From positions 2,296,449-2,360,448 of the forward strand of contig CAXIPT010000001.1 of assembly GCA_964030475.1 (NCBI GenBank): a DNA stretch of 64,000 nt, given 5' to 3'. The stretch comes from Tethya wilhelma (Eukaryota; Porifera; Demospongiae; Tethyida; Tethyidae). Below the pieces are notes generated by a model. It saw only the letters and a list, made by a program, of their open reading frames with translations. It was not told where the DNA came from and ran no database searches. Position 1 is the first letter of the stretch. Every line of letters begins with the position of its first letter. Shown one piece after another: positions 1 through 64,000 of this stretch. The translations under genes were made by a program, and so were the position numbers.

Positions 1-42
1 CTTTAAATAAATAAAACTATTTGTGTACACATACCACCACAG

Positions 43-724
43 CGAGGTGAGCGACTGATGGGTGACCTCGTGCTCAAGTTCTATACGGGAGTGTGGGTGG
101 ACTACCAATTCTCTAGTCGAGTGCTAAATGGCATCTGTCAGTACCTCAACAGACACTGGGTGAAGAGAGAGAACGATGAAGGAAAGAAAGATATCTATGA
201 AATCTACTCGGTCAGTAGTACACACACACCTCATGATAATATGATGTGTATGCATGATATTGTGTGCATTTTGTTACTGGATGGGTGGAGGTGACAATAG
301 AGTAGCTAGGGGCCACAGGGGGTCAATGGCAAACAACTAGTTGCATGCCACACCTCCCACTTAAGGATCATGCAAGGATTATGCGTGTGTACATAATAAT
401 TGTGTTGGTGTGTGTGTGTGTGTGTGTTGTAGTTTATAGTACACTATGGCAGATGTTGTGAACACAATGCTTGCTAATCCTTACCGTGTGTGTTTGTATT
501 GTTCACAGTTGGCTCTGTTGACGTGGAAGGAGTGTCTATTTAAAGCAATGCACAAGCAAGTATGTACAAGTTATTGTAGTATGCTGGTCATTGTTAAGTA
601 CAATTTATGCTAATGTGTTCCTGTATGTGTTTCAAGGTGACCAACAGTGTGTTGAAGCTCATTGAGCAGGAGCGTAATGGAGAGACCATCAACACTAGGC
701 TCATCAGTGGAGTGGTGGACTGCT

Positions 725-756
<32 letters not shown>

Positions 757-3634
757 CTGATGTTAAGGAAAGCTTTATTGACCTGATGTTTCTTTCTATC
801 TGCAGTGGAGTTGGGCATTAAGCCAGATTCCCCACAGGCCAAAGGTCAAAATCTCACTATCTACAAGGAGTATTTTGAGGCTGAATTCTTAGCGGACACG
901 GAGCGCTACTACACTGCCGAGAGTAGCTCCTTCCTTGAGAACAACCCAGTGACAGAATACATGAAGAGGGTGGAGACCAGACTGCTGGAGGAGCAAAGAA
1001 GAGTGTCCGTTTACTTGCACGAGAGCACTCAAGATGAGGTGAGCTGGGATGTGGTTTGTCTTACCAACTTTCAGAGTTATTGTTTATTTTTCGTCATGTT
1101 TTTTATCCTGCTAGCTTGCTAAGAATTGTGAGCGTGTCCTCATCAACAAGTATCTCGAAATCTTCTATACAGAATTCAATTCTCTTCTGAACAACGACAA
1201 AGAAGATGGTACTGCATGTATAGTATAGCACAGCCACCATCCCATTGCATGTCTGTGATCTGTTGTTGTCACGTCTGTCCACAGACCTAGCACGGATGTA
1301 CTCACTAGTGTCTCGAGTCCCTCAGGGCATTGTAGAGCTGAGAACAAGGTTCGAATCACATGTTCACTCACAGGGAGTCTCAGCTGTGGAAAAGTGTGGG
1401 GATGCTGCACAGAATGTGAGTCTACCCTCTCGTTCAATGTCGCTGTATTTTACGGTTTACTCTTCTTTCCAGGACCCCAAAATGTATGTGCATGCTTTGC
1501 TTGAGGTTCATAACAAGTACAGTGCCATGGTTGCCAAAGCATTCAGTGGAGATGCTGGCTTCATGCAGGCACTAGACAAGGTAATGGGTTAATTCCCTTA
1601 ATTTGTTTATCATGAATGTATTGAAATGTTGTCTACTGTTCAACAGGCCTGTGGTAGGTTTGTGAATCACAATGCTGTAACAGAGGGTCCTAGGGCATCG
1701 TCTCGCTCTCCTGAGCTGCTGGCTAGATACTGTGACTTGTTACTGAAGAAGAGGTGAGTGGAGTGGGCCATGGTGTGGCATGGTGGGAGGGGGGTGGGGG
1801 CTTTCAAAGCATGAGGGATGATTTTGTTTCTGTTCTAGTGCTAAGAATCCAGATGAGTCTGAACTGGATGAAGCTCTGCAGAATGTGGTGAGTGTCAAAT
1901 GCCCCTCTTTCTCTAATATATTGAACCATTCAATACTTGTTTTTTTTTATTGTTTTTTTTTGTTGTTTTTTTTTGTTCTGTCAGATGATCATATTCCGCT
2001 ATGTGGAAGATAAAGATGTCTTTCAAAAGTTCTATTCCAAGATGCTCGCTAAGAGACTAGTACAAGCAAACTCAGCTTCTGATGATGCTGAGGTACTGAA
2101 TGGTGTTTGTTGTCTATTGCTTGCCATAATGCAGCAAGCTACTTTAATGATCACACTTCACTCACAGGCCAGTATGATCTCCAAGTTGAAACAAGCATGT
2201 GGTTTTGAGTATACAACCAAACTACAACGCATGTTTCAAGACATGAGCCTGAGCAAGGACCTCAACGAGAACTTCAAGCAACACCTCCAAGCAAGTGGAG
2301 ACCCACTAGTGTGTAAGTACATATAGTCACAGTGTATTTAATGTGACAGTGTTGGTTCATCTCTTTTCTCTTGCCTGATTTAGTGGACTTCTCTGTGATG
2401 GTGTTGAGTTCAGTAGCGTGGCCATTCACACAGGGACCACCCTTTGCACTGCCAGGAGAGGTGAGTGGCCTTTGGTTAATGAGCCCTCAAGCTAATGGTT
2501 GAGATACACTGTACACATGTTGTAATGTTTGTTATTGTACAATCAGCTTCAGAGAAGTTATTACCGCTTTTTGACATTCTACACTTCACAACACAATGGA
2601 AGAAAGCTAAATTGGCTCTACAAGTTATCTAAAGTTAGTAGTCTGTTTTCACTGAAGAGATGCCATTATCTATTATTTGTTTCTCTTTTTGTCTCCAGGG
2701 AGAACTCGTAACCTCGTGCTTCAAAAATAGATACACAATTCAGGTAAGGTCCCCTCTGTAGTGTTTGGAGTGAGTTATTAGCTGCTTTCACCCGTAATAG
2801 GCCTCTACATATCAGATGGCCATTCTTCTCCAGTACAACTCTTCCAGTGAACACTCCGTGTCTCATTTGGAAGCATGTACACAACTTAGCAAGGTATACA
2901 TCCTGGTGTATTGTGTATGGATAAGGTGTGTTGATGTCATAATTATTCTTCCTCCTGTTAGGACTTGTTGTTACAAGTATTACAGAGCTTGATCAAGTTC
3001 AAGTTATTGGTGAGTGACATTGACTATTGCCAAGTTGGTGGTAGCACTGTTGCTCTTCATATTATCCATGTTTGTCTTAGCTTTGTGAAAGTGATGAAGC
3101 TCTGAGTGCTGAATCTGTTCTCAGACTCAACATGGCTTATAAAAAGTGAGTGTGTTAGCAAGGGATGGTGTCAGTAGATAAACATGTGATTGTCCTTCAC
3201 TGTAGTAAGAAGCTTCGTGTCAACATAAACCATCCTATGAAACTAGAGCAGAGGCAAGAACAAGAGGCAACACACAAGAATGTTGAAGAAGACAGAAAAC
3301 TACTTATTCAAGTAGGTCACTTCGTTCTGGTTGTTGGAACCTTTGTGACATAATTTTGATTTTCTCCCAGGCTGCCATAGTGAGAATAATGAAGATGAGA
3401 AAAGAACTGAAGCACCAACCTTTATTAGCAGAAGTATTCCAACAGTTATCATCAAGATTTAAACCAAAAGTTCCCATTATTAAAGTAAGTTGGGAATTTA
3501 CTTTATATCTCAAAGATTGCAATGCTATAATTGTGTTCTTATTTCCCCTGTAGAAATGTATAGACATTCTGATAGAAAAGGAATATTTGGAAAGAGTAGA
3601 TGGACAAAAAGATACGTACAGATATTTGGCATAG
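43..3634 (+). CDS. CUL1: Cullin-1 (CUL1), 5' end outside window
   Basis: Scaffold of SCF (SKP1-CUL1-F-box) ubiquitin ligases; it holds SKP1/F-box proteins at the N-terminus and RBX1 at the C-terminus. About 20 exons with GT-AG junctions can be chained in phase (43-210, 509-559, 637-727, 806-1038, 1115-1208, 1285-1415, 1473-1580, 1647-1753, 1839-1887, 1985-2092, 2168-2312, 2384-2460, 2547-2633, 2699-2743, 2801-2893, 2962-3009, 3081-3145, 3206-3311, 3371-3484, 3554-3634). They give about 666 residues that follow human CUL1 from roughly residue 107 to the end. Visible hallmarks are [17 protein letters not shown], the cullin-homology stretch [17 protein letters not shown], and the C-terminal winged helix with the neddylation motif IVRIMKMRK (exon 3371-3484). 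It ends in KDTYRYLA, typical of CUL1. The first ~110 codons lie upstream of the window. No lesion seen. Confidence 0.96.
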
Positions 3635-6180
3635 TACTTTGATAATGATGATTGTATGTACTATAATTATTGTTTATTATTACTATGGCCTGGCACAAAT
3701 TGACAGTCTGGCCAAATTGCTCGCTAGATAAGATGCTCTCGTCTATGTCTGGCCCACGTGGCAGGTAGCCTCAGACTAAAACAAGCTAGCCGCCGGCCAG
3801 CGTGCATGCAGTGCAGTGCACGGTTCATTCAAAGGTTCATTATATATAGCAACTGACCCGCTGGGGGTATGGCTGTACAATGAGGTACAGCTTCGTGTGT
3901 GTACGTGTATGTGTAAACTGCACGTAATAACCTGCGCATGTGCTGTACGCGCTCGATCATATGATCATATCATATATAGGCAGAGCTGGGATCCGGGAGG
4001 AGGGACTCGTGAAACATGTGGCTAGGGACAGGAACGTCGCCATGTTGAACTTTGACCTTTTTTCTCTATTTATACGAAATTGTAATATTGATGCCATGTA
4101 GAACTTGCCCAGTCTTGATCAACTATAGTCAATGCATTGAAACTTGCATCAGAAAGGGTTTACACTTGTTTCTGGGTTAATTTGGTACTGAATTGTTCAC
4201 TGCTTCTTGAATAGCTATATTGTCTAGGTAGTTCCTCTCACAATATTTAATGATACATTCTGGCATAGTATGCAATAACATGCATGTGTCCTAAATAGAG
4301 TGACTATAGTTATGAACATTATATATAGTCATTACAAACACAATTAAGTCTAGATTGCTTTGTGCATATGGACAAGAACAGCATGCAGATGGCCCTGTGA
4401 TGGTTCACTTCATTGTTCTTGCATGACTCATCCCAGGCATAGCCATCCTGCACCAGCCATCCCTCAGCCTCCCATTCGATGCCATGGAGTGTATCTATGT
4501 TTCTTGATCCAATTTCTTAATGAACTGCTAACCTAAACAGTGAGAGTGTATGCATGACATGTATGCCCTGATAAGGTGATATAGCTACCATGCATGCACA
4601 ACAAGAACAACTATAATACAGCAGCTCCATCATAGCACACACATAATATTATAGTGTTCAATGCATGTAGACTACTACACAATACCATACAATGTAACTA
4701 TATCCTTACATAAATCATTGCTACACAGTTCCTGTCAAATACCAGTCATATTTGAACAGCAGCAAGCGGCTTAGCCAATCAGATTATTAGAGGCAAACTT
4801 ATACATACTACCTGAATATGCAGAAGAGATTTATAAGTAAACATTTGACTATCAATTTCAACAGGAACTTAAACTGCTATCACCAATCACACAAGACATC
4901 ACCAGTTATTGCTATACTGCAGTCACTCTAGCTAGAATACACTCTTATCGCCACTCATATTTCATCAACATCCCACCCATAGAGTGGATCCATACAATGC
5001 AAGCATAAGGTTAGATCATAATCCATGCTGTTCAACTTTTCATCAGTCATACAGACGGAAATTAACGAGTCCAAAGAGTTTGCATTTAGCTAGGTATATC
5101 CTCTCCATGGTAGCTTATTTCACACGTATGGCAGCAGTAACTTACGGCATAATCATTTAATCAATTCTACTGTGATAGCTATACTGTCCCTCCTTTGATT
5201 GTGACTGTAAGAGTACTATGCACATTTTGTCACGGTATAACAAAGAAAGTACCCTCAAAGGTCCACCGAATCTTTGTTACAGATTCCTAAAAAAAAATTG
5301 CAATTCAAATATAAATTCAGTCATGGGCTGTCAAATTATGCGGCTTGGATGGCAACAGTGACCAGGCTCTTTTTAATAATAGTAGGATTGATACATCAAT
5401 TGATGTAAACACATAGACTTTACAATTAATATATTTTATCACTTGTCAAGTGAATATGCTCGTGGATATTATAGCACTGATTTGCTCAAATTATGACTAT
5501 GCAGAAACTAAACACACAGCTCAGTATTATAGTGTTTTGCGAAGAGTCAGTACATTAGTCATAGCCCAAACGTACCTTCTTCCTTAAAAGCTCCCCTGGT
5601 GGAGACTGTCAAGTATAGTCATAGATCGCGATGTAATGATGTTTCAACTTGCAACATGTTGATGTTTATTCTTTGTTGAACCATGCATATTATCCTAAAA
5701 TATCCATGGTTGAACTTGTGACTCATTATGTTGTTTACTAGTCTCGTTCGTGCCCAGCCTCTCCTGAGTAGTAGCACGTGCGCGTGGGCAGGAGAGGCCG
5801 AGGCCAGAGGAGGGGGTAGATAGCTACTAATTCATCATATTATGGTTGAAGACTCCATCTGACTCTGAGCCGAGATGACTCTGAGGCTACTGTGATACCA
5901 TACAAAATTGTAAAACTACCTTAGTTAAACATACTTACCAAGTTTGAAGTGATTTGCAGAAGTGCAAATGCTTGCCCAAAAAATGTGAAGATGGCTCCTT
6001 CCAGCAAAAGTCCAAGTAGTCACGAGGCCTTTTTGCCATTGTCAGTTGAGCTTCATTGTNAAATGGGAAAGTTGTTGGGAAGGATCTTTTTGACTGTGTG
6101 TTTGTGTGTGTATGTGTGTGTGTGTGTGTGTGTGTGTTAGTATTCAAAATAATTATTATAATTCTTATTCATTTATATAG
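3635..6180. other. Intergenic stretch after CUL1, no gene recognised
   Basis: AT-rich DNA with scattered stops in all frames and no recognisable protein similarity. It contains a short GC-rich inverted repeat near 5758-5812, a (GT)n microsatellite at about 6097-6137 and one undetermined base at 6060. A minus-strand open stretch around 5935-6060 was considered but matches nothing I recognise. Confidence 0.5.
5758..5812. repeat. Short GC-rich foldback
   Basis: CCAGCCTCTCCT is followed about 30 bp later by its near complement AGGAGAGGCCGAGG, forming a hairpin. It resembles the other short CCAGGCT-type foldbacks in this window (19.6, 32.4, 49.1, 50.1 kb). Confidence 0.4.
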
Positions 6181-6528
6181 GACACTGTTGACCTTGCAGC
6201 AGAAGTTCAAAAGCTAACTCCAGCACCATCTATAGTGGTTTTGACATCAGACAGTTCAAAGCAGTATTTCATTACTGTAGAAAAGGAGATTTTCCCAGAA
6301 AGTGAGGACATGTCAGATGCAATCGTGGATTTGTTTGCCACATATTTTGCATTTGACATAGCATACCCAACTCCATTGTACCCACTACTCATTTTTATCC
6401 AACATCATATGCTTGGTGTTGAAGACTCTCAAGCAGTGCCCAATGTCACTTCCATTCTAGTTTCAAACCTTGTAAAGCTAGCTGTAAGGCTTATTTTCAC
6501 TCCAATAAGACCTCACTTTTTTTTTTGA
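6181..6528 (+). CDS. Orphan 3'-terminal exon, C-terminal domain of a SAMD3-like uncharacterised protein
   Basis: An open exon follows a good acceptor (atatag|gacact) and runs to a TGA at 6526. It encodes a domain with PSIVVLTSDSSKQYFITVE, then an acidic loop, then VDLFATYFAFDIAYPTPLYP and LIFIQHHMLGVED. I recognise this pattern as the C-terminal domain of uncharacterised, often SAM-domain-containing proteins repeated in fish and invertebrate genomes; function unknown. No upstream exons with matching similarity were found. It may be a gene fragment, a transposon-derived remnant, or the end of a gene whose other exons I cannot recognise. The last ~15 codons (after LVKLAV) look non-conserved. 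Confidence 0.4.
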   Translation, partial: DTVDLAAEVQKLTPAPSIVVLTSDSSKQYFITVEKEIFPESEDMSDAIVDLFATYFAFDIAYPTPLYPLLIFIQHHMLGVEDSQAVPNVTSILVSNLVKLAVRLIFTPIRPHFFF

Positions 6529-7000
6529 TTTATAGTTTGAACTTTAGACTATAGTACTGTATACCATTTTTTTCCCCATTCAAATGTATACTTTTTTTTT
6601 GGACATTATCGTATACTAAGTCTTGTAATTTAGTCTGTTATATTATTAATTTTATTGTGTTAACCTTAATAAATAATTTTTCAAAACCAATGCTAAATAA
6701 TATACATGCATGTTCAGTAAGCACACTTTAGGTAGTATAGCACAATAGTAGTGTGCCTTATAACACACTATATTATGTGCTTTGTTGCACACTACAAATG
6801 TGCTGAGTTACCAATACCTGTGTAAATTAGCACTATTTAGTGTGTAAAACTTAAACAGTAATATGGACATTCCAAAAGTGTGTTAAAAAACACACTTCTT
6901 TTTACTGTGAAGAGTGACTGTAATTGAATCCAGGATGAGAATAACTATAGTAATATTATGTAATGATAGTACCATTTTGCTGCCCATTGTATTTATTCTT

Positions 7001-7262
7001 GTTAAAGGAACTGTGTCACTATATAAACGGTGTTTTGTTACAAAAAATAAAATGTGTGACATTTTATGATGCTCTATGACGTTTTATGATGCTTGTGACG
7101 TTTTTTGTTTGTTTCTTGCGCGATCTGGGTACCATGCCCGGGTATTAGCCCCGTGTATGTACGTATATTGCACATTTGTCAACAAAAAATGTCACAAAAC
7201 GTCACGCATTTTATTTTTGGTAACAAAACAGTGCTTATAATTATAGTGACAGTTTCTTTAAC
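7001..7262. mobile_element. MITE with ~75-bp imperfect terminal inverted repeats
   Basis: The left arm starts GTTAAAGGAACTGTGTCACT and contains TTTTGTTACAAAAAATAAAA. The right arm, read on the opposite strand from 7262, starts GTTAAAGAAACTGTCACT and contains TTTTGTTACCAAAAATAAAA. The arms pair over about 75 bp around a spacer rich in TGACGTTTT/TGATG motifs. No coding capacity and no clear target duplication. It ends 14 bp before the inverted repeat of the large element at 7277. Confidence 0.75.
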
Positions 7263-7753
7263 TATTTGTAAGATTTCAGTCGAACCGCAAAGCCCCGCGG
7301 AAACGCTTAGTTTTTGAGATTTATTTTCACATGAATATATTTATAATCAATTTATGCTTATTTCGCATTTTTCGCATTATTTTTATAATTCTTTACTTGA
7401 GTCAGCAAAAATGCCGATACTTACCATACTATGAATATAAATAGATAATCTATAAATAGACCAAATACGACAGCTGTGGTTTCTCTTGGAATGTCGGTAG
7501 CAACGATGTGGGCTCGTTTGAGTGGTTTTACAAATTGTTTGGACAATCACGTAGGAAAGGTAGGCAGAGCTCCAAAACACTCCACATTACTCTAAATGCA
7601 ATATTACATTCATAGACATGCATAACTTTTGTGTCCTCTTTGCAAATATGATAACTAACATACCTTTGACTGCTTACAGCTGTCAAAATCAGTTATACTG
7701 AATAATTATTATTTTGATATGTTTCAGAGTAAAGAGCAATAACCACTAGTGTC

Positions 7754-10700
7754 ATGTCATCACTGAAACAAAAGAATTCAAAGTATCATCCTGACAGAGC
7801 GTGCAGTGAGTGTGTCCTGTGTGGTAAGTCCAGTGTTGCTACCACATACTATTCACACTATGAAGCATGGGGTGAAAGAGAGAAAGAGTTTCTCCGGAAA
7901 CACTGTGACACAGAGCCTCTTCCAAGTAGTTGTATATGCATTTTGCATCTGAAGGAGGCACAACGGTCACATTCAGAACCAAGCTATATACCAAAATGGA
8001 AAAATAGCCAAGTAACATCAACAAAACAATGCTTATATCCTGGATGCACGCGTGATTCAAACCAACGATTGATTAGTCCTTCCTTTGCTCCACTTGCAAC
8101 CATTGAGGCTTTCCTAGAGATTGAATTTAACCGTGATCTTCCCTTTCTTTTGTGTGCCAGCCATTACTATCAAGCATATGAGGCTTTTCGCTCTAGTCGA
8201 ACAGCATGTGCTAGTTGTGGGGTTAAACCAAGACATGGAAAGTCTTTCAATAGACATTGTCCAGATATTGGTGTGATTAATCCAGTTCTGTACAGATCAA
8301 ATGATGGTGAATTACACAAGGATGATTATATATGCTTAGCATGTTATAAATCTCACACAGAAATAATTAATTCGATCCACAACCCTCCCAGTAGCAGTGA
8401 TGATTATTTAACTCATAACACTACTATATGGCAACACACACTTTCAGACAACGATACCAGCAAGGTGACAAAGTGTGTTTTACAAGTAGTATTGTTTGTT
8501 GCACAAGAATTCTTGCACCAGAGAGCGATTCTTCTACCGTACCTTTCACGCATGTTTTTAGAGGCATACAATCAGTCTGATGGATGCTTGCTGGAGTGTG
8601 ATGAAGGTACAATTAGATTTTCATCACGTTGGCTGCTTAAACAGTTGGTATTACATTTCCACACCCACCTAGAATACAAGTGTGTGCACAAAAAATTTGG
8701 TACCATACTGTTTAGACGAGGAGGGGAATTACTTACAAGTCTATCATGGGCTTTGGGAAGAGCTGATTCTGAGATGGAGCACAAGGAATCTCAATCATCA
8801 GGTAACCAGCCGTCTGAAGATGTTGATGCCATATTACACCATGCTGGGGACATTGTGAATGATTTAATTCACAAAGAGGTAGTCAAGCATAGAAGTATTG
8901 ACACAATTGAATGCATTAAGACATTTAACATCGATGAACACATTTCAAATACTGACAAGAGACTGTGGAATTTTGTACAGTTAATTACAAGATCATTGGA
9001 AGAAAGAGCCACCAAAACTTCGACAAATGCCCATACTAAAAACATGAGGCGCTTTATGATTCTCTGCAATCTAATTTTCTGTACAAATACACATGTGCCA
9101 ACACCAATGCACACTCTTTTAGCTGACACAGTTGAAATGTGTAATGGGTCTCGTGTACTTATCAAGATTTTTAACAAGTTAGGTATAGTGTCATCAGAGA
9201 CACATGACCGTTTTGTAACCTCAGTAGCTACTGCTCTTTGAAGCAAATCTGTGTGGGATGAATTACAAGACCACATATTTACAGTAGCTAGCGCTGACAA
9301 TTTTGACATGCTTCAAAGTCATTCAGCAGTGTACAGTGGAGACCAAAGTTGTAGCTACCATGGGACAACAGTCCAGTTAGTTCAACCAAATCCACAACTC
9401 ACAATGGATACTACAGCTAGCAGAGAGAGTACTCACACAGACAGTATCTTAGTGGATACAGCTAGCAGAGAGAGTACTCACACAAACAGTATCTTAGTGG
9501 ATACAGCTAGCAGAGAGAGTGACACAAACAGTATCTTGATGGATACAGCTAGCAGAGAGAGTGACACAAACAGTATCTTGATAGATACAGCTAGCAGCAT
9601 GTGCACAGACAGTATCTTAGTGGATACAGCTAGCAGAGAGAGTGACACAAACAGTATCTTAGTGGATACAGCTAGCAGAGAGAGTCACATGTGCACAGAC
9701 AGTATCTTGATGGATACAGCTAGCAGAGAGAGCACTCACACAGACAGTATCTTAGTGGATACAGCTAGCAGAGAGAGTGACACAAACAGTATCTTAGTGG
9801 ATACAGCTAGCAGAGAGAGTCACATGTGCACAGACAGTATCTTAGTGGATACAGCTAGCAGAGAGAGCACTCACACAGACAGTATCTTAGTGGATACAGC
9901 TAGCAGAGAGAGTACTCACACAGACAGTATCTTAGTGGATACAGCTAGCAGAGAGAGTGACACAAACAGTATCTTGATAGATACAGGTAGCAGAGAGAGT
10001 ACTCACACAGACAGTATTGCTACAGCTAGCAGTGACACTAATAAGAGTAACACAAAACGAAATTGTACTACATCTCCATCAAGATCTCCTCATAAACTTG
10101 GAAAGATTGGACCAAAGAGACCTAGGACAGTTCACCCAAGATCTTTGCAAGATCAGTTGCACGAATCAACTCAACAAAATTCTCGCACACCCCCCCTTAC
10201 CAGCAAAAATGCTGCGAGCATTGTATCTACGGTCACACAGCCACCATTGACAATTCAAGATTTCTTGGAAAATGAAACTGAATCTAGAGAACGAGAGTCT
10301 CTAGAGAGGAAGCTATATACTTATATGCTTTCAAAACAAGAAATACTTGATCAGACTGGATCCATACTCACAGAATTTAAAGCGAGATATGCACGATCAG
10401 AAGAGACAATTGAACCATCAAACATTTTCTACATGGAGCTTGTTGATGAAAATCCTGACTCTAGTGATACAATGAGGTATGTGTCTGAGCTACTCATGCA
10501 ATCATACCAAGGCTCGAAACAGGATGGCTATGTAGTTCTGATTGGTGATGGGAAGACGTATCAACATTTAATGGATGTGAAGAGGCTTTATGGAGCAGCA
10601 GTAGAAAAGCTACTTATATTCCCTGGAGATTGGCACACACTGTTCAATTTCCAGCCTGTGCTTATGAAAGTCTACTACCAGAGTGGCCTTAAAGAACTAG

Positions 10701-11368
10701 CCCAAACATCTGGCTACAAGGGAGAGACACTACACTCACTTGAGAAATGCTCAAACTTTAAGCGACGCCACCAATTCTTGTTACAAGTATGGCAAGCAAT
10801 GTATAGAACAATGCTAATAGCATTCAAATCCAAAAAGAGAGAAGAAAGTTCAAGCATACCCGACTTACAAAGTTTGTTCAGCCTTCATAAAAATACAGAT
10901 GTATTTCTGGAAGCAGAAATACTTATACAAGAGTCAGATGTGTTCAATCACCAAGAATTTCAAGAATTCTTAAAATCAATGGCAGATGCTGACGATACAT
11001 GGAGATTTTGGAATCAGTTTGTATTTAAAGATTGCCTTTCTTATGTGATGTTGTATTTGGGAATTAGATGTGCTAACTGGACTTTGAGAACAACAGCTCT
11101 AAAGTTAATGGCACCCCTTTTTACTGCCTATGACCGGACAACGTACCAGAGATTGATACCAAATCACCTTGCTGATCTCAAACAATTCCCATCGTCTATA
11201 CTCAAATGTCTAGAAAAGGGGTTTACAGTATCCATATCTGGTTCAAAAGGCCACTGTGTTGCCATCGATGAGGCACACGAAATGTGTGTGAACAAAGACA
11301 TGAAGTTAGCAATTGTCAGACCAACAAGAGCTTACCTTCAAAAAACATCACTTTTTTTGAGATATTGA
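7754..11368 (+). CDS. Element ORF, N-terminal two thirds: Cys-rich region, minisatellite, RNase H-like candidate; in-frame TGA at 9239
   Basis: The reading frame begins ATG at 7754 and stays in one frame to 11368, apart from a TGA at 9239-9241 (…SVATAL*SKSVWDELQDH…). The N-terminus has several Cys pairs (CSECVLCGKSS, CLYPGC, CASC, CLAC), probably zinc-binding. Codons at about 9412-10020 are a 14-copy repeat of DTASRESTHTDSILV type, followed by a basic stretch. From about 10260 a globular domain contains VVLIGDGKTYQHL and FPGDWHTLFNFQPVLMKVYY. These are D-containing motifs like those in DUF6589-type RNase H-fold proteins and are candidate catalytic acids of a transposase. Family assignment is from memory of motif patterns, not a search. 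The frame continues in phase past the stop at 11366-11368, again TGA, so both stops look like decay of a longer ORF. Confidence 0.6.
9412..10020 (+). repeat. In-frame minisatellite, ~14 units of 39-48 bp
   Basis: Units built on gatacagctagcagagagag plus cacagacagtatcttag vary by insertion of whole codons (THTDS, DTNS, HMCTDS). Every unit keeps the reading frame and encodes DTASRES…SILV. Variation is confined to the middle of the unit, the pattern expected from slippage under selection to keep an open frame. Confidence 0.9.
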
Positions 11369-12442
11369 ATCAGCACACATAAAAACCTCGTCAATCAACT
11401 TTTCCCATCGACTGCTACACCTCAATCAGTAAACGTGTTTGACTCTACACCTGAAACAAAGAGAAGAGAGGAAAACATCACAACAATGATTGACAACATG
11501 AAACAGAAGAAGATGCTGTGTCATTCACAAACGAACAACCGTGGGCTTGTGAATGTGTTCACTGGTGTCATTGCAACACCTGAACAACATCATGATTTAA
11601 TGAATTTCAGAGACATTGGTACAGAGTACTTTAAGCATTACATAAACTACAACATATTAAAGTCACCAAGTACCAAAGCTCCAGTAAGACAGCACAGATT
11701 ACTAACAATGAATCCCAAAAAACAAGGTAAAAGGGCTGTAAATCAAAAACTTAAAGAGGCAAAACAGGTAGCCAAATGTCTCAGACAGAGACTGTCTTGG
11801 TGTAATCGAACGGGACAAACCTATAATCAAAACCAAGAGCAGTACTCTATATACCCAAGGGCTATTGCTGATGAAGATGGCTTGCCTAGGAAGGGAACGA
11901 AATCAACATGGAAGGACAAACTGAGAAAACGATATACTGATTCTGAGCCAGAACTGATTTCAAGTAATTTACCACAAGGCTGGGTAGCAGACATAGTAGT
12001 CCTTGATGGGATGTTTCTCATAAATTGTACGCCACTTAGAAACACCAATACAATAAATGACTACACAGTCTTGCTGTTCAACAGATTTTTTGCTCCCCAC
12101 TTCAAGAATAACACCAAAGAAATCCACTTAGTGTTTGATGCCCCCAACCAGCAACCCTTTAACCCCAAAACGTTCGAACAAAAACGGAGAGACCTATCCC
12201 ACACAACCCAGAGGAGTACTACTCATGAGCATGTGGACTTGACTCCATCATCAAAAATTCCACCTAATTGGAGAGAAGTGTTGGAATGCAGAACATGTAA
12301 AAGATCATTGATTGAAGCTATTACTCTTTCTTGTCTACAATCGTTGAGATTTAAACTGAAATATGACCAAAAAATTCTCATAAGTGGAAGCTTCTCAGCA
12401 GATGACTCACCATACTGTATCTCGCTCTCTACCATGCACTAA
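11369..12442 (+). CDS. Element ORF, middle part: N-terminal half of a FEN1/XPG-like (PIN) domain
   Basis: Same frame as the preceding ORF, directly after the TGA at 11366-11368 (continues ISTHKNLVNQLFPSTATPQS…). After a basic region it contains GWVADIVVLDGMFLINCTPL, then LFNRFFAPHF, then EIHLVFDAPNQQPFNPKTFE and QKRRD. This order (Asp in a buried strand, later VxFDxPxxxPxxxxxxxRRD) resembles the N-terminal half of flap-endonuclease/PIN nucleases. A Cys pair (ECRTCKRS) follows. The frame ends at 12440. The next conserved segment is in another frame, starting somewhere within 12384-12442, so one frameshift separates the two halves of the domain. Confidence 0.55.
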   Translation: MSTHKNLVNQLFPSTATPQSVNVFDSTPETKRREENITTMIDNMKQKKMLCHSQTNNRGLVNVFTGVIATPEQHHDLMNFRDIGTEYFKHYINYNILKSPSTKAPVRQHRLLTMNPKKQGKRAVNQKLKEAKQVAKCLRQRLSWCNRTGQTYNQNQEQYSIYPRAIADEDGLPRKGTKSTWKDKLRKRYTDSEPELISSNLPQGWVADIVVLDGMFLINCTPLRNTNTINDYTVLLFNRFFAPHFKNNTKEIHLVFDAPNQQPFNPKTFEQKRRDLSHTTQRSTTHEHVDLTPSSKIPPNWREVLECRTCKRSLIEAITLSCLQSLRFKLKYDQKILISGSFSADDSPYCISLSTMH

Positions 12443-13601
12443 TGACAACTTCAAGACCAGTTCTGATGAAGCTGACTTGAGAATTTGGAGACATGTCTTT
12501 CAGTCAAACGCACAGCATGTCCTAGTATATTCTCCAGACACTGATGTGTACAACATTGGTATAACAACACCTGTATTCCGTGAAACAACAAAAAAGGTAA
12601 TAGTGCAGATAAATACCCCTCAATCACAAACAAGTTTATATGTGAATGTTAACAAATTAATCACAGTCCTTGAGAATGATCAGGACCTAGCAGCCATAAA
12701 TCGACCGAACCTTCTGAAAATATTTCAGATGCTCTACATTTGTTCAGGTTGCGATTACATTTCCTACTTTGCTGGAATGGGAAAAGCAAACTTCCTAAAT
12801 GTATTTTACCAACATGCCTCATTTATAACAGGGATGAGAATGTTGGATGAGTTGTCATTCACCAACAATGAAGAAGTTGAGGTTAACTTTCTGGCATTCG
12901 AGCGTTTAATCGGAACAATATATTTCAAAAAACACTATTGTGCAATGGTTTCGTTACGAGATGCAGAAACTCCTCAACAACTGTTCAACCAGAAAAGTAA
13001 AGGTGACACTACCATTAAACAACAACATCAAGAATGGTACGATGATATTCAAACCATAGTAAGTGATAGAATTACTACCGAAGAAGAACGTATGCCATCA
13101 AGAACCTCAATGTGGCGTCACTGGCTCCGCTGTTCTTGGATTGCTCAACTTTATCAAAATTCTAACAGAGAGAACCCTTATCTATCACTTCCTGCTCCAG
13201 AAGAATCTGGATGGAAGCTTGAGAATGGAGAGTATACCATTGACTGGGAGTGTCCTGAATTTCAAAAGAAGGTCAAACAGACAATTGACTTTCTAACTAA
13301 TGGGTGTGGATGCAAGAAAGGATGCATTTCTTCAAGGTGCACTTGTAAGGAAAAAAATGCACATTGTGGACCCGGCTTCCGGTGCGTAGGATGTCAAAAC
13401 ATCCCAAGAAGAGAGCATGAAGAGCAAACTATTTGTGAAACAATTGTTGACAATGATGTAACCGACAGTGATGAAACCGACAGTGATGCAACGGACAGTG
13501 ACACATCACTCACAGAAAATGAACAGGAGATGTGCAACTTAGAGGTTGAATTGGTAACAGATTTTATGTTAGATGTAGATGAGCTACAACATGATTTGTA
13601 A
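12384..13601 (+). CDS. Element ORF, C-terminal part: XPG-I-like half of PIN domain plus CXC Cys cluster
   Basis: The conserved part starts at SSDEADLRIWRHVFQ and VLVYSPDTDVYNIGI, which resemble the EA(E/D) and T-x-D-x-D acidic motifs of the XPG internal region. It continues with YICSGCDYISYFAGMGK, strikingly like the GCDY…GIG helix-hairpin motif of FEN1. The C-terminus carries CGCKKGCISSRCTCKEKN followed by HCGPGFRCVGCQ, a tesmin/CXC-like cluster suited to DNA binding, then an Asp/Ser/Thr-rich tail. The ATG at 12384 is only the first in this frame; the true protein is probably continuous with the upstream ORF, with a frameshift at about 12384-12442. Nuclease activity is inference from motif order. 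Confidence 0.55.
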   Translation: MEASQQMTHHTVSRSLPCTNDNFKTSSDEADLRIWRHVFQSNAQHVLVYSPDTDVYNIGITTPVFRETTKKVIVQINTPQSQTSLYVNVNKLITVLENDQDLAAINRPNLLKIFQMLYICSGCDYISYFAGMGKANFLNVFYQHASFITGMRMLDELSFTNNEEVEVNFLAFERLIGTIYFKKHYCAMVSLRDAETPQQLFNQKSKGDTTIKQQHQEWYDDIQTIVSDRITTEEERMPSRTSMWRHWLRCSWIAQLYQNSNRENPYLSLPAPEESGWKLENGEYTIDWECPEFQKKVKQTIDFLTNGCGCKKGCISSRCTCKEKNAHCGPGFRCVGCQNIPRREHEEQTICETIVDNDVTDSDETDSDATDSDTSLTENEQEMCNLEVELVTDFMLDVDELQHDL

Positions 13602-14349
13602 TAATCTCAGCAGCATATAGTATTACGTTGACTTATGTACTCTGTCTACCACAACTACAAAACTACACCATACACCCACATCCCAACCCCACCTTTATAG
13701 TGTTTGCATATTTATGTCGGGAAGAACCTGTAGACACATTCACAAGCTAACTATTGTTTGTTTATGTTTTGTTAATTTGTACCTCACAACACCACACCCC
13801 CACATCCCAACCCCCCCCCTATAATATCTTTGGACATTTCTGTTGGGAAGAATCCAGAGGTTTAAAAACTTGTTGACAACAACCTTATACATCATTATTT
13901 TAATATACTCTGTTTCCAAGTGTGTCCCATACTTACCACTCATTAACTCAACAGAAGTAGTGTGAAGAATTTGTTAGCACCGAGGTTAGCACAGCAAGAT
14001 AGACGGCCCCTTTGACTCCACAAAGAAACTTATAGGGAAAATATCATCATAAATCAATTCTACAATCTTTCAATAAACTTAAACTTGCCTGAAAAAGCTT
14101 CGTAAATAACTGTGGTAGTCATGCTGGCCTGCTTGCTTTGTACACTTCGAAAATGACAAAAATCGGCCATTTTGGCGGACACACCCACTTCCCTTGCAAA
14201 TAAATTTGGCGCGGATTCAGGCTTTGCGGTTCGACTGTCTGCTGCTATAATAAAAAATCAATGAAAATGAAATATTCATCAGGGATACTTTTAAAGGGTC
14301 TGATGATTAAATTTAAACTGAAAAAGGATATACTTGCCATATTTTTCGG
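13602..14349. other. 3' non-coding end of the large element and flank
   Basis: No gene seen. It holds two similar C-rich segments (around 13664-13730 and 13785-13860, both with ccacatcccaacccc and ttgggaagaa/tcgggaagaa) that look like a ~125-bp direct duplication in the 3' region of the element. It ends with the terminal inverted repeat at 14220-14237. Confidence 0.5.
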
Positions 14350-14967
14350 ACTAGCTCAGGTAGGTTAAGGAAATGTATTTCTAATTAACTGAAAAATTAT
14401 GCAAAAAGGCCGTAACTTTGTTACTATAATTAGAAATGTTCCTAAGTAATATACAAACAGAATCAATGTTAGTCACATGACTTAATTTCTGCAAATAAAA
14501 ATGCACAAGAAAGTACGCATTTTACCCTAACAAAGAAGGGATTTTCAGTTTCAGTATTTCTATCACTAAATTTGGTCAACATAATCTACATCTTCACATT
14601 TTCATATTTGGAAATTTTTGCTTTGTGTTTAGTCTTGAAATGGGTGTGCATTAAATAGAAACTGCTCTATTGTGTACTGCAAAAATTTTCAATATGAAAA
14701 TGTGAAGTTGTTACATTTTTTGAGCTCTTTCAGATATGATCCATCCCAAAACATGCAGCTGTCAATTTTGTACAGTTCCCTTTTAAAATTTGCTGATTCA
14801 GCAAAAAATAGGTCATGTGACTATGGCTACCACCAAAATTTTCTTAAAATTTTTAGGTTAGCATCATACTATGGAAGTACAAATAACTCAAAAGATATTC
14901 ACTTTGTCACATAATATTACTACTAATTTTGGACACTTTTTGTAAATGTTCCTTAACCTACCATTAG
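14350..14967. repeat. Large imperfect foldback element
   Basis: GGTAGGTTAAGGAA near 14352 is mirrored by TTCCTTAACCTACC near 14950. Inside, CTTCACATTTTCATATT (about 14591) is mirrored by AATATGAAAATGTGAAG (about 14690), and GTCACATGAC occurs at matching distance in both arms. Together this is a decayed ~300-bp-armed inverted repeat with its centre near 14640 and no coding capacity. Confidence 0.55.
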
Positions 14968-16433
14968 AAATTCTCATAAAATGGAGGATGTTTTAAGTGA
15001 ATAACATCATATGGCAAAATTAAAGTTTAGTAGCTATGCCTTCTTTTTGTTTTTCTTCTACAAGTAAAGATTACATAAAGCTTTTTATATGATGCAGCTT
15101 AGCAACAATCAAGCTAACTATACTCCATGTCTTGTTACTTGGTGAAGCTTTTGTAAAGAAAAAAAAGCCTAATGTACAGAAGGGTCGGTCTATACACTTT
15201 TTTCCAGCTAGCCAACAACAAAGCGATTCTACGCTTCACAACGATCCAAGTACAAATATTAGTCAAAACTCTGAACACAGTTTTAACAAACTCAGATCAT
15301 GACAAAAAATTTTTATACCCTGCCTTAACTACACTGAACAACAAACATTACCAGAGCATGTGGTTTGGATCAGTACATGTGAACTTCATTTCATCGCAGA
15401 GCAAGAATCAAGTGTAGAAACAGTTTTCCTAGACTTTTCATTTTTATGAAGATCTTAGATCTGTGTTTCCATATTTTAGCAAAACTGACATCTTATTGTG
15501 GAGTGAAGGAGTACTGTAACATTAGGTTGCTATTATCATGGAAGGAGATAAAAAGTGAGATAGTTTGAAGAATCTTCCTCTGTACAAGGATAATTCCAAA
15601 GCAGAGCTCAAAAAATTTGCCACTAGTTGAAGATACCCACAGCCTCTTCAGTAACAAAATGTAGTTGATAAATACAAACTGCAGAGACCTGATGCCTTCA
15701 ATCACAGGACCTTATTTTGGAAGAATAAATCTTTTACCTAGTACACTAAAGCAAATTAGCCAGCTTCAATCCTTCAAGCTATGAGAATTCTTCATTACTG
15801 TTAGTTGCCGGTACTAAACACTAATTAGTTCCTGCTTCTACAAGGAGAGAGAGCTGCAAAATTTGCTAGAAAGCAAAAGCAAGTACTAGATTTACTAAAT
15901 AGGATATGCAAATTGTTAACAATTGAACGAAGGAAACTCAGCATTGACCATGTATACTAAGACATACACAGGTGTTGAAGGCATATCACTTCATCCTTCC
16001 ACCTGCTGTTCAACCATGCAAGTGCATGGAGCTACTAGCAGACACAAATGAAATATGACACTGCAAAGGGAACAAAATAATAGCATGATGATATAGCACA
16101 CTATTATTATCACAGTAGATGATCTGAAGAAATAGCTTAATTGGGTACAAATTGGGAGACTCTGGTTGAAATCTTAGGTGACCCCGTGTTCTAGGTAACA
16201 AGCCCTAGTTGCTCCTATTCAATACAACTCTCCTATTTTATACAAGGCCAAAAAGTAATATATATTAGACCATTTTGAGAGATTGAGTGAATTATTTTTT
16301 TTCTAGCCACCTGAAACGTTTATGCATGCTTATTTTTTGTGATATTTGAGCCATTAATCTATGCACGGGGAAAATTCAAGAACAAATCTTTCCTCTATAA
16401 GATGCACACCACAACTTGTACACATCATACNGG
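14968..16433. other. Non-coding stretch between the two large elements
   Basis: AT-rich; short open stretches only, none with recognisable similarity. One undetermined base lies at 16431, just before the tandem array. Confidence 0.45.
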
Positions 16434-17660
16434 AACTGCATACATTTAGACACCTATATCTAGTGTACACATGTTACATCACTTCTCTGTTTGTTTTCTC
16501 AATGCAGAGCTCTTTTCTGGGTATGAGTTCATGTCTTCATGGAGTAGCATTGTAAGGAACCGAGTAAGGAACCGCATACATTTAGACACCTATATCTAAT
16601 GTACACATGTTACATTGCTTCTCTGTTTGTTCCCACATTGCAGAGCTCTTTTCTGGGTATGAGTTCATGTCTTCGTGGAGTACCATTGTAAGGAACTGAG
16701 TAAGGAACCACATACATTTAGACACCTATATCTAGTGTACACATGTTACATTGCTTCTCTGTTTGTTCCCTCAATGCAGAGCTCTTTTCTGGGTATGAAT
16801 TCATGTCTTTGTGAAGTAGCATTGTAAGGAACCGAGTAAGGAACCGCATACATCTAGACACCTATATCTAGTGTACACATGTTACGTTGCTTCTCTGTTT
16901 GTTCCCTCATTGCAGAGCTGTTTTCTGGGTATGAGTTCATGTCTTCGTGGAGTAGCATTGTAAGGAACCGAGTAAGGAACCATATACATTTAGACACCTA
17001 TATCTAGTGTACACATGTTTCATCACTTCTTTGTTTGTTCTCTCAATGCAGAGCTCTTTTCTGGGTATGAGTTCATGTCTTCGTGGAGTAGCATTGTAAG
17101 GAACCGAGTAAGGAACCACATACATTTACACACCTATATCTAGTGTACATGTATTTTATTCCTTGTCTGCTTGTTACTCCATACAATGCTACTCCATTAA
17201 GACATAAACTTAAACCTATAGAATAGAGCTCTGAATTGAGTGAACAAACAGTGAACCAATAAGATACACGTACATTAAATATAGGTGTGTAAATGCATGT
17301 GGTTCTTTACTTGGTTCTTTATAATGCTACTCCATGACGATATGAAATCAGGGAATAAACAGCAAAGAAATGTAACATGCCTGAGCTTATCTCTTTATTG
17401 GACAGCATCATAAGGAACTGAGTAAGGAACCACGTAGATTTACACATGTATATCCAGTGTACACATGTTACCTTTCTTTGCTGTACCTATAAGGAACCAA
17501 TCAACGAACCACATTCATTTACACCTCATTATCTAGTGTACACATGTTACATTGCTTCTATTTGTTCCCTCAATGCAGAGTTCTTTTCAGAGTATGAGTT
17601 TATGTGTTCATGGAGTAACATCATTAGGAACTGAGTAAGGAACTACATACATTTACACAC
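16434..17660. repeat. Left tandem array of ~136-bp repeats (KDZ element side)
   Basis: The unit runs from (aagga)accgcatacatttagac through cctatatctagtgtacacat, a gttcc(c/t)tcaatgcagagctc stretch and ttctgggtatgagttcatgt to agcattgtaaggaaccgagt. Five well-conserved units occupy about 16434-17140. Degenerate and partly reversed units follow to about 17660, and a further isolated fragment lies at 18135-18225. The same unit occurs in the opposite orientation at 31.6-34.0 kb. Confidence 0.9.
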
Positions 17661-18605
17661 GTATATCTGGTTGGGGCAAGCCTAAGTGAGCCCCAGATAG
17701 CGAGTAGTATGTCGGGAGCGTCTGTCTGTCTGTCATCGTTGGACTTTGTGTGTTCACGTAAGCTAAACTAATGATCAACCCCTACCATGTACCATGCATT
17801 ACTCACGCATGCGCATAAGTTTAGAGTGTGCACGTGTTTTAGAGACAATCGAGAAATCAGAAAGAGGCGCAGCTAGAGCAAAACACTTGACTTTTGAGAA
17901 ATGATCCAGCTGATTAGCTAGAGGTTGTGAGACTTAGACAGTTGAAACAATATAGATGCTAAGCATATCTTATAAGAGACAAGCACAGAAACAGTTTAAC
18001 AGCAGCACCCAACAGAAAAATAGGCAGAAAACCAGATGATCTATACCATTAGCATGTTCTGACAAATATTCTCCGTACACTCGCTGTCAACTCATGCAAA
18101 ACTGCACTCGCTCAGGCTCGTCCCACAATACCTTGCATTCTTCTATTTTACACATGTTACATTTATTTGCTGTTTGTTTCCTCATTGCAGAGCTGTTTTC
18201 TGGGTATGAGTTTGTCTTCATGAGAAAGATGGAACTTACAAAATTCTTCATTTCATGTGTTCAGGTTTCCAAAGTGGATTGTTCTAGTTTTACTACTTAA
18301 TGAAACCCAAAAAACTATCAGTTCTGTTCAGTAACACTTAAACTCATCATTGTTTGATTCTCTTTTTCTATAACATTGTTTGTTTTATGTATTATAAATT
18401 GTGTAATTGTATGTACTTTGGTTTGTGTGAATCAGTGTGGGTTTTTTGGTAGTAATAATTAACCACATTCTTGCCTGATAGGAAGTAATTGCATGATCAG
18501 CTGGTGAGCAGCTTGCAAGTTTGTCGCGGTCAAGTTGAAGATTTTCTTTCTGCTTTGTTATACGCTCCTGTGCCGATCCTTTCTTCTTTCTATTACTAAA
18601 CTATC
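17661..18605. other. 5' flank of the transposase gene
   Basis: No coding sequence seen. It holds one isolated degenerate copy of the 136-bp repeat (18135-18225: cacatgttacatttatttgc … ttctgggtatgag). This stretch probably includes the promoter of the + strand gene, but I see no specific element. Confidence 0.4.
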
Positions 18606-21600
18606 ATGAACAAAGAAACTGAACTCTCAGAAAAGGAAGAGCACGAGGGAGTGGCTGACTTTGTACAAGTACGTATAGTAGCCGTAGGATGATTTTATAG
18701 TGCTACTCAATTGCACACTATGTCCTCCATTTCAAGTGTATATACATGTACAATAATACAGTGTCAAGATCGGCATATTCAGAATCACTCTGAGCTCGAG
18801 ATACAAGAGTGTGAAAGCTCTCAGGATCCCCAGGTGCTCGACTTTCATAAGTAAAGTTATCACTTTATAAATCAAATTGCAACTTGATTTACAATCATGC
18901 TACAAGTTACTTGTGATTGACTAGTACTTGTGATTGACTAGGAATTAATATGTCTGAGCTTGCTACTCTAAGTACATGAGTGTGCAGGAGCCTCACAGCA
19001 CATATTGTCACAAACAACTGCCACTCTGGTACTAAGTTTGTTGTTCAATTTTAATTTTTAACATTATATGAATGGTCATTCTCTTCTTTTTTTTTGCTTC
19101 AGTCCAGTGAGAAAGGTCTTAGCAGAAAAGTCACAAATCTAGAGTTTGGCCCTCACTGTCATAGAAAGGTGTGTAGTTGATACTGTATATGTTTTAACTT
19201 GGACAATCTCATCCAGGACCTGATTGATCATCATTGTAATTTCAGAAACGTCCTTGTGAGTATGAAACAGAAAATGCCATTAAGAAAGCATGCCGGAAAG
19301 GATCAGACTGGCGCTACAAAATCAGTTCTGATTTGCCTCGAAAACGATTGGCAATGAATTATAGAAGAAATAATTCCAGTAGTACCAGTACTAGTGAAAC
19401 AGTAAAGTTGGTCAACAAGGTTGCTGTACAGACCAAAAATGAGGACATTAATACTAATGGTAACATTTTCTGTCACAGTGACAATGTTTGTTACGTATTA
19501 ATCCTTATACACCTTTGATACAATTGTTGTGATATTTGTTAGGTAACACCTCAGAAGACTTTCCTGTCGCAGATAGCTTCTCATCTGCAATAATGGAATC
19601 AAGTAATGTATGTGAAATAATTATTGTGGTGTATTGTAGCCTTGCACCCAAGCTCTAGCTCTCCTTTGACCTTGCACTAATGGTTAGTACAGGTCAAAGG
19701 AGAGAGCCTGGGTACAAGGCTAACTAGTGTATTGTCACTTCATAATTATGGCATGACCATACAATGTCATAATGACTATTATACATGCATATATGCTGTA
19801 ACTAATGTATAAACTGTGATTATGGTGAGTAAAATAATTAATGATGATGCTCATTATTTAAATTATGATACAAACTTGAATTGCCAGAATGCTGCTCAAA
19901 CTACAACTATTGCAAGTTCTGTCATCACATGTACACCTGTTGATGCTTACATTCATCAGCTGATGATTAACAAGGCCATCATCCCATGTGATCCTCAGTT
20001 CAAGTTGTTTGTTTTGCAAGAGCTTTCTGAAACCACCCATCTTTTAAAAGTAATTATTGTGCATACGTATATATGTGTGCATGTATGTGGTTCTTATCCT
20101 GCCATGGCATTGTGCTATACTATTTATTTTGCAGCCTCACTGCTACCAGTTTGTGTCTCGGAGTGGACGTCACTTTCATGATGATTTGAAATGCTATTGG
20201 ATATACTCCTGCACATGCAACCCACATAACACACGCTTCTTGGAGAGTTTGAGTTCACACATAAGCTGTAGTTTCTCTGATTTTAGTAAAGAATACCAAG
20301 AGTGTATTCACATCAAAGCAACTATTCACTTCACTAGTCACCTGGATGCAATCCACTGCTTGACTCCTAATAGTGATTTTGAAGGTTCTATACCTAAAGC
20401 TTTAGCTATGCAAGCATACACACATGCAATAGTAATAATTATATATAATCATGTACTCTTTTTGTAATTTGTACTATATAGAGCACTCGTATACTTCCGT
20501 GGCACTTGACAATCCAGTACAGGTTTGTTTAGATATGATTCATGCACTATTATACTTAAAACTTAATATTATACTCATTTACAGATGTTGGACACTGTAG
20601 CTTGTGTTGGAATGCTGGGCTCAGTTTGTGTATGTGCTCAAGGATCATATGGTGTTGTGTATGTATCCTCAAGTTTGGATATCACTTGTGCAACATGTCG
20701 GTTTGGGAAAACATCTTGCAAGCATGTAAACCACCTTGTAGCCATTATTAGTTGTGAACAACTCCAATCAGAGTTACCAGAGCCATTACAAAACTTTGCC
20801 AACCTACTACAACCAACAGCTGATCGTGTAAAGCTTAATTTAGCTACTTTAAAATATAGTAACAGGCGATACACCATCCCTTGTTATTCAGTGAAAACTA
20901 TCCCTTTCATCCTTCCATCACATTTGAATGTGGTTCTACTACAAGCACTGATTGAGAGATTTAAGATTAGCAATGATATTGCACATCTTATACCAGAGGA
21001 GACAACTATATGTGGAGACTGTGGACAAGTAAGATGGGAATTCCCTGTACTGGATTACAATTCCATGATTGTTACAAACAATCAGCTAATAAATGCCCAA
21101 GGTTAGCAACTTAGCCACAAACAGTTATATTATAATTTGCATGTGTTGTCTTCTCAAACATCTATAATTACAAGTATAGTAAAAATTTCATAAAAATTAA
21201 CAGTGTAGGAATGGGCAGTGCGGTAAAAAGTAAGGAAACAAGGCATGTCGCAATTTCGGCACATGACTACTTCATTTTCATTTTTGATTCCTCATACATC
21301 CTGTCATATGAAAATAAATATTGATATGATTCAAACAATGTTGTACATGCCTAGATAAAATAATGGTTGGAATTCATAGATCATGCATGCCAATCAGTAT
21401 GCTGCAGAGTGTGCCACCTTACGGTCGGATTACTGACAGGGAGTGCCGATGGATTAATTGAGGTGTGGAACTTAACTGTTAGCTAGCTAAGTGGGGCAAA
21501 GTATATAAGCAGGCAATCTAGGCAAAGTTGTTCCTCAATACTCTACTTGAGCATAAAAAAATGAAGTAGTCATGTGCCGAAATTGCGACATGCCTTGTTT

Positions 21601-22006
21601 CCTTACTTTTTACCGCACTGCCCATTCCTACACTGTTAATTTTTATGAAATTTTTACTATACTTGTTCATTCACTTTTTTCAACACTAAAGTGAGGAGAC
21701 TATATCAGGGACTTAGTAAGTCCTTACAAAAAGCTTGAGTAGCAGTACTATTAGGCTAATGCGCATGCGCATTAAATGCCACGTGGATAGATAACGACCT
21801 TTGACCTCTACCTACAAAAGATGGCTGCATTGAAGTGTATGAATTTATATACTAAGTTTTAAAGCTTTCTAGCTCTTGTTTTAACACATTTGGGCAGAAA
21901 GCGAGTGCAAAAGGCACTAGTCCAGATGAGAACAAATTGTTCTGTGTAGTCAAAACAAGCTCAACGTCTTTTGTTTTTCTGGAAATCGCTTTCAAGTAAG
22001 TCAGTT

Positions 22007-22037
<31 letters not shown>

Positions 22038-24423
22038 GAGAACAAAATTGCGTGGGTGTTGCTTCTAACTAGCGCTCGCTACGAGTGCTTATGAAAGCTT
22101 CTGTGAGTTTTAGGCCATGCAAGCGTTTGTTAATCTGTCTGAGAGAGCTTCTGAGAAAGTTTGAAGGTTTAACTTTGTCTTGCTAGATTTTTATGGTGAT
22201 AAACATTTTGTATTATGTCTATGGGACAGTCGGCCCATTCCTACTATACGTACTACCGTACGTATGATAGTATTCAAAAGAAGATGTTCCACACCTGAAT
22301 GCACTGGACAGCTATTGTATGATGGCCAAGATCAATGTCTTCTGAACATGAAGCAGCTTCTCTTCACCTATGAAGTATTGAGACAGTTTATGTATCATTT
22401 CTTGCTTGGAAGGTAATGCAAAAAGCAAGGCCATAACTGCATAACATGCAGTTACATAATTATTATACCTGCTTTTGCAAGATGACATTAAATTGCATGA
22501 TAAGTTTTTCCCATAATAAAATTATACAGGACAACTATATACACCGAGTACTGTGTTCTTTCCAAGACCTACAAAGATACAGGTTCCTCTCTCAGTAGCA
22601 CTGTACACTACAACCATTACCGTAGTGCTTGGTATGCATACTTGAGGCTGATGAAACCCAGCATTGATTTCGATGTTGGGTTCAGTTGTGAAGAGTGTGG
22701 AGCTTGTCCTTCTGTTGTTATCATGGATGGAACTTCTCTCTCATTTAGAAAGGATTTAGATTTTTGGAACACCAGCAGTAGGATCAAAATGGAAGCACAA
22801 AAAGCTGATGTAATTCCCAAAGGAAGGTTAGTCTCATTGGCACAGAAATGGTGACTCTCACTAGTCACTACTGAATAATATGCAGTGACTCATTAATAAT
22901 TATAATTATCTGCATGTATGTGGTATCACCATGGCCATGACATTGTAGTACAGGAGTCACTACAATAGAATGACATTGTATAGTGGTGGCACCATGTACA
23001 TGTTGCAATAATTTGACCGATAGCTCTTACTTATAGCTTTCAAGATCGAATCTTTATCAAGAATATTGATACAAGACGACTTCTGATGAAGTATTGCACA
23101 AAGGGCCTCACTCATACAGAGATGCTTCAACTTATTCGGCGTGTATCTGAGCACACACCTTGCCTCTTGTTGCTTCTGCAACACTTGGAAAAGCAGGTTC
23201 TCCCTGGGGCAGATTTATGTCAGTGCCCTCTTCCTTACAGAAGCTTTATTCAAAGTCTGTCATCAGATGCCCCAGTGTGTGCTCTAATTCCGCCCAATCA
23301 AGAGACTATTCAGTTAGTAGAGAAACTCTCTCAGTATGATATTTCCAAGGATCCTGAAGTATGTATTAATTCTGGCTATAATTTATATGTATGTTTGGTG
23401 TATTACTCAAGCATTGATAATATAACTCGTATTATTTTGCATGCAGGATATGGAGATATTGCAATCTAGTTCTCCAGTTCTTTTTGGGTTGCTTCTGGAT
23501 GTGAAAGACTATCCCCGCCAGGCAATATTTCCCATCCTAAAAGAATTAATTATAAAATCACTTGCCCCATTCAAAAATCAAGACTATCCTGCCGAAATCG
23601 TGTCTTTACCTGAAGAGAATGAAATTTGTTCACTATCTTACTTTCCTACACTACGTCGAGTAAGAGAAAGACGAAGTTATGAAGCTGACAAATCTTCTAG
23701 GGCAAAGATATGTACTAAGAAAAGCAGTGGACATCCTACATTATTGCCTGGTGTATTCACTCTGTTTTGTCAACACGGTATAACGATTATTATTATAGTA
23801 ACTGTTATTGATACTAAAACAATTATATCAGATATCTATTGATCTTTACATGCATGATTATAATTATGTAACATTCATTAAGAATCATTATACCTTATAG
23901 GAATCTGTTATGGTTTTAAAACAATGCGAGTACGTGAGTCACCGAATACTGCTTTTACAGTGCTTTTTGAGCATTTCAAAGCAGGTATATGGATATTGCA
24001 ATAATAGTCTTCTTTATTGTTAACTCTGGAAATGTTTTTCTCTAACTCAGCTCCAAAAACTGTCATCTATGACAACAGTTGTAATTTACATGACTACTGT
24101 CTCAACAGAGAAGCAAATTTCTTTAAGGATACCAAATTTGTGATTGATCGGTTCCATTGGCCAAATCACACTGGTATAGAAACCTGTTACATGTTACATG
24201 CATGCAAATAATTGTTATTATTGCTATATATACAGGGTGCAGCCAAGCGTACAACATAAGTTTGTATCCTCAGTACGCTACCATCAATACCCAGACAGTG
24301 GAACAGGCAAATTCTGCTTTGGGCAGAATTAAGTCATCCGTTAGTTATATGAATGCACCTAATTTTATGATGCACTGCAAGTTTTTTTTATGGCACAGAA
24401 ACATTTTGAAAAAGCAACAATAA
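18606..24423 (+). CDS. KDZ transposase with SWIM-like zinc finger
   Basis: Sixteen exons join in phase to 978 codons: 18606-18668, 18762-18833, 19103-19168, 19246-19459, 19543-19607, 19888-20049, 20135-20384, 20482-20522, 20585-21101, 22271-22412, 22530-22826, 23037-23358, 23447-23777, 23901-23984, 24051-24173, 24236-24423. The N-terminal half has the Cys/His cluster ITCATCRFGKTSCKHVNHL (SWIM-like, slightly off CxC…CxH) and a CGDCG pair. The C-terminal half is the KDZ catalytic core: CEECGACPSVVIMDGTSLSF (Asp codon about 22725), GICYGFKTMRVRESPNTAF, VIYDNSCNLHDYCLNR (Asp 24071), FVIDRFHWPNH and NTQTVEQANSALGRIKSS (Glu 24301). All candidate D/D/E residues are present and no stop interrupts the frame, so the gene could be active. 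A repeat insertion fills the intron 21102-22270. An alternative acceptor at 22185-22186 would add 28 repeat-derived codons in frame. Confidence 0.85.
19636..19724. repeat. Short foldback (CCAGGCT family)
   Basis: The segment gccttgcacccaagctctag and its imperfect complement (agagagcctgggtacaaggc) flank a ~40-bp loop in an intron of the transposase gene. Closely related hairpins lie at 32393-32456 and 49052-49133. Confidence 0.6.
21171..21665. repeat. MITE with ~105-bp near-perfect inverted repeats, in transposase intron
   Basis: The arm starting caagtatagtaaaaatttca (21171-21282) is matched by its reverse complement at about 21555-21665. Both arms contain GTAGGAATGGGCAGTGCGG, AAGGCATGTCGCAATTTCGG and CATGACTACTTCAT. 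The spacer is ~270 bp of non-coding DNA. Single related arms occur at 48186-48295 and next to the gap at 56070-56129. Confidence 0.85.
21666..22268. repeat. Interspersed repeat, copy A
   Basis: This segment is homologous, in inverted orientation, to 55486-56085. Shared stretches include atgcgcatgcgcatta, ttttgttgtgtc-like AT blocks, a GTAAG/CTTAC run, and cattttgtattatgtctatg with gggacag, ending in the palindromic tacgtactaccgtacgta. It lies in the intron between transposase exons and supplies the alternative acceptor at 22185-22186. Confidence 0.75.
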
Positions 24424-24512
24424 ACACTACATACTTAATTCTATTGTCAATTGTGATCATTTTTACAATAATTATTGTTATTATAGAATCAGATATTTAA
24501 TTATTACTGTTA

Positions 24513-25946
24513 CTAAGAGTTGAGCCATGGGTGAGCTTCAGTTGCCTCTTTGCTTGTGTCATTATAATCATAAAGCAGCTCGTCTCCAACATTGATGTCT
24601 CTTTTTGCAAAGAAGAGTATTTTGGGGGGACCATCAATGCCAAACACCTTTGGTAATATGTTGGCATTCTTTTTAGAATGGTTTATCATTCTCCCCACTT
24701 CTACATCCTGGCAGTGAGTTGCATCAATACTATGATTAGTGCATGCATGAGGTCATAGACAATAAAACAAAGTGATGCGTATATACAATCTACAGTATGC
24801 TCTGTATACCATAGCTTCTTTCCAGAGAAAGAGAAGAAGTACATGTAGCCCTTGTGGGTCTTGTCCTCAGCTGAGCTATTCATGAGATAATCTTGCTCTC
24901 GTCTAAGAGCTACATTATGGCTAATCAATTCACCACTGTACTCACAAATGAAGTCACCAGTGGTGAATTTACTCTTGGTAACGACTCCCCTTCCCTTCTC
25001 AGGAATCTCCACAACCTGTATGTAAAACAAATTTATCATCAAAATTAATTATGCATGATTATGATATGTATTACATACCTCGAGTATTTCAGATGAGTTT
25101 GTGTTAGCCAGCTTTTGCTTAATGCCCTCAGCCCATCTCCTCTGCAATGATAACAATCAACCACGACAATATTATGATCATCTCACTAAAACAAATACAT
25201 GCAGTCAGGAAGACCATACACAAACCTTTAGCTCACTTTCAGAGGCACGTTTTGTGTGTTTGGTAGAGTTTCTTTTCATTTATTTGTGTGCATCAAAGTA
25301 TATATTAATTTTGGATAGTATGTGAATCAGTTTTGTTTATGACTATAATTATACCTCAAATAGCACTCCATTAGCAACAAACGTCGCAATTGAGTGCAAT
25401 CTGTATCAAAATCAGTGAGACAAATTTTGTCCTCAAAGAGAGCATCTGGTGCATGCTGCAGAGATAATAAATAATTCTATACAATATCAAAGAATAACTT
25501 TCAGTATAATACTTTGATTATAGTTCTCATGTTTAGCATCAGGTGTATTCCACAGTCAAAACCATTGGTCTGTTGAGGGACCTACCAAAATTAATGTCAA
25601 TTGCAAAAAGAAAAAGCAATTGATGTTAATGTAGTTATGATGTTATACAGTACTGTTTATACGATTATTTCACCTACATTATAAGCCATGGAGTTAAGTG
25701 TGATCTGTTTCAAATTGTCAAAACACCTAAGTAACAGCTGGATCTTAGAAACAGCCTCAAAGCTATAGGGCATTAATTGAGTTGGTGATCCAGAATCCAG
25801 TATGAATGCACTATGTACAAATAAAAGTTGATAACCAATGGCAATGTGCAATGTATTATGCATTTAGCTTACATCTTATACTTGATGCATATGCATACAA
25901 GAATCCAATGCCAGACACCACTGCATTTGAGTGCATGTAATTTTAG

Positions 25947-25986
<40 letters not shown>

Positions 25987-26194
25987 NNNNNNNNNNNNNN
26001 NNNNNNNNNNNNNNNNNNNNNNNNNNNNNNNNNNNNNNNNNNNNNNNNNNNNNNNNNNNNNNNNNNNNNNNNNNNNNNNNNNNNNNNNNNNNNNNNNNNN
26101 NNNNNNNNNNNNNNNNNNNNNNNNNNNNNNNNNNNNNNNNNNNNNNNNNNNNNNNNNNNNNNNNNNNNNNNNNNNNNNNNNNNNNNNNNNNNNN

Positions 26195-26281
<87 letters not shown>

Positions 26282-29200
26282 CAGTCATGCACACATTGAT
26301 GAAGAAAGCAATGACAATGTTTTTTCATCCTAGATTGCCTTACATTGCACGACAGGGAAAAACAAGAAGTGGTGCTGAGACATTCAATGGGCCACATGCT
26401 GCAGTAAACTTTTGTTTGAACAGTTCACTGTTACTGCACCCTGCAAGGGCTTGAAAGCCCAAAGTCCTTGCAATATAAATGTCTGGCACTGGTTGTTGTG
26501 GGGGCAAGATGGTCCTGTAATAAAATTACAGGAATATATATGGCAGAGTATGACTCAGTACCATGCACTTACTTCACAAAAAAATCTATAACTGCATCTG
26601 ACACTCCATTACCAGGATATAGTGTCTGGATGTCTGACACAAAAAGAATGCATCTGTCTCGGTTCTTGTTGCAATCAACAACCCTGTAAAATTAATAGCA
26701 AAGCAGAATGATTCTAGTCCTGATCAAATCTATTTTACATGCACATCAGCTACATGAAGTCATCTTCCAATTGAACCCGCTGGCAACAGTAGAACTTGTT
26801 TTTCTTGTTGTAATGGTGATGTGCTATTCCAGTGCAATGACAATGAAGCCAGAGGTTGCACTGATCACACATCACCATTGAATCGCTTGTGGAGCTCTGT
26901 TTAATGACTTGATCTTTGCAGAAGAAGCAACAATTATATGCAATTGCTGCTTCAAGAAATGCTCCTTTGTTGTCACAAAAAGAAACAGTGTTGACTTCTG
27001 CATGAATGTGTGTCGTATAATTATGTAGATGTGTGTGAACTTCAATACATGACATGCATGCATATCATGACTTCAATCATGTCTAAACTTACCACTGGTA
27101 GGAATTAATGGAATGATGTGATTCATTACACTAGCTTCATGCGAAGATCTTGTCCACATGATATGTAGTGTGCCATTATAGCTTTCTGAACACCCACAAG
27201 GAAATAATGTGGTGTCATAGCCATCCCGTGGAAACTCAGTATGCTGCTTGATAATATGATTGGTGGCACCTGCTACAAACCATACTTGGAGAAGTCCTGT
27301 GCACAAAGGTATAAGAACATTTTAAATTGTTGTTATTAAAAATAATATCAATTTATGCCTGAATATGAGTCCAACTTGGCTGTTGCTCTTATTTCACATT
27401 CAAGGCAATACTTGAGGACATCTTTACAGCTACCATGGAGAGGTCTGTCTGAAAAGATCTCATTACTTGAAGTGACAGTCGACAGTAGCTGAACTGCATT
27501 GTCTAATGTTTTTATATCTGTACATAGCTATAGGATTCAGTAGAAAAGTATTTGTGCATACTTAAAAAAAGTTTATAATAATTATTATAGTATATACAAG
27601 CTACAATTTTAAATTATATCAAGTAAAACGCTTACTGTTTCCAGATAGTGTTCTTTGTGTAATATGGCATAATGCAGTGCTGCAAAACGCAATCCATTGC
27701 CATGTGATTGCTGTCCAAACAAGCTTACACTCACTGATGTGAATAGGCAGTTTCCATCAAGAGAAGAAAAACAAGGAGAAAAGCTATCAGGAATGAATGA
27801 AGTCAACATCTGTTTTCTCCTACATTATGCATTGTACAGCTTCAGTCAAAATCAATATTGTACACATGCAGTCTGTATGCATGTGCTGTACGTTGTATTG
27901 TGTACCTCCAGTCAATGAGAGATGGTGAGAGGCTTTGTGTTGTTATTCGTTGGTCACTGCATGTAGGTAGGAATCCTAAGTCAACTCTTTCTTTAGATTC
28001 TATCACTCTGCTTGTAAATGATTCTATATCAGGTGCACTGCTACACCATCTGAGAGCCTCCTCTACAGTGATCATACTAGTATGACTGCTGTCTTCAGTG
28101 GTCACAGTAGAAGAAGCTGTAATAAAATAAATTGGGTCAGAACTGAAGATGAGTAATTAGTCATAATAATAAATCTGTAAATACCATTTGAAATGCCATT
28201 AATAGTATTAACTTGGGTCTCATGATCACTAGATGAGTCTTCTCCTGATTCTGCTTGATCTTCACCACTATGAATGTACAAAGTGACTGACACCGTATAA
28301 AAATACATGAATCCACACAAATTATAATATATTATTCTCTTACATTATGACATAGTTATCTGGGCATTTTTCAATAAATGCAGTCAATACCACTCGCATC
28401 TCTTCTGCTGTCATACGCTTTTGTCCAGCTGAAAATCATCAGACTGCATTGCTTATCTTCACGTATCTTAGTTACTTATACAATTAAAATTCAATACATT
28501 TTGGGTGATTTGGTCGTCTAAAAGTTACCCGATCAACTGGAAACCACTCAGGGCAATTGGCATCAATGTAGAAGTTTCTCCTTGCTGGGGCACGTATGCA
28601 TGCATGTACATATTATAATGGTCCAGGATGCTTATTAAGTTAGAATTCAAGATTTATTAACATCAAACCTGAAGGGTTTAAAATTCTAGGAATAATCTTG
28701 GCAAGGACATCATTCCTGTAATTTTCTGGGTCCTTGTATGGCAGCTCTATTGGTTCAGCTAATTCTGCTTGTTTCACTATTAGTAGATATGAAATAATAG
28801 TATAATAACTCAAAAAAAAAACAAAGAAAAAACCAAAAAGCAGCTGATGCAAGGTGTTAAGTATTAACATAGCCAATCATCACTTACAGGAATGCTTAGG
28901 GGCGTCTTCAAACATTTGCATCCCTCTCCTCATTGCAATGTTCTTGAACTCCTCGACAACAACATCACGTTCAGTGAATGGTCTCATGTGCTCAGGTCCT
29001 GAAAACTTATATCAGTCAAATAAGGACATCAGTCGCACAATCATATTACTGTACCTTCCCACACAATTTCGTGAGCACCCTTTGTGTTCTTCCAGTAAAA
29101 GAAACAAAATGATGGCTCACATGGTGCCGTTTTTTCAATCCATTTTGCAAACTGGGTATAATTGTGTCAAGGATACAAAGACATGATAACGCTGATGATG

Positions 29201-30086
29201 TAAATTAAGATCTATAGCTAATTTTAATATACTTTTGATCTAATTCGAGAATAGAAGCGAGAGTTGATGCTTCTAATTTTCTCCATCTGGCTCTAGAAAG
29301 AGGGTATACAGTTATTTATCATAGTGTACAATCATTACACTATTCACCTTTGAAATAAGTGTTACAGTATCACTCTGAAACTTTTTTGAACAACCAGCAT
29401 CATCTTCTGGGAGATCATCATTAGATGCAAATTGCTTCCTCTTACATCCAATTGTTAGCTTCTGCTTCATCAGTATAAAAGTTAACAATGCATTACAAAA
29501 AAGGTTAGCTAAAATTAGCACCTTTTGATCCTGAGAGTCACTAGTCTGGGGTTGCTGAACATCATTTTGTTGGGGCAAGTTAGAATGCGTAGATTGATGA
29601 GACTCATGAGACTGCGGCACTGGTACAGGTTCCATGCATTCCTAGTCATGGATCACTCGACAATAACAATTTAGCTACAAATTAAAAAAAAGCACCTGTA
29701 GATCCTGATCATGAGAGTCTTCAGTAGACTCTTGTAGAAGGGATGCACATGAGTCAGAGGTGCTATGCTGATGATAAATGAAACTTCACAGTGAGTACAT
29801 AGCTAACAATCTGTAAACTAATCATCTCAGTTGCACCTGGTCACATAAATCTTTATTTTGTAGCTCTATTTCAGGTGACTCAGGGCGTGTATGATCCTGA
29901 CACTGCACACATGATTGTAAAGGAGGACTGTACAGTGCATTACAATTTTAAATCACGCATCTTAGAGCTTACTGGTACAATGTCAGCCCCTCCCTCGACA
30001 TCATCCTCGCTTTCTGAGGGTTCGAGAACAACGCGTGCTCTCAGCTTTTGAATTCGTTGCAAAGCTGATCCTTTCTTTTTTCCCAT
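24513..30086 (-). CDS. Transposon accessory protein: OTU-like, PHD-like, Ulp1-type protease and KMT5A-like SET domain
   Basis: A chain of about 28 exons on the minus strand, starting at MGKKKGSALQRIQ (30086), can be read in phase to a stop at 24513, about 1,100 residues. Order: a low-complexity Ser/Gln/Asp N-terminus (to about 29.35 kb); a conserved region with FAKWIEKTAPCEPSF, HMRPFTERDVVVEEF and CPEWFPVDRV; and an OTU/vertnin-like domain with SSLDGNCLFTSVS (Cys codon 27747). Next comes a PHD-like finger (FFCKDQ … MVMCDQCNLWLHCHC), whose last Cys pair looks degenerate. The Ulp1/SENP-type (C48) protease carries HWILV (His 25908), FILDS (Asp 25795) and PQQTNGFDCGIH (Gln and Cys 25552). Last is a SET domain closest to KMT5A: GRGVVTKSKFTTGDFICEYS, GRMINHSKK, ELLYDYNDTSKEATEAHPWL. 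The PHD-Ulp1 junction (donor about 26754) and the Ulp1-SET junction (acceptor about 25251) are inferred from phase; the PHD exon could instead end at the TAG at 26750. One intron uses a GC donor (about 27377). An intron holds a CA microsatellite and a gap. Confidence 0.72.
25951..26279. repeat. (CA)n microsatellite interrupted by a 208-bp assembly gap
   Basis: The CA run is broken by undetermined bases (25987-26194). It lies inside an intron of the minus-strand accessory gene, between exons encoding PLLVFPCRA and the catalytic HWILV segment. All frames through it give meaningless TH or VC repeats. Confidence 0.95.
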
Positions 30087-30152
30087 GTCAATTGAACCAA
30101 GCCACTGAGTTGCGTTGCACGAACCGTTTACTACAAGCTGCCAGCTGATCAT

Positions 30153-31630
30153 TCATACCATAATTAATTATTGTGGCGTGCAACTCGTGTAATAATTAGT
30201 AGCGCAGCATAATACACTTCCTGTCTGGGATGCGCATATTATTATAATTATTCAGCATGCACAAATTGTCATGATTATAAACAGATTATAAAAATATTCT
30301 AGAGAGCACAATATAAAGTTAACTTAGTTTATAGAAGTAATTTTATACATGTGAGTTTTTAAGTTGGGCTCTTTTGCAAAAAAAGCTTGAAGCGTGATGT
30401 ACATAAGCTGGAGAGTAGAGAAATGGATACTATAATAATTATTCACAAAAATATAAAGAATGTATGGTATAACACGAATATACCCCTTTAAGGCTTTCTG
30501 CAGTACTACAATCATAGTAAACTGCCAATTGTATTGTAGCTAGAATTGTACAATAATTCATGCCAATTGCATGTCTCTGTCCAATTATACCCAGTTTGCA
30601 AATCAATGGATTGAAAAAAAACAGCACCATGTGAACCATTATCCATAATTATTGTAACAATTGATGTCAAAACTAAGAACTGCACATGCATTGCTAACAA
30701 CATCATTTTGAAGGGCAATCTTGTATTGAAATACAGCAGCAATACAGGACAGTGGCAGCTTCTTTAAAGTTTTGCAGTGAACTGTGGAGACAGTGAACTA
30801 ACATAATTATGTTTGAATACCTAATGTAATTCTTTACTCTGCATCATAGTCTTTGTAGGGTGGTTGGTACTGCTGCTTCAACACTATGGGCTAGCGAATT
30901 TCGATAGTTGCTGAGTTGACCACAAAAGATACCTAATCATACAAAATGCACTATCAGTGCACTTGAAAAGCAACCATTATTTGCTTTTCGTACATTAGCC
31001 ACTATTTTTTTGCCCTTCAAATTATGACGAAATTGCAAATTGTCTATAACTCCAAATTTAGGGCCACAAAACTGTCGTGGAAAGCCTATTTTGGTGGTTA
31101 GGAGTAATTTTCGGGAATCACAACTTTGATTATAACAAAATAGATTTCTAAATTTTCATGGAGATAAAAATATTTTTCTCAACAATGCAACTTAGGATCT
31201 ACACAGCAGTGTGCAAGATTAAAGAAAACCAGTGAATAGAGTATTCAAATAGGTGTGCCTAAGTTATCTGGTTACATATCTATGGGAAGGAACATATGCA
31301 ACCAATTGCACTTGAGGCATAACTTGGACTGTACTGCAAACCAATTGTTAAGAGACCACAAAGTTTTCTCAGTACCAAGTAATCATAACCACATTCCCTA
31401 TAGAGTCTTAGTATACATAGTCTGCACCAGGTTGCCCACAAGACTACAGTGTTACCAAGATTAAAATTATGTGGTGCCACAAACAAAATATTATCTCACA
31501 ACAGTGAAATGATGGCTTACTCAAATTCAGGGAGGAAAAATGAAAACACACCCTCTTACCAGATAATAAGAACACACAATGCAACAATAACAGCATGTGA
31601 ACACTTAAAAAAAGAGTATAAAATTTAATG
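30153..31630. other. Spacer 5' of the accessory gene, with an inverted exon remnant
   Basis: AT-rich DNA, probably holding the promoter of the minus-strand gene. Apart from the exon remnant near 30.58-30.66 kb no coding similarity is recognised. Confidence 0.4.
30578..30660 (+). pseudogene. Inverted, decayed copy of an accessory-gene exon
   Basis: Read on +, the sequence attatacccagtttgcaaat then tggattgaaaaaaaacagca ccatgtgaaccat parallels, in opposite orientation, the exon near 29.06-29.16 kb (attatacccag|TTTGCAAAATGG … GCACCATGTGAGCC). It includes the acceptor. Frame is lost (an extra codon and length change in the A-run), so this is a remnant of a second copy of the accessory gene or a local inverted duplication. 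Confidence 0.6.
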
Positions 31631-31996
31631 TGTGTGGTTACCTTGCTTATTATGATACCGTCTTAATAAAGACACAAGCTCACAACAAGACAAAAGGTCT
31701 GCAATGAGGGAACAAACAGCAAAGAAATGTAAACAGATATAGATATGTCAATGAATTTGGTTCCTTACTCGGTTCCCCAATACTGAAACAAAATGCTAAG
31801 TCTTTGGACTAAGAGAGTCACCATACATAACAACAAGACACTTTTTCGAGTAAGTTTATGACAGAATGTACCTGCATCTTTGTTTTGCATGATTAGTTGA
31901 TTGAACCGTATCTCACTCTAAATAGTGCATTACTAGCATGCTGCTAGCTAGGAAGTGACATTTAGGTATTAGTTATTGCACAAGCATGAGTGCCAC

Positions 31997-32068
31997 ATGC
32001 CAGATATTGGCACAGTTGTGACATATGGCCCGAGGGTTTTACGTCACAACTGTGCCAATATCTGGCGC
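31997..32068. repeat. Near-perfect hairpin
   Basis: ccagatattggcacagttgt followed by gac is repeated as its reverse complement after a ~20-bp loop (gtcacaactgtgccaatatc). A third partial copy (gatattggcacagtttgcca) lies near 32158. It is a small foldback between the isolated repeat unit and the main right array. Confidence 0.8.
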
Positions 32069-32392
32069 TGGCATGGGGTCACGAGTGCGTGTGCACTAAC
32101 TGCATTAGCAAGACTACAGTGTTCACTCAAGCGTGAAGATAATGGCATGGAGTGGTCTGATATTGGCACAGTTTGCCACCTACGCAGTGTGCCATATGCA
32201 ATATAGTGGCACAGTTTTCTCTTTGATCTCAAGTGTCAAAATGCAACAAATACTAAATAGAAGCTAGCAAAAATGCTATAGCAGGGCACTAACAAAAAGT
32301 ACTAGTTATGTTTCTTTGCTGTTAAACTCGAGCCAAAAAAATCTAGATCAGCACATGGATTGTCATCGATTTTGCCCACACTCATTTATTTG

Positions 32393-32456
32393 GGCTTGTA
32401 CCCAAGCTCTTCCCTTTGACTTTTCACTCACAGAAAGGAAGGGGAAAGCCTGGGAT
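32393..32456. repeat. Short foldback (CCAGGCT family)
   Basis: gggcttgtacccaagctctt is mirrored by aagcctgggatctcac-type sequence across a short loop containing two GGAAGGG-like stems. Related to the hairpins at 19.6 and 49.1 kb. Confidence 0.45.
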
Positions 32457-34030
32457 CTCACGTCACAAACGTGAACCTCAAGTCTATAGTTCCTTGCAAT
32501 GCTGTTACATGAACACAAAAACTCATACCCAGAAAAAAGCTCTGCTTTGAGAAAACAAACAGAGAAGTAACGTAACATGTGTACACTAGATATAGGTGTG
32601 TAAATGCATGTAGTTTCTTACTTGGTTACTTACAATGCTAGCTGTGTCATGAAGAGATAAAATCATACCTAAAAAAAGAGCTCTGCAATGAGGAAAAACA
32701 GAGAGAAGCAATGTAACAGCAGTGCATTAGATATTGGGGTGTACATGTATATGTTTCCTTACTCTGTTCCTTATAATGCTACTCCACGAAGACATGAATT
32801 CATACCCAGAAAAGAGCTCTGCAATGAGGGAACAAACAGAGAAGTGATGTAACATGTGTACACTAGATATAGGTGCCTAAATGTATGCGGTTCCTTACTC
32901 GGTTCCTTACAGTGCTACTCCACGAAGACGTGAACTCATACCCAGAAAAGAGCTCTGCAATGAGGGAACAAACAGAGAAGTGATGTAACATGTGTACACT
33001 AGATATAGGTGCCTAAATGTATGCGGTTCCTTACTCGGTTCCTTACAGTGTTACTCCACGAAGACATGAACTCATACCCAGAAAAGAGCTCTGCATTGAG
33101 GGAACAAAAAAAAAGCAATGTAACATGTGTATACTAGATATAGGTGTCTAAATGTATGTGGTTCCTTACTCGGTTCCTTACAATGCTACTCCACGAAGAC
33201 ATGAACTCATACCCAGAAAAGAGCTCTGCATTGAGGGAACAAACAGAGAAGTGATGTAACATGTGTACACTAGATATAGGTGTCTAAATGTATGCAGTTC
33301 CTTACTCGGTTCCTTACAGTGCTACTCCATGAAGACATGAACTCATACCCAGAAAAGAGCTCTGCAATGAGGGAACAAACAGAGAAGTGATGTAACATGT
33401 GTACACTAGATATAGGTGTCTAAATGTATGTGGTTCCTTACTCGGTTCCTTAAAATGCTGCTACATGAACACATAAATTCATACTAAGAAAAGAGCTCTG
33501 CAGTGAGGGAACAAACAGAGAAGCAATAAAACACGTGTACACTAGATATAGGAGTGTAAATGTATGTGGTTCCCGATTTAGTTCCTTATGCTGCTGTTAC
33601 ATGAAGACACAAACACACATTTAGAAAAAGAGCCCTGCAATAAGCTAGGGAACATATCTGTAAAAAAAAGTAATGTTTGTCTGCTAACGTATTTGGTCGC
33701 TTATAATACTGTAGGGAAATAGATGATTCAAGTGGTTACTAGAGGAATCTTACACATATTAATGTATTTATATGAATTGCATGCATGCTGCATTGCTTCT
33801 TTGTGTGATATCTCATTGTATAGCTCTTTTGAGTGCGAGTTATATTTTTTGGTAAAGATCATCAATGTAACTTGTTGTGGTTTTCTATGGTTCTTCGTAA
33901 AATAGAGACCAGAAATGAGCTTTGTAATGAGCAAACACCCAGGCAGCAATCACAGGAGCAAGGAAACACGTGTGTATCAGAAATAGGTACTCTTAAATAC
34001 ATGTGGTTCCTTACTCGGTTCCTTTGACAT

Positions 34031-34857
34031 TTGTCTACAACTAGCAAAGTCGAAAGGATCAAATGTGTGACAATCTGCGTACTGACTGCATTTTGTGACA
34101 ATACTCTATTAGCTATGTTAATATTATACCTTTACTTGCAGAGCTCTATCTCCCATGCATTTGGCCTGGGTTTGATTGTAGCTACTGAGTCCAGTACTGC
34201 ATGGAGTTGACAGATGCAAGGAACACAGAACTTTCTGAGAACACTTTACCACACCTATGATTAGCTCTGGGTATCATGGTTAGCTGCAGGGAGAGCAGGA
34301 GACCAGCAGGAGCGAGAGAAGCTGAAGCTCCCCAGAAACGATACCAACGTGAACGACTCTCGTATGCGGAACGTGCACGATCGCTTCATGGAACCACGCC
34401 CCCTATGTTCCGCCCCGTGGTTCCTTAGGCGTCGGTTCCTTGCCACGTTTCGTATATAAATAATAATTCGAAAACTGGGTATACTTGGCCTAAGACAGCT
34501 TGAAATTCAGCCGGCCATCTTGAATTTTCCCCATACAAAATTCCCTATAGCAAAGTTCATTTCCGGGTGCATTTTTCACTTCCGGGTGTCCTTGAAAATT
34601 GGGGGTCTTACCGCAGACTGCGCATGTCTTGTGAAGGAAGTGTATTATGTACTCGGGAAGTATTATAAACGCTATAGGGTGAAAGAGTGACATTTTTTTT
34701 TTCGAAACTTGAGGAAAAGTCACGTCGTTATAAAATGGATGATTTTGATGCAGACGATCCATCTTTATTCCACGTAACTTGGAGGATCTCGAACGTTGAC
34801 AAAATACGATTATTTATACCAACAAGTGTCTGACAAATCAGGTGTAAGACTTGAATC
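34031..34857. other. Outer flank of the right array and promoter region of the membrane-protein gene
   Basis: No coding exon recognised. Near 34392-34425 a GC-rich inverted repeat (ggaaccacgcc … ccgtggttcc) stands out from the AT-rich surroundings and could mark the transposon terminus or the 5' region of the next gene. A minus-strand open stretch at 34490-34762 has no recognisable similarity. Confidence 0.4.
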
Positions 34858-36377
34858 ATGGCTAACGCTCCAATGTTATACCAGATAAATGAGCCAATTT
34901 CAATCCCAGGTACTAGCTCTAATCAATTCTAGAGGTCAAGCTTATAGTTTTGATAAGGCCCAAAATTGTAATCATAAACAGCTAATTATTATTTGTTTTA
35001 CAGATCGATATGTGCGAGTGGAAGTATACACCATACTTTTGATTGTAGTTTTCCGACTCTTGTCTGCGAAGTGTTCTGTGATCATTTTCCTGATGCGTCT
35101 GTTTTCCTCAATCTACATTCTATATGGTGGATGGCTGCGAATGAACATAGTCCATGGTGCTCAACTTCCATTGTATGACCTCACAACTGATGATGTGAAA
35201 CAAGATTTGTATCTTAGGTCATGCATGGCAGTGTGGGTGGCCTCAGTGGTTTTAGGCGTGTTCAAAATGAAGCCACTTCGTGCTACACCAAACTCGAGAA
35301 AACCTGTGAAATCAAATCCCTACTCTTCATTTGCTACTGCCCTTTTCACATTGAATGCTCTTGGACTTGTTTGCTACATGTCTGCAATAGAATACAGCTT
35401 TATCTTCAAGGTAAACAGAGATTGTGTACTCAAAGCGTTTTTTGGGTGGTCATTTGGATTGAAATTCATACGAGTAATAGTGCAAGGTGAGCAAACTTAA
35501 TTTGATGATATATGCATACTTTTGTTTACCTCTCTTGTTGTTGCAGGATGAGAGTCAATGTTACTGATAACATTGTACTCCCACTCATGAGAAAATATTA
35601 TTCATGATGATAAAACTTATATAAGTTTATAATAATTATTCATAAATTTAATCAAATTAAAAAATCTAATTCTCTCTCTTTCCTCCCCCACATATCCATG
35701 CACTCCATGCTAAAATCAATAATATAGGGTACAGTTTCTTGAGCAGCACACAGCCTGGAGATTACTGTGAGCTAGCAAAGGTTATTGGGTGTTGTCAAGG
35801 AAGCAGTACATGGATTGGGTTATCAAACCTCATAAACATGTCTGAGAACTTCTTGTCATTCCTAATGTTTCAACCACAGTCTGAGAGTGGAATCATTTAT
35901 ATCGGTATGGTTGTTGCATTGGCTTTTGACTTCTTTTACCGGCTCTGGATGTGCTCGTGGTTTTTTAACATCCGACACTCTTGCATCATGCCAAGTATAG
36001 CATACAATGAGATTGATTGTGATGACAATAGAAATAGAAAATCTGATACCTGGGAATTGACTGAAACTATAGCAGCTGCTAGGAATCAAAATGCTATTAC
36101 TAACCATGCCACTGAAACCACTGCACCATCACTACAAATTGAACAACTTACTGGAGCTACAAGCACTAGCAGTGACCAGTGTGTAGCTAGTCCTACAGAA
36201 ATGATGGGATGTACAATGTCATATACTATAGCTAGTGAAGAAATAGGGTCTATGCTGCCTTGTACTACATTGTGTTATGATTCTGTTCGTAGCAACCCTG
36301 ATTCATGTGTCACTCGAGAAACCACACCAAAACCATTTTTTGCATCATATCCTATTAAAAATAACTTGTATATCTAA
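34858..36377 (+). CDS. Orphan multi-pass membrane protein
   Basis: Three exons (34858-34909, 35004-35486, 35728-36377) join in phase to 394 codons, from MANAPMLYQINEPISIP to a TAA. There are at least five hydrophobic segments: VYTILLIVVFRLL, VIIFLMRLFSSIYILYGG, MAVWVASVVLGVF, FATALFTLNALGLVCYMSAI and GIIYIGMVVALAFDFFY. A hydrophilic Ser/Thr-rich tail of about 130 residues follows. Lys/Arg flank several segments. I recognise no family. The first exon is supported by a consensus donor (cccag|gtacta). An unspliced start at 34889 is also open into exon 2, so the N-terminus is uncertain. It lies between the KDZ element and the NLR gene on the same strand. Confidence 0.65.
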
Positions 36378-37023
36378 CCATTTTATGTATTATTATTGTG
36401 CATCTGAGTTGAGTTTTTTCTACGCATTATTTCACCATCAGAATAGCTATAACTAATTATATTATAATAATATTAGCATGCACGTTATTCATTAATAATT
36501 TTTTGATAGTAAAGGATGCTAGTGTACATCAATATGCAAGCATAATTAAATTTTATGTGTCTAAGCAGATATTATAAACGAAGAATCCGAACACTGGTCG
36601 ACTCATTGCGCGCATGCGCATAAATATTGCCTATTCAGCAGTCATAGCTAGCCAGGCAAAATGGCTACGGTACCTACTGTAGATGAGCTTCTTTTGAGGC
36701 TACCTCCAGAGCTAGTTGATAAAGTCTGTTCAGAAGAACATCTCATGAAGTTAACCAATTACTTCAGTGAATGGATTAGTATCGCTACTTACCTCGGACT
36801 CAATGAAGTCCAACAGAGAGACATAGAAATCAACTGACCTCAAGATGTACACAAACAACGGATCAAAATGTTCTTGAGGTGGAAAGAGATAAAAAACGAA
36901 TGTGCGACTTACAGGTATAATGGGTTAGGCTGTCATATATCCTAGATACTCATATTGGAAAGAGTGTATGTATATGCACAGTGACACACCGGCAATGACA
37001 TACACTATCCTACCACATTAGTT

Positions 37024-37066
37024 ACCATTAGCTTTAGCTACCATGGCTATGGCCGCATTGGATTTA
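37024..37066. repeat. Dispersed intronic repeat, copy 1
   Basis: accattagctttagctacca then tggctatgg followed by gtttatatttcc-like sequence recurs in direct orientation at 40251-40292, also in an NLR intron. Confidence 0.7.
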
Positions 37067-37894
37067 TATTTCCCTGTGGTCTTAAATTTCGCGGATGGCG
37101 CTCCACAAACATTTTGTTGAATAAATTTCGCGGGCCGGGTGTGGCTCTTTCAGCGAAAACCGTCAGCAAAAATTAAGTTCTGCAAAATTTAGGTCCCATA
37201 CGGTAACTGTATGGCTGGAAATATTGATGAGATTTTAATTTGACGCTCAAAGTCCAAATCTTAAATCCACCATTATTTTTGGATTATAATATCTATGGTA
37301 CTCTCCGCATGTGCAAATTGGCAAATTCGAATTCGTCAATCATTTTTACTTCTGTAAAGCAACTAAAGCCCCAATTTTTTTGACCATCAATATTTCCGGC
37401 TGTATACGATAATTAAGTTGAGTCCAGAAAGACAGCTATCTAAATGAGAGTCTAAGGCTGATCTATCACCCTAACTTGTCTCTAACTTATTATGCATCAT
37501 ACTTGACTATAGTCTAACTAGGGTGACATTCATGAGGGGAAATGGTGGTATAAACAAAAGTTAGAGAGCTTCAATTTATAAAACTTAGTATATTTATTAA
37601 ATTCATGTACCAAAATTAATGTAGCTAACTAGTAGAGAGTGTCCAAAGGTTGTTATTTAGTCAGTTCAAATTCATGCCTCAACTGATTAGCTAACCAGTT
37701 GAGGTAATTTTACATCAGGCTATCAGCACAAAGGCAACTTGGGTGACTTTGGATATGTAGTTTTGTGCTGAAATAGAGGCATCTCTTGTTTCGGCATCCA
37801 CAAAATGAACAGATCAAGTTCAAATGAATTGAGTAGTCATGTGGCGAAATTGATTGTTTTGTCACTTTTTGCATCACTATACCTGAGGCCACAC

Positions 37895-38063
37895 TGATTG
37901 ACCTTTTGGTCAGTATGTAATGAGGTCGCTAGAAATTCCGGACTTACGCACAGGGTTGAAGTCGGACTGCAAACATGAGTCAATCTTTGTACCCTAGCTA
38001 GAGGTCACTATTTTTGCCATTTGGACTATCTGCATGGGACAGAAGCAATCGTTTTTAAAGTAT
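37895..38063. repeat. Diverged direct duplication in NLR introns, copy 1
   Basis: Contains aatgaggtcgctagaaattc and gggacagaagcaatcgtttt. The corresponding stretches (aatgaggttgctagaaattg, gggacagaagcaattgtttt) occur in the same order at about 38858-39045. It lies just upstream of the second exon of the first death domain. Confidence 0.65.
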
Positions 38064-38857
38064 TCTGAACTGCATCCGTACACTGCATGATTACTAATTT
38101 TCATGAAATATTTGTCATAATATTATGTGTACTTGTTGCATATAGATCTCTTGTGAAAGCTTTCCACAAAGCAGAACAACCTTATGCCATATGCAAGCTA
38201 GCAAATGATTTAAACTATGAGGGAAAAGATTCAGCAACCAGCCAGGCGTCATCAGTGAAAGGTAGAACAATGTCATGGGAGTCATGTCTGACATTTCAAC
38301 TGTATTTTTTAACACAGTATTACCACCATATCAGTCTACTTTATTGGCTGTACCAACTCTTCAAAGACTCAGTGAACTCCATGAGTTGTCCCTGAAGTGG
38401 TATATTCTAGGCGAGGAGTTACAAGTGAGGGAAGAACTACTTGAGAATTTATTTGAGCTTGAGGATTTAGATGAGTACTCTTGTATGATGAAAATGTTTG
38501 AAGTATGGCTAAGGGAGTGTAATCCTTCATATGGAACGTTGATCACCGCTTTGATAGCCCTAGATGAGAATCAAGTTGCTGCCCTACTTTGTGAAGAACA
38601 AGGTAATTTTGAAGTTATCAGTTTATATTTTTTTTACTAAAGTTTCACTTCCAAGAACCACTATAACTTTGCAATTGAATGAACTCCTTTGTATATAGCT
38701 ACACACGAGTTCTTAATTATGATAACTTTTGTATGCATGTGAGGCATCAGTGTTAAGTATGGAGTATGCAGCATTCCTTTGCCCACAACAATGTTGGTGT
38801 GTGTTATTTAGAACAGCTAGGGTGCAGCCATTGGTAGGTAGGACAGACTAATTAAAT

Positions 38858-39045
38858 TGACATTTTGGTCCAGTAATGAGGTTGCTAGAAATTGCAGACT
38901 CACCAGAAGAAATTCACAGGGAAATATAGGAGTGCAGAGATTGCAGCAGACAGCCCAAATGGCAGAATTTTATGATCTTGAATAGACTTGCAGGGAGATT
39001 AATTTTTTTGAAGACTGCAAGTATAAGGGACAGAAGCAATTGTTT
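38858..39045. repeat. Diverged direct duplication in NLR introns, copy 2
   Basis: Partner of 37895-38063, lying after the second death-domain exon. The offset of about 970 bp suggests a tandem duplication across the death-domain exons. Confidence 0.65.
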
Positions 39046-39271
39046 TTAGTCTTTTTTTAAAAAATTTTTTTTCATCTGCAAAGCGCGCAACTTTCACAGT
39101 TTTCCTGATGCTACTGGACAGGCTTTTTTGAACAAAAAGCGGTACGGTTACATTACCTGGTACATGGTTGGCTAATTAAAACAGTGTACATGCAGTAAAC
39201 AAATGTAAACAAGCTAGTACACAAGCATGCACACAACAATAAAAGTGGCATATATCCTTAATTCTGTTTAT

Positions 39272-39452
39272 TACCGTAAATCGTGAAAATTTTGTAGTCA
39301 CTAAATTTTCGTAGTCGCTGCGGACTACGAAAATTAAACAGACGAAAAATTGTGGGTGGGGCTGCGTAAAGCAGCGATGCTACGAAAATTATTCAACATG
39401 AAAATTTAACGTACGAAAAATTTTTAACACGAAAATTTTGCGATTTACGGTA
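39272..39452. mobile_element. MITE with taccgtaaatcg termini (NLR intron)
   Basis: Starts taccgtaaatcgtgaaaatt and ends with its near complement aaaattttgcgatttacggt plus a. The interior is full of TACGAAAATT-type sub-repeats in both orientations. TA-bounded, 181 bp, no coding capacity. Confidence 0.8.
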
Positions 39453-39668
39453 GTGTGAAGTTACTGATATGGCTTGTCTAATGATTGCTCTAGATCTGTT
39501 ATAGCCATTCCATAGATTCAGTGCATGCTCATTGCATTATTTGTTTATTGTGATAATCAGTTATAGTTTTAGCTAGACTTGCTTGAGTAGCCATAATAAT
39601 AATTATGATTACTTGGTTTTCATTCATGCATCAGGACCCCTTTGTCCTCCTGTTCTCCTCAGCATAGA

Positions 39669-39889
39669 TACCGTAAACGTGGAAATATTGGCGGGCATTT
39701 AATTTGGCGATTTTGCTCAGACCGCTTCCCACAAAAATATTGGCGGTTTTAAATTTGGTGTTTTCTTCCCTTGCGCAATGTATTGCAATAGAACGGAAAA
39801 AAGTTTACACGCATTTAATTTGGCGTTTTTTGCACCGATCGCCAAACTGCCAAATTTAATGTACCGCTAATATTTCCACGTTTACGGTA
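39669..39889. mobile_element. MITE with taccgtaaacgt termini (NLR intron)
   Basis: Starts taccgtaaacgtggaaatat and ends atatttccacgtttacggta, a ~20-bp inverted repeat with TA at the ends. Internal TTTAATTTGGCG motifs occur in both orientations. 221 bp. It shares the taccgtaaa terminus with the MITE at 39272 but has a different interior. Confidence 0.85.
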
Positions 39890-40431
39890 GTATTATACCA
39901 GGGCGTATACACAATTAAGTTTTAGGTCTTGTGGGGTGCTTATAACTTAGGATTTGTAGGCAGCATAGCTAGGTACTAGGTGCAACTAGTATAGCTAGGG
40001 GGGGTCCAGGAGTATGCTCCTCCAGACGATTTTAGGGTGTCTGAGAAAAATTTGGTGCATTTTTAGGTGAGTTGAAATAGTAAATTAACCGAACTGTTCA
40101 ACAGTAAAAAGCAACTTTTGACAATTTTAAAGAATAATTGTACAAGCAGAATGGTTGAGAATGCTAAAATTCAGGGGGATACACAAACTATCAATTTAAT
40201 ATATTTCTACACATCCCAAAAATGGCAATACACATTATTCTTACACAAAAACCATTAGCTTTAGCTACCATGGCTATGGGTTTATATTTCCTTGTACTTA
40301 TCTACGGCCTTATATACTGTTCTCAGGTATATGGTGACTGATCTTAAACAAATCGAAATTTAATTCCCGATCTATGTGGTATCATAATTGGTTACTAATT
40401 ACCAGTTTACAATCATAGTATACCATATAGC

Positions 40432-40630
40432 ACAAAATATTGGTGGGAATAAAATTTGGCGGATTGTCAAAAATTTCATGATTGGCGGATTTTATTTTGG
40501 CATTTGCACTCACATCAATATAATTATGTGCATGCGCAAAAATGACTGTTTGGCGGATTTAATATTGGCACTCCTTACCAAACCACCAATCCGCCAATAT
40601 TAAAATCCGCCAAATTTTTGTTCTATTTGG
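40432..40630. repeat. AT-rich inverted repeat with GGCGGATT motifs (NLR intron)
   Basis: aaaatttggcggatt near the left edge is mirrored by aatccgccaaatttttg at the right, with further TTGGCGGATT copies between. Probably a decayed relative of the MITE at 39669. Confidence 0.5.
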
Positions 40631-41713
40631 TATGTAAACTTATGGGTGGTGCCTTTGATGTGTGCATGGCCTAACTATGATGCATGTGTATAGTTACATA
40701 TATATGATCATATAATATAATGTACGGTACAACTATATAATTATGAAGCCACCATATTAAATGGTATAATTTATGATTATTATACAATTATCAGGATTCT
40801 CTTTTAATGATCTGGTTGAAATTGAGACTGAAAATAAAGCTAATCATGAACTTGATCCTCATTCAGAGATGGAATATGATGCCAAAGTTGTGTCTAAAGT
40901 GCACAAAATTAAAGTTAGTGTTCCTGATGTTGCAGTTTCCAAAGTAAACTTAGTTTCACAAATAATGCCTTCTCTGAAAGTATCTTCTCCTGTCCAGTTA
41001 CTGCATAGCACTAGTCTAACTAATCCACCTGCAGCATCACTACCAGAATACATCACAAAATATGCCAAGTACCTTAAGACACGTTATAAGAGAATGTCTG
41101 CCTTGCCTACACCAAAATGGCCTCCTACAGTGAAAGAAGCAGTTCAGTTAGCTTTAATAAAAAAAGATAAGGGTGATGAAGAGAAACAAGAGTCCATGAA
41201 ATGGGACTACATTCATGGTAAGGTTGACAATATTGTTTCAAATAAGAGAGAAATTCAATTAGTCGATGTTTTCAGAGCAGAAAGCAGTAATGTAGACAAC
41301 ATTGAACACGCTACACTTAAGATTCTAATGGATGGCGCACCTGGTGTAGGTAAGACAACACTGACTAGGAAGGCCTGCATAGATTGGGCTAATGGAGAAA
41401 TGCTCCAGCAGTACATTTTAGTAGTACTGGTACCATTAAGAGAAGCAAAGAATCGAAGAGCTAAGTTAATTATAGACCTATTACCTTGTGATAGTTCAAA
41501 ATTGAAGGAAGAAGTCATCGAATATATTGAAGCTACATCTGGTAAAGATGTGCTCTTCATTCTGGATGGTTTTGATGAGCTAAGTGCCAATGAAAGAAGG
41601 CATGATTCATTATTTCTTGACATTGTTAAAGGTGACTGTATGTCAGAATGTACAGTCCTTGTGACCTCACGTCCATATGCATCTGACTGCTTACAACGTT
41701 TAGAGAGTATTAA

Positions 41714-42291
41714 GGGGGTCGTATACCCAAAGAATTTTCAGTGGTACCTTTTCTGACCACCAGAGGGGGGATATAGGTAAAAATATATACCAAAATGATC
41801 CTCTCAATGAGATCTTTCAGAATACCACATTTTCAAAACAGAAGGGGTAACTTTGCAAATTTAATTTTTTTCCTGTAACCCCCTTGAAGAAAATCTCAAT
41901 GTCATAACGTTGTACTCAAAATTCTATGCAGAATGCATCATTTTCAAGTTCGTAGGGGGTACAGAAGTCCAGTTATTGTCGTCCTGAAAAGTTAAAAATT
42001 GTCATTTTTTAGCTATTTCGGGACGACAATAACTCAACTTCTGTGCCCCCTACGAACTTGAAATTGATGCATTATGCCTAGAATTTTGAGTACAACGTTA
42101 TGACATTGAGATTTTCTTCAAGGGGGTTACAGGAAAAAAATTAAATTTGCAAAGTCACCCCTTCTGTTTTGAAAATGTAGTATTCTGAAAGATCTCAGTG
42201 AGAGGATCATTTTGGTATATATTTTTATGGATATCCTCCCTCTGGTTGTCAGAAAAGGTACCACTGAAAATTTTTTGGGTATACGACCCCC
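41714..42291. mobile_element. 578-bp hairpin MITE, piggyBac-like, inserted in the NACHT exon
   Basis: TTAA at 41710-41713 is repeated at 42292-42295. Between them the sequence starts gggggtcgtatacccaaa and ends with the complement (gggtatacgaccccc). The two ~285-bp arms are near-perfect inverted copies with only a ~10-bp loop near 42000. TTAA duplication and terminal G/C runs are the hallmarks of piggyBac-superfamily insertions. Joining the flanks at one TTAA restores the NACHT frame (…LQRLESIN|RHVEVLGF…). Few differences between the arms point to a recent insertion. Confidence 0.92.
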
Positions 42292-45200
42292 TTAATCGTC
42301 ACGTTGAAGTTTTGGGATTCACACAGGAACAAATTAGTTCTTGCATCATTCAGAACATTACAGACAAAAAGAAAGCAACTGAATTAATTTCTAAGCTCCA
42401 AGAACGATTGGACATAGCTTCACTCTGCTACATACCCTTACATTGTTCTATTATAATATATGTATACGAGCAAAAGTGCTACACTCTGCCTAGTACACTG
42501 ACCGAGCTTTTCAGTGATTTTATTTTCTTCTGCTTGAAACGACATGCAACAGTTGTCCTTAACGATGAACATTTAGAAAGACAGCTTACGAAACCAAAGA
42601 ATCCTTTACCCAAGAAACTAGCTGAACAGTTGTCTGCTTTGAGTGAGCTAGCCTACAATGGATTGATTGAAGAAAATTTTGTAATTGACTACAATGACTT
42701 ACAAATAGTTTTTCCAGAACACCTCCTTGAAGGTGACTGTAAGGTGGAATCATGCCTTGACCTGATATTTGCATCCAAAAATAGCTTGACCGATACTATA
42801 CACTACCAGTTTTTACACTTGAGCATTCAAGAGTTTCTAGCTGCAAAGTTTGTGATTGATAAACTTTCAAGTGAAGAGCAACTCCAATTTTTCCTCAATC
42901 ATTTACAAAACAATAGATTTCGTTTGATGTTACTCTTTCTAGCTGGTCTTACGAAGCTAAATATCACAAATTCTCAGGAACTATTCAAGTATGAAAGGTT
43001 CAAATTGATATCCAAAAGATTCCTCTATCTTGCACATATTGTATTTGAATCCCAGTGTAACAGCCTTTTCAAAGTTCTTTTTCAGTGCTTAGAAGACAAA
43101 GAAAGATTTTGGTGTATCATCAATGAGCTAACTCTTTTTGATTGCATTCTCATTGCCCATTTCTTATGCTCAGTTGGTCACTCCTGGAAGTCATTGATTC
43201 TCAATGGTTGCTCACTCAGCAGTCGCTCTATTGAGGTATTTAATGAAGTACAAAGTACTCATTATCAACACTGTGTGATAAGCACATTTGAAACCATAGT
43301 TCTTAATCAAAATCAGTGTGATATTCTGATTACTTTACCACTAATTCCATGGCTCTCAAAAACTGCCAAACTTTGCTGTACAGATTTGCATATACCTCCT
43401 CATGCTAAAAGCTTAGCAACATTTCAAAGTCAGACCGAAACATCTAGTAGTGTAGCATATCGAAGATTACTTGAGTCTAATACATCACTTAAGGTGTTAG
43501 ATCTACATAATAGCTCAATCACTGATTCCATAGCTGCCATGGGTATTGCAGCTGGGTTGATCAGCAATGTATCACTAGAAGTGATTGACCTTGATAACAA
43601 TCCTCTGAGCTGTGATGCTGTGAGAGACATTTTATTGTCATTAAACAATTCCAGTGCCCCTATTTCCAGTGTGAAACTGTGTGGGCTCCAGTTATTACCT
43701 AAAAGTCCTTACAATGCATGGAGAGTAGTGATTGTAGCCGAAGAGTTACCTGAATATTGCATTATTGATTTTTGTCTGAAAACCCTTCAGAAATTGGATC
43801 TCAATCAAGCTGACATTTCTCATCTGAGTGTAGTTGATATACTTCAAATACTTAAAGAAAACAGTGATTTGGAAGTACTAAAACTCTCGGGATTCCAATT
43901 TCTACAAAAAAGTCTTGCTAAGCCAAATTCAATTATAGATATAATGCTTATGAATAAGAATGTAAAGATTCTAGATGTCAGTAACAGTACTATTGTTAAT
44001 GATACAGTATTGAGGGATATAGGAGCAGTGCTAGCTAGTTCATCCCTCGAGAAACTCTGCTTACCAAGCCACAAATTGAGTAACCTTGCTGTGGCAGCTG
44101 TTCTCTCATATGCCCGTAATCTTTGCTTACTACAAATTTGTGGTGTTAGCATTTCTTGTAATCATTATGATAGAACATGGAAAATCAATGTGTTACATAA
44201 ACATCATTTGCTGCAATTTCTCTGTGTATTGGCAACTAGCTTCATTTCAATAGAAAACAACATTCAGCTACCTCAAACACTTAATCTGCGTGAGTCTGGT
44301 GTTATTACAAGTCAAGAAATCTTTCAGTTCATGGAAAAGGATACTAGTGTAAAAGAGCTGACTCTAACAATTGAAGCTCATGAGGAAATTGCTTTTGCGA
44401 TTAGCAGGATGCTTGAATTGAATACTATGCTCACAAAGCTAGATATAATAATATACATACCATTTCTGAATCTGACCTCTAGACTCTGTGATACTGTGAT
44501 GAAAGCTATTGCTGATGGGTTAACTAGAAACTCATCCCTACAGGAAGTTTGCTTGAATAGTTACACAATGTCACCATATGCAGGTTATCCATACTCCACC
44601 AGACTACTGAGCATTAATAGTGTTAGTATCATATCAGCTATTCTTACAGCTACACAGGAAAGTACTAGTAAAAATCTTTGCAAAGTTTGTATACATGATA
44701 TTCAAATTTTACGTGAACAAACTCACCATGTTTGGAAATTAGAAGCTAGCAGATGTCTATGTGATAACTTTCTATTAACATTTATATGTGGTCTTGAGAA
44801 AGTACCATGAGAAAGAGCATACAAATTCCACACAAATTCAGTCTGAAACATATTGGTCTTTCCAATAATAGTGCAATAAGTATCATGCGGCTGATAGAAC
44901 ACAGCAGTCACTCTAATGTGATGGAATTGGATCTATCAGAAAATTACCTGGATTGCGAGGCCATTGGCTGTGCAATCAAAAGATTGCTTCAAGTCAACAC
45001 AACTCTTGAAACACTAGATTTGCACAGTTGCTCATTAAGTGATGGTGTAGTAAAAGCCATTGCAGAAGGATTAATAATGAATACATTCCTGAAAAGTATA
45101 AATTTAGATTCCAATAATTTGAGTATCACATCTATTTCAGATATTCTTTCCTTGGCAAATTCTCATGTCAGTCTAAGAAATGTCTTTATTTGCCATGCTC

Positions 45201-45559
45201 ACTTTTTGTATCACAATCCATTAAAGGTTTGGAAACTTATTCTGAGTTCTGTGCCAATTTCTACAAGAGACAGATTCAGATTATTTGAAGCACTTGGAGA
45301 AAGCTCTATGTATTGTAATGTGCTCCTGCCTCCCACAGTCGACCTGAGCCATAGCAAACTCAACAGTAGAAATGCAGTAACCATCTTACAATTAATAAGG
45401 CACAACACTACTGGTGTGACAGAGCTAGATCTATCAGAAAACTACCTATTTACCGAAGACAAATCTATCATTGGGACTTTTGACACAGAAGTGAAACAAA
45501 TACTTGATACAAAGTTGAATCAAGATGATTCTTTACTGACACTTAATTTAAGTAAATCT

Positions 45560-47910
45560 TGTCTTAATTGCATTAGTGTAATAAATATCTTTCAGTCATT
45601 ACAACACAACACTTCTTTGAAGACACTAATTCTCTCCTGTGAATATGTCATGGCAGATTCACCAGGAAGGATTTATTATGACATTAACACAATGGCATAT
45701 TCTACTATTAAAAAAATGCTTGAAATCAATGCAACGCTGGAAACCCTGGAACTACAGCATTTCTCTGAAAGTTTTATAGCACAAGCCATTGCAGAAGGAT
45801 TGGCTGAAAATGAATCACTGCAAAGCATTAACTTAAATGACTGTAATTTTGCTTCGAGTGACATAGCAGCTATTCTTTCATCAGTGAATTCACATCCCAG
45901 ACTCAGTAATGTCCACGTCTGCAATGCCCACCTTTCACGTCAACTATCTTGTAACACTTGGGAAGCTGTGTGTACACATACGGCACATGCTCATCTATTT
46001 GTTTGTTCATTGGCAACAAGCTCATTATGTAGCATGGTATCCACACTTAAATTGGAGAATATTTTTTGCAACATTGTAACAGAAAACCCTGTAACTAGAG
46101 CTGCTTTTGGTAGTGTATTTAAAAACATACTTTCATCAAGTTTATTACAGAAAGTAGATTTGACCAATACTCAACTTTTTTGTATAAGTGTGGTAAACAT
46201 CTTCCAGTCATTACAGCACAACACTTCTTTGAAGGCACTAATTCTCTCCTGGCGTAAAATGGAATCACAGAGCAGTGATTATAAGATCAACACAGTTAGT
46301 TCTGCTATTAAACAAATGCTTGAAGTCAATACAACGTTGGAAACCCTGGAGCTACAACATTTATCTGAAAATTCCACAGCACAAGCCATTGCAGAAGGAT
46401 TGGCTGAAAATGTATCCTTGAAAAGCATTAATTTAAGTGACTGTAATTTTACTTCAAGTGACAGTACAGCAGCTATTCTTTCATCAGTAAATTCACATCC
46501 CAGACTCAGTAACGTCTATGTCTGCAATGCCCACCTTTCACGTCAACTACCTTGCAACACTTGGGAAGTTGTGTGTACACACAGACAATCACTGCTATTT
46601 GTTTATTCAATAGCAAAAAGCTCATTATGTAGCATGGTATCCACACTTAAATTGGAGAATATTAAATTCAACATTGCATCAAACAGCCCTGTAACTAGGG
46701 CTACTTTTGATAGTATATTTAAACAAATACTTTCATCAAGTTTATTGCAGAAACTAGATTTGACCAATACCAAACTTGTTTGCATAAGTGTGGTAAACAT
46801 CTTCCAGTCATTACAGCATAGCACTTCTTTAAAGGCACTAGTTTTCTCCTGTGAACATGTAATGGCAGATTCACAGAGCAGTGATTATGATATCAACACA
46901 GTTAGTTCTGCTATTAAACAAATGCTTGAAGTCAATACAACGTTGGAAACCCTGGAGCTACAACATTTATCTGAAAATTCTATAGCACAAGCCATTGCAG
47001 AAGGATTGGCTGAAAATCGATCCTTGAAAAGCATTAATTTAAATGGTTGTAATTTTACTTCAAGTGACAGTACAGCAGCTATTCTCTCATCAGTAAATTC
47101 ACATCCCAGACTCAGTAATGTCTATGTCTGCAATGCCCACCTTTCCCGTCAACTACCTTGTAATACTTGGGAAGCTGTGTGTATGGCACCTACAGATCGA
47201 TATCCAGTATTTGATCAATTAAATATTAATTTTGTTCATTCATTAGCTTCAAGCTCATTATATAACATGCTATGCACACTTAAATTATTGAGGCATGCTT
47301 TACTCTACAATACAAAACTAAACAGCCCTGAAACTAGGTACGCTTTTGAAGCTACATTTAAACAGATACTTTCAGTTAATAGAATGCTTGAAACTCTGGA
47401 ACTACAATATTTCTCTGAAAGTTCTATGGCACAAGCCATTGCAGAAGGATTGGCTGAAAATGAATCACTGCAAAGCATTAACTTAAATGACTGTAATTTT
47501 GCTTCAAGTGACATAGCAGCTATTCTTTCATCAGTCAATTTACATCCCAGACTCAGTAATGTCTATGTCTGCAATGCCCACCTTTCACGTCAACTACCTT
47601 GTAACACTTGGGAAGCTGTGTGTACACATACGGCACATGCTCATCTATTTGTTTGTTCATTGGCAACAAGCTCATTATGTAGCATGGTACGCACACTTGA
47701 TTTGGAAAATGTTTTGTTTGGTATTGCAACAAACAAGCCTGGCACTAGGGCTGCTTTTGATAGTGCATTTAAACAGATTCTTTTCGCAAATTCATTACAG
47801 AAACTAGACTTGGGGGATATCGATATTACTTATTATTGTGTAAGTGTGGTATATATCTTCAACTCACTAGAACACAACTCTGTTCTAAAATCATTGACTC
47901 TTATCATGTA
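45560..47910 (+). repeat. Tandemly duplicated LRR blocks inside the NLR
   Basis: A block encoding IAQAIAEGLAEN.SL.SINL, then AAILSSVNSHPRLSNV, CNAHLSRQLPCNTWE and SLATSSLCSMV recurs four times. The anchor cccagactcagtaatgtc lies near 45896, 46499, 47103 and 47545. Spacing is about 600, 600 and 450 bp, so the last block is shorter by internal deletion. High nucleotide identity implies recent expansion or gene conversion. Confidence 0.9.
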
Positions 47911-48185
47911 GCGGATTTCAAGAGAGCAGTGATGGTGAGGCTATTGGTTGTGCAATCAAGAGAATGTTGGAGTTTAACAAGACACTCGAGTACCTAGAAT
48001 TAAACTTTCAAAAGCATTCAATCAATGATATTATCATGCAAAGTATCCAAGAGGGGTTGACTAAGAATTCATCCCTGAAGCAAGTTATTATAGGTGGTAT
48101 AGACATAAGTACCATTACAGCGTATCACTAGGGTATACACCTTTAGTGTGTACATTAATGTNTCAATTTAGAATAAATCATCAAA

Positions 48186-48295
48186 AATGAAGTAGTCATG
48201 TGCCGAAATTGAGACATGCCTTGTTCCAATACTTTTTACCGCACTGCCCATTCCTACACTACTCATTTTTTTGAAATTTTTACTACTTGTATAAA
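48186..48295. repeat. Solo arm of the 21.2-kb MITE family
   Basis: atgaagtagtcatgtgccga through actttttaccgcactgccca to gaaatttttactacttg matches the right arm at about 21555-21665 with few differences. It lies directly after the decayed LRR end and carries one undetermined base nearby (48162). Confidence 0.8.
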
Positions 48296-48496
48296 GAGCT
48301 GTGAACTGAGTGTGTCACTGAATGTGTATTAGCTATATACACCATGTGAAGAACTAGCTGCAGCTGACTGTTGTGAGATTTAACAGACTAGAAGCAATTA
48401 CAAGCTAGATCAAGGTGTGTATTTGCATTGCAACTGCCAAACACAGTTTACTTTACTATTCAATTCGCTGTCCACTTTGCAAGCTAGTGTTTTAAG

Positions 48497-49656
<1,160 letters not shown>

Positions 49657-50683
49657 GACATGGGCAATCATTGACTGACATATCACAAGTTGATCATAAA
49701 CTCACTATAATTATATTGCAGTAGCTAGTTAATAGTCCAGAAGGAAGAACTTTTGTAGGCTTATATTGTTCAGTAATACTGTTAGTGCTGTAGATCTTTA
49801 GTCTAGATCCGCTAAGATGCCTCAAGTGATAAAAGTTATTATCTGCTTCGTAGCAAATCAAAGTTGAGTTGTCGATCCATAACACAGGGGGTGGTGACTC
49901 CCATAGCCATGACCATGGTCAAGATGACAGTCAATGATCATCATGGGATTTTAGTGCTGGTCAATGGTCAAAATGAAATTTCAGACTGGTCAAAGTTGGT
50001 AAAGGTTACCAACAGATTGTTATCAAACAGTGGCTCCAGATCTGGACCATAAAATTTTGCACTTATCTGATTGCTATTCTAAATGCTGGCGGATTTTCAC
50101 TACCACCACTGCTAATTAGTCTGGGCACCAGACCCTTTCTTGCCTATTCCCCATCCCCCTAAAACCTAGCAAGAAAGTGTCCAGACTAACTGCTAATGCA
50201 CCAAAGGCTTGGATTTCAATATCAAAAATCCAAAACTACCAGCATACTTGGAAGCCACAACTGAGCCACAGTCAACATCTTGTGTCTAATACTTAATTGG
50301 AGCCAATGGGCACTAGACTACTTTACTACTCATACCCATGTAAATGCTTTTACCATGGATATTATACTAAATAATACCTTGGTGTTGTGTGCATGAATAA
50401 GTCCAAAATGATTCGCTGAGATAGGTGTTTTCATGTCCTGGATCAGGAGCTATAGTGGAATCCTGTGGTAGGACCATTTCCTCCCATAATTTGGTATTAC
50501 TTTGGCCTTTCCATCAGTCAGTCTAGCTACAGTACATGGTCAGCAGGTAATGGTCGTCGCTGTGATTTGATTGATATTTGAGGAAAGGTGTGGCACAAGA
50601 CTTGAACAGTGTTTGACTCCCACTCATAATATATTTTCTGAAACTTAATAAATTGCAAATAGATCTATAATTGTAGACAATGC
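49657..50683. other. Intergenic, convergent 3' ends of transgelin and WDR19
   Basis: No coding sequence recognised. Contains one hairpin at about 50119-50191 (agtctgggcaccagaccctt … aagaaagtgtccagactaac type), another variant of the short foldback family. Confidence 0.5.
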
Positions 50684-53600
50684 CTATTCAGTGTATTGTG
50701 TTCTCAACAAGGAAGAAACTTCCTCTTGAGAGAGCTTTGTGAGTTCATCTGCCTTGATTGATTTAGAGCACATGGGGCACACTCCATCTTGAACACTCTC
50801 CAACAAACTGCAAAACAGCAATCAAAGATTGTTACAACTAGCTACAGTGAAGTTATTCACCATACCTCTTGAACTCAGAGTAGAGCGCAGGAAACTTGCA
50901 CTCAGTGCAATGGGTCCAGTCGTCCTTGATCATGTGTCGACCCTGTGCATAAAGTCATATAGAAACTAAATCATGCTGCATTCAGTGCATCGCATCATCT
51001 CAGGCATCACTGACAAAAACAACAGACTATGAGCCTAGCTTGTACAAGTACTGGAGAGCATCACTGAAACACCTTTTGATTCACATACCCAGACTACACA
51101 GTATCTTTATTTTTGTCAATTTGACTCACAGTGATAACACAGTAAGGGATGTTGTTTTTGCACTGAGGGCAGTCCAGAGTGGTCTGTGGCAGAGAGTACT
51201 CACAGAATGGACAGGGCTCAAGAGACTCATCAATCTCACTTTTATCTGGTTTCCTACACAAATCAACATCATATTTACAATTTAAATCCATGAGACCTTT
51301 TTTCACTCTCATATATTATTATGTCAGTGCATGGATATTATAGCTATAATAGCCATGGTCAGTGGTAGGTAGCATAACATGATATTGTACACATTGTGTG
51401 TACCTGACTATCTGCTCTATTTTCTTCTTCCACTTGGTGTCAATCTTCTGTCGATACTCTGGTCTCATCAACATAGCAGCATAGCTGAAGGCAGAGTGCT
51501 TCAGACCGGAGCGATGGCACTCAATCACAGTAGAGGTCAAGATGGGGACAATATCTGTACGGGGTAGTAGATTCATTACAGTTGGTAGTGTCAGTGAAAA
51601 GTAGAATTACAATGGTAGTATAGTATGTACTCACGAGATGGGAATTTGCTGATGTTGTTGGCCACTCTGATCAACATCCTGGCTCCCTTCAAGTGGTCTC
51701 CTTTCTTTACATGGAGCTGTACGGGTGAGAGTGGGGAGGGACATTTAAGCATCATACACAATTTATGATTGTATGTCTATACTGGACACTTACTTTGACT
51801 AGAATGTAGCTGTGAAGGACCATAAGGCTCTGTACCATATCAGAGGGAATCTTTATGTCATGCTTTTTGAGTTCTGCAGTGTTTTGGAAGTCACACAATT
51901 GCATACACATACAGCTCCAGTGCAATGTCATCATATCAATGTGCTTGTCTCTCTACATACCTGAGTACATGTAGAAGAGCACATCGTGAGCATTACGGTA
52001 GTTGCCAGCAGCCTGGTCTTCTCTGGCTATGAGCAGAGCAGTCCTCCCAGCTTCACGATACTGCTCCAGAGCCAGATGTAACCGAAACAAGTACTTGGCA
52101 TCCTACAACACAAGATATAAGTACATTATAGACAGTGGCATATAGTGGATTATAGACAGCGGTGTATAGTGAGTGTTGGTGGTAGAAGAGAGGACAAGTA
52201 CTAGTGTGTATCCTGTACCTTTGGTGTTTCGTCAGCCTCTCCCATGAGGTAGCCATGGAGGTGCTGTGTGAGTGACTCGTTCTTGGCCTCACCGACCGTC
52301 CTTATGGCCATGTCAATGTTCTCCCCATCAGGATAGGCAGTCGGAGAACAGTTCAGGAAGTGCTGGAGAGCCTGGGTGGGTACAAAGAGCACGAAACAAT
52401 TCACAACATTAGCCAAACACACACTCCTGCAAATCACACTATACAACACTGACTCCTGCACTGATCGACAACTTGCCTTGGAGTATTGCTTGACTTTGAG
52501 GAAGAACTGGCCAGCCTTGAAGTGGTCTGCATTCCTCTGGAAGTGGGTGGCTATCCTGAGGTAGTCCTCGCCAGTGGCATCATCACCAATGGCATCAGCA
52601 TACAGGTCCATGTGGTTGAATGACTGGAGGGAGGAATGGAGTCATCCATTACAAGATGGAGAGTTGGAGGTGGTGATTTACCTCGGCCATGTTGAAAGCT
52701 TCTTCCTGACAGTGTGACAAAACAAGAAACTGAATGGCTGAAGCTGAATCACCGAGTTTCTGGAAGAATCTGTAACAAAATTTGATAGTAAAGTAAGTTG
52801 AGTTAAAAACAAAAATAGAATGTTGTGCTCTTCCTACTTTGCAACCATCTTAGCTCCTTCAACAGAACGTGACTCCTTAACAATCCTGACTGCATCGTCA
52901 GGAGATTGAAGATGGTCAAGGTAGATCCTACAGAATTGTATAAAACAAACAAACAAACAAACAAACAAACAAACAAACAAAAAACAAAAAAAAACAAAAA
53001 AACAGAATTAATTACATACAGTCATATTGTACCAATCCCTCACTACACACTATCTTTGCTCTCACTGACCTTGCAGCATTGTCATGGTCCTTGGCCATCT
53101 CGTAGGCCTTGGCTGCCTCCTTGTAGTGCCTGTCAGCTTCACGAGCCTTGGCGTATTGAGCGTGGAGCTTTGTAGAGGAGCTGTGTTTGAGTATCTGTCC
53201 AACTTTGTTCCTGAAATGAATTGATGGTACAGTGTGAGCCTTGTAAGTTTTTTTTTAGAAACTGCTGACCAGTTCTTTGTTTTGATGTAAACAGTGGCTG
53301 CTTTGTCCCAGTTCTGAGAGTCCTCATACAGCACTCCTGACTCAGCATATAGCTGATGTGTGGCAGGTCAGTGAAGAATATAATTGTTAAAGCTGTGCAC
53401 GGTCTGTCCTTCTCTATCAGAGCCTACCTTCAATCCCTCTAGAATGGCAGCACAGTCTCTCTTCAGTGTCTTGCTGCTGGAAGACTGTGCTATCCCCACT
53501 CCCCTGTGGACCACAATGGTTGATGTACATGGGTTAGGATAGAATTACACTGTCAGACCTTTCCCACGCATGTATAGGCAGGATTTAGTGTGGGGGGTAC

Positions 53601-54271
53601 ACTATTTCCCTCCTATATAAATATGGGCAGGCTGGCCAAAATCTCAGCGTACCCAAAGTTAAAAATCCCACCCACATATATAGGAGGGACTTAGTGTAGG
53701 GGTAAGCTATTTTCCTCCTATATATATGGGAAGGATTTAACTTACTTATATAGGAGGGAAATACCGTATCCCTCACACTAAATGGGTGGAAAAGGTCTAA
53801 CAGTGTAATTTTGTACAAACCCAATGTACCGGCACCATCAGTCAGGCAGCCCCCTCTCACATTGTCATCATACTGTGTACCTTCTAATGTCTCCAGTCCT
53901 GATGGCCATTCGTGCAATGCCTCCACTGCATACCTCATCATGTTCAGCCCTCTGTAAGGTACAGACAAGTTCATTGCTTAATGCCCCATAATGAATTTTA
54001 TGGTACAGTATCTATCACTGATAATAGATTCACCTCAGGTGATTTAGTGATGCCATTTTCATAGTGCAGCAGAGCATTGGCGTAATCACCACTACAGCAT
54101 AACAACAATTCTTTAAATACAGGTGACTGAAATTATCAAGCCACTATCTCTCTCACTTACGTGAACTCAATTTGCTGTGCATACTCCTTACTGATGAACG
54201 GTATTTGTTCAGGAGCAAGAGTCTTGGCCAGGTTGAGAGCCTGGTCCCAGTGAAGGAGATCCCTCCTCATC

Positions 54272-54314
<43 letters not shown>

Positions 54315-56171
54315 TAGGTTTCAAACCAAACCAGTAGGCTCCAATGGATGTTCTTTATAGGTGAGAGTGAAGCTCAGTATTCCTTACCTTGAGTGCAGCA
54401 GCTGGGTTGGAAGAGGAGAGGAACAGCTCCTGGGCCTGGTTGTAGGACTCTGTGAACATGGCTACATAACCTACGAGCAGGTTGCGATCTTCAATGTGCT
54501 GAGAGAACAAGAGTCAAACACATACATGTAGCTTATCTTTGACTCAGAAGCTAGAATGTTACAGTGCTTATAATATTATGTACCAATATCTTCTGTAAGG
54601 AGTAGACCATGGCAACATTCTGAACCTGCTGGTAGCAACAGATGGCTGGATGGGTGGAGGATAGGACACTCATGAAACATACATACTAGTACCACAATTA
54701 AGGATATCTCTTACCCATTTCAATGTCGAGATGGTGCAAAGATGCCTTTGCTAACTCATTCCACGAATCAACAGCATCAAGTGCAGAAGCAAACGACCAA
54801 GCATCTTTGAACCTCTTCAACACAATGCATCTTCTCATGGAAGACATTAGCTAGACACACACAGAAACAGAATTGTAGAAACCAGGATTGAGAATATTAG
54901 TCCAAAATGACCAACCGTATACATGCATATATTATATTATAAGGAATGACTAATAATATTCTCAGTCTACCTCTCCTTCTGTGATCTCCTGGTTGTCACT
55001 GAAACTGTGAGTGCTGAGTCAAATGATGGAGATCTTTCCAGTGAGTGTCTGACAGGAGACCTCTCCATTGTAGAGCATCAGAGGCTTTTGGCCAAAGGGA
55101 AGCCCACTAGATATGAGACAAGACTTGTGGATATGGTTGAAATGCCTCTGAAGGTTTTTAGTTGTAAACACGTCTGTCGAGTCAGAAGTCTTTATAAAAA
55201 TATATATACTAGTATAGTGTTTTGTTATTTTAGCATTGTTTTGTAATTAGCTGAAGAATGCATGTAGTACAAGGTAATTGTATGTTTCTCTCTCTTTGTA
55301 AATTGCTCAGAAGCATTACTATAATAGTGTTTTGTTGTGTTGCCATAGTTTTGTACTTATAGCTAGTATAGTGAATGACATTGTGTCAAAAGATTATAAT
55401 TACGTGTCAGCAATACTCTTGGTGTTGGTTAAATTCCTTATTCAAATGTTGAATCACCATTGTGGTATTATACGTACGGTAGTACGTATAGTAGGAATGG
55501 GCCGCCTGTCCCATAGACACAATACAAAATGTTGGTCCCTATAAAAATCTAGTCAAACAAAATTAAACCTTCAAAGCTGCTCAGAGGCTCATACTGACAG
55601 ATTACCAACTGCATGCAAGGCCTAAAGCTCACAAAAACTTTCCTCAGCACTCGTAGAGAGCGCTAGTGGGAAGCCACCATAGTGCCATTTTTGTCCTAAC
55701 GTACGTACTTTCTGACTGACTTACTTGAAAAGGATTTCCAGAGAACCAGAATGTGTTGAGCCAACTTTGACAGCACAAAGTAAGTTCTTTTCATAGGTAC
55801 TACATTCCTTGATACTCATTTTAATCTCAAATAGGCCTAAACAAAAACTAGAAAGCTTTGAAACTTAGTGTATAAATTCATGTAGTTCAATACAGCCATC
55901 TTCATAATTATGTAGAGTTCAAAGGTTATCTATACACGTGGCATCATTATGCGCATGCGCATTAGCCTCCTCCAGCATGCATTGTAGCTGCTACTCAAGC
56001 TTTTTGCAGGGACTAACCAGTCTCTGATAGTCACCACACTGTAGTGTTGAAAAAAGTGAATGAACAAGTAGTAAAAATTTCAAAAAAATAAGTAGTGTAG
56101 GAATGGGCAGTGCGGTAAAAAGTATTGGANNNNNNNNNNNNNNNNNNNNNNNNNNNNNNNNNNNNNACACA

Positions 56172-56236
<65 letters not shown>

Positions 56237-59200
56237 AGGGAAAATTTAGTGACACTAGGCACTAGATTTTTCCTATAATATAATATTTTTATAGGGGATT
56301 TTTAGTGACATACACTAAATTTTTTCCTATAGTGTGATAGGGAAAATTTAGTGATGTGCACTAAATTTTCCCTATAGTATTTGGAAAGGATTATAATGGC
56401 CTGTCACTAAAGTTCTCCTATAGTACCTGGGGGTGACATTAGTGACAGCAAGCACCAAATTTCTCCTATAGTAGTTGAGAAAAGTTGAGCAAAAAATCTA
56501 GTGCCTAGTGTCACTGTATACTGTATACTGTACTGTGTACTGTGTACTGTGTAATGGATGTTCTCTATAGGTGAGAGTGAAGCTTAGTATTCCTTACCTC
56601 GAGTGCAGCAGCTGGGTTGGAAGAGGAGAGAAACAGCTCCTGGGCCTGATTGTAGGACTCTGTGAACATGGCTACATAACCCACGAGCAGGTTGCGATCT
56701 TCAATGTGCTGAGAGAACAAGAGTCAAACACATGTAATTTATCTGCAGCTCAGAACTAGAGTGCTACAGTGTTCATGTTATGTACCAATATCTTCTGTAA
56801 GGAGTAGACCATGGCAACATTCTGAACCTGCTGGTAGCAACGGATGGCTGGATGGGTGGAGGATAGGACACTCATGAAACATACATACTAGTACCACAAG
56901 GATATCTCTTACCCATTTCAATGTCAAGATGGTGCAGAGATGCCTTTGCTAACTCATTCCACGAATCAACAGCATCGAGTGCAGAAGCAAACGACCAAGC
57001 ATCTTTGAACCTCTTCAATACAATGCATCTTCTCATGGAAGACATTAACTAGAAACACACATAGAACAGCAAAATGACCAACCATTCATGCATACATAAT
57101 GAATGACTAATAATATTCTCAGTCTACCTCTCCTTCTGTGATCTCCTGGTCGTCACTGAAGCTGTGAGTGCTGAGTCGAATGATGGAAATCTTTCCAGTG
57201 AGTGTCTGACAGGAGACCTCCCCATTGTAGAGCATCAGAGGCTTTTGGCCAAAGGGAAGCTTGGTCGTACCCACCATGAGACAAGTAGGACCTGCAGTTG
57301 CATTGTCACAAGTACACACATACATGTAGGATGTCAAGTTGGGTTGTTGCCAATGCAAGTGGATCTATACAGAGAATGGTGAGGTACTGACCGTTGATAG
57401 TGTCTCTGTGATAGACATAGGTGTAGACGTTCTCTTCATCGTAGGCTATCATTACATGCTACACAATTGTGGACAGAGAGCAGCATTAGTTTTATGAATG
57501 GCAAGCACGTGGCTAATTCACCCACTGAGTGCTGAACAGGCAGTACCTTGTCCAGAGGCCAGTTCTCCCAGAGAACACCCTTACCACTGGGAGGGAAGTC
57601 AGGCAACTCAATCAGAGCATCATTCACCTGGGTAAGGGAAGCAATAGAATGAAAGTTAGAAGGTATAAGTACCACCGGTAAGTTTCTTTGTTTTTTGTTT
57701 TTTTTGTTTGTTTTTGTTGTTGTTGTTGTTGTCATTTGGTTTCTCCCAAGGAACTTACTGGGTTATAAATGAAGGCATCACTCTTGTCATCAATGAAGAC
57801 CAGCCTGGTGCCAGAAGGATCAGGGAACACTTTGGAAATACCTGGGCACAGAGTCAATGGGTTAACACTAATGGGAGGGAGGGAGCAAGTGAGTGTAGAG
57901 TTGTGAGCTTACCAACAACATGCTTGAATTCAGTCACAAACCGCCAATCATCAATGAAAAAGTACATCAGCTTCCCAGCCTACAAGTACATAGTTCTGAA
58001 TCAATCACTCCCCACAATCAATGCCACACACACACACACACAGTAGTAGTAGTAGTACCTCAGTGCCGTATGTAAGGAAATCCTGTGTGATTGCCATACA
58101 GGTGATGACCTCATCTTCACCATCGGCGGGGAACATTCTCCCCTCCTTACCAACATGATCACTGCTCTCAGACTGAAAGAAAGAGAAGAGAGAGAGAAAG
58201 TAAACAGCACACACTCCTACAAACAGACTAGTAGTTGGTACTTACATTGGTGTCTCTTGTGAGGCCCCCAGATGGCTCAATCTATAGGATACATTTAGAG
58301 ACACAGTGAAGTAACTCCACCCACAGAGTGTGGTGCATGCCTGACCTGATGCAGTTCTATCTTTCCTTCAAACAGAGCAGCAGCATAGTAGCCATTGAGC
58401 TGGAAGCTGGTGATGGTGCCAAGGTAGGACCGTTCAAGCATTTCACCTGGATAGATCAAAACATTGAACAATTAATAGACAAAAGTTGAAGCAATAGAGT
58501 AGGAAAACAAGGCCTATGGTATAGTGGCTGGTGCAAGTAGCAGCTGATACAATGCCTTACCTTGTTCACCAATTTCGTGGATCCATGCTCTGTCATTCAT
58601 GCCCACTGCAATGTGGAAGGGTCCTAGAGCTACAAACGTAGGCTCCACTGTCACACTGAGCTTCAATGGAGGCTCCTGAGGGAAAGAGAGTCTCTTATAC
58701 CACAACACAACACACACCAAGTCAAACACACCTCTTCCACATTGTTGACAATGGTCACCTAGGAGGCACACAAGGAGCAACCGTAAGAAGGAGAATAAAG
58801 TAAATTTTGAACCGTTAACTTAAGGGACCTTTGGCACGAACCTCCAACAGTGAAGTGAGATAGGCCAGTCTAGTTCCATTGGAATCCCCCAGAATTGGGA
58901 GCTTAGCAAGGTAAGTGAACACTCCACCTGGAATAGATGCACACAGCACACATACACATACGCATTGATTCATCCTGTGTTGGTAGAGAAATCATTTGAC
59001 TAACCATTGAGAGTACTGACAGTGAGTAGTTGACCATCGTCAGTCCACTGCAACTTGTGGAGTGTGCCTGGAAGACCAACAAAGAAGTACAAGATCAGAG
59101 CTCAAAATTTTCTTGACCGAGGAAATCAAAAGTCCCAATACACTTTTAAGGAACTGGATCCAAAGCTTTTAGTTTATCTTACCCTTTTCCTCTTCCACGT

Positions 59201-59855
59201 TCATGATGCTGTAGACCTCCTTCAGGTCTTGCATGTCATGTATCTTGATGCTACACAGAATATCAGACCATACTTACTATGAAATTGCAGTAATACACAG
59301 GGTGCATAGTACCTCTCTCTCCCTGTACCCTCACCTGTTGTCTCCACAGGTGGCCACCTGGTTGAGACTCTTTGAGATGGATACATCACTGAGAAAGTTC
59401 TTGTGATTGCGAGACTGGAACAACTCCTGTACATGTATATAGGAGAGGGGTACACACTGAAGTATTTCATATTCACTCTGTTATACTATATTGGTATTAT
59501 GTACACATGTGCCAAAATGATAATAATATATTTATGCACACACAGACTGAAAGTGAATAGCTTCAACCTAAGTCTTTGTCTTACCTGACCAATCTCATTC
59601 CTGTCAGTGGAGATGAGGACAAAGAACCCATGGGAAAACCCAATCATGATGAACCCTTCACCATACCTGCAATCACACAACATGCATCACACAGGAATGA
59701 GGCAGTAGCTCCATGCCCACCAGGATGTGGGCAATGGGTACCATTTGTAAGTGACAATGTCTCCGTAACGAGGCTGGAATGCCAACTCAATGGGGTTATC
59801 AGAGTTGTCCATGTCATAGAGGAAGAGAGTCTTGTGGCCAACAATAACACTCACC

Positions 59856-59909
<54 letters not shown>

Positions 59910-61174
59910 AGTAGGTTACTTATAATAATTTCGAGCTCGCCAAAACAAAGTTTAACAGCTACACTTTAGAAAGCCAAACATTGACATAAATCATAATGTA
60001 TGCTGTCAATGTACTTACAGTTGTCTCCTCTGAATTGACTCCAGTCTTGGAGAATTGAATGTCATAAGGCTCTGCTCGTAGTATCGTCTATAGATGCAAG
60101 CATAGTCATGTGGATACCATGGTAACAAAGATGTCATGAAGAGGCAGGGTTACCAACCGATCGAATGGTGTCTCCATCAGCATTGCTGATTGTCAGTGAC
60201 CTGTCCTCTGCACCAAGAGCTAACAGATTCTGAAACCACCACAAAAAAAAACACCACCATGATCACATAAATTTGAAGCTACATGACACTATTGAACTGG
60301 CACACCTGACTACTCCATGTACCACACACAATCTTCTTGGTATGCTTGCCTAGAATGGGCACCTTCCTACAAGCAGCACACACATCATTTAAGTAATACT
60401 CATACATGTATTCTTCTGCTTTTATTGTGAGTGCATTTTTTTTTTACCTTCTGGATCGGTGATTGTACAAGAGTATATTTCCTTTGCTGGTACCAATGGC
60501 AAGAGTGTGAGTGTGTTTTGCCCAAATACACAGAGAAAGAGGCTCTCTATAATGTGTGTGCATTTTACATGGAGTGTGCACTTAATAATTAAAAATTGAT
60601 AACAAAAAAAAAAACACCCACTCACTTCAATCCAGTGTCAAGCTTGGAAACTTCAAAATTATGCACATTCCACATGAACACTACACCTGTAGCAAAGGAA
60701 CATGATCCTAGTTCACTCCTACCTTAGCTAGTGAGTAAACTACAATCACAAAGCATGAATTTTGACTGTACCAGTCTTATCTTGCGTGACAGCCAATATG
60801 TCTCCATCTTTATCCCAATCCATAGAGGTGCACACACTATGATCAAGGAAAGAATATTTTAGAAGTACAAGTGGAAATCCTCTTCCACTTTGGTACTCAC
60901 CCTGGAAGCACCATCAGCACATCACTCCTGTGTTCACCATGACGATCGTAGATGTTCACAATCTTATTTAAACTACGTACAGTGAGTAACCACATTATTA
61001 AAGTATGCATTGATAGACAAAATGTACACAATCATGCATGCTATTGCATGAGCTAAAATTGCATGCATTCACAGACCCAGAAATTGCAAGATAATTGCCA
61101 GCTGACTTCTGCCAAGCAAAACTGACAGCACCCAGCCCATTCACCACTGGGTAGACGTCAAACACGTTCTGCAT
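50684..61174 (-). CDS. WDR19: WDR19 / IFT144, intraflagellar transport complex A subunit
   Basis: Core subunit of IFT-A, which drives retrograde transport and membrane-protein entry in cilia and flagella. The start is [20 protein letters not shown] (61174) and the end LLRTQYTE (stop 50684). Across more than 30 short exons the translation follows human WDR19. The N-terminal WD40 part includes [58 protein letters not shown] and [13 protein letters not shown]. The TPR-like alpha-solenoid includes [62 protein letters not shown] and [20 protein letters not shown]. The C-terminal zinc-binding tail has [34 protein letters not shown] and VCPMCSKS. Anomaly: exons encoding the WD-to-TPR junction are present twice (54343-55103 and 56553-57260), the former with a TGA. 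A working protein would need to use only one set. Confidence 0.95.
52939..53003. repeat. (ACAA)n simple repeat
   Basis: Run of acaaacaaacaa followed by A-rich sequence, inside a WDR19 intron; any ORF through it is an artefact of the repeat. Confidence 0.9.
53578..53812. repeat. Intronic repeat with tandem aggagggaa/tagtgtgggg motifs
   Basis: Within a WDR19 intron, stretches like tataggagggacttagtgt, ttccctcctatataaatatg and tccctcacactaaatgggtg occur three to four times in both orientations. They look like a short decayed foldback or MITE. Confidence 0.5.
54272..54311. repeat. (AG)n microsatellite serving as polypyrimidine tract
   Basis: On the minus strand this is (CT)n ending in …ctctctag directly before the exon ATGAGGAGGGATCTCC (MRRDLLHWD) of WDR19, so the repeat is the polypyrimidine tract of that 3' splice site. 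Confidence 0.85.
54343..55103 (-). repeat. WDR19 four-exon duplication, copy 2 (first exon truncated, with TGA)
   Basis: It matches 56553-57260 over exons encoding [40 protein letters not shown], the [11 protein letters not shown] exon and [19 protein letters not shown]. Similarity stops abruptly inside the first exon at about 55103 (…aagggaagc). There [10 protein letters not shown] of the other copy reads ISI-stop (TGA on the minus strand at 55019-55021, against CGA at 57176-57178). It is joined by normal introns to the downstream WDR19 exons. Confidence 0.9.
55104..55485. other. Non-coding DNA between WDR19 copy 2 and repeat copy B
   Basis: AT-rich; no exon of WDR19 and no other recognisable coding sequence. 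It is absent from the other copy of the duplicated block, so it belongs to the insertion that truncates the exon. Confidence 0.5.
55486..56129. repeat. Interspersed repeat, copy B, ending at assembly gap
   Basis: Inverted homologue of 21666-22268 plus the start of the adjacent MITE arm. It starts tacgtacggtagtacgtata, contains tgcgcatgcgcatta and ends gtgtaggaatgggcagtgcg plus gtaaaaagtattgga. A 37-base gap (56130-56166) follows. Confidence 0.8.
56174..56234. repeat. (AG)n microsatellite beside the assembly gap
   Basis: Same motif and relative position (3' of the fourth duplicated exon) as the (AG)n at 54272, supporting allelic or duplicate relationship of the two blocks. Confidence 0.9.
56248..56515. 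mobile_element. MITE with agtgacactaggcactagat termini
   Basis: The left end agtgacactaggcactagat plus tttt is mirrored at the right by aaaaaatctagtgcctagtg plus tcact. The interior holds repeated TAGTGACA…CACTAAATTTTTCCCTATAG-like units in both orientations. It is present in the intron after exon block copy 1 and absent from the same intron in copy 2 (54311-54343). Confidence 0.85.
56553..57260 (-). repeat. WDR19 four-exon duplication, copy 1 (intact)
   Basis: Continuous with upstream WDR19 exons (the first exon keeps its 5' part …TTKLPFGQ). All four exons are open and have canonical splice sites, including the Arg codon CGA at 57176-57178 that is TGA in copy 2. Downstream it runs into a MITE, an (AG)n run and a gap rather than the next WDR19 exon. 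Confidence 0.9.
59857..59907. repeat. (AG)n microsatellite at a WDR19 3' splice site
   Basis: On the minus strand (CT)n ends …ctctctag immediately before the exon GTGAGTGTTATTGTTGG ([15 protein letters not shown]), again providing the polypyrimidine tract. Confidence 0.85.
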
Positions 61175-61577
61175 AGCGAGAAGAAGAGTTTGTTGATGGT
61201 GAGCTTTAAATAGAATAAAGACAATCCGCCCCTTTTACATGGAGCATCACAATGCCTCTGGGCGTACACACAATTCTTTGTCACTTATGGTACATACTTT
61301 CATCATTTTGAGAGTCTTTAGCCGATCACAACTTGCTTGAGGTGCTTTGCCTCCAAAATTTTCAGACGCTTTGAGTTATTGCATGTGTATCCATAGTAAC
61401 CCACATCTACTTTTGGGGGTTATCCCTTACCAGATGAAAATTGGCAGAATAATTAATGTGACAAAAACGTTTGAATGACACACACACACAACACATATAC
61501 TTCAGGATGTAGTAAGAGCATAATTTACATTCCACAAATGATTATTATATCATTTGTGAATTACTACTAGTTACATA
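61175..61577. other. Spacer between WDR19 start and complexin end
   Basis: About 400 bp without coding sequence; presumably the WDR19 promoter and complexin 3' UTR. No specific element recognised. Confidence 0.45.
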
Positions 61578-62249
61578 CTACGACACACAACAGTTCTTTT
61601 CCTCTTTACTGTCTCTCCTGGACTTTGACTTTGAGGCGGCAGGAGGTTTTGTCTTTTTCCCTTCACTCGATAGTTGGTACTTTTCACGAATCTTTTGTCT
61701 CTCAACTTCCCTCTGTTCGTGCAGGGCCTTCTTCTCTTTCTCACGTTGCTCTTTTCTCTTTTTCTGTTCTTTGGCACGATGTCGTTCAGCAAGTTCTGCT
61801 CGAGCCTCAGCATGTGCTTGATCTTCACGATCGTCAAGACCCATAGCTCCTATAGTAGCAGTACAAATACATCTAATAATATGTATTACAGAGTATACTA
61901 TTATAAAATCAGTTGTTTATCATAAACTTCCTACAACATGGTACATGGGATGTAGTACACTGAACAAAATTAAATGGGACAAGAGCTTTGATGCGTGCAT
62001 TATAATAGATTTGATATTTTGCCACTTTAACTCTCCAACTCTTAGTACGATATATTATCCCAGATTCTACTTGCCATATAAAACTGCTTGACCTCTGACA
62101 GTTGATCAGTTTTCCTACACACGACACAACCTGCCCTTGGCCAGCTAGAGATAGATAGTAGATCACACAGAGACTCAGTACTCACCTTCAAGATCATGTG
62201 TCAGTCCCTTTACTTTAGAGCTGATAACTGCTGTAGCGATTGTCTCCAT
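61578..62249 (-). CDS. Complexin with C-terminal CAAX box
   Basis: Complexins bind assembled SNARE bundles and clamp or promote Ca-triggered vesicle fusion. Two exons (62249-62186 and 61849-61578) encode 111 residues: METIATAVISSKVKGLTHDL, then EGAMGLDDREDQAHAEARAE, a long charged accessory helix (HRAKEQKKRKEQREKEKKAL), the central SNARE-binding helix REVERQKIREKYQLSSEGKK (compare the canonical RQxIRxKY), a basic Ser-rich tail and the ending CCVS. The last four residues form a CAAX motif predicted to be prenylated, as in vertebrate complexins 3 and 4. Length is slightly below typical (about 130-160). It lies ~400 bp upstream of WDR19 on the same strand. Confidence 0.88.
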
Positions 62250-62586
62250 ACTGAAACGGCCAAGTAAACAACTCTAGCTCTGATCACAGCTCCCAAACAA
62301 GAAATATGCTGAATCAGCAGGAAGGTGGGACTAATGCGCACAGGAAGCAGGAAGTCAATGACGGTGCAAATTAGCTGCGCTGCTAATGACGGGAAATTAA
62401 AGTAAGAGAATTACAATGAATTTTCTGCTTGCATGCAGTCATTTTATTAAAAGAATACTGTAGTGATTGTTTTATATATTTATTAATTTACAACATGTCA
62501 ATAATACACTGTACTGTAGCTATACATTAATTATACGTTACTATGATTAGCTTACAATATAATTCTTATGCTTAGTACTAAACTAA

Positions 62587-64000
62587 CTATTTCTCTGAAG
62601 TTCCTGTATTCCTGCATGCCAAGAATGACACATAAGAATCACAATCATAAGACATGTACACACCAATGTCAGTGGTATACATACCTTGGTATAGAGTGAC
62701 CTGGCTTCACTGCAGCAACGATTGCCTGTGACTGTAGTTCCAAAGAGACCTTTCCCAGTCCTGATCCTACTTTGAACTCAATGCCACGATCAATGACCTC
62801 CAGTTGTCTCTCCAGTCCACTGTGGCCTCTCACAAATGCAAAGCGTTGACACTGCTCCTGTGACACCAGTCTGGTGGAAAGTTTCACAGCGACAGTTATC
62901 GGTCTGAGAAGCTTCACATTGCTGGGTTGAACAGCAATGAAGTAGACAGGACTACACAACTGCATTCCAGGTACCATGGTGTATGAGCTAGGTATTTCAG
63001 ACTTCTTCACAACGGAGATTTGCACGGTACAGTTCTTGGGCACAGCTCCACGGGGAAAGGTGAGTGCAATACCAAGTTCTTTAAATTGCACTTGTTTTCC
63101 TTTGGTTTCCACAGTGGCTGTGTGGACACATGAAGCAAGATGTACAGTCCATATTGCATGACCTAGGGTATGAATCATTGAGACAACTCAATAACATTGC
63201 AAGTGTATAACAAAATCAATGACATTGAACTTTGGAAACCTACTTGGATTGTCTTGAATAGAGTGTGGAAATTGACCATGATTTGCTGCTTTATTTCCAT
63301 ACACTTTCAAGCACTGAGATTGAATGTTCTTGTTGGGTGAGGGTTGTGGCTGAATGCTAGCTGCCCTTACACATGTGGACTGGTAGAAGGTTGGATGTAA
63401 GATGGGGGTTGTGAACACATTGAGTAGTTCTCCAAACGTTGGCACATTTCTCTCCCTCCAACATTGAAGAGCAAGTAGACCTGGATTCCGTGATTCTTGT
63501 ATTAAATTACAGTCGTGAATATTCAAAGAGAGTACAAATGCAAGAAATTGCCATATAGAATTAGTGAATTCTGCGAGGGTTTCTAAAAATGAATCATCCA
63601 CTTTAGTATTGAGTTGCTTTGTATTCAATAGTTGTCGTTGTAATGTAATTTCACTTTCTGAAAACAATAAACATTACAAGCAATTTACATTAATTATTAT
63701 ATTATTATATTATTCTCAATAGCGCCTCACAACATTTCAATCCTTACCTCGATTTAAAGATATCCTATTAACCACCTGCAATAGTTCTACTTCATTAAGT
63801 GCATCAACCAGAGTGGCCCAGCAGCAAGTTCTAGAGTGATCATTCTCCAACCATTTCTCCACCATGAGATGGAGAGCTTGAGGAGGATGACTCCCATTGA
63901 TTTTACTAAGGACTGTCTCTGTGAGACCAAGCTTCTCTCCAATCTCTTTCCATCGTTCACACACTGGTTCCAAATATAGCTCAATTTCCCTGGCGTGGAT
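62587..64000 (-). CDS. Death-domain/ZU5 protein, 5' end outside window
   Basis: Exons on the minus strand run from the window edge to 63748 (death domain: LEPVCERWKEIGEKLGLTET, then HPPQALHLMVEKWLEND), about 63660-63245 (a second death-like stretch, NPGLLALQCWRERNVPTFGE LL), and about 63168-62683. The last is a ZU5 domain: VQFKELGIALTFPRGAVPKN, SSYTMVPGMQLCSPVYFIAV. A short last exon, 62611-62587 (R)NTGTSEK-stop, is inferred from an in-phase acceptor. ZU5 plus death domain is the combination seen in UNC5, PIDD and ankyrins, and sponges and cnidarians have stand-alone DD-ZU5 adaptors. No transmembrane segment is seen in the part present. Likely a cytosolic signalling or apoptosis adaptor; the specific orthologue is unclear. 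Confidence 0.75.

Follow-up and report, generated by a model that had tools for sequence, protein, structure and literature searches.

A gene fusing OTU-like, PHD-like, Ulp1 and KMT5A-type SET modules beside a probable KDZ-superfamily transposase in the sponge Tethya wilhelma

Gene content of the locus

Our analysis revealed two genes enclosed by inverted repeat arrays in the window, i.e. the whole analysed stretch of 64,000 nucleotides of Tethya wilhelma DNA (Table 1). A transposase gene and a second gene, here termed the accessory gene, are arranged tail to tail with their stop codons 89 bases apart. The accessory gene runs on the minus strand from an ATG at 30086 to a stop codon ending at 24513, and its spliced model of 26 exons and 1072 aa contains no internal stop, which bears out the coordinates and strand given by an earlier, sequence-only reading of this DNA. 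The model has 25 introns, 24 of which are of the GT-AG type and one, 3' of exon 14, of the GC-AG type. Two junctions proposed by the sequence-only reading were retained in part: donor 26754, which that reading had doubted, was kept and found again in a second copy of the gene (C5, see below), but its acceptor lies at 26683 and not at 26689, and there is indeed a splice in the region of 25366/25251, but the model joins 25355 to 25271 instead. The run of N between exons 18 and 19 (junction 26344/25920) could conceal something.

Table 1. Features of the transposase and accessory gene locus (positions in the window)
Feature	Position	Strand	Evidence or location
Left 136-bp repeat array: tandem 16432-17149, degenerate copies to ~18222	16432..18222	+	repeat search
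Intact transposase gene of 16 exons (978 aa), placed in the KDZ superfamily by homology	18606..24423	+	spliced model, relatives
Fold-back insertion, 109-bp perfect inverted repeats	21170..21666		intron, transposase exons 9/10
Full accessory gene: N-terminal domain, OTU-like, PHD-like, Ulp1, KMT5A-type SET	24513..30086	-	splicing, Pfam, copies, introns
Exons 25-26, KMT5A-type SET	24513..25015	-	Pfam, PDB 5teg
Exons 17-22, Ulp1/SENP-type cysteine peptidase, His/Asp/Gln/Cys	25355..26683	-	Pfam, PDB
Run of N, TG repeat beside it	25987..26194		within intron, accessory exons 18/19
Exon 16, PHD-like finger	26754..26997	-	Pfam below cut-off
Exons 13-15, OTU-like peptidase, DGNC + NHIIPL	27093..27819	-	Pfam, three-copy profile
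Exons 5-10, conserved N-terminal domain	28344..29292	-	conservation in three copies
Exons 1-4, acidic N-terminus, aa 1-140, 25 D/E vs 15 K/R	29348..30086	-	spliced model
Right 136-bp repeat, inverted: lone copy 31666-31776, array 32489-33684	31666..33684	-	repeat search

The 136-bp repeats flank both genes in inverted arrays; over 717 bases, identity between the right copies and the left array reaches 93%. The outer edge of the left array abuts a single N at 16431, and the outermost ends of the element were not found in the window. Zisupton elements are described with an 8-bp target-site duplication (PMC12730594). No target-site duplication was found in the window, where the left end lies at the N, or at the 136-bp repeat loci L084-L087, which showed no clean ends.

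The sequence-only reading had described the accessory gene as convergent with a KDZ transposase. This arrangement was confirmed, but the window transposase itself gave no match to the Pfam KDZ domain (PF18758) up to E 1, and it is counted as a member of the KDZ superfamily because of its homology to relatives that match this profile. These are the transposase at C2:20.27 Mb (33.0 bits; 42.5% identical to the window protein over 774 aa) and two of the three relatives recovered by database search, P0004 (39.6 bits) and P0006 (40.9 bits), all at a cut-off of 26.6. The third database relative, P0005, has no Pfam domain, and the transposase at C5:4.94 Mb no KDZ profile match. CxC4, an upstream cysteine cluster, scored 24.7 bits in P0004 and 26.3 in P0006 (cut-off 26.9), and a CxC match is absent from the window, C2 and C5 transposases. 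No branch was well supported in a tree of 6 transposases. A Ginger or Helitron element was rejected, since the window transposase showed no such match up to E 1, the Gypsy integrase of Ginger1 type included.

Modules of the accessory protein

Profile-HMM searches of the spliced accessory protein placed SET and Peptidase_C48 above their Pfam cut-offs, but OTU and PHD below. For SET the score was 68.8 bits (cut-off 22.4). KMT5A, also named SETD8 or SET8, was its top match and shares the HPWL C-terminal end; 14 of the 15 best PDB sequences were KMT5A/SETD8, headed by 5teg (E 6.7e-33), and besides KMT5A chains and 4ldg no match exceeded 48.8 bits among the best 60 of 111. The domain is classed as KMT5A-type on the basis of a core nearest to KMT5A among the matches listed, GRxINHS (GRMINHS, 1013-1019), YDY (LLYDY, 1052-1056) and the C-terminal HPWL (1067-1070), as the sequence-only reading had claimed. 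Identity to human KMT5A ranges from 42 to 50% in five element SETs. In a tree built from 10 SET domains, only the C5 and C7:3449 copies grouped together, and 6 of the 7 inner branches were left open. KMT5A is not known to carry an OTU, PHD or Ulp1 module.

Peptidase_C48 reached 29.4 bits in the window protein and 52.0 in the C2 copy, with the C5 copy (18.0) below the cut-off of 20.7. Within this domain of the window protein the full catalytic His-Asp-Gln-Cys set is present (WHW 785-787, ILDS 798-801, QQTNGFDCG 842-850), in agreement with the Ulp1 assignment made from the letters. The top PDB match of the region was yeast Ulp1 (1euv), with E 1.5e-5 using the whole sequence but only E 0.95 and 0.33 when the two Ulp1 stretches were searched singly.

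The claim that OTU-like and PHD-like parts belong to the same gene is supported by the same order in the copies, but both parts lie under the Pfam cut-offs in the window. For OTU the scores were 20.6 bits in the window, 19.5 in C2 and 23.7 in C5, the only one above the cut-off of 23.3; for PHD they were 20.3, 20.9 and 20.8 bits, respectively (cut-off 24.0). A three-copy OTU profile matched OTUD1 best in PDB (E 3e-7, ~48 positions), and DGNC (442-445) and NHIIPL (597-602) supply the Asp, Cys and His of the OTU triad, which are invariant across the three copies.

The conserved N-terminal domain of exons 5-10 (aa 141-322) was not named by the sequence-only reading. Its motifs are W..T.P..PSF, GP[ED][HY]M, I[IL]PRI[ML]NP and FY...P.WFP; Pfam gave nothing above cut-off for it, and its best PDB profile match had E 0.26. 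Upstream, exon 1 of the accessory gene resembles exon 1 of the transposase (30023-29970 vs 18621-18671, score 53; highest score in 300 base shuffles 27). Only in the window was this likeness observed; no such repeat lies between the C5 genes.

Diverged copies and pairing with the transposase

Two further copies of the accessory gene, at C2:20.27 Mb and C5:4.94 Mb, show the same five-part order as the window and each adjoin a relative of the window transposase. A fourth copy (C7:3449228-3451980) contains stops and keeps the order OTU, PHD, Ulp1, SET. The pairing of SET with Ulp1, whose possible confinement to the window copy the sequence-only reading had considered, is therefore present in C2, C5 and C7. 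Outside SET (aa 141-930) the C2 and C5 copies are ~35% identical to the window protein. The Ulp1 His/Asp/Gln/Cys and the SET GRxINHS and YDY motifs are nevertheless invariant in the three, which suggests that the gene has been under long purifying selection. Within SET, one Tyr of the YMYFF stretch is replaced by Phe in C2 and C5, and the C5 copy does not have the HPWL end.

Intron positions were compared for the 20 of 25 window introns located after aa 165, with a tolerance of 1.4 residues and by position only, phase being ignored. The other two copies have 13 of 20 and 12 of 20 in common with the window, where random positions would match 1.35 and 1.20 and the observed counts were reached in none of 2000 trials. 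The PHD-Ulp1 intron of the window (aa 688) has a counterpart in C5. Since module order and many intron positions are shared with two diverged copies, a chance chaining of neighbouring exons appears very unlikely and was rejected as an explanation.

In a length-limited search of protein databases, which covered candidates sharing most words, no full-length relative of the accessory protein was found. The matches listed share SET alone, with the exception of P0013, whose match spans 19% of the query and in which an OTU-like stretch is present. An assembly error joining host KMT5A to the element was rejected, because a separate KMT5A-like locus exists at C7:197494-198368. A viral gene was likewise rejected, as no relative was seen in viral contigs (alignment A1, two short patterns; 24 pattern matches, 0 confirmed).

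Across the genome, 8 of 15 accessory loci (window counted) have a related transposase at a distance of no more than 15 kb, with 0.14 pairs expected, as against none of 16 loci with an OTU-like match alone. The accessory gene is not obligatory, since it or its remnants occur within 15 kb of just 7 of 30 related transposase loci. Neither is the arrangement fixed, as the C5 pair is head to head and both pieces of a remnant at C11:2.634 Mb are on one strand. This broken remnant is the closest relative of the window family seen. A near-identical second copy was not found in the genome, the best outside matches of both proteins being short pieces of at most 76% identity.

Comparison with known systems

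Transposons are known to acquire single epigenetic or ubiquitin-pathway enzymes, and elements with single modules of the kind found here are already published; a description of the OTU/PHD/Ulp1/SET fusion was not found in the literature searched. Fungal Kyakuja-Dileera-Zisupton (KDZ) elements with TET/JBP combine the same superfamily with a chromatin/DNA-modification enzyme, but theirs is a separate 5-methylcytosine dioxygenase, whereas here a histone-methyltransferase-type domain shares one polypeptide with a reader module and two peptidases; the fungal elements are described in PMC12730594. Ginger1 elements carry OTU or Ulp1, and in one family Ulp1 and PHD, at the transposase C-terminus; they differ in the Gypsy-integrase-type transposase and in having the modules inside it, and SET is not named in the available text (PMC2836005). 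Helentrons, among them the proto-Helentron of Phytophthora and animal elements, contain SET genes (likened to Clr4) or OTU genes, but are rolling-circle, non-KDZ elements with separate genes, their SET being compared with an H3 enzyme and not with KMT5A (PMC4067079). HarbingerS and MuDR of Phytophthora are DNA transposons of other superfamilies that acquired a SET methyltransferase, and the accessible part of PMC12730594 does not mention an OTU/PHD/Ulp1 fusion for them. KMT5A-like genes number 65 in Hydractinia, 24 in Hydra and 61 in sea urchin; many are diverged and longer ones have added domains, as in the element, but their SET is mostly N-terminal and the available text does not describe them as transposon genes (PMC10368294).

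Potential function

The modules are fused in one polypeptide, conserved together with the transposase and equipped with catalytic motifs. From this anatomy we consider the accessory gene to be probably the second gene carried by a DNA transposon of the KDZ superfamily, large and low in copy number, and a candidate for counteracting the silencing of the element itself, a tentative reading to which we assign a probability of about 0.4. The element may bring its own means to loosen the silencing chromatin of the host. We infer that the protein would be expressed, located in the nucleus and active on the substrates named here: the PHD finger and the conserved N-terminal domain would hold it on the element's chromatin, Ulp1 would remove SUMO from silencing factors on the element, OTU would remove ubiquitin from histones or the transposase, and SET would monomethylate H4K20. 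Such methylation would open the chromatin, with the transposase gene transcribed and the element ends kept accessible.

Several published observations bear on such an anti-silencing role. H4K20me1 has been reported to open chromatin, but it can also lead to repressive H4K20me3, which counts against the role (PMC8379281). Accessibility of incoming herpesvirus genomes is maintained by SETD8, whose inhibition raises H3K9me3 (PMC12724366). Argonaute-guided silencing is promoted by SUMO (PMC8131101), and TET/JBP in fungal KDZ and other transposons has been interpreted as an escape from silencing (PMC12730594).

Other explanations have to be weighed. The gene might serve the transposition and repair step instead of acting on silencing, with H4K20 methylation and ubiquitin/SUMO removal steering repair or replication factors at excision and insertion sites. 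The Ulp1 and OTU modules of Ginger1 have been proposed to activate DNA repair factors (PMC2836005) and SETD8 has been reviewed in DNA damage repair (PMC8897848), yet the anatomy does not separate repair from anti-silencing, and we regard this explanation as rather doubtful. It also seems unlikely that transposase and accessory gene are a domesticated pair, now selected as host genes in an immobile element: both genes are intact, a near-identical copy was not found and the closest relative seen is the broken C11 remnant, but other diverged loci carry the pair as well, in part as broken remnants, and the inverted arrays still flank it. An action on the host or on competing elements, as trans repressor or general chromatin modifier, could for instance use H4K20me1 as a step toward H4K20me3 and compaction that silences rivals (PMC8379281), but a self-carried repressor has no obvious benefit to the element, and we consider this quite improbable. 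Least credible are two or more separate genes chained wrongly, e.g. with a first gene stopping at the TAG (26750) just beyond donor 26754, for although the N run sits inside one intron and the 25355/25271 junction has no counterpart in C2 or C5 by intron position, three copies hold the same module order, the aa 688 intron recurs in C5 and most compared introns are common.

Returning to the anti-silencing reading, a wider and doubtful proposal would be that an animal KDZ lineage opens its own chromatin with a one-polypeptide kit against SUMO-dependent, small-RNA-guided silencing, and that the hydrozoan and sea-urchin swarms of KMT5A-like genes stem from KMT5A genes taken up repeatedly by transposons. 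Four modules are fused in one protein and have stayed next to a KDZ transposase while the copies diverged deeply, which suggests an advantage of the combination for the element. Should the kit open the element's chromatin, it would give direct experimental access to the way in which transposons of animals may counter SUMO-dependent silencing. The fusion may also provide a testable transposon origin for the KMT5A-like expansions of Hydractinia, Hydra and sea urchin (PMC10368294).

A four-module accessory gene beside a KDZ-type transposase

Our analysis did support the view of the sequence-only reading that the minus-strand exon chain forms a single frame. Rebuilt from the raw sequence, its 26 exons splice in phase over 1072 codons without a stop (24 of 25 introns GT-AG, one GC-AG). 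A second in-frame ATG lies upstream of the model at 30152, and the gene possibly starts there instead. Of the four domains claimed for the spliced protein, SET (68.8 bits, cut-off 22.4) and Peptidase_C48 (29.4 bits, cut-off 20.7) were recovered by Pfam, whereas PHD (20.3 bits) and OTU (20.6 bits) matched below their own cut-offs. An OTU profile of three copies (window, C2 and C5; C numbers denote contigs of the same genome) matches OTUD1 (E 3e-7), and the Ulp1 part matches yeast Ulp1 (1euv, whole-sequence E 1.5e-5). KMT5A/SETD8 entries make up 14 of the 15 best PDB sequences for the SET domain, and the further matches listed score at most 48.8 bits; by its sequence this domain is of KMT5A type. 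The catalytic motifs were found in the primary structure of the window protein. In the KMT5A numbering that we assume here, the window copy presumably keeps all four active-site tyrosines, and that of the YMYFF stretch is Phe in the C2 and C5 copies.

The neighbouring gene, whose stop lies 89 bases from that of the accessory gene, had been called a KDZ transposase. Its product gives no Pfam match above any cut-off itself, but Pfam KDZ is borne by its relatives P0004 (31% identity, E 1.3e-70) and P0006, both from a protein-database search, and by the C2 transposase (42.5% identical over 774 aligned residues; KDZ 33.0, cut-off 26.6). Because of these relatives we place it in the KDZ superfamily, via homology rather than a direct match. 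The relative P0005 has no Pfam domain listed, and the C5 transposase (42.3% identical) gave no KDZ match in Pfam.

Features of the element, its surroundings and its copies (window positions unless a contig is named)
Feature	Position	Strand	Remarks
Transposase	18606-24423	plus	16 exons, intact 978-aa product
Accessory gene	30086-24513	minus	26 exons
Left array, 136-bp repeat	16432-17149		degenerate as far as ~18222
Right array, 136-bp repeat	32489-33684		inverted vs left; lone copy 31666-31776
Fold-back insertion	21170-21666		109-bp perfect inverted repeats; within transposase intron
Exon 6 look-alike	30590-30651		short, inverted, upstream of accessory gene (by eye)
Tandem array	9412-10017		45/135-bp units, outside element
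C2 pair (L082)	C2:20266500-20276400		genes tail to tail, like window
C5 pair	C5:4934300-4946278		genes head to head
Fourth accessory copy	C7:3449228-3451980	minus	OTU, PHD, Ulp1, SET in order; has stops

Both genes are bracketed by mutually inverted arrays of a 136-bp repeat, which are probably the subterminal regions of the element and hence suggest a size of about 17 kb. No target-site duplication was found, and the left outer end adjoins an N. Elsewhere in the genome the repeat is diverged (69-82% over at least 140 bases) and includes inverted pairs; diverged arrays lie at C1:16.55 Mb, C9:3.68 Mb, C7:0.56 Mb, on C58 and on C80, with about 4 kb separating one of them from a KDZ match on the last of these. 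The end sequence of the fold-back insertion also flanks, by eye, the C9 array (locus L085). The first exons of the transposase (18621-18671) and accessory gene (30023-29970) resemble each other when one of them is inverted, with a score of 53 where 300 base shuffles reached at most 27, so the two genes may have been given one shared leader, as if duplicated at the element's ends. This similarity was not seen in the C5 copy. A stretch confined to accessory exon 6 also matches C1:9551631 (76%).

Copies in the same genome

The C2 and C5 accessory proteins, reconstructed by a purpose-written spliced-alignment program with only the protein as query, share with the window the order N-terminal domain, OTU, PHD, Ulp1, SET. 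Scanned separately, they gave the same four Pfam families plus weaker others (C2: SET 75.7, C48 52.0, PHD 20.9, OTU 19.5 bits; C5: SET 71.6, OTU 23.7, PHD 20.8, C48 18.0 bits). Over aa 141-930 the three proteins are 34.5-34.8% identical, with the OTU Asp/Cys/His, the Ulp1 His/Asp/Gln/Cys and the SET motifs invariant. Of 20 window introns compared, 13 recur in C2 and 12 in C5 within 1.4 residues; random positions give 1.35 and 1.20, and the observed sharing was reached in none of 2000 trials. Among the junctions that the sequence-only reading had doubted, the PHD-to-Ulp1 intron recurs in C5, but the 25355 junction is absent from both copies. The SET/Ulp1 pairing is present in C2, C5 and the fourth copy, a relative of the C5 copy. 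In C2, the PHD-into-Ulp1 stretch is duplicated in tandem, 1.2 kb apart.

A search of the 124.6 Mb genome, with match coordinates merged within 15 kb, found at least 30 loci related to the transposase and at least 15 related to the accessory gene, these counts being lower bounds from best-scoring candidates only. Of the 15 accessory loci, eight, window included, have a transposase locus no more than 15 kb away (uniform placement would give 0.14 pairs), and 7 of 30 transposase loci are accompanied by the accessory gene or what is left of it; an earlier, smaller set gave 7/11 and 6/30. Among the eight, some matches are short or weak, and two lie on either side of a single remnant of the transposase, at about 27.1 Mb of C1. 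The census omits the KMT5A-like locus C7:197494-198368, taken to be a host gene, SET loci of other kinds, three weak single-domain rows (C46, C11, C6), and two KMT5A-like loci of different look, C2:835997 and C12:865319 (8/17 paired if included). The latter two encode near-alike SET domains (CLDAT..LGRLMNHA) within open frames 222 and 209 aa long, and perhaps represent the type with an N-terminal SET that has been described from Hydractinia and sea urchin. Also omitted were 17 rows (16 loci) with a short OTU-like match only, none near a transposase locus of the window family; these matches (e.g. C34:73057, C74:30953, C56:68155) are mutually alike, lie inside longer open frames and probably belong to a different repeat family with an OTU gene.

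Novelty and potential function

Single modules are already published in transposons: Ginger1 carries OTU, Ulp1, or Ulp1 with PHD (PMC2836005), Helentrons carry SET and OTU (PMC4067079), HarbingerS and MuDR carry SET, and KDZ transposons carry TET/JBP (PMC12730594). No description of OTU, PHD, Ulp1 and SET together was found among the papers listed from a literature collection with few subscription papers; what appears to be new is therefore the combination. At C17:600008-603642 two C48 matches have a Pfam KDZ match next to them, so another KDZ lineage of this genome may carry Ulp1 too. A frog protein (P0002, Ranitomeya variabilis, 993 aa) has KRAB and a C-terminal SET resembling the accessory one; the phage-integrase SAM-like match between the two is very weak. 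The protein perhaps stems from a further mobile element that carries a SET of KMT5A type.

The rival reading, that the accessory protein may serve repair at transposition, rests on what the Ginger1 authors proposed for the Ulp1 and OTU modules of those transposons (PMC2836005), and the present data do not separate this role from anti-silencing. For the latter, it is reported that H4K20me1 opens chromatin (PMC8379281), that SETD8 maintains the accessibility of herpesvirus genomes, H3K9me3 rising when the enzyme is inhibited (PMC12724366), and that SUMO promotes Argonaute-guided silencing (PMC8131101). Judging from this published biology, the predicted protein would write H4K20me1 and strip SUMO and ubiquitin, which could keep the transposon readable.
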